Assembly (NCBI GenBank): GCA_019695295.1
Contig: JAIBAH010000029.1
Span: forward strand, 1 to 39,439
DNA: 39,439 nt
Origin: Bacteroidia bacterium
GTDB lineage: Bacteria > Bacteroidota > Bacteroidia > J057
Direction: 5' to 3'
The notes beneath the pieces are model-generated. The model was not told the DNA's origin, ran no database searches, and saw only the letters and a program-made list of their open reading frames with translations. Numbering within the stretch: position 1 is the first letter of the stretch; every line of letters begins with the position of its first letter. The translations under genes and the position numbers were made by a program. Shown in pieces: positions 1 through 39,439 of this stretch.

Positions 1-1478
1 GCTGACAATGCTGCGGAAGGCTGGGTTATCGTAATAGCGCAACAAGCACTTGTAGTACAGCCTGTAGTTATATTCGTTGTGGTGGCTGTATAAACCCCAG
101 CCTGAGTAATTTGTAAAGTATCATTAGTAGCACCTGGAATTGCAACCCCATCCTTGTACCACTGGATTGCACCAGTAGTACCTAACGGCAAAACCGCCTG
201 ATAAATATCAGACGCACATAGTGAAGCATTTAAAGGAGTACAGTTCGGCTGAACTACTACGAAATAATCTTCTACTTCTCCATCTAATGCAAAACCGATA
301 CTGGATAAATTACCGGCTGTACTGATACGAAATCTAGCCCCTAAATGCACTCCCTTCACTGCTGAAGGTGGAACAGGAACAGAAAGAGCATTATTTCCGA
401 CAGAAACAGAAAGATTATTTGCAATTTTTTCAGAAAGTTCAAAATCGCCGTTATTATTCCAGTCTATCCATGCATCCAGTTTCCCGGAAGCATTGGTTAC
501 ATTTACAGTAACAGATGCGGTAGAACCTGCGGTTAAGGCAGGGATTATAATCCCATCTTCATCATCGCTTCCCCCGTTACTATCATCACCATCGGATAAA
601 GCCGAAGATTTAGCATCCGGTTCAGCATCCAGAGAAGACCCAAGCCTTGGTGCACTAGCTACAATTTTATGAGCAGGTCCCCCATCTTTTAATAATGTTT
701 TATAGTTTCCGGCGGAAGTGCCTAAACCCGAATCGGGTAAATCTCCCATATCGGCAGACAAAAGCAATACCAAATCCTGAGGATTATTCGATGGGTTATT
801 TGCGGTATATAAAGTAAAGTCAGCGCCGACTCCGGTTCCGGCTATATTATTTTTAATATTATTGAAAATTCTTAACGGGTTTCCGGAGACAGGCGTTTGA
901 AAATTATCTGCATACACCTGACTATTTCCTGCACTCAAATTAAGTGAAGAAGGGGTTCCATTATAATCACAAACAATTTCGGAAACTGCGAGTCCAATTG
1001 CGGTAGAAAGATCCGCATACGCCTGGCTATTCTTATTTAGTGTGGTAAGCTGAGTTCCATAGGTATAAAAAATATCTTTCAGTGCATTAAATTTAACGGC
1101 TCTGTTGACGGCCCAGTAATCTCCGCTGCCAGGGTTATATGACAGTAAAGATCCATCCGTTGCGAAAGTAAATGTACTGGACACAGAAGGATCTGTAAAT
1201 GTGGGATTTACACAAAAGCCCAAAAAATTCTGACCGTTGAGTGGAACAGCGGCACCTGTAGTATTTACCGCTGAAAGTCCAAAATTATCAAACGGAAATT
1301 GTCCCGGGGCCTGAGGTAAATTTGTCCATACATAAGATGGAAATAAAGGTCCGGAATGGGTTAAAAGAGGATTAAACTGAATATTCTGACCAACTCCTTT
1401 ACTGGTTAGTGTAAATAAGGATAACGTCAAAAGCAAGAAAGAAATTCCGTTTTTCTTTAAAATGGAAAAATCATTCAT
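1..1478 (-). CDS. secreted surface protein with GEVED domain (3' part beyond left edge)
   Basis: An open frame runs from an ATG at 1478 to the left edge, giving 492 codons with no stop, so the C-terminus is missing. The first ~32 residues form a signal peptide (MNDFSILKK, a hydrophobic core, then an SKGVGQN cleavage region). Residues ~60-230 form an uncharacterised N-terminal module with a GFCVNP segment and an LAVSEIVCDYNG segment, distantly like thioester-type adhesin folds. Residues ~300-408 match the GEVED domain: an acidic DDEDG stretch, AWIDWNNNGDFE, and the family-defining DGEVEDYF. After ~410 there is a Cys-rich Ig/PKD-like segment with QWYKDG, typical of Bacteroidota cell-surface proteins that end in a T9SS domain. 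The likely role is cell-surface adhesion; the substrate is unknown. It lies downstream of another giant surface protein on the same strand, separated by 649 bases and a terminator, so it is probably transcribed separately. Confidence 0.85.
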   Translation of the reverse strand, partial: MNDFSILKKNGISFLLLTLSLFTLTSKGVGQNIQFNPLLTHSGPLFPSYVWTNLPQAPGQFPFDNFGLSAVNTTGAAVPLNGQNFLGFCVNPTFTDPSVSSTFTFATDGSLLSYNPGSGDYWAVNRAVKFNALKDIFYTYGTQLTTLNKNSQAYADLSTAIGLAVSEIVCDYNGTPSSLNLSAGNSQVYADNFQTPVSGNPLRIFNNIKNNIAGTGVGADFTLYTANNPSNNPQDLVLLLSADMGDLPDSGLGTSAGNYKTLLKDGGPAHKIVASAPRLGSSLDAEPDAKSSALSDGDDSNGGSDDEDGIIIPALTAGSTASVTVNVTNASGKLDAWIDWNNNGDFELSEKIANNLSVSVGNNALSVPVPPSAVKGVHLGARFRISTAGNLSSIGFALDGEVEDYFVVVQPNCTPLNASLCASDIYQAVLPLGTTGAIQWYKDGVAIPGATNDTLQITQAGVYTATTTNITTGCTTSACCAITITQPSAALS

Positions 1479-1809
1479 ATTATTTTTAAGACTATGTAAA
1501 TTTGTACTATTTTTTAGACACATAATAAGACGGTTCTTTTGTAGTTTTACCCCAATTTTTTTATAATCCACTTTTTGCTCAAAAAATAAAGCCAATAAAC
1601 GTGAATTAAAAACTATCGTAGAGAAATTGCCATAAAACATAATAACCTATTATTCAATACCTTATATTTTGTTTTAAAAAAATAACATTTCGTATTTTAT
1701 TTTTAAAAAAAAATTCGATTTATAGCAATATCCTTACAGATTACTATTCAATCAAATTATATACCAACTATAATTTACAGAATAAAAAAGAGTGAAAAAC
1801 CATTCTGGA

Positions 1810-1842
1810 ATTATTCTCAAAATTTGTAATTTTGAGAATAAT
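1810..1842. repeat. perfect 15-bp inverted repeat with 3-nt loop
   Basis: The arms are ATTATTCTCAAAATT (1810-1824) and its exact reverse complement (1828-1842), separated by TGT. It lies about 290 bases past the stop of the giant surface gene and 330 bases before the GEVED start. It could be an operator, a processing or late termination hairpin, or a regulatory RNA element; no T-run is associated with it, so a simple terminator is less likely. Confidence 0.7.
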
Positions 1843-2061
1843 AAATCAGAATATAAGATTAACAATCAATAGTATAAGAGCCTTCCAAACTAAAAAATTG
1901 ATTTATATCCATGTATTCAACAAAATAATACTGATTTTACAACGGACATAGTAAGTTATTCCCAAAAGAATATTTTTAATTCTTTTTTTAGGATTTTATT
2001 ACATTTATGTTAATTATTATTATTGTAATTTTATTTAAAACAAAAATACATAATATAAAAC

Positions 2062-2095
2062 AAAAAATTCCGGACAAGTATAAACTTGCCTGGAA
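2062..2095 (-). terminator. Rho-independent terminator of the SdrD-B-like gene
   Basis: A 12-bp stem (2068-2079 with 2084-2095, one mismatch and one G-T pair, ATAA loop) is followed on the minus strand by a T-rich run (TTTTTTG, then TTTTAT). It begins 33 bases past the stop codon at 2128. Confidence 0.7.
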
Positions 2096-2127
2096 CTCTT
2101 TGTCCTTCCCTTCAATCGCTAACCGAT

Positions 2128-5100
2128 TTATATTTTACTGCCATTCATAGGCAAACAGTTTCCGATAAGACATTTATAGCCTGCATCAATTGTAGTATTA
2201 TTTTTTGCAGTCCCTGTACCTGTAACTGTAATAGTAAATACAGGAGACAGGCCGGAAGAAGGCAATGGGTCACTGTTTCCGTCGGTAGCTGCGGCAGCAT
2301 TTTGAGTGGTAAGGCCGTAGGATAAAGTAGAAGTGGGGAACTGTACGAAATAATTTCCGCTGGTTTCCACTATAAAATTATAGTAACCCGGGTTTCCGGA
2401 AGCATTACTGGCAGTAACTGTAGTTGCAATAATATAATCATCGCCACCGCCCATTACTCCGTTTGTTCCGGCACTCCACAGGTGAACTGCAATACCATTA
2501 ATTCCGCCAGAAACGCCTTCATCCTGCAATCCATTTCCATTCACATCGTTCCAAACATAGTTTCCTATTGAGCCTACCGCTTTAAATCCAAAATCATAGG
2601 TATGATTGGTAGAGCCTGCGCTGCCGGATACAAAAGAAATATAAGGGAATCCATTTATTACAGCATTAACAGCACTGGCAAGAGAAGCGTCTGAATCGTT
2701 GATGTCTTTATTGACACCCTGTCCTGAATTGGCAGCTGTAAGGATATAACTTGCACTACCCACGGTCAATTCAGCTGAAGTAGCATTGAACTGACCATTT
2801 TTACCAATTACAATATAATAAGTCCTGTTATAATTTAATCCCGTATAACCTGTATTGGGTGCACCTGTTGTAGCATTTACCCCTGTAGTATCTACATTGC
2901 CCATATTAAAATAGTACTCCCCTCTGAGGTTTGTTGATGTTTTTCCTACAAGCACAAAAGCGTGATTATACAGCCTTACTTCTACTCCCTGAATTCCGGA
3001 TTCTGAAGGATCCTGAATACCGTCGGCATCTGTATCGGCCCATACATAGTTCCCCACCTCGATCGGAGCAGCATTACACATAAGTTCAATATCACCCATA
3101 CCGGCGGCTTTCCCCATTTTTCCCAATCCCACAGAGCCGTTTGTGTTAAATAACTCATATCCGCTTTTCAGTTTTCCATTCTGAGTACTCAATACGCCCG
3201 TACCACCAGAATTATAGTTAATGATATCTCCGAAACTGGTAATCACTTCTCCGCTTCCGGGCTTAAGTGCCAGGGCGCCCTGAGCAGCCGGATTCATAGA
3301 TGGAGGAACCCCTAAAGCTGCTCCTCCGAGTGGTGCTCCCTGCTCAAAAAAGCCCCTTCCATAGGACAACGGTTCAGAAGTACTGGTTCCTGAACCTACC
3401 AACGGCCCTGATATACCGTCATCTTCCATTACATAAGTTCCATTATTATTATGTACCCTTAAAATATCTCCGCTGGATTGAGCACTAATCATATAACTTC
3501 CGGAAGGAGGATAATTAATGGTTCCAAACTGATATCCTTTTCTGTCAAGCATTCCCAGAATCATGGAGTTGTCCTGTTCAAACTCTATTGCAGTAAGCAT
3601 AGGGGAAGACTGATACTCATCGTAGAAAGTACTGTGCCAGTTGGTGTAAGAGCGATAATTCAGGGGATATGAGAAAACCTGAGTAAAACCAGCTCCCAAA
3701 TTAGACGGATCCAAAGAATAAATGGTAGCAGTCATATCCGGAAAACCCCATTGAATAGGTTGATTTTCACCGGAACATACCCCTCCAATATATACTTTTC
3801 CATGATAATACTTTACTGCCCACGGACGGAATGTATTATTGGAAGCATTACAGGACGATACAGGAACACTTACAGAAGTTATATTAGCCAAAGTAGGCGT
3901 ACCTCCACCGGAGATATCAATAATATATAACTTTCTGTCAAAAAGGTTCATTATGAAAAGTTTGCTGTTATCTTCAGCGATATCCATCCCTCCAAAAGAA
4001 TACTTACCCACACCGTCAAAAGCAAGAGAGTCATTATTGGGGGTTGTAGTACCTGCGGGTAAAAGTCTTGTCGTATTATTTACCACAGCATTTCCGGTAG
4101 GAATGCCTAATGCGTCAAAGTTAATCCAGTTGCTTATTGAAGGAGTAGCGGTACTGAGGTTTATTTTATAGATTCCTCCTGAGCCTAAAGGTCCATATCC
4201 GGCATGACGGCGAAGCACAGCACTTGCATAGGCTTCTTTTCTGGTATTATTATAAGTAACTCCCCAAACTGCCCCTATCTGATTTCCCTGAAAGAGAGAA
4301 TCTGCAAAAGAAGTTTTATAGTTATAATAACCAAAATTTGCATTGGCCATATCAAAGGAGTCTTTGTCGTCATAATGCCATCTGTAAAACCATCCCAGAT
4401 TTCCAGAGTTGGAAGCACCGGAAATAGTAGGGTTTCCGTTTGAATACACCCCTGATAAAACATACGGGTCATCCTGACAATAGTCGGCAGGAAACATGAG
4501 GGCAAAATTCACATCACAATCCGGGGGAGACACAAACTGAACGTTGGTACCGTTTCCTGATCCACTCTGGGAAGGCAACAAACCTGACGGATACCCGGTA
4601 AACTCTACTCTGTAAGGGATATTGCTTAATCCGGTAAAGGTATATTGACCATACTGATTTGTAGTAGTCTGAGCAACTAATACATTATCATCGAAAACCG
4701 TAACCGTTACATTCTGCACCCCTGAACCTAACCCCATTTCACCGGAATCTCTGAATCCGTTCCCATTGGCGTCTTTGAATACGTATCCCCCAAGTGTTCC
4801 TGCCGCTCCACAAGGATTAGGCACACAATTTACCGGCAGCGTGTAAGGGATTTTTACTTTTTTATTACAGAGCGTAGCATTGGGGATTATTTCTGCTACA
4901 ATAGTATCTGTCTGACCGTTTGATGGCAGTAAAAAGCTAAGGGTAAAATTATTTGCATTATACAGAATCAGGTTATGACTTATGCCAGCTGTACTGACAA
5001 GCAGAGAAGCATCCCATCCGTGTATTCCCGGAGAAGGCACATTCACTGTAATATCCACCCTTGACATTCCGACACCCCCTACATTAGTACATGCATGCAC

Positions 5101-7968
5101 TACAAGATTTTTTAATGTAAGACAATCAGTATATCCTACATCTACAGTAGGGTTATTTTTGCTGGTACCCGTCCCGACCACATTCATGGTAAAAAGTTCT
5201 GTTTCGCCAGAAGTTGCGTCAGCGTCACTATTGGTATCATCATACAGATTCCAGCCTTTGTTTGTAATAATATTGGCTCCATTACTTGCAGGAAACTTCA
5301 CATAATAATCTCCCTGATAAGCAATTACGAAGTTATAATATCCGGGACTTCCAGAATTACTGGCTGTAACAGTTGACGCGATCAACACATCATCTCCTCC
5401 GCCAATTACCCCATTAACTCCCGGTCCCCACAACTGAACCGTCACCCCATTGATTCCTCCTGAAGCCGGTTCATTCTGAATTCCGTCTCCGTTAATATCA
5501 TTCCATACATAGTTTCCAACAGACCCCTGAGCGACAAAACCGAAGTCGTAACTATGATTATTCTGGCCTGTAAATCCATTCGTCACCAAAATCTGAGGCA
5601 AACCGGCACTGCCAATATAAGCGTCACTATCTATTTCATCATCCACACCTGCACCAGAGGTACTGTTTGCAATTGTCATGGTGGCTCCGTTCAATGCACC
5701 AACCCCTGCTCCGGAAGCCCAATCGGCAGCAGTGATACGTACAATATAGGATTTAAAAGGCTGTGGGCCGGCCTGAACCCCTGTTAAGCCGGGGTCACCG
5801 TCGGCTACATTGGCTGTATTAAAATACCATGTTCCGATAGTCCCAGTAGATGCAGTTACCGTAGATCCCAATGCGGCACCATCCGGAACCCCATTTGCAT
5901 CAAAATCTGCGAACAGTTCTAGGGTTATTCCACCCAATCCCTCTTCATTTGCATCTTGTACCCCGTCCTGATCTGAATCCAGCCATATTCTGTTTCCTAT
6001 TTCAACAGGAGCGGGAGTAGAAAGAATTTCAATATCCCCCATTCCATTGGCTTTTCCAAAAAAATTATTGGACTGTGCTCCGTTAGCCCCATTATAAGTA
6101 ATGAAAGCTCTTTTACGTGTACCATTGTTGGTATTAAACCAAGCAATTCCTCCATCAAATGCTGTATTGATATCATCTACCGGGTCATAGATTGTAGTCA
6201 CAATTTCATTAGAACCCGGAATTTGAGCAATACCTCCCAAAGATACTTCATCGTGTATAATGTATGGTGCTGGCAAAGCATAAGTAGTAGCACTTACCGG
6301 AAACTTTTCAGTAAACAAAAACTCTCCGCCTCCGGGTCCCTGATTGGTAGATTGCCCGGAAGTAGGACCGAAGATACCAGGAGGCGAGGATTCTGAATTA
6401 TTTTCTACCGTCCAGCTACCACTGCCATTGGGAGAAGCAAACAATATATCTCCGGCAGTATCCCCATTATACATATTTCCGACATTATCATCTCCTGTAG
6501 TACTTAATGCGCGATATCCCATCTGATCTCCGTAACGATCTTTAAACCCTAATACCATTTTGTCCTCTACAAAATTGATATCGGACAAGATAGGCTGAGG
6601 AACAGAAAACTCATTGCTAAAAACAGGAGTATAGGCAGTAAAAGCCGATTTCCAGGGCTGCCATGCAGCCGGTAAAAACGCAGAGGGGCTATTTACTGTC
6701 CTTCCTCTTGTATAATTTAGCGGAAAATCCATTACTTTTGTAAAAACGGCTGTAGCCGGATTAAACTCATAGACAAATGCCCTGAGTTCTGAAGTAAGCT
6801 GGGAGGTTTGGGCAGAATGTACCAATCCGATATACACTAAACCATTTCTGATTCCTAATCCAAATGGACGAATATCAGAAGCAAGGTTGGTTCCGGTTAA
6901 TCCGGGAAGTCCTGTTAAATTTCCGGTTGCCGGATATCTGGTAATCTGAGCAGCAGTAGGGGGTACAGGATTGGTCAAAGAACCAATCGGCATTTTGTAT
7001 AATTTTCTATCGGTAAGGCTTATACCCCACAAAAACTGCTCGTCTTCAGAAATGTCGATATCTCCCCATGAGATTTTCCCTACATAGTCCCAGGACAATG
7101 AATCTTTATCCCATGATGTCTGACTATTATTTGTAGGATGAGGGTCAATTCCGGCAAAATTGGCTCCGTAAAGAGCATTCAAGTCCACAAAGGTACTTAC
7201 GGAATTATTTACAGTATTCAGTCTATAGATAGCACCGGTTCCAGAAGGACCAAAACCAATGTGCCTTTTCATTAAAGAAGCTACGAAAAAGCTTTTGGAG
7301 CATCGCTGAAAAGCAAGTCCGAAAGTAGCTCCAATATTTTTTGCTTTTGTATAAGCAACCTTACCCGTGCTGTCATTTCCCATTACGTTACCCTGAGCAT
7401 AGGTCATATGAAATAGCACATCTTTATTTTGATTAGGTCCGGATGTCTGATTTCCAAAAGACATAATCGCATAGCCCACCCTCGGACTTGCATCCGTATA
7501 ATGAGCCGGATTATTGACAGCAAACCGTATATTGGAGGTACCCGAACCAGCAGTAATAAACTGTACAGAAGTTTCATTGGCATTTCCCTGTTTTGAAGAA
7601 AAGGTCAGGTAGTTCGGGCTACCATTCATATTCACGTTCGGAACAACAAATTCCAGCCTGACTTTAGTACCATTGGGTACAAAGCCGGTATTAGACCCCT
7701 GAGTGCCGTTATAGGCAGTACCTGAAGCAGGAACAGAAAAATTGCCCGCGCTGTTTGAAAGATAAGATGCAATCAAAATATCTGAGGAATTATAAATATT
7801 TACAATAATCCCTCCTATTCCCGGCTCTGTATTGGTAGCCCCATTGCCTAGAGCTCCGTTTCCATTATAATCCCGGTACACTTTACCGGAAATTGATTGA
7901 GCATTCAGGAAATGAACCCCTGTCAAAAAGGTAAATACCAGAAAAAGAAAAGCGACTTTATTACTCAT
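2128..7968 (-). CDS. giant secreted SdrD B-like domain protein with internally duplicated architecture
   Basis: A protein of 1946 residues if started at the ATG at 7968, which is directly followed by a good signal peptide (MSNKVAFLFLVF...LNAQ). The frame stays open for 58 more codons upstream to 8142, but that start would bury the signal peptide. Order of modules: prealbumin-like SISGKVYRDYNGNG (~20-120); a propeller-like region (~140-645) with HIGFGPSGTGAIY and ending GMGDIE; two SdrD-B domains (GNRIWLDSDQDGVQD ~655, GNYVWNDINGDGIQN ~813); a linker (~946-1050). Then a second copy of the same order follows: GGYVFKDANGNG (~1052), a propeller-like region with HAGYGPLGSGGIY ending GMGDIE (~1160-1630), GNYVWADTDADGIQD (~1633) and GNYVWNDVNGNGLQD (~1799). 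The DxDxDGxxD loops suggest calcium binding. It ends shortly after CLIGNCLP with no recognisable T9SS type A domain. Probably exposed on the surface or extracellular; function unknown. Confidence 0.88.
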   Translation of the reverse strand: MSNKVAFLFLVFTFLTGVHFLNAQSISGKVYRDYNGNGALGNGATNTEPGIGGIIVNIYNSSDILIASYLSNSAGNFSVPASGTAYNGTQGSNTGFVPNGTKVRLEFVVPNVNMNGSPNYLTFSSKQGNANETSVQFITAGSGTSNIRFAVNNPAHYTDASPRVGYAIMSFGNQTSGPNQNKDVLFHMTYAQGNVMGNDSTGKVAYTKAKNIGATFGLAFQRCSKSFFVASLMKRHIGFGPSGTGAIYRLNTVNNSVSTFVDLNALYGANFAGIDPHPTNNSQTSWDKDSLSWDYVGKISWGDIDISEDEQFLWGISLTDRKLYKMPIGSLTNPVPPTAAQITRYPATGNLTGLPGLTGTNLASDIRPFGLGIRNGLVYIGLVHSAQTSQLTSELRAFVYEFNPATAVFTKVMDFPLNYTRGRTVNSPSAFLPAAWQPWKSAFTAYTPVFSNEFSVPQPILSDINFVEDKMVLGFKDRYGDQMGYRALSTTGDDNVGNMYNGDTAGDILFASPNGSGSWTVENNSESSPPGIFGPTSGQSTNQGPGGGEFLFTEKFPVSATTYALPAPYIIHDEVSLGGIAQIPGSNEIVTTIYDPVDDINTAFDGGIAWFNTNNGTRKRAFITYNGANGAQSNNFFGKANGMGDIEILSTPAPVEIGNRIWLDSDQDGVQDANEEGLGGITLELFADFDANGVPDGAALGSTVTASTGTIGTWYFNTANVADGDPGLTGVQAGPQPFKSYIVRITAADWASGAGVGALNGATMTIANSTSGAGVDDEIDSDAYIGSAGLPQILVTNGFTGQNNHSYDFGFVAQGSVGNYVWNDINGDGIQNEPASGGINGVTVQLWGPGVNGVIGGGDDVLIASTVTASNSGSPGYYNFVIAYQGDYYVKFPASNGANIITNKGWNLYDDTNSDADATSGETELFTMNVVGTGTSKNNPTVDVGYTDCLTLKNLVVHACTNVGGVGMSRVDITVNVPSPGIHGWDASLLVSTAGISHNLILYNANNFTLSFLLPSNGQTDTIVAEIIPNATLCNKKVKIPYTLPVNCVPNPCGAAGTLGGYVFKDANGNGFRDSGEMGLGSGVQNVTVTVFDDNVLVAQTTTNQYGQYTFTGLSNIPYRVEFTGYPSGLLPSQSGSGNGTNVQFVSPPDCDVNFALMFPADYCQDDPYVLSGVYSNGNPTISGASNSGNLGWFYRWHYDDKDSFDMANANFGYYNYKTSFADSLFQGNQIGAVWGVTYNNTRKEAYASAVLRRHAGYGPLGSGGIYKINLSTATPSISNWINFDALGIPTGNAVVNNTTRLLPAGTTTPNNDSLAFDGVGKYSFGGMDIAEDNSKLFIMNLFDRKLYIIDISGGGTPTLANITSVSVPVSSCNASNNTFRPWAVKYYHGKVYIGGVCSGENQPIQWGFPDMTATIYSLDPSNLGAGFTQVFSYPLNYRSYTNWHSTFYDEYQSSPMLTAIEFEQDNSMILGMLDRKGYQFGTINYPPSGSYMISAQSSGDILRVHNNNGTYVMEDDGISGPLVGSGTSTSEPLSYGRGFFEQGAPLGGAALGVPPSMNPAAQGALALKPGSGEVITSFGDIINYNSGGTGVLSTQNGKLKSGYELFNTNGSVGLGKMGKAAGMGDIELMCNAAPIEVGNYVWADTDADGIQDPSESGIQGVEVRLYNHAFVLVGKTSTNLRGEYYFNMGNVDTTGVNATTGAPNTGYTGLNYNRTYYIVIGKNGQFNATSAELTVGSASYILTAANSGQGVNKDINDSDASLASAVNAVINGFPYISFVSGSAGSTNHTYDFGFKAVGSIGNYVWNDVNGNGLQDEGVSGGINGIAVHLWSAGTNGVMGGGDDYIIATTVTASNASGNPGYYNFIVETSGNYFVQFPTSTLSYGLTTQNAAAATDGNSDPLPSSGLSPVFTITVTGTGTAKNNTTIDAGYKCLIGNCLPMNGSKI

Positions 7969-8536
7969 TATATAATATTTCTGAAAAAAAGAATTAAACG
8001 AAAACTGAAGAGCATTCAGGAATTTCTCCCCGGATAAAGCGCTGCCGGGGAAACTGCCATTACGGAATTGAGACTTTTTAAGTCTTTGTATCAGATCAGC
8101 AGGGTTATTGCAAGGCATTCTCTTTGTAAAAAATTTGTACATTTAGTTTATTTATTATGATTATTCAAGATATTTCTATCTTAATTACTGTATTCTGAGG
8201 TACTCAAAATCACGGGAAAACATATTCATGATAATGTCAACTTCAATAAAAAATTTAATTAAAAACACTTATTATCAACATATTACACGAATACTAATAC
8301 ACCCTTTCAAGCCTACACAAGCAAGATATTCAAAAATCATACCATTTAATGAAAAATATACGTAATAAATATCCATAAAAACCAACAATTGCTATACTCA
8401 ACCTCTGACTGTGCTTCATTCATATAATCCCCAAACAGGGGAAGCCTGCAACACTAAAGCTCTCTGCAAAATTAGTAGTTTCTCTCAGGTATTTCCCCTT
8501 TTCCTTTGTACCTTTGTCAATTCATTATTTATAAAA
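7969..8536. other. divergent intergenic region between the SdrD-B-like gene and the MFS gene
   Basis: This 568-base, AT-rich region separates two divergent genes. It contains the MFS promoter element at 8509-8516 and must contain the surface-gene promoter, for which I found no clear TAnnTTTG match. The frames open across both edges (58 codons toward the left gene, 42 toward the right) look accidental: each precedes a better start, and the right one contains the promoter. Confidence 0.5.
8509..8516 (+). promoter_or_regulatory. Bacteroidota -7 element TACCTTTG upstream of the MFS gene
   Basis: TACCTTTG matches TAnnTTTG and ends 20 bases before the ATG at 8537. No strong -33 TTTG was found. Its position supports the 8537 start over the upstream in-frame ATG at 8411. 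Confidence 0.6.
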
Positions 8537-9766
8537 ATGCGACAAACCCTGATTCAGTCCTTTTCCGGTATTTCTGTAAGAGTATGGTTACTCTCACTGA
8601 TAAATTTCATTAACCGGGTAGGGGCGATGGTAATTTGCTTTTTGACGCTTTATCTTACAGAACATCTTCATTTCGGGCTGAAAGAAGCAGGGTACGCACT
8701 GAGTTTTTATGGAGCCGGTGCTATCGCAGGGAGTTACCTTGGGGGATACCTTACCGATAAGTGGGGATATCAAAGAGTACAAGTTTCTTCCCTGATTATC
8801 AGCGGAATACTACTGATTGTGCTGATGTATGTGCGGAATTATTATATGATGTGCGGAACTTTATTCATATATAATATAATAGCGGAGACCTTCCGGCCTG
8901 CGAATGCGATAGCGGTAAAAATGAACAGCAATGATGAAAACCGGACGCGTTCCTTCTCCCTGATGCGTACCTCCTTTAACCTTGCGATTACCTTTGCGCT
9001 CACTCTTGGGGGATTACTCATCATGCAAGGCTGGCATTTTATTTTCATAGCGGACGCACTCACCTGCTTCGCAGCAGCAGCTATATTATTTTTCTTTATT
9101 CCTGAGGTAGCCAAACCGGTAAAAGAAACCGTAAACCTTCAAACGCTGGAGGGACATCACAGATTCAGCCCATACAAAGACAAAGTTTTCCTTTTATTTT
9201 TTGCTTTTACTTTTATCAATGCGCTTGTATTTATGCAAATCATCTGGACAATTCCCCCGTTTTTCAAAACCGTTTATCATTGGGATGAAGATAAAATCGG
9301 GTTGGTAAGCGCCCTCAACGGATTTGTAGTAATGCTGGTGGAAATTCCGCTTATTTTCAGGATTGAGCGATTGAAACCCGCACTTCAGTGGGTGAGATGG
9401 GGGATATTTCTTTATGGTTTATCTTATCTTTGTTTACTCATTCCGATGACCTGGATTCCGGCGGTTTTATACATGGTGTTTATTTCTTTTGGAGAAATTC
9501 TGGTAATGCCTTTCAGTACTTCGTGGGTAACGAAACGCTCGATGGAACACACTCAGGGGAAATATATGGGAATGTACAGTATCGCCTACTCCATCGCCAA
9601 TACGATTGCTCCGATACTTGGCACTCAGATTATCGCTCATTTTGGATTTAATTCATTATGGGTTTTTCTTTGGGTGCTGTGCATAATTGTATGGATAGGG
9701 TTTTACTATCTGGAGCAAAACGAAAGGCAACAGCACATGCATTTCCAAACTCAAAAAAACGGCTGA
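8537..9766 (+). CDS. major facilitator superfamily transporter
   Basis: An integral inner-membrane protein of 409 residues with about twelve hydrophobic segments. Diagnostic for MFS is the loop after the second segment, with GGYLTDKWGYQR matching the GxLaDrxGrr signature, and the SFYGAGAIAGSYLGG helix before it. The second half contains the expected repeat of six segments. It resembles the MdtH/YfcJ-like drug:proton antiporter group, but the substrate cannot be assigned. The ATG at 8537 is chosen because a TAnnTTTG promoter lies 20 bases upstream, inside the longer frame that begins at 8411, and because MFS proteins begin close to the first membrane segment. The stop is 1 base away from the end of the convergent gene at 9768, so there is no room for a separate terminator between them. 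Confidence 0.88.
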   Translation: MRQTLIQSFSGISVRVWLLSLINFINRVGAMVICFLTLYLTEHLHFGLKEAGYALSFYGAGAIAGSYLGGYLTDKWGYQRVQVSSLIISGILLIVLMYVRNYYMMCGTLFIYNIIAETFRPANAIAVKMNSNDENRTRSFSLMRTSFNLAITFALTLGGLLIMQGWHFIFIADALTCFAAAAILFFFIPEVAKPVKETVNLQTLEGHHRFSPYKDKVFLLFFAFTFINALVFMQIIWTIPPFFKTVYHWDEDKIGLVSALNGFVVMLVEIPLIFRIERLKPALQWVRWGIFLYGLSYLCLLIPMTWIPAVLYMVFISFGEILVMPFSTSWVTKRSMEHTQGKYMGMYSIAYSIANTIAPILGTQIIAHFGFNSLWVFLWVLCIIVWIGFYYLEQNERQQHMHFQTQKNG

Positions 9767-9767
9767 A

Positions 9768-10316
9768 TCATTTTGCTTTTTTCATCACTGTTCGCTGCAC
9801 TCCCTTTACCGGAAAGGATTTAACCGGAGGAATTTCCTCTGAAGTCCCGCCCGTAGTCTGTACAGGTTCAGTCGGTCCGTATATAATTTCATCCATTAAT
9901 TTTTTACCCTGCATACGGCTGATAGTAGTAAGCCGGGTTCCCTGCACTTCAAAATTGCTCCAAAGCACGCCGCCCAGATAATAATGATCCAGCAAAATAT
10001 CATTATGCTCATCCATAATATAATGACCTTTGGCCCGGTCTTTTTCTATGAGTACATAATCTCTCTCATCAGTACTGTCTTTATTAATCCGATAGACGAT
10101 TTTCCATGTCCATCTTCTGAGCGTATCCTCCGCTTTTTCATTCTCTATTTTACGGATGTGCAGTTCCTTATCCACCGTTTGTACGACTCCTTTTGCAGTA
10201 ATAATCTCTAATTTTCCTTTCCATACTCCCGCCCACGATTCGGGGAAAGCGTCTTTTTGCTGTGCATTTACCAGATTTATCGTATAAAAAAACACAAGTA
10301 TCAATATTCTGTTCAT
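9768..10316 (-). CDS. small exported protein of unknown function
   Basis: A protein of 182 residues beginning with a signal peptide (MNRILILVFFYTINLVNAQQ). The mature part starts AFPESWAGVWKGKLEI and has alternating charged and hydrophobic strands, with segments such as WTWKIVYRI and GHYIMDEHNDILLDHYYLGG. This pattern is like small beta-barrel, lipocalin-like exported proteins of Bacteroidota (the opening W.G.W.G.L is often seen there), but I do not recognise a named family. The C-terminus is basic (RTVMKKAK) and is not a T9SS domain, so it is probably periplasmic. It is convergent with the MFS gene and divergent from the M16-like gene. Confidence 0.72.
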   Translation of the reverse strand: MNRILILVFFYTINLVNAQQKDAFPESWAGVWKGKLEIITAKGVVQTVDKELHIRKIENEKAEDTLRRWTWKIVYRINKDSTDERDYVLIEKDRAKGHYIMDEHNDILLDHYYLGGVLWSNFEVQGTRLTTISRMQGKKLMDEIIYGPTEPVQTTGGTSEEIPPVKSFPVKGVQRTVMKKAK

Positions 10317-10332
10317 AATTTTTTTCAGTTAA

Positions 10333-10377
10333 TTTGGCATAAAGAAACAAAAAATGCTTAATATTGTAACAAAATTA
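10333..10377. promoter_or_regulatory. overlapping divergent promoters of the 9768-10316 and 10397-11695 genes
   Basis: Plus strand: TTTG at 10333-10336, 22 bases, then TAATATTG at 10359-10366 (one mismatch to TAnnTTTG), 30 bases before the ATG at 10397. Minus strand: TAATTTTG at 10370-10377, about 53 bases before the ATG at 10316, without an obvious -33 element. The two -7 boxes lie only 3 bases apart, so polymerase binding at one probably excludes the other. Confidence 0.5.
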
Positions 10378-10396
10378 CAGCAAAATAAATAAAAAT

Positions 10397-11695
10397 ATGG
10401 ATAGTGTACTCAACCGAAAAAAAGCACCCAAAAGTAAACCCTTTCATTACATCCCGCTTCCGGAATATCAAACCCTTTATTTAGACAATGGTATCCCCGT
10501 ATATCTTCTGCCTTTTGGAGAAGTAGAGGTAGTGGAAATACAGGCAGTTTATACATCCGGCAGCGGGTATGAATCCAAAACAGGAGTGTCAGACTTTACT
10601 CCCAGAAATATGTCAGAAGGGACCAAAAACTATTCTTCTTTAGAATTTGCTCAGGCTCTCGACCGCTATGGCTCCTGGCTGGAGTATGACTCCGGTCACG
10701 AAACTACTTCCATCAACCTCATTACGCTGAAACATCTGCTTCCCAATACCCTCCCCTTAATGAAGGAAGTGCTGGAAGAAGCTACTTTTCCGGAGGATGA
10801 ATTTATAAAAATGAAGCAAAGAACGATTCAGAAACTGGCTGTGTCCAGAAAAAAATCGGCCTTTCTTGCAAGTAAATCTTTTGCAGAAAAACTCTATGGG
10901 AAAAATCACCCCTACGGAAGTACGATGGATGTGGAAGAACTCGAACGAATCGAAAGAGCCGATTTGATACATTATTATAATGATTATTTTTTCTATGGGA
11001 ATATGTATCTCACAGTATGTGGTAAATTTGACCAGAAAGAGTTGCTTTCCCTTCTGAATCAATATTTTGGAAAAGAAAAAAGAGAATCCAAACCCCTGAT
11101 GGAATCCCTGTGTAAGTCACCTCTGCAGACAGCCGGGGCGGGAAGGTATCATATCGAACTGGAAGGCGTACAATCTTCCCTGAAAATCGGACACCCGGCA
11201 CTTCCGCTGCATCATCCCGATACTGCGGAAATGAGTTTTGTCAATACGATTCTCGGCGGGTATTTTGGGTCAAGACTGATGCATACAATCCGGGAAAAAG
11301 AAGGGTTTACCTATGGGGTTTATTCCGGATGGAGACCTCACCGTTACGCAGGCGGGTTTGTGGTGCAATGCGATGTAGGCAATCAGTATGTAGAGGAAAC
11401 CATCAAAATCATCCGGAAGGAAATGCGGATTTTACAGGAGGAGCCGGTCAAAAGAAATGAATTGTCCCTGGTAAAAAGATATAAGGCAGGAAGCAGTATC
11501 AGTGAACGGGAAACGCCCTTTCAGATGAACCGCCTCATTCGTTTTTCGGTGAGCAACGGAATTAGTTTTGCGGAAATGAACGAGAAATTTCACCTCCTTC
11601 AGCAAATGAACGCTGACAGAATCATGGAACTGGCAAACCTGTACCTTCAGCCTGATGGATTGATTGAAGTGGTTTGCGGAGAAAAACCCCGGTAA
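10397..11695 (+). CDS. M16 (pitrilysin/insulinase) family protein lacking the zinc-binding HxxEH motif
   Basis: A 432-residue protein with the two-domain M16 fold: an N-terminal half with LDNGIPVYLLPF and AVYTSGSGYESKTGV, and a C-terminal half with RLMHTIREKEGFTYGVYSG, the conserved Arg/Tyr segment of M16 partners. Where active members have HxxEH (typically ...LAHFLEHMLFKGT), this protein reads DFTPRNMSEGT, so both zinc histidines and the catalytic glutamate are missing. That is typical of the non-catalytic beta-like subunit of heterodimeric M16B peptidases. Such subunits usually sit next to an active partner, but none is in this window. No signal peptide is visible, so it is predicted to be cytoplasmic, unlike many exported Bacteroidota M16 pairs. 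A shared hairpin terminator follows the stop. Confidence 0.87.
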   Translation: MDSVLNRKKAPKSKPFHYIPLPEYQTLYLDNGIPVYLLPFGEVEVVEIQAVYTSGSGYESKTGVSDFTPRNMSEGTKNYSSLEFAQALDRYGSWLEYDSGHETTSINLITLKHLLPNTLPLMKEVLEEATFPEDEFIKMKQRTIQKLAVSRKKSAFLASKSFAEKLYGKNHPYGSTMDVEELERIERADLIHYYNDYFFYGNMYLTVCGKFDQKELLSLLNQYFGKEKRESKPLMESLCKSPLQTAGAGRYHIELEGVQSSLKIGHPALPLHHPDTAEMSFVNTILGGYFGSRLMHTIREKEGFTYGVYSGWRPHRYAGGFVVQCDVGNQYVEETIKIIRKEMRILQEEPVKRNELSLVKRYKAGSSISERETPFQMNRLIRFSVSNGISFAEMNEKFHLLQQMNADRIMELANLYLQPDGLIEVVCGEKPR

Positions 11696-11730
11696 AATAC
11701 GGTTTCTTTATAAAAAGATGCTCTGTAATG

Positions 11731-11778
11731 AAAATTCCTGTTGCTCCGGTTATACCCGGGAAACAGGAATTTTTATTT
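11731..11778. terminator. bidirectional terminator between convergent genes
   Basis: A perfect 12-bp stem, AAAATTCCTGTT (11731-11742) with AACAGGAATTTT (11762-11773), closes a 19-base loop that contains a CCGG/CCGG inner pairing. T-runs follow on the plus strand and A-rich sequence provides the run on the minus strand. It lies between the stops of the M16-like gene (11695) and the response-regulator gene (11795). Confidence 0.8.
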
Positions 11779-11794
11779 TCAAAAAAACTCACAA

Positions 11795-13147
11795 TCAGGG
11801 ATTAACCAGTTCTCCGTTCTGAATCATCCTGTATATCGTAGATTTCCCTACATCGAGCTTTTGGGCAACCAACAGAACATTGTTGTCGTATTTTTCAAGA
11901 TAATACTGAATAATTCGCCTTTCGTATTCCCGTAGCGTAATCTCTTCCACCGGAAATAGACTCAAATCGTGGGAAGCATTAAAATTGATATCTTCCGGGT
12001 GAATGTACTGCTCATCCGACATGACGGCAGCCAGTTCAATGATGGCTTTCATTTCCCTCACATTTCCGGGATAAGGATACTTCATCAGTTTTTCTTTTGC
12101 CTGAGCGGAAATCTGAATTTTAGGTAATTTATTTTCCCTGCAAAATTCATCCAGAAAAAACTTGGCGAGCAGAAGAATATCATTTCCCCTTTCCCGCAGG
12201 GGCGGAAGTTCTACGGGAAGCCCCAGTAAACGATAAAATAAATCCTCCCTGAAGTTTCCTTTTTTTACTTCCTCCAAAAGATTTTTGTGAGTTGCTACGA
12301 TTACCCTCACATCAATTTTAACCGCGCCGTTTCCTCCAATCCGGGTTACTTCCCTTTCCTGAAGTACCCTGAGTATTTTGGATTGCAGGGACAACTCCAT
12401 CTCGCCGATTTCGTCCAGAAAAATCGTACCGCCACTGGCTTCCTCAAACTTACCGATTCTCCTGGCATTGGCTCCGGTAAATGCGCCTTTCTCATAGCCA
12501 AACAACTCGCTTTCCATTAATTCCCGGGGGATTGCGGCCATATTTACTGCCACAAAAGGCTGTTTTTTTCTTTCGGAATGATAATGGATAGACTTCGCAA
12601 TCAATTCTTTACCCGTTCCTGTTTCTCCGGTAATCGAAATATTGATATTGGTTTTTACGGCTTTCTCTATCAGTTTGAATACTTTTTCGATTGCAGGACT
12701 GCTGCCAATAATCGCATTCCGGAAGTCATATTTATGTCCGATTTCTTCTCTCAGATACTCAATTTCTCCCTTGAGAGAAAAATTTTCCCGTATCTTTATC
12801 ATCGTATTCCAGACTCTGTTGTTGGTATCTTCGTTTTTTACAATATAATCATAAGCCCCTTCCTTGAGTAATTCTACGGCCGTCCGGATATCTTCCTGAC
12901 CGGATATGATTACCACCTGAGTTTCAGGGCTGCTTTGCTTGATTTTTTTAAGTACCTCTCTGCCATTCAGGTCACCCAGTGTATAATCCAGAGTAACGAC
13001 CTGGGGTTTTTTGTGCAGCAAATTCAGACATTCCTTACCGGAAGAGAGCAGCGTCACTTCATAATCCGGGTTCAGAGAAAGATGGTAAGTCAGAATTTCG
13101 CCGTACCAGGGGTCATCTTCCACTACAAAAATCTTAAAAGGTGTCAT
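11795..13147 (-). CDS. sigma-54-dependent response regulator (NtrC/AtoC family)
   Basis: A 450-residue protein with the full NtrC layout. The receiver (1-120) has the acidic pair at 11-12, phospho-acceptor Asp54 (VTLDYTLGD), Ser82 and Lys104. The AAA+ domain has Walker A GETGTGKE (~174-181), the sigma-54 contact loop GAFTGA (221-226) and Walker [10 protein letters not shown] (~241-249). A C-terminal Fis-type helix-turn-helix follows (~405-450, with [16 protein letters not shown]). It should use ATP hydrolysis to activate sigma-54 RNA polymerase at distant promoters. No cognate kinase is directly adjacent: the nearest, at 14940, is two genes away and is PhoR-like, so this regulator is probably an orphan or has a partner elsewhere. 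I saw no convincing GG-N10-GC sigma-54 promoter in the window. Two CCATTCC direct repeats lie ~90-116 bases upstream of its start. Confidence 0.95.
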
Positions 13148-13237
13148 ATTTTAATTTCAAAAAACAGTAATAAGTAATTTTATAAATATATTTTTCGATA
13201 AAAATACAAAAAATATCTTAAATTACCATTACAATTT

Positions 13238-13263
13238 CCATTCCAAAAACAGGAAACCATTCC
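13238..13263. repeat. pair of CCATTCC direct repeats upstream of the sigma-54 regulator gene
   Basis: CCATTCC occurs at 13238-13244 and 13257-13263, 19 bases apart start to start, about two helical turns, with a partial CCATT just to the left. Such spacing could suit a dimeric regulator, for example autoregulation by the adjacent gene product. The region is short and low in complexity, so chance is a real alternative. Confidence 0.25.
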
Positions 13264-13335
13264 TTTTTTTACACAATTTTCCTAAAATGCGAAAAAACAG
13301 GATTTTTGTTCAAAAAAAAATATGTTTTTAATCCT

Positions 13336-14760
13336 TTATTTAAATTTGCTGGCTATTAATAATTTCTGTGAATACACTCTTTGGGTACCGTCCAGAATTT
13401 CCAGAAAATAAAGCCCTTCGGTGACATCCGGCAATATCCAGCTGTAAGCATTTCCTTCCTCAAAAGCATGACTAATGACAAGCCTCCCGGTCATATCATA
13501 GAGTTGAAATACCGGTTTGGTTAATTTTTCCCGGACTTTGATGTGAATCACCGACTGAGCCGGATTGGGATAAACCGAAATCTCATTGCCATTATGAGGA
13601 AGGGCAAATGGGGCGAATTCCAGCACATACAAGCCGGTCTGCATATCGGAAACCAGCATTTTCCGGCTCGGCAAAAAAGGATAAACGCCCCAGTTTCCTT
13701 TAAAACTCCGGTTATTTTCGCCGGGATAGGTATCGAAATAGCCCGCAAGGGTGGGATTTTTCGGGTCTGAAAGGTCAAAAATCTGAACGCCGTCATAATA
13801 ATAGGAATTGATGGCGTACTGATCCACAAAAAACTGATTGTGGGGTACGGCGTTGCTGTCATACACCATAAAAGGATTCAGGTAACTCAGTAATTCGGGG
13901 TTGGTTGGGTCTTTCATATCCAGTACCTTTACGGGAGTACCCCAGGTTTCGTCTGCCATGATGTAAATCTTGTCCTTTTCCGACATCCACCCGGTATGAT
14001 TATATCCTGCGTAGGGATAGCCCTGATACTGATTGAGGGTAATGGGATTTTCGTAGTCTTTAAAATCCACGATATAAACCCCTCTTCCTCCGGCATTCAG
14101 GTAGGCGGTATCGTCTTTGATATACATGGCATGGACTCTTCCAAACTCGAGCTGGTCATAGGCTTTTTTCACAATCGGGAAAGCGGGTTTTGATAAGTCA
14201 AGCAGGGCAAATCCATATACAGGAGCACTGGAAAAATGCTTTGGAGAAGCAATATACATACGGTTATTGTCCACAAAGGCTGTATGAGCCTTATCAAAGA
14301 GCGTGTCTGTTTTTTCGTAATCTCCATATAAAAAATCATCATAGACTACCTCCACGCTATCCGGCAAAGGAGATAAATCAATGACCTGAACGGAGCCGGT
14401 TTTTTGGTCAGCAAAAGCGTAGAGGTAATTCCCGTAGGTTTTATAATCCCGGTTAATCACGTTTGCGGAGCGTCCGGGAATATAAGCGGCTTCATAGACA
14501 TGGGAATTATCGGTAACATCTACAATATGTGTACCCATATGAGAACCAATAATGGCAAATTCTCTCCCGTTTCCGGGACTGACCCAACCCCACACTTCAT
14601 TATAACGTAACCCGATACTATAGCTGGTATCTACAGTTACCGCTGGATTGTCCCAGTGTGCCAGCAATTTCATATTCAGGGCCTGAGGCATCTGAGTAAA
14701 GGCTTTCTGTCCCGGAAAGCACAATAAAACGATAAAGTAAAATAGCAATTTTTTTTTCAT
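13336..14760 (-). CDS. choice-of-anchor B / LVIVD-repeat protein with T9SS type A sorting domain
   Basis: A 474-residue protein. A signal peptide (MKKKLLFYFIVLLCFPGQKAFTQ) is followed by a beta-propeller made of LVIVD-type repeats: THIVDVTD, VQVIDLSPL, FALLDLSKP, VYIVDFKDYENP, VKVLDMKDPTNP, VQIFDLSDPKNP and LYVLEFAP. The overall order (EVWGWVSPGNGREFAIIGS, then GTHIVD) is that of the choice-of-anchor B family. The last ~80 residues form a T9SS type A sorting domain (VYPNPAQS, LYDMTGRLV, LPDVTEGLYFLEI), so the protein should cross the outer membrane by T9SS and be anchored or released. No catalytic residues are recognisable; such propellers usually bind ligands. It lies between the sigma-54 regulator gene and the histidine kinase gene, with 188- and 179-base gaps, so it probably has its own promoter. 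Confidence 0.92.
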   Translation of the reverse strand: MKKKLLFYFIVLLCFPGQKAFTQMPQALNMKLLAHWDNPAVTVDTSYSIGLRYNEVWGWVSPGNGREFAIIGSHMGTHIVDVTDNSHVYEAAYIPGRSANVINRDYKTYGNYLYAFADQKTGSVQVIDLSPLPDSVEVVYDDFLYGDYEKTDTLFDKAHTAFVDNNRMYIASPKHFSSAPVYGFALLDLSKPAFPIVKKAYDQLEFGRVHAMYIKDDTAYLNAGGRGVYIVDFKDYENPITLNQYQGYPYAGYNHTGWMSEKDKIYIMADETWGTPVKVLDMKDPTNPELLSYLNPFMVYDSNAVPHNQFFVDQYAINSYYYDGVQIFDLSDPKNPTLAGYFDTYPGENNRSFKGNWGVYPFLPSRKMLVSDMQTGLYVLEFAPFALPHNGNEISVYPNPAQSVIHIKVREKLTKPVFQLYDMTGRLVISHAFEEGNAYSWILPDVTEGLYFLEILDGTQRVYSQKLLIASKFK

Positions 14761-14896
14761 AAATCCGGTTTTTACAAATCAATAACGTAATTATGCCCTG
14801 ATGGGTGTAATCGTTTGGTAAGCGGAAGAAAAGAAGCAATGACCTTCTTTGTTTTTATTCCTCACTGCTGAAACTGAACCTCCCGAATACTTTGGA

Positions 14897-14904
14897 CAAA
14901 ATTA
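14897..14904 (-). promoter_or_regulatory. possible -7 element TAATTTTG for the LVIVD gene
   Basis: TAATTTTG on the minus strand matches TAnnTTTG in the gap between the kinase stop (14940) and the LVIVD start (14760). It would give a leader of about 130 bases, longer than for other genes here, and no -33 element is evident. Confidence 0.35.
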
Positions 14905-14939
14905 GCGAAAAAGCCGGAGAACCTACTCATTCATCTTTT

Positions 14940-15938
14940 TTAATCCGAATAATCATCCTGATTGATTTCTACAATTCTGAGAGAAAAAGTAAAGGTTGTT
15001 CCTTTTCCCGGAGTGCTTTCAACCCAGATATGCTCGCCATGTGCCTCCATAAAATGCTTGCAGATGGAAAGCCCCAGTCCTGTACCTCCTTTTTCGCGGG
15101 AGCGGCTTTTATCCACTCTGAAAAACCGGCGGAAAATCTGCTCCTGAAACTCTTTCTCGATTCCGGGACCTTCATCGGTTACAGAAACCAGCATTTTACC
15201 CTTTGAATCCTCTTTGAGGCTCACCAGAATTTCGCCCTGCTGATTTCCATATTTGATGGAATTGTCAAGAAGATTGGAGATTACCTGATGAATTCTTTCC
15301 CGGTCGGCAAGGACAACCGTATTTTCGTGATGATTGGACTCTATTTTAAAACTCAGCACCCTACCTTTTTTAGTAAGCTTATGTTCCAGACTTTCCATTA
15401 CGTCCAGTACCAGATCATATATATGAAACCGCCTGATTTTCATTTCGATTTCCCTGGCTTCTATCTGAGAGATGATAAGCAAATCATTGATTAAGTCGGA
15501 CAAACGGTCTGCACTTTTCATGGCTTTCTGGAGAAACTTATCCCTCACCTCGGGGTCGTCCACCGCTCCGTCTATCAGCGTGTGAATAAATCCCTGAACT
15601 GCAAAGATAGGGGTTCTCAGCTCATGTGATACCTCCGCAAAAAACTCCCTGCGGTACACCTCCATACTTTTCAGCTGTTCTATTTCTTCGTTTTTTAATT
15701 CTTCTTTTTTCTTCTGCTCCCTGTCCACAAACCATTCGACGCATACAAATATGCTGACAAAAGAGAAAAAGAAAAATACGGCAATCTGTACCAGAAGCGT
15801 AATCGTTTCTTTATACCAAAGGTATTCAAGAATTACAAAACAAGCGAGGATAACCCCGGTAAGGAGCATAGAAATTCCAAATCCGTTGGACAGATTTTCT
15901 GTTTTCCCGTCTTTTACAATTCTGTCGAATAAACTCAT
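14940..15938 (-). CDS. membrane-bound sensor histidine kinase, PhoR-like
   Basis: A 332-residue protein. Two membrane segments (~22-40 and ~47-70) lie close together with almost no periplasmic loop, so sensing probably happens in or at the membrane or through a partner protein. A short coiled stretch follows, then the dimerisation domain with phospho-acceptor His105 (AEVSHELRTPI). The ATPase domain has N-box SNLLDNSIKYG, G1 DEGPGIE, F-box FRRFFRVDKSRSR and G2 GGTGLGLSI. It autophosphorylates and should transfer phosphate to a receiver. The best partner is the OmpR/PhoB-type regulator at 16204, on the same strand and 265 bases upstream. The gap is unusually large for a kinase/regulator pair and has no recognised gene. 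Confidence 0.94.
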   Translation of the reverse strand: MSLFDRIVKDGKTENLSNGFGISMLLTGVILACFVILEYLWYKETITLLVQIAVFFFFSFVSIFVCVEWFVDREQKKKEELKNEEIEQLKSMEVYRREFFAEVSHELRTPIFAVQGFIHTLIDGAVDDPEVRDKFLQKAMKSADRLSDLINDLLIISQIEAREIEMKIRRFHIYDLVLDVMESLEHKLTKKGRVLSFKIESNHHENTVVLADRERIHQVISNLLDNSIKYGNQQGEILVSLKEDSKGKMLVSVTDEGPGIEKEFQEQIFRRFFRVDKSRSREKGGTGLGLSICKHFMEAHGEHIWVESTPGKGTTFTFSLRIVEINQDDYSD

Positions 15939-16203
15939 ACTTTTGTAGCTAAAGACTGCAATTTCAACATTATTTATTACCAGAATATTATGAGAATATT
16001 ACAAAATAATATTTTTGATTTTTGGGGATGAAAGATAATTTTGCTGTATTAATCAGTATCGTTAAGTACCTGACAAAACCATTAACTACGCTGAATCTTC
16101 GATTTCTGAAAGAAACCGCAGACTAAAGGTATATGAAAGTCTCAAGATGCCTTCAGTGTGATCGAAGTTGCATAGCATCCTGTAAAAAATTCAGTTTCTG
16201 CTA

Positions 16204-16881
16204 CTAGGTAACGAACTTATAACCCACCCCTTTTATCGTCTGAATATATCCTTCTCCTATTTTTTCCCTTATTTTCCGGATATGTACATCTACCGTTCTG
16301 TCCACGACAACGACATCTCCCCACACCAAATCCAGAATATCTTCTCTACGGAAAACCTTATTGGGATTGGCGGCCAGAAGTGATAATAGTTCAAATTCTT
16401 TTCGGGGCAGATGTACTGTCTGATTTCCCGATTTTATGATATACTCTCCTTTAATGATTTCCAGCCCCCCTGCAATAATACTGTCATTTTCGTCCTTTTT
16501 ATCGCGGTCGCCCCGCTTCAGTATAGCCTGAACCCGGCTGATAATTACCCTTGGCTTAACGGGTTTTGTGATATAGTCATCGGCACCTACTCCAAAGCCG
16601 GCAAGCTCAGAATATTCCTCTGTTCTTGCGGTAAGGAAAACAATAAAAGTATTTTTAAATAAAGAATTGGAACGAAGTATCCGGCAGGTCTCTACTCCGT
16701 CCATATTCGGCATCATAATATCCAGTATGATTAAATCCGGCCTGAAACTGATTGCCTTTTCTATGCACTCCTCACCATTGGTAGCGGATTTAACCAGGAA
16801 ACCCTCCCGGATGAAATTATAGGTAAGTAAATCTATAATATCATCATCGTCATCAACAATTAGTATTTTCGGATTATCCAT
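16204..16881 (-). CDS. OmpR/PhoB-family response regulator
   Basis: A 225-residue protein. The receiver (1-120) has an unusually long acidic run (VDDDDDI, 9-15), phospho-acceptor Asp54 (LILDIMMPNMDG), Thr84 (FLTARTEE) and Lys107 (YITKPVKP). The C-terminal winged helix (~128-225) has PRKEFELLSLLAANPNKVFRR and ends VDVHIRKIREKIGEGYIQTI-type sequence, diagnostic of PhoB/OmpR. Two consecutive TAG codons end the frame. It lies 14 bases downstream of the TlpA-like lipoprotein gene and is almost certainly co-transcribed with it from the promoter at 18401. Likely partner: the PhoR-like kinase at 14940. Confidence 0.95.
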   Translation of the reverse strand: MDNPKILIVDDDDDIIDLLTYNFIREGFLVKSATNGEECIEKAISFRPDLIILDIMMPNMDGVETCRILRSNSLFKNTFIVFLTARTEEYSELAGFGVGADDYITKPVKPRVIISRVQAILKRGDRDKKDENDSIIAGGLEIIKGEYIIKSGNQTVHLPRKEFELLSLLAANPNKVFRREDILDLVWGDVVVVDRTVDVHIRKIREKIGEGYIQTIKGVGYKFVT

Positions 16882-16895
16882 CTATAGTATAACTT

Positions 16896-18368
16896 TTAGC
16901 GTTCTGGCGAAGTGTTTGAAATTAATGTTTTTATTTTGGATTCCAGCTCTGAACCCATTACTTTTTTCCCTGCTATCTTTCCCTCTTTATCTATCAGCAT
17001 CAGGAAAGGAATTGCCTTTATCTCATACGTCTGGACAACGGGGCTTTGCCAGAACTGATAATCCGAGACATGAATCCAGTACATTTTATAGTCATTGATT
17101 GTTTTCAGCAGGGTTGTTTCTTCCGACTCAATCGCTACACTCATGATTTCAAGTCCGGCAAAATGATATTTTTTATACAAACTGACAAGCGTTCCAATCT
17201 GACTCCGGCACGCAGGTGCGGAACTATTCCAGAAATGCAGCAATACGATTTTCCCCTTAAGGGCTTTGAGCGATTGCGGGACACCTCTGATATCATTCAT
17301 AGCGATTTCAGGCGGTTCGGAACCTGTTTCAAATGCTTGTTTTTTCTTTTCGAGTATATCAATTTCATTAATTTTTGCCGTAATCTGCGCAATTACTTCC
17401 TCTTCCTGAGGATAATTTTTCCGGTAGATGAGGGCATATTTATTATACATCCCCGATTCTTCATCCTGTAATCCTTTCATGATTCCGGAAAGTACAAGCT
17501 GATAAGTCCTGCTTTTCTGAGGGATTTTGGTCAGTAATTTATCCAGAAATAAATAAACAGAATCTTTTCCCATCATTTTTTGGGGAGCGCGTACAAGCGT
17601 CCTTGTGTATGTAACGGCATTTTCCCATACCGGCAGCATATATTCCAGGTTTTCATCTTCCAGATCTATATCTTCAAAATACTGACTTGCAAAGGAATGA
17701 AGCATATTCGGATATTTTTTGGGATTATCCATAATATCAAAAACAGGTAAAAGGCTCATTCTTGCAATTGTAGCAAAATAAGGGTCAGATTTCTGTAAAG
17801 AATCGATATAGCGGACTTCTTCTTTTTTATGCTCAAAAAATCCCAGATGAAGTTCTTCTTTCTGTTTTTTGGTGGCCTTACCTGAACCATAATAAAAAGC
17901 CTGGCGGTTTACCAGTGAATCCAGGCGTTTGTTTTTTTCTGCTATCTGAACCAGCAATTTACGGTAATTATCATTTTGGGGCGAATTGGTCAGTTCTGTA
18001 CTTTGAGACCAGTTGGTTCCGTTTCCTTTTATTTTTACCTCTTCTTCTCCGCCGAGAATAATCAGGGAAAGATTGTTGGTAGAGGTTCCAATCAGATAAA
18101 AGCCCCTTTGAGGCACTTTTCCCTTAAACTTAAAATTGGCATAACTTCCGGACTTTATGAGAGGAGAAGCATTAATCTGACGAATAGAAAGTCCGTCTGT
18201 CTGATAGAGTTTCACGGTATCCGACAAACACTGAACCAATTCCCCCTGAATCCCAAAGATGGATTTTCCGGCCTCGATTACGGACACTTCTTTACATCCC
18301 GAAAGTACGGATAAAAATATAAGAGAAATATAAATAAACTCTTTATAATAATAGCGGCTAATACTCAC
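16896..18368 (-). CDS. lipoprotein with DUF4369-like N-terminus and TlpA/AhpC-type thioredoxin domain lacking one active-site cysteine
   Basis: A 490-residue protein starting at GTG (18368); no ATG is available and a TAnnTTTG promoter lies 32 bases upstream. The lipobox LSVLSGC gives an acylated cysteine at ~25, so it is a membrane-anchored envelope lipoprotein. The N-terminal part (~35-130) looks like the DUF4369 beta domain common in Bacteroidota TlpA-like lipoproteins. The middle is helical. The C-terminal ~130 residues form a thioredoxin fold with IVLLHFWNSS and the cis-proline loop AIPFLMLID. The active-site stretch reads FWNSSAPACRSQ where relatives read FWxxWCGPCxxE: the first cysteine is replaced and only the second is left. 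It therefore cannot do normal dithiol chemistry and may be a binding or sensing protein. It is followed after 14 bases by the PhoB-like regulator gene, which suggests a role in envelope signalling. Confidence 0.88.
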   Translation of the reverse strand: MSISRYYYKEFIYISLIFLSVLSGCKEVSVIEAGKSIFGIQGELVQCLSDTVKLYQTDGLSIRQINASPLIKSGSYANFKFKGKVPQRGFYLIGTSTNNLSLIILGGEEEVKIKGNGTNWSQSTELTNSPQNDNYRKLLVQIAEKNKRLDSLVNRQAFYYGSGKATKKQKEELHLGFFEHKKEEVRYIDSLQKSDPYFATIARMSLLPVFDIMDNPKKYPNMLHSFASQYFEDIDLEDENLEYMLPVWENAVTYTRTLVRAPQKMMGKDSVYLFLDKLLTKIPQKSRTYQLVLSGIMKGLQDEESGMYNKYALIYRKNYPQEEEVIAQITAKINEIDILEKKKQAFETGSEPPEIAMNDIRGVPQSLKALKGKIVLLHFWNSSAPACRSQIGTLVSLYKKYHFAGLEIMSVAIESEETTLLKTINDYKMYWIHVSDYQFWQSPVVQTYEIKAIPFLMLIDKEGKIAGKKVMGSELESKIKTLISNTSPER

Positions 18369-18400
18369 TTCTTATGATGATTCTGTTTTTGAAACCGCTG

Positions 18401-18408
18401 CAAAGATA
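18401..18408 (-). promoter_or_regulatory. -7 element TATCTTTG for the lipoprotein / response-regulator operon
   Basis: TATCTTTG on the minus strand fits TAnnTTTG, 32 bases before the GTG start at 18368, and supports that start. A -33 TTTG is not clear. Confidence 0.6.
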
Positions 18409-18473
18409 ATGAAATTTTCATTCTGTTAAACCGGTATTCTTAGTGTATCAGACATTAATAAAATAAAAAACAA

Positions 18474-18507
18474 AACCTCCTTCAGTCTGTTTCTGCTGAA
18501 GGAGGTT
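18474..18507 (-). terminator. strong terminator after the HMA-domain gene
   Basis: A perfect 12-bp GC-containing stem (AACCTCCTTCAG with CTGAAGGAGGTT) and a 10-base loop, followed on the minus strand by TTGTTTTTTATTTTATT. It separates the HMA gene from the lipoprotein operon. Confidence 0.85.
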
Positions 18508-18549
18508 CGGAAATAATCAAATTTCTACTGTACGTAGGCAAATCCGCTT

Positions 18550-18903
18550 TTAGTGTTTTACGTCTTTTTTGCAGCATGCATGAAGGGCGTCATACGCTTT
18601 TGCATCTGCGGGAACGGCATCCGCGTCATATCCTGCCTGAGAAATAGCGGTACGAATCTGGTCAGGAGTCGTAAACTTAGGATTATAGGTAACCGTAACG
18701 GCTTTGGTGTCATTATTCAAAACTACGGTTTTAATGCCTTTTACCTTCAGCAAAGCTTTGGAAATTGTCTCTTCACACATACCGCAAACAGCAGAAGTCT
18801 GAATCTCAATACTTTTACTCTTGGGTGGGACATTAGCCTGTGCTACCGCATTGCTGAAAAATACCCCTGTAAAAACGACAAATAATAATAGTAAGTTTTT
18901 CAT
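18550..18903 (-). CDS. exported heavy-metal-associated (HMA) domain protein
   Basis: A 117-residue protein if started at the ATG at 18903, where the signal peptide begins (MKNLLLLFVVFTG...AVAQA); a frame start four codons earlier is also open. The mature domain is a classic HMA/CopZ fold with the metal motif CGMC (Cys40, Cys43 of the GMCxxC-like VCGMCEETI) and a repeated beta-alpha-beta pattern ending ISQAGYDADAV. The C-terminal tail HACCKKDVKH adds two cysteines and histidines that could form a second metal site. Copper binding is most likely from the family. Export separates it from cytoplasmic CopZ chaperones and suggests periplasmic metal capture. It is a single-gene unit, flanked by a strong terminator; no metal pump gene is nearby. 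Confidence 0.88.
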   Translation of the reverse strand: MKNLLLLFVVFTGVFFSNAVAQANVPPKSKSIEIQTSAVCGMCEETISKALLKVKGIKTVVLNNDTKAVTVTYNPKFTTPDQIRTAISQAGYDADAVPADAKAYDALHACCKKDVKH

Positions 18904-18978
18904 TTTATCTTGCAATATTAAATTATATACATGATTATACGGAATAATACAGGCAAAAGTTTCAGTATTCTACCATAA

Positions 18979-19650
18979 TCAACTGATATTCACAGAGGGA
19001 TTTTGTGCAGACTTTACCTGAATTTCCAGCGGAAAAATTTTACTTTCCGTGCTCATCTGACGATTGGCAAGGGAAAGCAGGGTGGTAATGCCTGCATAGA
19101 GTTTTTCGGAATCGCCGATATCAAGCCGCTGAACGTACTGAGTGAAGATATTCTTTTCGAGTTTGGCAAATTCCCAGGTTTCTCCATTCGTAATAATGCC
19201 GTAGATTGTATAATTCAGGCCTTCATTGAGCTGCTGGATTTTGTGCATTTTTTCAAGTACGACGCCCATTCTGCTTTTGGGGTTTTCGAGGCTTACTTCT
19301 GCAAGTACCAGAAAAGGAACTTCCATGCCTATTTTTCCCAGTTCTGATCTTTTTGAGAACAGATAATTGGCGGATTTATCGTTTTCATCCTCCAAAATAT
19401 TCAATTTTATATGCCCCCAGAACGACAAATTATTACTGAATGGTTTCCAGCTTTCTTTCAGAACGGGATATACCAGATTTTCGCATATGGAATAAAGCGT
19501 AGTGTCGTAGGCTACTTCCTGAAGTATAAACCCAATATCTTCGCTCAGGGAAGCAGGACACACCAATCGCTCCCCCGTTTGTTCCAGTTTTACTTTCTGA
19601 CGATACTGAAGCAAATATTTTTTCACAACTTCTCCTAAATTCATACGCAT
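18979..19650 (-). CDS. unknown protein with restriction-nuclease-like core (type I R-subunit N-terminal-like)
   Basis: A 223-residue cytoplasmic protein with no signal peptide or membrane segment; an alternative start is the third codon. The central part VPFLVLAEVSLENP, a helical stretch, then YTIYGIITNGETWEFAKL resembles the PD-(D/E)XK core found at the N-terminus of type I restriction R subunits and in small cyanobacterial and Bacteroidota proteins. Those usually read PFLVVVEAK... and IYGIVTNGxxWxF. Here the ExK lysine position is Ser (AEVS), so catalysis is doubtful. No methylase, specificity or helicase gene is nearby, so it is not part of a visible restriction system. The function is unknown; the fold assignment is by pattern only. 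Confidence 0.65.
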   Translation of the reverse strand: MRMNLGEVVKKYLLQYRQKVKLEQTGERLVCPASLSEDIGFILQEVAYDTTLYSICENLVYPVLKESWKPFSNNLSFWGHIKLNILEDENDKSANYLFSKRSELGKIGMEVPFLVLAEVSLENPKSRMGVVLEKMHKIQQLNEGLNYTIYGIITNGETWEFAKLEKNIFTQYVQRLDIGDSEKLYAGITTLLSLANRQMSTESKIFPLEIQVKSAQNPSVNIS

Positions 19651-19686
19651 TAATTTTTTTATTATATAAAATTATACGCAAAAAAA

Positions 19687-19717
19687 GTAAAAAAGTTATA
19701 AAAAAGCAACTTTTTAC
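19687..19717 (-). terminator. probable terminator after purB
   Basis: An AT-rich stem (GTAAAAAAGTT at 19687-19697 with AACTTTTTAC at 19708-19717, one bulged A) is followed on the minus strand by TTTTTTTG. It begins 72 bases past the purB stop and precedes the next minus-strand gene. Confidence 0.45.
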
Positions 19718-19789
19718 AGCAAAAAATCATTTTTTATCTAACTATTTTTTCAAATAGTCTTTCCATTGCCCAATCGCTATTTTGCAGAT

Positions 19790-21142
19790 TTAGAAACCGG
19801 CGTCCCCGGTATAATTTTCAGGTCTGAGCTTTAACAACTCTGTTTTTACTGCATCTGAAACAGAAAGAGAAGTGATAAATTCCCGTATGCTTTGCTCATT
19901 GATTCCTTCCTTTCCTCTTGTAAGTGTTTTGAGGGCTTCATAGGGATTGGGATAACCTTCTCTTCTGAGGATAGTCTGAATGGGTTCCGCGAGTACAGCC
20001 CAGTTGGCGTCAAGATCACCGGCAAGTTTTGCAGGGTTCAGCAGAAGCTTGTTCAATCCGGTCTGAACGGAAAGGGCCGCGAGATATGAATAAGCAATCC
20101 CTGATCCGATATTTCTGGATACTGTCGAATCCGTAAGGTCTCTTTGCAGTCGGGAAACCGGTAGTTTACGGCTTAGGAACTCCAGTATTGCCGTTGACAT
20201 TCCGCAATTTCCTTCGGCATTTTCGAAATCAATGGGGTTTACTTTGTGGGGCATCGCAGAAGATCCGATTTCTCCTTCTTTGGTTTTCTGACGAAAGTAT
20301 TCTTTGCTGATATACAGCCACATATCCTGAGCCAGATCTGTCATGATGGAATTAATCCGCTGAATACAATGAAATACTCTTGCGAGTCCGTCGTAGTGCT
20401 CGATTTGGGTTGTGGGATAAGAGCGGGTTAATCCCAGCCCTTTTTCTACAAACTCAAAAGCAAAGTCATTCCATTTTACAGAAGGATACGCGATAATGTG
20501 GGCATTCATATTTCCGGTAGCCCCTCCGAATTTAGCAGGAAACTCCATAGATGACAATTCTTTTATCTGATTTTCCAGTCTTACCGCAAATACTTTTATC
20601 TCTTTGCCAAGCATAGTAGGGGAAGCCGGCTGACCGTGCGTATAGGCTAACATCGGTACATTCTGCCATTGACGGGCAAAATCATTGAGAATTCCGGTTA
20701 CTTTCTGAATTTCAGGAATAAAACACTCCCGAAGTGCATCCCGGAGCATTCCCGGAGTAGCCGTATTATTTACATCCTGAGAAGTAAGCCCGAAATGTAT
20801 CATTTCTTTGTACCGGTTTAAGTCCGGCAAGTTGCTTTCTGTTATTTTTTCCTTGATAAAATACTCTACCGCTTTTACATCATGATTGGTAACCTTTTCG
20901 ATTTCCTTAACCCTGAGTGCCTCCTGCTCCGTAAAGTCAAGATAGATTCCCCTGAGGTATCCCAAATCTGAAGCAGAAAGAGGCGGGAAATCCGGAAGAT
21001 TTGCTTTTTGATTCAGGGCAATGAAATATTCAACCTCCACCCAGATTCTGTATTTAATCAGGGCGTATTCTGAAAAATACGCGTTGAGAGGGGCGATTTT
21101 TTTGCTGTACCTTCCATCAAGAGGGGAAATTGCGGTAATCAT
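19790..21142 (-). CDS. purB: adenylosuccinate lyase
   Basis: PurB cleaves SAICAR to AICAR and adenylosuccinate to AMP, with release of fumarate, in purine synthesis. The product is 450 residues when started at the ATG at 21142 (MITAISPLDGRY), the conserved beginning of the long E. coli-type PurB; the frame stays open 25 codons further but that part has no family resemblance. Visible motifs are MIHFGLTSQDVNNTA, THGQPASPTMLGKE and the fumarase/aspartase signature SSAMPHKVNPIDFENAEGN, carrying the catalytic-loop serines. The length and motifs show an intact enzyme. It is divergent from pepD with 213 bases between them. Confidence 0.97.
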   Translation of the reverse strand: MITAISPLDGRYSKKIAPLNAYFSEYALIKYRIWVEVEYFIALNQKANLPDFPPLSASDLGYLRGIYLDFTEQEALRVKEIEKVTNHDVKAVEYFIKEKITESNLPDLNRYKEMIHFGLTSQDVNNTATPGMLRDALRECFIPEIQKVTGILNDFARQWQNVPMLAYTHGQPASPTMLGKEIKVFAVRLENQIKELSSMEFPAKFGGATGNMNAHIIAYPSVKWNDFAFEFVEKGLGLTRSYPTTQIEHYDGLARVFHCIQRINSIMTDLAQDMWLYISKEYFRQKTKEGEIGSSAMPHKVNPIDFENAEGNCGMSTAILEFLSRKLPVSRLQRDLTDSTVSRNIGSGIAYSYLAALSVQTGLNKLLLNPAKLAGDLDANWAVLAEPIQTILRREGYPNPYEALKTLTRGKEGINEQSIREFITSLSVSDAVKTELLKLRPENYTGDAGF

Positions 21143-21270
21143 TTTAAAATTTATTGAGTGAATCTTTGTTTTTTTTATTCCGGCTGCAAATTTGAGTAAA
21201 TTGTATGAAAGCAGCAAATCCGGAACAGATTCTGTCTGATAATGAAAAGAAAGGGAAAACGGATTACCTT

Positions 21271-21301
21271 CGGCTTTAATCCGGATACAGGATTAAAACC
21301 G
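21271..21301. promoter_or_regulatory. inverted repeat in the purB-pepD divergent region
   Basis: CGGCTTTAATCC (21271-21282) pairs with GGATTAAAACCG (21290-21301) apart from one C-A mismatch, with a 7-base loop. A smaller TGGTTA...TAACCA pair lies just before pepD. It lies 55 bases before the pepD start and 129 bases before the purB start, so it could be an operator for either gene or a leader hairpin of pepD. No T-run follows and no known riboswitch is recognised. Confidence 0.45.
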
Positions 21302-21355
21302 AACTTTTATCCGGAAGATATGGTTAAAATACTATAACCAGCAAAAAAATATTCT

Positions 21356-22816
21356 ATGACAAATGACGCAATCAGACAATTACAGCCCGCTGCACTGTGG
21401 AATTACTTTGCAGATCTGAACGCTGTGCCCCGTCCCTCCAAAAAAGAGGAAAGGGTAATTCAGTTTATGAAAAACTTCGGAGAAAGTCTCGGACTGCCTG
21501 TTCTGGTGGATGATGCCGGAAATGTAATCATCAAAAAACCGGCTACTCCCGGAATGGAAAACAGGGAAACAGTAGTGTTGCAAAGCCACCTGGACATGGT
21601 TCATCAAAAAAATGCAGATACAGTTTTTGACTTTAATACTCAGGGTATCGAAATGTGGGTCGATGGCGACTGGGTCAGGGCAAAAGGAACTACCCTTGGA
21701 GCCGATAATGGAATCGGAGTGGCGTCTATCATGTCGCTTCTTGCCGCTACAGACATCCCTCATCCTGCCCTTGAGGCTCTTTTTACCATAGACGAAGAGA
21801 CCGGAATGACAGGAGCACTGGAACTGAAAGGAGGATTACTGAACGGAAAGTTCATGCTGAATCTGGATACAGAAGAAGACAATGAGCTCACTATCGGATG
21901 TGCCGGGGGAGTGGACGTGACCGCTACCGGAAATTATGTACCCGTTTCTCCTCAATTCAATTCCGCTTTCCGGATTAATCTGAAAGGACTTACCGGAGGA
22001 CACTCCGGGATGGATATCCACAAAGGCCGGGGAAACTCCAATAAGCTGATGAACCGGTTGCTCATTCAGCTTTCTGCTAAGATGAGCATTGAAATTGCAG
22101 GTGTAGAGGGCGGAAGCCTGAGAAATGCTATCCCAAGGGAATCTGTGGCGGTAATTGTAACCGACAAATCCAATACTCAGACGCTGGAGTCTGAAATCAA
22201 TCAATATCTCAGTATCCTGAAGTCCGAATACCATACTACCGACCCGAATCTGATCGTTACTATCAGCCCGGAAGCTATGCCCGAATCGGTATTCCCCTCA
22301 GATTTTTCTTTTAAATTATTACGTACTGTATATGCTTGCCCAAACGGGATTTACAGAATGAGTCCTGATATTGCAGGCCTTGTGCAGACTTCCAATAATA
22401 TAGCAAGAATTGAGGTAAAAGAAGGTCGTTACAGTATTCAGTGTCTTACCAGAAGTTCTGTGGAATCCGAAAAAATGGACTTAAAAAATGCTATCACTGC
22501 GGCATTTGAGTTATTGGGGGCTTCGGTGGAATACGGAGGTTCTTATCCCGGCTGGGCACCGCTGCCTTCCTCCCCTATTGTTTCCCTTATGAGCAGCCTT
22601 TATACGGAAATGTTCAACGCACCGGCTCATGTCAATGCCTGTCACGCCGGACTGGAATGTGGGATTCTGGGGAGAAACTATCCTGAAATGCAAATGATTT
22701 CGTTTGGTCCCAATATTCACGGAGCGCATTCTCCCGACGAAAGGGTGCAAATCAGTTCTGTACAAAAATTCTGGGGGTATCTTCTGGAAACCCTGAACAG
22801 AATTCCTGAAAAATAA
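21356..22816 (+). CDS. pepD: aminoacyl-histidine / cytosolic non-specific dipeptidase (M20 family)
   Basis: A 486-residue cytoplasmic zinc dipeptidase of the PepD (Xaa-His dipeptidase) family, which hydrolyses many unblocked dipeptides. Metal and catalytic motifs are present in order: QSHLDMVHQKN (~76-86, zinc His and catalytic Asp), GADNGIGVA (~115, zinc Asp), TIDEETGM (~145, catalytic Glu and zinc Glu), LNLDTEE (~165), GGHSGMDIHKGRGN, and near the end HAGLECGIL plus FGPNIHGAHSPDERV, where the last His binds zinc. The length matches the family. It is followed by a hairpin terminator, so it is a single-gene unit. Confidence 0.96.
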   Translation: MTNDAIRQLQPAALWNYFADLNAVPRPSKKEERVIQFMKNFGESLGLPVLVDDAGNVIIKKPATPGMENRETVVLQSHLDMVHQKNADTVFDFNTQGIEMWVDGDWVRAKGTTLGADNGIGVASIMSLLAATDIPHPALEALFTIDEETGMTGALELKGGLLNGKFMLNLDTEEDNELTIGCAGGVDVTATGNYVPVSPQFNSAFRINLKGLTGGHSGMDIHKGRGNSNKLMNRLLIQLSAKMSIEIAGVEGGSLRNAIPRESVAVIVTDKSNTQTLESEINQYLSILKSEYHTTDPNLIVTISPEAMPESVFPSDFSFKLLRTVYACPNGIYRMSPDIAGLVQTSNNIARIEVKEGRYSIQCLTRSSVESEKMDLKNAITAAFELLGASVEYGGSYPGWAPLPSSPIVSLMSSLYTEMFNAPAHVNACHAGLECGILGRNYPEMQMISFGPNIHGAHSPDERVQISSVQKFWGYLLETLNRIPEK

Positions 22817-22841
22817 TCTGTCGGATATTTACGATAAAAAT

Positions 22842-22880
22842 AAAAATCGCCGGATGATATTTTATTCCGTCGATTTTTTT
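22842..22880 (+). terminator. terminator after pepD
   Basis: AAAAATCG.CGGA (22842-22853) pairs with TCCG.CGATTTTT (22866-22877) with one mismatch, and a run of Ts follows. It lies between the pepD stop and the esterase promoter. Confidence 0.65.
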
Positions 22881-22888
22881 TATTTTTG
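22881..22888 (+). promoter_or_regulatory. -7 element TATTTTTG for the esterase gene
   Basis: TATTTTTG matches TAnnTTTG and lies 31 bases before the ATG at 22920, directly behind the pepD terminator. The local T-richness makes a chance match possible. Confidence 0.45.
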
Positions 22889-22919
22889 AAACCTGATTTG
22901 AATCGTTAATTTTCAATCC

Positions 22920-25124
22920 ATGGGAAAAAAAAATTTTGTTTTTGGGGCGATATTTTTCATATTCAATACAATCTGCTCTCTTGCCCAATCCACCACTATG
23001 ATCTGGACTGAAAGACCCGGACTGAAGCATCATTTTTATGAAATCAACCTTCTGGACTCCGGAACCGTAGTGTTTAATGGAATGGTTAAATCTACGGCAG
23101 TGACACTCCCTCAGCATGCAAAAATCTATCTATTCAAAGATAATGTCCCTGTTGATACGTTTACACAACCTTTAACTTTTACGGGAGACAGCGCAGGGGT
23201 TACAATGCAGGTAAAAATACATGGTGAAATCGCTTCCTATAAAACCCTTTTTACCGTCGGAGCTTACGCTTATACGGCGGATTCTATCATTGCAGGTATC
23301 AGTATTCTTTGCAATGGTCAATCCAATATGGTAGCAGGCCCAGCACAAATGGGAGGTCTTAATCCCTATATCCCGAAAGACCCGTATGTAGTTTCCTATG
23401 GAAATCCTTCAATTCCCAATTCTCCTCCGGGAATGAACTTCAACCTTGCGAACCCCAATACCAATTATAACAATCATTCCGCAGGAAATCTGGCTTTCAC
23501 TCTTGCTAAAGCCATTAAAGATACCCTGAAAATGCCGGTTTGTGTTTTGAACGGAGCCTACTCAGGAACGGCTCTCCTGGCACATCTCCGGAACGATATT
23601 TTGCCTGATGACATCAATACATTGTATGGCAGATTATTGTTCCGTTGTCAGAAAGCAAAAATCAGTAAGCCCGTGGCATATTTCTGGTTTCAGGGGGAGT
23701 CTGACGCACCTTCTCCCTATCAGTATGACTCCTTGTTTACGGAGTTTTGCACCGATCTGGCAATGGATTATGGCTTTAAAATGCCGGTACTCCTCGTCCA
23801 GATTCACAGGGAGGCTTGTAATGCTAATCAGGACTCAGTGCTTTCCCTTCAAAATACTATGATAAGTCTTGCTGGGACTTTACCTCAGATAGGTGGCATC
23901 ATTGCCTCCAACGGACTGGATTTACGGTGGGATAATTGCCATTATAATGCCAACGGCTATATCAGTGCCGGTAAACACCTTGCCAATACCTTTCTGATGG
24001 TGGCTTCGGCAATGAATCCCTACGAAGAACTCATCCCGAAGCCGGAAAAAATTACCGGAAAGACGGGGGAAAGATGGATAAAAATCAAAACATCTGCTCC
24101 AATTGATACAATGTCCCTGGCCGGATGTAAACCTTTTTTCAGGGTCAGAAAAGTCCTGCCGAACCAAAGTTTTCAATATATAATGATAGATAGCCTTAAA
24201 GCAAAAAACGACACCATTTTATTGAAAATCAACAACATCATTGACCCGGGAGAAGTATTCGAAGTGGCATATCTCGGAAGTCATGTAAATACCGACACTT
24301 TAACAATAAAGTCCCTGAAAGGAGGAGCCTTGCTCAGCTTCAGCCGGCTGATAGATTGCTTATATAGTGATTCTTCTCTTTATATATCTGAGTCCTGTGG
24401 TTTTTATTCAATCAATGGAATCAATTATTACAGCAGTGGTATTTTTTCCCAGCATTTTACGGCTTCCAATGGCTGTGATTCTGTTTTGTACATCCATCTG
24501 ACCCTGACCCCCCTGAACACTACCCTGAATCAGGTGGCATGTCATTCCTATATTCTTAACGGTCAAAATTATACATCTTCAGGTATTTACTATCAGGCAT
24601 TCACGACGGCTTCGGGTTGCGACAGCCTGATTACGCTGAATCTGACCATTACCAATCCGGATACAACTGTCATTCAAACAGGTGGTCAGCTTTATTCCGG
24701 CGCAATCAATGCTTCCTATCAGTGGATTGAGTGTACAAACGGAAATCAACCGGTTCCCGGAGCAGTCGGTCAAACTTTTACCCCCTCAGGAAGTGGCACT
24801 TATGCAGTAATTGTTACTCAAAACGGCTGTATTGATACCTCAGCCTGCATTTTACTTACAAATGTGGGAGCAACGGATTTCTCTCTTTATCCCAAAGTGC
24901 GCATTTTTCCTAATCCGGTGAAGAATCATTTGCAGATTACGCTCAATGACTTTAATCCGGAAGTAAATCTTGAAATCAGAAATCTGTTGAATGAAGTGGT
25001 ATATAAATCTCAGTATTCGGATACTGATGAATTAAAGGTTAACCTCAGTCTAACTCCCGGAATATATACCATTAAACTAACAACCGGAGGGCTTTCCCAA
25101 TATTTTATCCAGATAGTGGAGTAA
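22920..25124 (+). CDS. T9SS-secreted SASA-type (sialate O-acetylesterase-like, SGNH) esterase
   Basis: A 734-residue protein. Signal peptide (MGKKNFVFGAIFFIFNTICSLAQ), then a SASA/CE6-like SGNH hydrolase domain: CNGQSNM with nucleophile Ser135, LNGAYSGTAL (oxyanion Gly), WFQGESDAP (block III-like) and DNCHYNANGY with Asp338/His341. All catalytic parts are present, so it should be active on acetyl esters of sugars, such as sialic acid or hemicellulose; the substrate cannot be told. Then come two imperfect repeats of about 50 residues (GFYSINGINYYSSG...CDSVLYIHLTLT and SYILNGQNYTSSG...CDSLITLNLTIT), an Ig-like segment (SYQWIECTNGNQPV) and a C-terminal T9SS type A domain (VRIFPNPVKNHLQITL... PGIYTIKLTT). 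It acts outside the cell or on its surface. Its stop is 6 bases from the convergent ispE stop. Confidence 0.9.
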   Translation: MGKKNFVFGAIFFIFNTICSLAQSTTMIWTERPGLKHHFYEINLLDSGTVVFNGMVKSTAVTLPQHAKIYLFKDNVPVDTFTQPLTFTGDSAGVTMQVKIHGEIASYKTLFTVGAYAYTADSIIAGISILCNGQSNMVAGPAQMGGLNPYIPKDPYVVSYGNPSIPNSPPGMNFNLANPNTNYNNHSAGNLAFTLAKAIKDTLKMPVCVLNGAYSGTALLAHLRNDILPDDINTLYGRLLFRCQKAKISKPVAYFWFQGESDAPSPYQYDSLFTEFCTDLAMDYGFKMPVLLVQIHREACNANQDSVLSLQNTMISLAGTLPQIGGIIASNGLDLRWDNCHYNANGYISAGKHLANTFLMVASAMNPYEELIPKPEKITGKTGERWIKIKTSAPIDTMSLAGCKPFFRVRKVLPNQSFQYIMIDSLKAKNDTILLKINNIIDPGEVFEVAYLGSHVNTDTLTIKSLKGGALLSFSRLIDCLYSDSSLYISESCGFYSINGINYYSSGIFSQHFTASNGCDSVLYIHLTLTPLNTTLNQVACHSYILNGQNYTSSGIYYQAFTTASGCDSLITLNLTITNPDTTVIQTGGQLYSGAINASYQWIECTNGNQPVPGAVGQTFTPSGSGTYAVIVTQNGCIDTSACILLTNVGATDFSLYPKVRIFPNPVKNHLQITLNDFNPEVNLEIRNLLNEVVYKSQYSDTDELKVNLSLTPGIYTIKLTTGGLSQYFIQIVE

Positions 25125-25130
25125 AAAAAA

Positions 25131-25916
25131 TCAGGCTTTAAATATCCCGAAAACAGCACTTCCGCTTCCCGACATAGCGGCATACACAGCCCCCTCCTCA
25201 TACAGTTGCTGCTTGATTCGGGCAAGTTCAGGATAAAGTCCAAATACCGGAACTTCAAGGTCATTTTCCAGTAATTCCTTCCACTCCGTAACAGGTCGGC
25301 CCAATACGGAAATGAGGCTTCTTTCTGGGTTAAACATTCTGTAATCCAGTGCTTTGTAAGCTGCCACCGTTGAGGAATGTATGGGAGGAGTGAGAATCCG
25401 GACAGAATATCCTGTCAGGTTTATTTCCACCTTTTCAAAATCCGTACCGATTCCGGTAGCCAAAAGCGGCGTATTGTAAATAAAAAAAGGTACATCAGCC
25501 CCTAATTTTTCCCCGGCTTTCGCTAACGCTGCGTCGGAAAGCCCCAGTTGAAATAATGTATTAATTCCCTGAAGGGTAAATGCAGCATCCGAAGAGCCTC
25601 CACCCAAACCTGCTCCTGCCGGAATATTTTTCTCCAGATGTATATCCACAGGAGGCAAATCAGGAAATCTCTCCCGGAGAATCCGGAAAGCTTTCAGGCA
25701 TAAATTATCCGTAGCATCTCCGCTCAGTTCAATTCCGGAAACTGAAAAACTACCGTCTCCTTTACTTTCCCGGATTTCCAGCTTATCTTTCAGGTCAAAA
25801 ACCGGATACATCACAGTCTCCAGCAGATGATAGCCGTCGGCTCTCTTTCCTTTAATCAAAAGCCCCAGATTGATTTTACAGTTCGGATACGCAGTAAATA
25901 CACTCATTGCTTTCAT
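25131..25916 (-). CDS. ispE: 4-diphosphocytidyl-2-C-methyl-D-erythritol kinase
   Basis: IspE phosphorylates CDP-ME in the methylerythritol phosphate (non-mevalonate) isoprenoid pathway. The product is 261 residues from the ATG at 25916, or 258 from the ATG at 25907; the conserved beginning YPNCKINLGL follows both. The open frame reaches 26000, but that part is unlike the family and faces into the divergent promoter region. GHMP kinase motifs are present: the Lys in CKINLGL, ADGYHLLETV, the glycine-rich ATP loop PAGAGLGGGSSDAA, KLGADVPFFI, and a final AMSGSGSAVFGIF. Complete and normal. It is divergent from yicC and two genes from a geranylgeranyl-reductase-like gene, another isoprenoid-linked function. 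Confidence 0.96.
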   Translation of the reverse strand: MKAMSVFTAYPNCKINLGLLIKGKRADGYHLLETVMYPVFDLKDKLEIRESKGDGSFSVSGIELSGDATDNLCLKAFRILRERFPDLPPVDIHLEKNIPAGAGLGGGSSDAAFTLQGINTLFQLGLSDAALAKAGEKLGADVPFFIYNTPLLATGIGTDFEKVEINLTGYSVRILTPPIHSSTVAAYKALDYRMFNPERSLISVLGRPVTEWKELLENDLEVPVFGLYPELARIKQQLYEEGAVYAAMSGSGSAVFGIFKA

Positions 25917-26041
25917 TTTAACTATAACCTGATTAGAGGATTTTGGTTTTTGAAGACGGAGAAAAAGCCAATGGAAAAGAGATTGTGAGGGAAATTTCAA
26001 ATAAACCCATTTTTTATTTTCACATCCTCCCTTATTTTCCT

Positions 26042-26049
26042 TATTTTTG
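26042..26049 (+). promoter_or_regulatory. -7 element TATTTTTG for the yicC operon
   Basis: TATTTTTG matches TAnnTTTG, 34 bases before the yicC ATG at 26084. It probably drives the five-gene run 26084-30887, and it lies inside the longer open frame, which supports the later start. Confidence 0.55.
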
Positions 26050-26083
26050 CCGGATTAATTATTCAAAAAGCGATAAATTACGC

Positions 26084-26956
26084 ATGATACAATCCATGAC
26101 CGGCTATGGAATCGCCGTTAACAGTTCCGATAATTACAAAGTAACCGTTGAGGTTAAGTCCCTGAACAGCAAGTTCTTCGAACTGGGACTTAAAGTACCG
26201 CGGGCTTATCTGAAATACGAAACCCCTTTGAGAAATCAGCTTACCCGGGAACTGGAAAGAGGGAAAATCAGTCTTCTTATCAATGTAGAATTGCTCAATC
26301 CGGCTCAGAAAGCCCTGAATATCAACTATACCGTACTCGAAAATTACGTAAACACCCTGGCGGCATTACAAAATAAACTCAATCTGCCACCGGTTTCCTT
26401 TGATACCCTCCTTACCCTCCCGGATGTAATGATTGAAGATCCCGTAACGGAAGACTCCGAAGAATGGGAACTGATAGAAAAAACCACCAAACAGGCTTGT
26501 AAGGAATTGATTATCAGCCGTAAAGAAGAAGGAAAGGCATTGGAAGCAGATTTTGAAGAAAGATTAACCGCGATAGAAAGTGCGCTCGAGCAAATCCTCG
26601 TACTTGCTCCGGGAAGGATTGATACTATCCGGCAGCGACTCATGCAGCAAATGGAAGAATTAAGAGCAAGAATCGAAACCGACAAAAACCGGTTTGAACA
26701 GGAATTGATTTTTTATCTCGAAAAATTAGATATCAATGAGGAAATCGTTCGTCTGAGGCAACACATAGCCTATTACAGAGCTACGATGAACGAAAACTCC
26801 AATAGCGGCAAACAACTGAATTTCATCGCTCAGGAGATGGGAAGAGAAATCAATACCATAGGCTCTAAGGCAAATGACGCTACCATTCAGCGATTTGTAG
26901 TAAGAATGAAAGATGAACTGGAAAAAATCAAAGAACAAACCCTGAATATAGTATGA
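26084..26956 (+). CDS. yicC: YicC/YloC family endoribonuclease
   Basis: A 290-residue cytoplasmic protein of the YicC family, linked in other bacteria to endoribonuclease activity on sRNAs and mRNAs. The start at 26084 gives the invariant beginning MIQSMTGYG; an open frame 47 codons longer runs upstream over the promoter and is rejected. Also visible are VEVKSLNSKFFELGLKVP near the N-terminus, KEEGKALEADFEERL in the middle and, in the DUF1732 C-terminal half, RLRQHIAYYRATM-like and GKQLNFIAQEMGREINTIGSKANDA-type conserved sequence, ending KIKEQTLNIV. Complete. The stop overlaps the next start by 4 bases (ATGA), indicating translational coupling. Confidence 0.95.
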   Translation: MIQSMTGYGIAVNSSDNYKVTVEVKSLNSKFFELGLKVPRAYLKYETPLRNQLTRELERGKISLLINVELLNPAQKALNINYTVLENYVNTLAALQNKLNLPPVSFDTLLTLPDVMIEDPVTEDSEEWELIEKTTKQACKELIISRKEEGKALEADFEERLTAIESALEQILVLAPGRIDTIRQRLMQQMEELRARIETDKNRFEQELIFYLEKLDINEEIVRLRQHIAYYRATMNENSNSGKQLNFIAQEMGREINTIGSKANDATIQRFVVRMKDELEKIKEQTLNIV

Positions 26957-28188
26957 GTATCGTTATCATTGGTGCCGGCCCGGCGGGATGCAGCACATCC
27001 ATGTTTTTATCCAAAATGGAAATTCCGCATATTATTCTTGATAAAGCCGTTTTTCCGAGAGACAAAATTTGCGGTGACGGGCTTACCCACAAAGTAATCT
27101 ATGCCCTGAAAAAATGGAATCCAGAGATTGATAAAATCATGGCAGCCGACCCAAAACGATTTCTTCCCAGCAGAGGAGGCGTATTGGTTACTACCGACCG
27201 CAATCGCTATGAAGTGGCAATAGAAGACCCTGAGAATCCGATTACGGAAATGTTTACCTCCAAAAGGATTGATTTTGACACTTTTCTCACCGAACAACTC
27301 GACTCCCGGTATGCAGATATCCGGTTTGGAGTAGATGTAACGGCCATTACAAAAGTCAGTCAGGGAATAGAAGTACAGTATAAACAAAACGGTGAAACTC
27401 AGAGCATGAAAGCCTCTGTAGTGATTGGAGCGGACGGCGACCGGAGTATCGTACAAAAAACCCTCGTCCCCTTTGAAAAAGACCCGATGCATTACGGAGG
27501 AGCAATCCGTGCATATTATAAAGGGGTAACCGGTTTCAACAAGGACAACTACATGGAGTTTCACCTTCTCAAGGAAATACAGCCAGGGTATCTGTGGATA
27601 TTTCCTCTTCCCAATGGCTATGCCAATGTAGGTCTGGGAACCCTAAAAAAATACGCTTCCGAAGGAAAACGAAATTTCCGGGAAGAACTCCTGAGCCTCG
27701 TAAAAAACCACCCGGATTTGAAAGAAAGGTTTAAGGACGCAACCCTGGAAGGAAAAATCAGTGGATGGAGTTTACCCATGGGCTCAAAATTACCGCCTCT
27801 GTCCGGTGACCACTTCCTGCTTACCGGAGATGCTGCATGCCTCATTGACCCCATCTCAGGCGAAGGCATCGGAAATGCACTCTATTCAGGCTGGCTTGCA
27901 GCAGAAGCCATTCAGAAAGCCATCGCAGCCAATGATTTCACTGCCGCAATCTGGAAAAAGCACTATGACGAACGATTATACAGAACGATGGGAGGTGACC
28001 TCAAAATCAGTCATTTCTTTCAGGTTTTCTATAAAATGCCCCGGCTCGTAAATTTCTTTGCCAAAAGGGCATACAAAAATCATCTGCTACTGGATACTTT
28101 ATTGAGAATGAACCGGGATGACGCAGTTCAAAAGCGTTTTTACAGCCCTTTCTTTTATGTTAAAGTAATCTGGGGATTCTTTTTTTAA
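26953..28188 (+). CDS. geranylgeranyl reductase family FAD-dependent oxidoreductase
   Basis: A 411-residue flavoprotein. The N-terminal Rossmann loop is GAGPAG (7-12), followed by the acidic end of the second strand (IILDKAVFPRDKICGDGL), where the CGDG sequence is typical of the geranylgeranyl reductase family. A middle GADGDRSIVQ motif and a second FAD motif GDAACLIDPISGEGIGNAL (~291-309) complete the site. Family members reduce isoprenoid double bonds in lipids or quinones, or act as monooxygenases; the substrate here is unknown. The C-terminal ~80 residues are hydrophobic and aromatic (FFQVFYKMPRLVNFF; FYVKVIWGFFF), suggesting membrane association. It is coupled to yicC by a 4-base overlap, and ispE is divergent nearby. 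Confidence 0.9.
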   Translation: MSIVIIGAGPAGCSTSMFLSKMEIPHIILDKAVFPRDKICGDGLTHKVIYALKKWNPEIDKIMAADPKRFLPSRGGVLVTTDRNRYEVAIEDPENPITEMFTSKRIDFDTFLTEQLDSRYADIRFGVDVTAITKVSQGIEVQYKQNGETQSMKASVVIGADGDRSIVQKTLVPFEKDPMHYGGAIRAYYKGVTGFNKDNYMEFHLLKEIQPGYLWIFPLPNGYANVGLGTLKKYASEGKRNFREELLSLVKNHPDLKERFKDATLEGKISGWSLPMGSKLPPLSGDHFLLTGDAACLIDPISGEGIGNALYSGWLAAEAIQKAIAANDFTAAIWKKHYDERLYRTMGGDLKISHFFQVFYKMPRLVNFFAKRAYKNHLLLDTLLRMNRDDAVQKRFYSPFFYVKVIWGFFF

Positions 28189-28208
28189 TCATTCAATTTT
28201 GAAAGAAA

Positions 28209-28931
28209 ATGCAAAATCAGGATTTTCATCTGCATCACAGTCATGCCGAAGAGCATTTTACCGGCTCTGAGACCGTCAGGGATATTGTCATCGGTATGTC
28301 AGACGGATTAACGGTACCGTTTGCTCTTGCCGCAGGATTAAGTGGCGCTGTCAGTGACAACTGGATAATCGTAACGGCAGGCATAGCTGAGATTATTGCA
28401 GGCTCCATCGCGATGGGACTGGGAGGATACTTAGCCGGAAAAACAGAATACGACCATTATTTCTCGGAGTTAAAAAGAGAATACGAAGAAACGCATACCA
28501 AACCCGAAGCCGAAAAGCAGGAAATCCGGGATGTTTTGGGAGAATTCGGAATCTCTCCCGAAACACAGGAAGCAGTGGTGAATGAGTTATCTCAGAATCG
28601 GGATAAATGGGTGGAATTTATGATGAAATTTGAACTTGGGCTGGAAGAGCCCCACCTCAACCGTGCGCGTAAAAGTGCAATGGTTATCGCGCTTTCCTAT
28701 ATTGCCGGAGGATTTGTACCGCTTATTCCTTACGTATTCACCCATACTCCGGAAGAAGGATTAATCTACTCTATCATAATTACCCTGATAGCACTGTTCG
28801 CCTTCGGATTTTTCAAAAGCAAAGCCACCGGCCAACCGCCTTTCACCGGTGCCCTGAAAACGATGTCCATCGGAGCCCTTGCCGCAGGCGCAGCATTTAT
28901 CATAGCCAAATCCTTAGGAGGGGAACATTAA
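28209..28931 (+). CDS. VIT1/CCC1 family iron/manganese transporter
   Basis: A 240-residue inner-membrane protein of the VIT1/CCC1 family, which moves Fe2+ or Mn2+. The N-terminal GSETVRDIVIGMSDGLTVPFALAAG is the family hallmark, followed by an SIAMGLGGYLAGK segment. A cytoplasmic metal-binding-domain-like helical insert (~90-150) is rich in Glu (KREYEETHTKPEAEKQE, then KFELGLEEPHLNRARKS), and three further membrane segments follow (~158-235). Starting His-rich (HLHHSHAEEH) could add metal binding. It lies 20 bases after the flavoprotein gene and is likely in the same operon. Confidence 0.92.
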   Translation: MQNQDFHLHHSHAEEHFTGSETVRDIVIGMSDGLTVPFALAAGLSGAVSDNWIIVTAGIAEIIAGSIAMGLGGYLAGKTEYDHYFSELKREYEETHTKPEAEKQEIRDVLGEFGISPETQEAVVNELSQNRDKWVEFMMKFELGLEEPHLNRARKSAMVIALSYIAGGFVPLIPYVFTHTPEEGLIYSIIITLIALFAFGFFKSKATGQPPFTGALKTMSIGALAAGAAFIIAKSLGGEH

Positions 28932-28968
28932 TACAATACGCCCTCTATATTTTCATCATTCAAAAACC

Positions 28969-29661
28969 ATGAAAACAGACCTTATTCTTCTGCATGGAGC
29001 ACTTGGAAGCAGCGAAACATTTTCGCAGATTGTCCCTGAACTTGAAAAATATTTCAGGGTACACCGCATTAACTTCAGTGGACACGGAGGACGCAATTTT
29101 GAGCAAGCGTTTGGAATCCCTCAGTTTGTAGCGGAACTGAATGACTATGTCAGCACAAAGCAACTAAGCCATTTTTCTGTTTTGGGATACAGTATGGGCG
29201 GATATGTGGGTTTACTGTATGCGCTGGAAAATCCCGGTAAGGTAAACCGGATTTTGACGGTTGGAACCAAACTGCACTGGACTCCGGAGTTTGCAGAAAC
29301 GCAAAAGAAAATGCTTAATCCTGAAAAAATTATGGAAAAAATTCCGGGTTATGCCGCAATACTTGACAAAAACCATCAACCTCAGGACTGGAAAATACTG
29401 ATGAATAAAACGGCAGGCATGATGTATGATTTAGGGCAAAATCCGCTGGATTTATCGCTGTTTCAGACACTCGACTGTACAGTAATGATAGGGCTTGCAG
29501 AAATGGACAATCTCGTCACAGAAGAAGAATGCCTGAACCTCGTGTCCTTTCTCAAAAAAGGAGGTATGTCAAAAATCCCTGACTCAAAACATCCGTTTGA
29601 ACAGGTGAACGCGGAAGCCCTTATGCAGTTGATTCATTCATTTTTTAAAGAAGAAAATTAA
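28969..29661 (+). CDS. alpha/beta-fold hydrolase
   Basis: A 230-residue cytoplasmic alpha/beta hydrolase. The oxyanion HG pair is at 9-10 (LILLHGALGSSETF), the nucleophile elbow is GYSMGG with Ser75, the acid is probably Asp in GLAEMDNLV (~180), and the histidine is in DSKHPFEQ (~207). The length is that of small esterases/lipases without a large lid. The substrate is unknown. It follows the VIT1 gene by 37 bases and precedes the amidohydrolase by 8, so it is in the same run. Confidence 0.88.
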   Translation: MKTDLILLHGALGSSETFSQIVPELEKYFRVHRINFSGHGGRNFEQAFGIPQFVAELNDYVSTKQLSHFSVLGYSMGGYVGLLYALENPGKVNRILTVGTKLHWTPEFAETQKKMLNPEKIMEKIPGYAAILDKNHQPQDWKILMNKTAGMMYDLGQNPLDLSLFQTLDCTVMIGLAEMDNLVTEEECLNLVSFLKKGGMSKIPDSKHPFEQVNAEALMQLIHSFFKEEN

Positions 29662-29669
29662 CAAAAGGT

Positions 29670-30887
29670 ATGCAAACCCAAAAGATAAAAGACAAAATCA
29701 AAGCAATTGCTGAAAATATATACGGCGAAGTGGTCTCTTACAGAAGGCACCTTCATTCACATCCGGAACTTTCCTTTGAAGAAAAAGAAACGGCACTTTA
29801 TGTTCAGGCAAGGCTCACAGAATGGGGCATTCCTTTTCAAAAAGATTTCAGCGGACATGGAGTAGTGGGAATCATACAGGGAAAACCCGGCGGAAAGACG
29901 ATTGCCCTGAGAGCCGATATGGATGCTTTGCCAGTACAGGAACTGAACGAAACGGAATACAAATCCCTCAATCCGGGCATTATGCATGCCTGTGGCCATG
30001 ATGTACACACCTCTTCCCTATTGGGTACAGCCTACATTCTTCAGCAGTTAAAGGAAGAATGGGAGGGAAGCATAAAGCTGATTTTTCAGCCCGCAGAAGA
30101 AAAAGTACCCGGAGGCGCTTCCCTGATGATCAAAGACGGAGTACTTCACAATCCTAAAGTGGAAAGTATTTATGGTCAGCATGTTCAACCCTTTATCGAT
30201 TGTGGAAAAATCGGAATAAGAGCCGGGAAATATATGGCTTCTGCCGACGAGTTATACCTTACCATCAAAGGCAAGGGCGGACATGGTGCTCAGCCTCAGC
30301 ATTGCATTGACCCTATTATCATTGCAGCATCAGTACTTACCACGCTTCAGACCGTTATCAGCCGGAATGCCGACCCCAGAAGCCCTTCTGTACTCACTTT
30401 TGGCAAAATCGCCGGAGGCACTTTGAATAATATCATTCCTGACGAAGTATATCTCGAAGGAACTTTCCGGGCAATGAACGAGACCTGGCGTTTTAAAGCC
30501 CACGAAATTATGCGGAATATTATCACATCCGTTACAGAAAGTATGGGAGGCACCGCCGATTTCGAAATCCGAAAAGGGTATCCCGTTTTATTCAACGACG
30601 AAACATTAACCAACGCCACCCAAACCCTCATCGAAATGTATGCGGGAAAAGAAAACGTAATCCAGCTGGATTTATGGATGGCAGCAGAAGATTTTGCATT
30701 CTATACCCACGAGATACCCGGCTGTTTTTACCGCCTCGGCACCCGGAATACAGAAAGAGGAATCATTCACGGATTACATTCCGCAAAGTTTGATATAGAC
30801 GAAGAGGCCCTGCGCTTATCCACCGGACTTATGGCGTGGATTGCAATCAATCAGGCCGCAGGCAAAGAAAACAGCGGGTTAATTTAG
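29670..30887 (+). CDS. M20-family amidohydrolase (HipO-like N-acyl amino acid hydrolase)
   Basis: A 405-residue member of the M20D amidohydrolase group that cleaves N-acyl, N-acetyl or hippuryl amino acids. Motifs: RRHLHSHPELSFEE (~26-38), ALRADMDALPVQE, MHACGHDVHTSSLLG (~104-118, metal Cys/His), IFQPAEEKVPGGA (~140-152, catalytic Glu pair), GKGGHGAQPQHCIDP in the dimerisation lid, and a final DLWMAAEDFAFY and GLHSAKFDIDE with the last metal His. Complete and probably active in the cytoplasm. It is last in the yicC run, 8 bases after the hydrolase gene; its final 9 bases overlap the convergent thioredoxin-like gene. Confidence 0.93.
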   Translation: MQTQKIKDKIKAIAENIYGEVVSYRRHLHSHPELSFEEKETALYVQARLTEWGIPFQKDFSGHGVVGIIQGKPGGKTIALRADMDALPVQELNETEYKSLNPGIMHACGHDVHTSSLLGTAYILQQLKEEWEGSIKLIFQPAEEKVPGGASLMIKDGVLHNPKVESIYGQHVQPFIDCGKIGIRAGKYMASADELYLTIKGKGGHGAQPQHCIDPIIIAASVLTTLQTVISRNADPRSPSVLTFGKIAGGTLNNIIPDEVYLEGTFRAMNETWRFKAHEIMRNIITSVTESMGGTADFEIRKGYPVLFNDETLTNATQTLIEMYAGKENVIQLDLWMAAEDFAFYTHEIPGCFYRLGTRNTERGIIHGLHSAKFDIDEEALRLSTGLMAWIAINQAAGKENSGLI

Positions 30888-31292
30888 TTTTTCCAGAAAA
30901 GTAACCAGACTCGTAGTAGATTGTCCGCCTATCATTTCTCCTATTTTTACCCCTTTAGGAGAAAAAAACAACATTGTAGGGTAGGCTACTACCTGAAACT
31001 TTTCTATTAAATCCATCGCATCAAAGTCAGGCATTTCTGCTTCAAAGATGAGCGTTTTTTCTGTCAGAAGCGTAATTACTTCCGGGTCAGAAAAAGTTTG
31101 CTCCTTCATTCTGTCACAGGGAGGACAATGCTCTTTCGTAAAAAAAACGATGTAAGGCTTGTCTTCTGATAAAGCCTGAGAGGTCATCTGGTCAAAAGAA
31201 CCTTTAAAAAAACGGATTTCGTCCTGAGAGAAAATACTATTGTAAGAGAGAAACAATACACAAAAAAACAGAGCATTATAAAATACCTTCAT
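30879..31292 (-). CDS. exported thioredoxin-like protein with CPPC active site (copy 1)
   Basis: A 137-residue protein. Signal peptide (MKVFYNALFFCVLFLSYNSIFSQ), then a thioredoxin fold: KPYIVFFTKEHCPPCDRMKEQTF holds the CPPC redox site and AYPTMLFFSP has the cis-proline. CPPC and the spacing to the next helix resemble the periplasmic thioredoxin_7/DsbD-C type. Likely role: a periplasmic thiol-disulfide oxidoreductase. It is a tandem paralogue of the gene at 31422, identical at 101 of 137 residues by my alignment, and better conserved in the mature part (about 82%) than in the signal peptide. It overlaps the M20 gene convergently by 9 bases. A terminator (31376-31402) separates it from copy 2. 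Confidence 0.9.
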   Translation of the reverse strand: MKVFYNALFFCVLFLSYNSIFSQDEIRFFKGSFDQMTSQALSEDKPYIVFFTKEHCPPCDRMKEQTFSDPEVITLLTEKTLIFEAEMPDFDAMDLIEKFQVVAYPTMLFFSPKGVKIGEMIGGQSTTSLVTFLEKLN

Positions 31293-31375
31293 AGAAAAAA
31301 CAATTAAAGATTACATTCTTCTATATAGAGCAAGTATAATGCCGAAACCCGGGTATATGTAATAAAAAAACAAAA

Positions 31376-31402
31376 AAAACCGACTTGTTGTAAGCCGGTT
31401 TT
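31376..31402 (-). terminator. terminator of thioredoxin-like copy 2
   Basis: AAAACCGACTT (31376-31386) pairs with AAGCCGGTTTT (31392-31402) with one A-C mismatch and a 5-base loop; the minus strand continues with eight or more Ts. It lies 20 bases past the stop at 31422 and makes separate transcription of copy 1 likely. Confidence 0.7.
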
Positions 31403-31421
31403 ATGAAATGAAATATTTGAA

Positions 31422-31835
31422 TCAATTTAATTTTTCCAGAAAAGTAATCAGACTTGTAACGGATTGGCCGCCTATCATTTCTCCTATTTTGAGCCCTCTT
31501 GGAGAAAAAACAAGCAGGGTTGGATAAGCAGTTACCTGAAATTTTTCTGCAAGGTCTATTGCATCGAATTCAGGCATTTCGGCTTCGTACATTAAGGTTT
31601 TTTCAGTAACTAATGTAACCACTTCCGGGTCGGCAAAAGTCTGCTCTTTCATTCTGTCACAGGGAGGACAATGCTCCTTCGTAAAAAAAACAATATAACA
31701 TTTATTCTCAGAAGCAGCCGTAGCAGTCATTTGGTCAAAACTCCCTTTAAAAAAACGGATTTCCTCCTGAGCGGATACCGAATTGAAAGCCAATAAAAAC
31801 AAACCCAAAATAAAGAGGTTGAGAAATCCTTTCAT
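31422..31835 (-). CDS. exported thioredoxin-like protein with CPPC active site (copy 2)
   Basis: A 137-residue paralogue of the adjacent gene, with signal peptide MKGFLNLFILGLFLLAFNSVSAQ, the same CPPC site within an identical 21-residue block, and AYPTLLVFSP with the cis-proline. Compared with copy 1 it has an extra cysteine (Cys46, NKCYIV for DKPYIV). A -7 element TACTTTTG lies at 31896-31903 and a terminator follows the stop, so it is its own unit. Periplasmic thiol-disulfide exchange is the likely role; the partner protein is unknown. The even substitution pattern, sparing the active site, suggests that both copies are under selection. Confidence 0.9.
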   Translation of the reverse strand: MKGFLNLFILGLFLLAFNSVSAQEEIRFFKGSFDQMTATAASENKCYIVFFTKEHCPPCDRMKEQTFADPEVVTLVTEKTLMYEAEMPEFDAIDLAEKFQVTAYPTLLVFSPRGLKIGEMIGGQSVTSLITFLEKLN

Positions 31836-31895
31836 GCCATTTAAAATATTTTTATTTAAAAATCAGAGAAAAACGATAGTTCAAAAATCCCAGCC

Positions 31896-31903
31896 CAAAA
31901 GTA
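31896..31903 (-). promoter_or_regulatory. -7 element TACTTTTG for thioredoxin-like copy 2
   Basis: Minus-strand TACTTTTG matches TAnnTTTG, about 60 bases upstream of the ATG at 31835. No -33 TTTG is seen. Confidence 0.45.
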
Positions 31904-31920
31904 AGAAGTATTTGCATAAA

Positions 31921-31957
31921 AAAAAAGCCTGGTTTAAAAAAAACCAGACTTTTTTAT
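31921..31957 (-). terminator. terminator of the IPAxYxTVTK repeat gene
   Basis: AAAAAAGCCTGGTTT pairs with AAACCAGACTTTTTT with one C-A mismatch around a 5-base loop (arms 31921-31936 and 31942-31957), and the minus strand continues in a T-rich run. It lies 28 bases past the stop at 31985. The poly-A/T arms could also work on the plus strand. Confidence 0.7.
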
Positions 31958-31984
31958 TTTTTTTTGCTTTTCTACATGTTTGAG

Positions 31985-33091
31985 TTATTGAACACCTAAA
32001 GCTCTGAGCGTTTCGATGTCAAGACGTCCTACAGGAAGATTGTTATCTTTCTGGAATTTAGATAAAGCAGCACGGGTTTGAGGACCTAATACGTTATCGA
32101 TAGGACCTGGATCATATCCCTTAGCTTTCAATGCATTTTGGATAGCGATGATTTTAGCAGGAGTTGTTTGAGTATCACACAATACTTCTCTCCACTCTGA
32201 AGTACCACCTCTTTTCACAAGCTGAGTTTTAGTTACAGTAGCATATTCAGCAGGAATGTCAACTTCAATTACCTGAGGAGCTTTAGTCTCTACAGTTTTA
32301 GTTAAAGTTTTGTATTCTGCAGGAACTGTTTCCTCTTTAGTGGTAGCAGGAGATTTAACTCTTTGCTTGGTGATAGTTTTGTATTCTGCAGGAACATCGA
32401 TTTCTCTTGTAGTAGCAGCTGATTTCAATACTTGCTTGGTTACAGTTTTGTAAACAGCAGGAACTTGCTCTTCAACAACTCTTGCAGGAGTTTTTACCAC
32501 TTGCTTGGTAACGGTTTTGTATTCCGCAGGAATAGTAACCAAACACATTACACGGCAATCATCAGGATTAGCGGAAAGACAGTTAGGATCTTTTTTACCT
32601 TTTTCCCATTTGTCATACGCTTCTCTTACCAATACTCTTTCTGTTACTGTTTCGTAAACAGGAGGAATAGTTGATTTCTTAACAGTAGCAGGCTTATCGA
32701 TTACTTGCTCTGTTACAGTTTCGTACACTGCTGGAATCACTTCCAGACGCTTGCTTGCATCTTTCACAAGAATCTGCTCAGTTACAGTTTCATACACTGC
32801 AGGAATCGCTACCAAACGCTTAACCTCAGGCTTAGCTACGATTTGCTCAGATACTGAACCAAATTCTGCGGGGATTACTTGTACCTTCTTTGAAGCTTCT
32901 TTCACCAAGACTTGCTCAGTGACAGTTTTGTACTCATCAGGGATTAAACATTTTGCATAACATTTTCCTGGTTGCGCATTAGGTGGATAATCATCACCTT
33001 GTGCAAAAACTGAAGGAGTTACCGCTAATGTCAATGCCCCCATAAGCATTAAAGAGAGGGTTTTGTTTCTGGTCATAACTTTAATAAACAT
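31985..33091 (-). CDS. exported protein with ten IPAxYxTVTK repeats and a C-terminal peptidoglycan-binding domain
   Basis: A 368-residue protein. Signal peptide ...KTLSLMLMGALTLAVTPSVFAQ; the ATG at 33076 is an equally good start. After a Cys-containing PGKCYAKCLIP segment come ten repeats of about 23 residues with core [IV]PA[EV]YxTVT[EK]Q, for example IPAVYETVTEQ and VPAEYKTITKQ. The repeats are interrupted between the fifth and sixth by a Cys-rich, charged insert (DPNCLSANPDDCRVMC). The last ~60 residues are a peptidoglycan-binding-1 domain (IIAIQNALKAKGYDPGPIDNVLGPQTRAALSKFQ...). It therefore probably sits in the periplasm attached to the cell wall, with the repeat region as a spacer or interaction rod. 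Similar repeat proteins exist in Bacteroidota but I know of no established function. Both -33 and -7 promoter elements are present at a good spacing, suggesting high expression. Confidence 0.88.
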   Translation of the reverse strand: MFIKVMTRNKTLSLMLMGALTLAVTPSVFAQGDDYPPNAQPGKCYAKCLIPDEYKTVTEQVLVKEASKKVQVIPAEFGSVSEQIVAKPEVKRLVAIPAVYETVTEQILVKDASKRLEVIPAVYETVTEQVIDKPATVKKSTIPPVYETVTERVLVREAYDKWEKGKKDPNCLSANPDDCRVMCLVTIPAEYKTVTKQVVKTPARVVEEQVPAVYKTVTKQVLKSAATTREIDVPAEYKTITKQRVKSPATTKEETVPAEYKTLTKTVETKAPQVIEVDIPAEYATVTKTQLVKRGGTSEWREVLCDTQTTPAKIIAIQNALKAKGYDPGPIDNVLGPQTRAALSKFQKDNNLPVGRLDIETLRALGVQ

Positions 33092-33153
33092 TTAATTGAG
33101 TGACTGAATAAAATTACTTTTTAGAAAAACTACACTTTTATGTAAGTTTGGTG

Positions 33154-33185
33154 CAAATCTATGAGAGTTTTGTGAATTGTCCAAA
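33154..33185 (-). promoter_or_regulatory. full Bacteroidota promoter (TTTG-N20-TAGATTTG) of the repeat-protein gene
   Basis: On the minus strand TTTG (33182-33185) is followed after 20 bases by TAGATTTG (33154-33161), both elements at standard spacing. The ATG at 33091 lies about 60 bases downstream. It is the best two-part match in the window. Confidence 0.65.
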
Positions 33186-33290
33186 TAAATTTATAAACTT
33201 TTTTAAATATTTTTTCAAAGTTTATCATTTGGAGGATTTACACTCTTTAGACGCAAAAAAAACCAGGGGTCATTATTTATTTAAAACTTT

Positions 33291-35156
33291 TTATGACCTT
33301 CTGTCCCTGCGATTCGTTGCCTGTGACTTCTTTTGCTGCTCTGTCAGTTCTTTTTGTTTTTTCTGCTGATTTTCGAGCCAGTTTTGCATTCTGCTTTTGT
33401 TCTTTCCGCTTTTGGTTCTTGTATGCGTAGCCTCTATCAGCTGTGCTTCCAGTTTTTGGTCATCAATAAAATAACGGAAAATCTGGGTTTGGCTGATTGC
33501 CAGGATATTTGAAACGAAGTAATACCAGCTAAGACCTGAAGCATAATTATTCAGGAAGAACAATAAGAAAAACGGCATGATATACATTATAATCTTCATC
33601 TGCATTTTCATGGCAGGATTATCCGAACCCGGCTGAGAACTTTGATTATAATAGGTATATAAGAAAGTAGATAAAGCCATCAGAATCGTAAACAAACTTA
33701 CGTGATTGCCATACGCAGGAATGCTGAAGGGCAAAGTAAGGATGGAATCATAACTGGATAAATCCGTGGCCCATAAAAAGGACTGATGTCTCAACTCTAC
33801 TGCCTGAGGGAAGAAAAAGAACATCGAGATAATAATCGGATACTGTAAAAGCATGGGAATACAGCCACCAAAGGGACTTACCCCCATTTTATTATAGATT
33901 GCCATTTTCTCCATCTGTAGTTTCTGCGGGTCATCCTTGAATTTCTCGTCTATTTCCTTCATTTCCGGCATCTGATTCAATACCTTGAGTTTGGCCATAG
34001 ACATAAAACTCTTGTAGGTCATAGGAAAAACCACCATCTTTATAAGAATCCCAAAAATCAGAATGATTAATCCGTAGCTGATATTCATTCTTTCCAATTT
34101 TTTGAAAATCCAGATTGCTACCCTGTTGATGTATTTTACAGGACCCCATCCTAAATCCGGCTGACGGTTCATGTCCATTCCGTATGATTTCAGCGTATTG
34201 TATTCGAGCGGGCCGGCATATATCGTAAATCCTGTTTTAATATCATTGGTTCTGCTGAAGTCAACGGATAATTTGGACTCCATGACTTTATTGATTTTTT
34301 CGTCGGCTTCAGGAGTATTGAACTTGAATGAACCTTTATGAAAGCCATTGTCCGCAATCAGGGTATTGCTAAAAAACTGGGAACGGTAAGCCACCCATTT
34401 TACACTCCCTGAGGGACTTTCTTCATCACTGTTTTTAACCCCCATTTTATTTACCCCATCCACCAGGTTATAAATGATAGTGGTTTTTTGTCTTTGGGGG
34501 TCAAGCGCCTTTTCTGTACTGGGCAGTACGGATTTCCACTCCAGGCCGTAGAAGCTGTTTTTTAAATCGTTTTGCAGTCCGGAAAGGCGAAAGTAATATC
34601 TTAAATCATATTTATCTCCTTTGAGAACGTAGATTTTATCAATAAAACGGGCAGAATCAATTTTTGCCCTGAGGGTAACCATGACAGAATCTTTCCCTGA
34701 TACTGACGAAGGAACCGTCCCGACCGGTGTAAAATACAACTCATCGGTACGAACTCCTCTGTTTTGAAATACAAATTCTTCAAAAAACCGGTTATCCGGA
34801 TGAGGCGCAATGATGGGAAGGGGTTTATTATTCTGATCTGTATGATTGTTCAGGGTAAGCGATTCGATACTTCCTCCTTTTTGCTGAAAAGTAGCCGTCA
34901 GGATATCTGTTTTCACCGTATGTGTTTTGGACTCGCCACGCGTCAGGGCACCCAGGTCACCATATAATACACCGGCAACGGAATCCTTGTTTACCGGAGT
35001 CTCAGTTACCTCCTGCTTTTGAGAATCAATTACTGCGGTTTCCTTATTTTTTTCAGGCTGAGGATTAACCTTGGGCTTTGCCGGATTAAAAAACACGTAC
35101 CAACCCAGTAGGATCAGCATTATAAGTAAAAAACCTGTCGTTGAATTCCTGTCCAT
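33291..35156 (-). CDS. yidC: membrane protein insertase YidC
   Basis: A 621-residue inner-membrane insertase that integrates membrane proteins with or without SecYEG. The N-terminal signal-anchor is NSTTGFLLIMLILLGWYVFF. A large periplasmic domain follows (~60-350) with FQQKGGSIESLTL and FYGLEWKSVLP. The conserved C-terminal 60KD_IMP domain (~360-590) starts near INRVAIWIFKKLERM, and contains GLIILIFGILIKMVVFPMTYKSFMSMAKLKVLNQMPEM, KMGVSPFGGCIPMLLQYP and the last membrane segments. The tail is very basic (KSGKNKSRMQNW...KQKELTEQQKKSQ...RRDRRS), the expected ribosome-facing extension of Bacteroidota YidC. Length and order are normal. It has its own promoter at 35222 and a leader hairpin. Confidence 0.97.
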   Translation of the reverse strand: MDRNSTTGFLLIMLILLGWYVFFNPAKPKVNPQPEKNKETAVIDSQKQEVTETPVNKDSVAGVLYGDLGALTRGESKTHTVKTDILTATFQQKGGSIESLTLNNHTDQNNKPLPIIAPHPDNRFFEEFVFQNRGVRTDELYFTPVGTVPSSVSGKDSVMVTLRAKIDSARFIDKIYVLKGDKYDLRYYFRLSGLQNDLKNSFYGLEWKSVLPSTEKALDPQRQKTTIIYNLVDGVNKMGVKNSDEESPSGSVKWVAYRSQFFSNTLIADNGFHKGSFKFNTPEADEKINKVMESKLSVDFSRTNDIKTGFTIYAGPLEYNTLKSYGMDMNRQPDLGWGPVKYINRVAIWIFKKLERMNISYGLIILIFGILIKMVVFPMTYKSFMSMAKLKVLNQMPEMKEIDEKFKDDPQKLQMEKMAIYNKMGVSPFGGCIPMLLQYPIIISMFFFFPQAVELRHQSFLWATDLSSYDSILTLPFSIPAYGNHVSLFTILMALSTFLYTYYNQSSQPGSDNPAMKMQMKIIMYIMPFFLLFFLNNYASGLSWYYFVSNILAISQTQIFRYFIDDQKLEAQLIEATHTRTKSGKNKSRMQNWLENQQKKQKELTEQQKKSQATNRRDRRS

Positions 35157-35191
35157 GAAGATGAATAATAAATTTTACAGTTTGTCGTTAC

Positions 35192-35210
35192 CGGTAATCG
35201 TTCATTACCG
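35192..35210 (-). promoter_or_regulatory. hairpin in the yidC leader
   Basis: CGGTAAT (35192-35198) pairs perfectly with ATTACCG (35204-35210) around a 5-base loop. If transcription starts ~7 bases after the -7 box at 35222, the hairpin is at the very 5' end of the yidC mRNA, 36 bases before the ATG. It could protect the 5' end or be an operator; an overlapping TTACCGGTAA palindrome (35189-35198) also fits an operator. Confidence 0.4.
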
Positions 35211-35221
35211 TAAAACGGGCG

Positions 35222-35229
35222 CAAAGATA
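35222..35229 (-). promoter_or_regulatory. -7 element TATCTTTG for yidC
   Basis: Minus-strand TATCTTTG fits TAnnTTTG, 65 bases before the yidC ATG at 35156. A -33 element is unclear. It is divergent from the element at 35275. Confidence 0.6.
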
Positions 35230-35274
35230 AATAAATTTAACGGTTAAATCAGTAGGTTAAAGCAAAAGATTTTT

Positions 35275-35282
35275 TAACTTTG
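35275..35282 (+). promoter_or_regulatory. -7 element TAACTTTG for the cytochrome b5-like gene
   Basis: TAACTTTG matches TAnnTTTG, 26 bases before the ATG at 35309. Confidence 0.55.
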
Positions 35283-35308
35283 AATTTTATAATGATAATC
35301 TGAAAAAT

Positions 35309-35539
35309 ATGCTTCAAATTTATACCAAATCCCAGCTTGCGCTCAGAAATGGAAGTGACAGAGAGGAGTTGTGGATTGCTTACAAAGGGTTGATTTATGA
35401 TGTAGGAACAAGCAGGCACTGGAAAAAAGGAATGCATTACGGGCATTGGGCAGGACAGGACCTTACAGAAGAATTAAAGGACGCACCCCACGCCGAGGAG
35501 GTATTTCTTCGTTATCCTGTTGTAGGAAAGTTAGGGTAA
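35309..35539 (+). CDS. small cytochrome b5-like heme/steroid-binding domain protein
   Basis: A 76-residue protein made of one cytochrome b5-like domain: YTKSQLALRNGSDREELWIAYKG, then LIYDVGTSRHW, HYGHWAGQDLTEELKDAPHAEEV and YPVVGKLG. The likely heme ligands are His46 (in HWAGQDLT) and His61 (in APHAEE). This is the soluble, stand-alone prokaryotic form, without signal peptide or membrane segment, so it is probably a cytoplasmic electron carrier or heme/small-molecule binder. It is divergent from yidC and 94 bases before the TonB-dependent receptor gene, but that gene has its own promoter. Its redox partner is not visible. Confidence 0.85.
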   Translation: MLQIYTKSQLALRNGSDREELWIAYKGLIYDVGTSRHWKKGMHYGHWAGQDLTEELKDAPHAEEVFLRYPVVGKLG

Positions 35540-35594
35540 TGAATACAAAGAATGCGGTCATTTTTTTTGTATTCCTTTTTTACACTATATCTCT

Positions 35595-35602
35595 TATCTT
35601 TG
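35595..35602 (+). promoter_or_regulatory. -7 element TATCTTTG for the TonB-dependent receptor gene
   Basis: TATCTTTG fits TAnnTTTG, 31 bases before the ATG at 35634. A TTTG at 35566 is at a rather long spacing (25 bases). Confidence 0.55.
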
Positions 35603-35633
35603 TCCCGGTTTTTAAACGTATCGAATAAATCCA

Positions 35634-38162
35634 ATGAAAAAAAATAAAGCGGTTCTCTCTTTTATTCTGACTGTTTTTTTCTGTATTATATATTATAATA
35701 TATCAGGGCAAACCGCCACTGTAAAAGGGAAAATCGTGGACTCTCAGAATAAGCCTATTTCTGACGTGGTCGTTCAGCAGGAAGGCACTTCCATTTCTAC
35801 CCTTTCAGGAGAAAAAGGCGAATATTCTCTTACAATTCCGGTAAGCACTCCTAAAATCATCAAAATCAGTTTTAATATCGCTACTTACGAGATGTCGGTA
35901 CTGGAGCTGGAAATCAAAAATGGCTATGTATATGACCAGCCGGTGAAACTCAGGAGCCTCACTTCTGAAGAAATTATCATTAAAGATAAAAAAACGAATC
36001 GCCCCCAAATGCAGGTGATTCCTATCAATATCGAAGAAGTAACGAAAATTCCAACGGTGAATCCGTCGGTTGAGGGCTTGCTCCTTTCTCAGCCTGGCGT
36101 CTCTAATAATAGTGAGTTTTCTTCTCAGTACAGAGTAAGGGGCGGAAATTTTGACGAAAATCTCGTGTATGTAAATGGAATCGAAGTATATCGCCCTTTT
36201 CTGGTGCGTTCGGGTCAGATGGAAGGATTGGGCTTCGCAAACCGGAATATGACGGAGAATATCGCTTTCAGTACGGGAGGGTTTCCGGCTCAGTACGGGG
36301 ATAAAATGTCTTCTGTTCTGGATATTACTTATCGTACGCCTAAGTCATTCAGAGGGTCGGCGGAAATCGGTGCGATTACCAATTCCCTTCATCTCGAAGG
36401 AGTCAGTAAAAATAAAAAAAATCCGGAAGCCCCCGGTAAATTCACCTACCTGCTGGGAGCCCGGTTTTTCACCCTTACCTATTTACTCAATAGCTTAGAG
36501 GTAAGGGGAAACTACCGCCCTTATTTTGCGGATGTACAGGGTATGTTTACCTACACCCCAAAAAGAGAATACAAATCCGAAAAAATTATCACCCTGAAAG
36601 ACGGTAAACAGGATACTATTTTTTATCCGCTGGAGAAATGGAAATATACGGCTTTTTTTACGGGTGCTAAAAATCAGTATAAATTTACGCCTACTTACGG
36701 AGAATCCAGTTTTGGTACCGTTCAGCAAGCCTACCGTTTGCTTACGGCTTTTGAAGGGCTGGAGGTAACGGGATACACCACTTTTTCCGGCTCACTTGTC
36801 GCAGAAAACCGGCCTAATACCCGCTGGAAAATGCAGCATATCCTCTCTTCTTTCCGCACGGAAGAATCTGAAAAGTTTGATGTGGAAGGAGGCTATCGCC
36901 TGAGTGAGTTAAATACCAACTTTGGCTCGGAGGAGTTCGGAAATGAAAGTTTTACCCTGGGAACAGGCTCTATTTTCAGGCATGGCAGAAATTACCTCAC
37001 CGTTACTGTCCTTGCGGCAGAAACCAAAGGGGAATGGACCAATAAAAATCAGTATAACCATAAAATTTTCTGGGGAGGAAAATATGAACATCATTTTGTA
37101 ACAGATGAACTCAAAGAGTATAATCTCTACGATTCTGCTCAATACATCATTGATCCCAAAAGTCAGTTTGATGTAACGGAATACCTCAAGGGTACTACGA
37201 CTTTTGGCAGGAATATTCTGCGGTTTTATCTTCAGGAAGAATGGCTCTGGGGTAAAAATCAGGCGGCTTCTCTTACATACGGACTGCGGATGACTTACGA
37301 CGACAAGATTAAGCTACTTATGCCGTCTCCGAGAGCGCAGTTTTCCTATGATTTCGGGAAAATCAACCCTGCAAAGCAACTTCGCATCCGGCTTGCAACA
37401 GGGGTATATCATCAGCCTCCTTTCTACCGGGAGTTTCGCCGTCATGATGGTTCGCTGAATACGAATCTAACGCCTCAAACCTCTATTCACCTGATTTCGG
37501 GGCTGGATTATACTTTTAATGCGTGGGGCAGGGATTTTATTTTGTATTCGGAGGCTTATTATAAATACCTTTATAATATTATTCCTTATGAAGTGCAAAA
37601 CGTAAGAATCCGTTATTATCCTGACTATCAACTGCCGGGGTATGCTTATGGCTTAGACGCAAGGTTAAGCGGGGAATTTATTAAGGGAGTGGATTCATGG
37701 ATTAGTGCTTCTTATCTCAAAACGCAGGAAAGAAAAAGCGATACGATTCCAACGATGATTGCCCGCCCTGCGGATCAGCGGTTTACGCTGAGTATGTTTT
37801 TTCAGGATGAATTGCCCATCAATCCTACTTACAAGGTACATCTTAATTATGTATTTGGGTCAGGGACAAGGGCGGGTGTTCCCAGAAATTTCCTGAATCG
37901 TACGGTTCTTGGATATCCTTCTTATAATCGGGTGGATATTGGTTTTAGTAAAATGATTATTTACAAAACCTCTGATCAACTTAGAGATAAGAAACATGCG
38001 GTCTCTTCTCTTTGGGCTACGCTTGAGATTTTTAATCTCTTTGGAAGGTTTAATACGGTCGGATATGAGTGGGTAAAAGACCTTGACAACCGGTGGTTTG
38101 CGGTTCCGCAGCATCTTTCTGCAAGGCTTATTAACCTCAGAGCAGTCATTCACTTCAGATAG
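35634..38162 (+). CDS. TonB-dependent receptor with carboxypeptidase-regulatory-like N-terminal domain
   Basis: An 842-residue outer-membrane receptor. Signal peptide (MKKNKAVLSFILTVFFCIIYYNISGQ), then a CarboxypepD_reg-like domain (~28-110: GKIVDSQNKPISDVVVQQEGT, STLSGEKGEYSLTIP). The plug (~125-225) has IPTVNPSVEGLLLSQPGVSN, YRVRGGNFDENLVYVNG and GGFPAQYGDKMSSVLDI. A ~600-residue beta-barrel of aromatic strands ends at INLRAVIHFR with a C-terminal aromatic-basic end. It imports an unknown ligand using TonB energy; no SusD partner gene is adjacent, so it is not a glycan Sus-type pair. It probably heads an operon with the DHFR-like gene 11 bases downstream. Confidence 0.93.
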   Translation: MKKNKAVLSFILTVFFCIIYYNISGQTATVKGKIVDSQNKPISDVVVQQEGTSISTLSGEKGEYSLTIPVSTPKIIKISFNIATYEMSVLELEIKNGYVYDQPVKLRSLTSEEIIIKDKKTNRPQMQVIPINIEEVTKIPTVNPSVEGLLLSQPGVSNNSEFSSQYRVRGGNFDENLVYVNGIEVYRPFLVRSGQMEGLGFANRNMTENIAFSTGGFPAQYGDKMSSVLDITYRTPKSFRGSAEIGAITNSLHLEGVSKNKKNPEAPGKFTYLLGARFFTLTYLLNSLEVRGNYRPYFADVQGMFTYTPKREYKSEKIITLKDGKQDTIFYPLEKWKYTAFFTGAKNQYKFTPTYGESSFGTVQQAYRLLTAFEGLEVTGYTTFSGSLVAENRPNTRWKMQHILSSFRTEESEKFDVEGGYRLSELNTNFGSEEFGNESFTLGTGSIFRHGRNYLTVTVLAAETKGEWTNKNQYNHKIFWGGKYEHHFVTDELKEYNLYDSAQYIIDPKSQFDVTEYLKGTTTFGRNILRFYLQEEWLWGKNQAASLTYGLRMTYDDKIKLLMPSPRAQFSYDFGKINPAKQLRIRLATGVYHQPPFYREFRRHDGSLNTNLTPQTSIHLISGLDYTFNAWGRDFILYSEAYYKYLYNIIPYEVQNVRIRYYPDYQLPGYAYGLDARLSGEFIKGVDSWISASYLKTQERKSDTIPTMIARPADQRFTLSMFFQDELPINPTYKVHLNYVFGSGTRAGVPRNFLNRTVLGYPSYNRVDIGFSKMIIYKTSDQLRDKKHAVSSLWATLEIFNLFGRFNTVGYEWVKDLDNRWFAVPQHLSARLINLRAVIHFR

Positions 38163-38172
38163 TTTACGTGCA

Positions 38173-38745
38173 ATGGAAAATACAGGAAGAAAAGTCATTT
38201 TATATATCGCAATGAGCCTTGACGGATACATTGCCACTCCGGATGGGAACCTGGATTTTTTGTCTGTCGTGGAAAAAGAAGGGGAAGATTATGGGTATGC
38301 TACTTTTACAGATAGTGTGGATACGGTGATTCTTGGCAGAAAAACCTACGACAAAATCGTATCAATGGGAGTAGCGTCTTATCATCCGGATAAGAGGGTT
38401 TATGTGCTGACTCGTACGCCCAGAGAAGGTACGCTCAATGTACAATTTTATACTGAAGGGGTGAAAACGTTATTGAAAACTCTCCTTCAACAAAAAGGGG
38501 CGAATATTTATTGTGATGGCGGGGCTGAAACGGTGAGGCTTTTACTCGATGAAAACTTGATGGATGAGATGATTATTTCTGTAATCCCTGTGCTCCTGGG
38601 AGGTGGAATTTCCTTATTTTCGAAGGGGGGAGGCCACCATCATTTGCAGCTTATCGAAAGTAGGTCTTTTGAAAGGGGATTGGTGCAGCTTCGCTATCGG
38701 GTAGAGAAAAGGGGGATAAATTCCGTGCTCCCTACCGCTGAATAA
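38173..38745 (+). CDS. dihydrofolate reductase family / RibD C-terminal-like reductase
   Basis: A 190-residue protein of the DHFR/RibD-C superfamily, YwjB/YyaP-like. The ATG at 38173 starts 11 bases after the receptor stop; the frame is open 30 codons earlier inside the receptor gene but lacks family resemblance there. Features: ILYIAMSLDGYIATPDGNLDFL at the N-terminus, DTVILGRKTYDKI, YVLTRTPRE, ANIYCDGGAETVRLLL and an IISVIPVLLGGGISLF segment that fits NADPH-binding members. True FolA residues are not expected here, so a role in folate metabolism should not be assumed. Family members are often tied to antibiotic or pterin-like substrates. The last 14 bases overlap the convergent T9SS-domain remnant. 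Confidence 0.9.
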   Translation: MENTGRKVILYIAMSLDGYIATPDGNLDFLSVVEKEGEDYGYATFTDSVDTVILGRKTYDKIVSMGVASYHPDKRVYVLTRTPREGTLNVQFYTEGVKTLLKTLLQQKGANIYCDGGAETVRLLLDENLMDEMIISVIPVLLGGGISLFSKGGGHHHLQLIESRSFERGLVQLRYRVEKRGINSVLPTAE

Positions 38746-38881
38746 CAAACTTACCTGTTTCATGTCTTGTGTGTTTTAGGTTTTCCACCCGCCAAATATA
38801 CATTCCTTCGGGGAGATTTGCAAGGCTTAGCGTTTCTTTTTCCGACCTTAGTTCCCTGCTCAGCAGCAACCGATTACCCTG
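38732..38881 (-). pseudogene. orphan remnant of a T9SS type A sorting domain
   Basis: Minus-strand translation in the same frame as the Rpn-type gene, directly after its TAG stop (38882-38884), gives 49 residues and a TAG stop: GNRLLLSRELRSE, then LSLANLPEGMYIWRVENL and TGKFVIQR. This is a clear C-terminal half of a T9SS type A domain (xGRxLxxxxL...xxLPxGxYxxxV...GKFVxx). There is no start codon and no upstream secreted-protein gene, only the Rpn gene. I infer that a secreted-protein gene was truncated by insertion or deletion at this point. It is too short and lacks a start, so it is not called as a gene. Confidence 0.7.
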
Positions 38882-39439
38882 CTACTCTTTTATAATTTCC
38901 GCTAATTCTGCTTCGCTAATCTCAAAAAAAGCAGCTACATTCGCTTGGCTTTCCCCTTCGGATAACATTTTTAGGATTAGTTTTCTTTGCTTCTGGAAAA
39001 GATGTTCCTTTTGCCTGCGTTCTTCTTCTTTTTGCCTGCGTTCTTCTTCTTTTTGTCTGCGTTCTTCTTCGGCTATTTTTTGGTTTTCCTCTTTTTGTCT
39101 GCGTTCTTCTTCGGCTATTTCCTGTGCTTCGGTTAGCAGGGGAATGTATTTTTTTTCGGCGTCGAGGATTCCTTCGTCGTAGGCGGTTTCTACTACGCCC
39201 CGGATTTCGAGGTATTGCATACGGCTTAGCTGATAGGTCTGAAATTCCGGCTCGGATAAGGCGGCTATTTCTGCGATTTTCAACCCTTTGATGAAGATTT
39301 TGTCGCTTTTGAATATTTGTGGGATTTGTTCCATTTCTTCGAGGTGTTTCAGGTAATACAACCACTGTTCTTTCCGGTCTGAAAGTTCCGTTTCGGCTTT
39401 CTGGAAAACGGGGAGTTGTACGTATTTGAGAAAGAGTTT
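38882..39439 (-). CDS. Rpn-family (PDDEXK_2) recombination-promoting nuclease/putative transposase, C-terminal part
   Basis: 186 codons are visible and the frame runs off the right edge, so the nuclease core is missing. The visible part begins FLKYVQLPVFQKAETELSDRK, followed by WLYYLKHLEEMEQIPQ and IAALSEPEFQTYQLSRMQ, which is the diagnostic helical C-terminal section of Bacteroidota PDDEXK_2/Rpn proteins. It has a Glu/Arg/Lys-rich coiled coil (EERRQKE heptads) and a final helical MLSEGESQANVAAFFEISEAELAEII segment like the usual small HTH-like tail. Rpn proteins promote RecA-independent recombination and spread as mobile-like genes. A TTG codon at 39361 is in frame, but the frame continues upstream in family-like sequence. 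The stop is followed in frame by the T9SS remnant. Confidence 0.85.
   Translation of the reverse strand, partial: KLFLKYVQLPVFQKAETELSDRKEQWLYYLKHLEEMEQIPQIFKSDKIFIKGLKIAEIAALSEPEFQTYQLSRMQYLEIRGVVETAYDEGILDAEKKYIPLLTEAQEIAEEERRQKEENQKIAEEERRQKEEERRQKEEERRQKEHLFQKQRKLILKMLSEGESQANVAAFFEISEAELAEIIKE
39009..39125 (-). repeat. 21-bp tandem repeats encoding EERRQKE heptads
   Basis: Near-identical 21-bp units (plus-strand core GCCTGCGTTCTTCTTCTTT) start at 39013, 39034, 39055 and, after one diverged unit, 39097. They encode a perfect seven-residue coiled-coil heptad within the Rpn-type protein. Repeat number could change by slippage without breaking the frame. Confidence 0.75.

Follow-up and report, generated by a model that had tools for sequence, protein, structure and literature searches.

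Rpn proteins have non-specific nuclease activity and are associated with RecA-independent recombination (Kingston et al., 2017, PMC5350276). The rpn regions have variable ends without inverted repeats or target-site duplications, and rpn arrays arise by tandem duplication (Zhong et al., 2023, PMC10327210). These regions were reported to multiply by recombination or duplication and not by conventional transposition, and the repeats described in Rpn proteins have a 4-aa unit (PMC10327210). The rpn genes look mobile yet have no transposon ends, which makes their movement an open question. When elements integrate at tRNA 3′ ends, they leave the gene end duplicated. Among the papers listed in a literature search, none linked Rpn and T9SS.

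The Orphan Tail Behind the Rpn Gene

The window was the entire stretch of 39,439 nucleotides, that is, the whole of contig C46 from a Bacteroidia bacterium. Its right end fell inside an Rpn gene because this gene is a near-identical repeat that breaks the assembly. The features of the Rpn end of the window were as follows.

38882..39439, minus strand: final 185 codons of an Rpn (PD-(D/E)XK) nuclease gene that runs off the end of the contig (PF12784, 32.1 bits, above the cut-off of 27.4; 98–100% DNA identity with the copies on C86, C108, C18 and C217)
38987..39130, minus strand: heptad (RRQKEEE) repeat region of Rpn, variable in copy number among the genomic copies (unit count)
38884-38882, minus strand: Rpn stop codon TAG, read directly from the sequence and preceded by EIIKE
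38732..38881, minus strand: 49 orphan codons from the C-terminal part of a T9SS type A sorting domain, with their own stop, in frame behind Rpn (TIGR04183, 16.3 bits; DNA 87% identical to C180 and 82% to C194)
38734-38732, minus strand: the tail's own stop codon TAG (direct sequence reading)

The gene was firmly assigned to the Rpn family from its profile matches; the N-terminal half on C86 reached 174.4 bits for PF12784 and, against a cut-off of 52.1, 56.6 bits for TIGR01784. The 7-aa repeat is located in the C-terminal helix of Rpn, and its number varied between otherwise near-identical copies, with 4 units in C46, 5 in C18, 4 in C108 and 9 in C217.

The minus strand read ...EIIKE-TAG-QGNRLLLSRELRSEKETLSLANLPEGMYIWRVENLKHTRHETGKFVIQR-TAG, with the tail running from 38881 to 38732. 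The first-pass annotation had described the C-terminal half of a T9SS type A domain in frame after the Rpn stop, with no secreted-protein body ahead of it. Both observations were confirmed, the former by direct reading and by 82–87% DNA identity to other tails of the genome. The proposed alignment to TIGR04183 gave a match to positions 33–72 of 72 (E = 0.0071), with a score below the cut-off of 23. The match to Pfam PF18962 was likewise sub-threshold (E = 0.0051, 17.5 bits, cut-off 27); both scores were low because the tail is half a domain. With 16.3 bits, positions 33–72 only and no secreted body, the tail does not count as a T9SS type A cargo. The identity of the tail was certain from the DNA comparison and not from the family score. 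The tail matched C180 over 142 nt (87% identical, E 7.7e-45) and, over 114 nt, the tail of an intact T9SS cargo gene on C194 (82%, E 8.8e-27), which encodes 528 aa and scored 38.9 bits with TIGR04183.

The differences between the C46 and C180 tails were mainly silent (pN/pS 0.25, binomial p 0.004). Hence, the tail diverged while it was still part of a functional cargo gene, and its orphaning came later. The sequence comparison supports its origin as the end of a T9SS cargo gene that formerly worked, and in its present place the tail is most likely decaying, untranslated passenger DNA without a role in Rpn or secretion.

Copies of the Rpn Gene and the Shared Joint

The Rpn gene was a near-identical dispersed repeat with at least five 3′ ends and at least four 5′ ends, mostly at contig ends. 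Copies of this kind of Rpn were thus dispersed in the genome, in agreement with the earlier suggestion that the gene is mobile. The copies and their flanks are given below.

Rpn 3′ halves: C46 (window), C18, C108, C137 and C217
Rpn 5′ halves: C86, C180, C45 and C194
38863..38884, minus strand: Rpn–tail joint TAG (A/C)AGGGTAATC / GGTTGCTGCTGA, common to C46, C18 and C108
Tail before the Rpn promoter: an intact cargo gene in C194, ~160 nt in C180, ~98 nt in C86 and ~73 nt in C45
Remaining copies of the tail subtype: the end of a cargo gene where contig C153 stops, and 71 nt at C194:2237-2307

The identity across the joint was 92.7–97.6% among C46, C18 and C108. The tail extended for 150 nt behind Rpn in C46, 51 nt in C18 and 22 nt in C108, after which the sequences differed, and C137 and C217 had no tail behind Rpn beyond a few bases at most. 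All four 5′ halves were preceded by the end of a T9SS tail and then by the same TAGAGGGAAGTCC promoter region, and none of the four carried a broken cargo-gene body before that promoter. Site-specific insertion of Rpn into tails was ruled out on this ground. The genome contained at least 150 T9SS domains, among which the DNA subtype of this tail had seven copies. Five of the seven abutted Rpn, four directly before the promoter and one directly behind the gene. The region ends varied among the Rpn copies on both sides; an insertion sequence or conventional transposon has identical defined ends, but here the ends of each copy differed.

Several other observations were made on these tails. The pieces at C45:8190 and C194:2307 start at a near-equal tail position (nt 78–80), just behind the palindrome CCTTCCGGAAGG of intact tails. 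The T9SS domain at the contig end C153:3768-3993 contains an in-frame palindromic insert (CAAGGTAGTTGCAAGGCATGCCTTGCAACTACCTTG) that splits it. A long tandem repeat encoding RKPSAS units (~18-nt period) is located at C194:2377-3105, upstream of two T9SS cargo genes.

The same joint was found at three loci; therefore, the tail travels with Rpn and, taken alone, is no evidence of a cargo gene at the window locus. The shared joint, the variable ends, the intact TAG and a divergence of the coding type between the tail and its sister were observed directly. They are probably best explained by one joining event, after which the composite was copied with variable ends. A single illegitimate joining at a short AGGGT similarity would have placed the 3′ end of the multi-copy rpn before a T9SS cargo gene's final ~46 codons. 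Recombination would then have copied this composite elsewhere with variable ends, which would account for the 150, 51 or 22 nt of tail that follow Rpn and for the differing lengths of the tail of another cargo gene that precede it. The copying may have involved the nuclease activity of Rpn or ordinary repair. A joint could also spread by gene conversion among the repeats, with no transfer of entire copies, and we infer one event and not repeated conversion. In this explanation no copy is assembled across Rpn, the pairings of flanks are deduced, and the boundaries of similarity are fuzzy by a few nt.

An assembly chimera at a repeat is very unlikely: although the contig terminates inside Rpn, the joint is located 555 nt inside the contig and recurs, in diverged form, in two other contigs. 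Functional readthrough of the TAG, which would append the sorting tail to Rpn, finds some favour in the frame of the tail, and the in-frame placement is a single event with a 1-in-3 chance. The first-pass annotation had raised this suppression as unlikely, and it was contradicted by the copies, in which the tail was lost while the TAG stayed: the codon was kept in 5/5 copies, with the tail truncated in two and absent in two. Moreover, the C46 and C18 tails differed by ~3 nonsynonymous and 1 synonymous codon changes, only half a sorting domain is present, and the Rpn genes sampled elsewhere all lack a tail of this kind. Readthrough can practically be dismissed.

The Junction With RibD_C

The far side of the tail met a convergent gene, and the following features were needed to describe this junction.

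38713..38731, minus strand: short stretch of 3′ flank from the former cargo gene, GGGAGCACGGAATTTATCCC (38732-38713), which recurs behind the 71-nt tail piece at C194:2218-2237
38173..38745, plus strand: RibD_C / DHFR-like gene, convergent with Rpn (RibD_C, 63.1 bits; alignment with relatives)

The flank piece was 89% identical to its C194 counterpart over 37 nt. In the window, this flank breaks straight into the coding part of RibD_C, which gives the fragment a second joint there. The last ~8–10 codons of RibD_C (GINSVLPTAE) lie opposite the transferred 3′ flank and tail, in antisense, and in the alignment the RibD_C proteins of relatives stop short of this extension. Hence, the joint replaced the native end of RibD_C. 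Under the one-event explanation, the composite would have come to lie tail-to-tail with RibD_C in this way. Scattered cargo-gene ends can thus be read as fossils, and they can lengthen the coding sequence of a neighbour.

The first-pass annotation had taken the tail as what remained after Rpn inserted into, or replaced part of, a secreted-protein gene. That proposal stood insofar as the tail of a once functional cargo gene lies in frame behind Rpn, and it was weakened by the presence of the same joint at three loci. A gene broken at this locus was not borne out, for the four 5′ halves showed the end of a tail and no broken cargo body, and the C194 gene was intact. A resident T9SS cargo gene in the window, into which Rpn landed or whose body it replaced, with C18 and C108 as later copies, would account for the fact that no Rpn copy other than C46 has the complete tail together with 19 nt of the cargo 3′ flank. 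However, the flank runs into RibD_C through a joint of its own, no cargo body precedes any Rpn promoter except for the intact C194 gene, and the joint recurs at two further loci. We regard a resident gene as unlikely. With one joining event, C46 may still be the founder of the joint because it has the longest tail together with the 19 nt of flank.

Probable Flanks of One Rpn Copy

The Rpn overlap of C86 and C108 was identical at 126/126 nt, and the two contigs agreed at two diagnostic bases where C46 and C18 differ from them. Furthermore, a 24-nt direct repeat, GTTTTTTGTATGG(A/C)CGGAAAAATT, was found genome-wide only in C86 and C108 (within 2 mismatches). It is located ~131 nt before the front tail piece in C86 and ~149 nt behind the rear piece in C108. 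Because of the identical overlap with its diagnostic bases and the exclusive repeat, C86 and C108 very likely each carry one flank of a single Rpn copy, which no contig spans. The order along this copy would be, with fair confidence, repeat, filler, tail 53–150, Rpn, tail 1–22, filler, repeat. A pairing of C18 with C86, suggested by their complementary tail breakpoints, was ruled out since the diagnostic bases in the Rpn overlap differ.

No direct repeat was found within ~700 nt in the other flank pairs. The 24-nt repeat counts against the one-event explanation, given the published absence of target-site duplications, and if it were a target duplication it would depart from the published rpn picture. 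It may have another origin, given its distance outside the tail pieces.

The tails on the two sides could also have acted as a homology repeat, with tandem [tail–Rpn] units, or a circle of Rpn and one tail, re-integrating after being opened inside the tail. The 3′ part of the tail would then be expected before Rpn and the 5′ part behind it. The C86/C108 copy has this layout, with tail 53–150 before and 1–22 behind Rpn, and C18 stops at tail nt 51 where C86 starts at 53. In C217, 63 nt of Rpn interior (12845-12907, 98% identical) are located just behind the Rpn stop in the same orientation; this piece is likely the scar of a tandem Rpn copy, as would come from a tandem array, and tandem rpn arrays have been published (PMC10327210). 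Against this, the C86/C108 copy lacks tail 23–52, C18 and C86 belong to different copies by two diagnostic bases, and the 3′ half of the C46 tail with its flank differs from the tails before Rpn. The scheme is improbable. The broader idea that T9SS sorting-domain DNA, present in at least 150 places of such genomes, is a recombination substrate for rpn copying, so that copies spread with tails at both ends, is no less speculative. A single joining event followed by copying with variable ends is preferred.

Relatives and Other Bacteroidota

No tail was found next to an Rpn stop among the Rpn copies examined in other genomes of the family. The survey of Bacteroidota comprised 41 Rpn loci from named genomes, with 40 usable behind Rpn and 38 in front. 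No T9SS match was present within 300 nt behind Rpn (0/40), and a cargo gene ended ~200 nt before Rpn at 1/38 loci. The Rpn copies examined thus lacked such a tail behind them, in relatives as in other Bacteroidota, which spoke against the remnant as first stated. As far as sampled, the Rpn–tail arrangement is private to the Rpn lineage of this genome. In the congener G001, several Rpn copies have the first ~20 nt behind the stop in common (AATCGCTCAACATATTCATC-like) and diverge beyond that point.

The gene order around RibD_C was not conserved, and in G001 RibD_C was followed by an unrelated gene. The MiaB gene (C18) and the methyltransferase gene (C108) likewise had other neighbours in the family genomes. 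Empty Rpn sites were not found because the gene order around these three genes was not conserved.

Comparison With Known Systems

With T9SS type A sorting domains (TIGR04183 / PF18962), the tail shares the C-terminal 40 positions and DNA-level homology to intact domains of the genome. In contrast to them, it has no cargo body and no N-terminal half, and a stop codon is located ahead of it. By analogy, integration at tRNA 3′ ends likewise places a gene 3′ end beyond a unit that looks mobile, but the present case would differ in having no integrase, no fixed core site and variable ends.

The closest system was that of the Rpn / YhgA-like recombination-promoting nucleases (PF12784, TIGR01784, COG5464), which belong to the same protein family, are multi-copy, and have variable region ends and C-terminal charged repeats varying in number, as here (PMC10327210, PMC5350276). 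The genome differs from that description in that pieces of T9SS cargo genes are located on both sides of Rpn, a 24-nt direct repeat bounds one deduced copy, and the repeat unit is 7 aa, not 4 aa. The case agrees with the published rpn picture; what it adds is passenger DNA, from which the cut points can be read. A recent copy family with recognisable passenger DNA directly marks where each copy was cut and joined.
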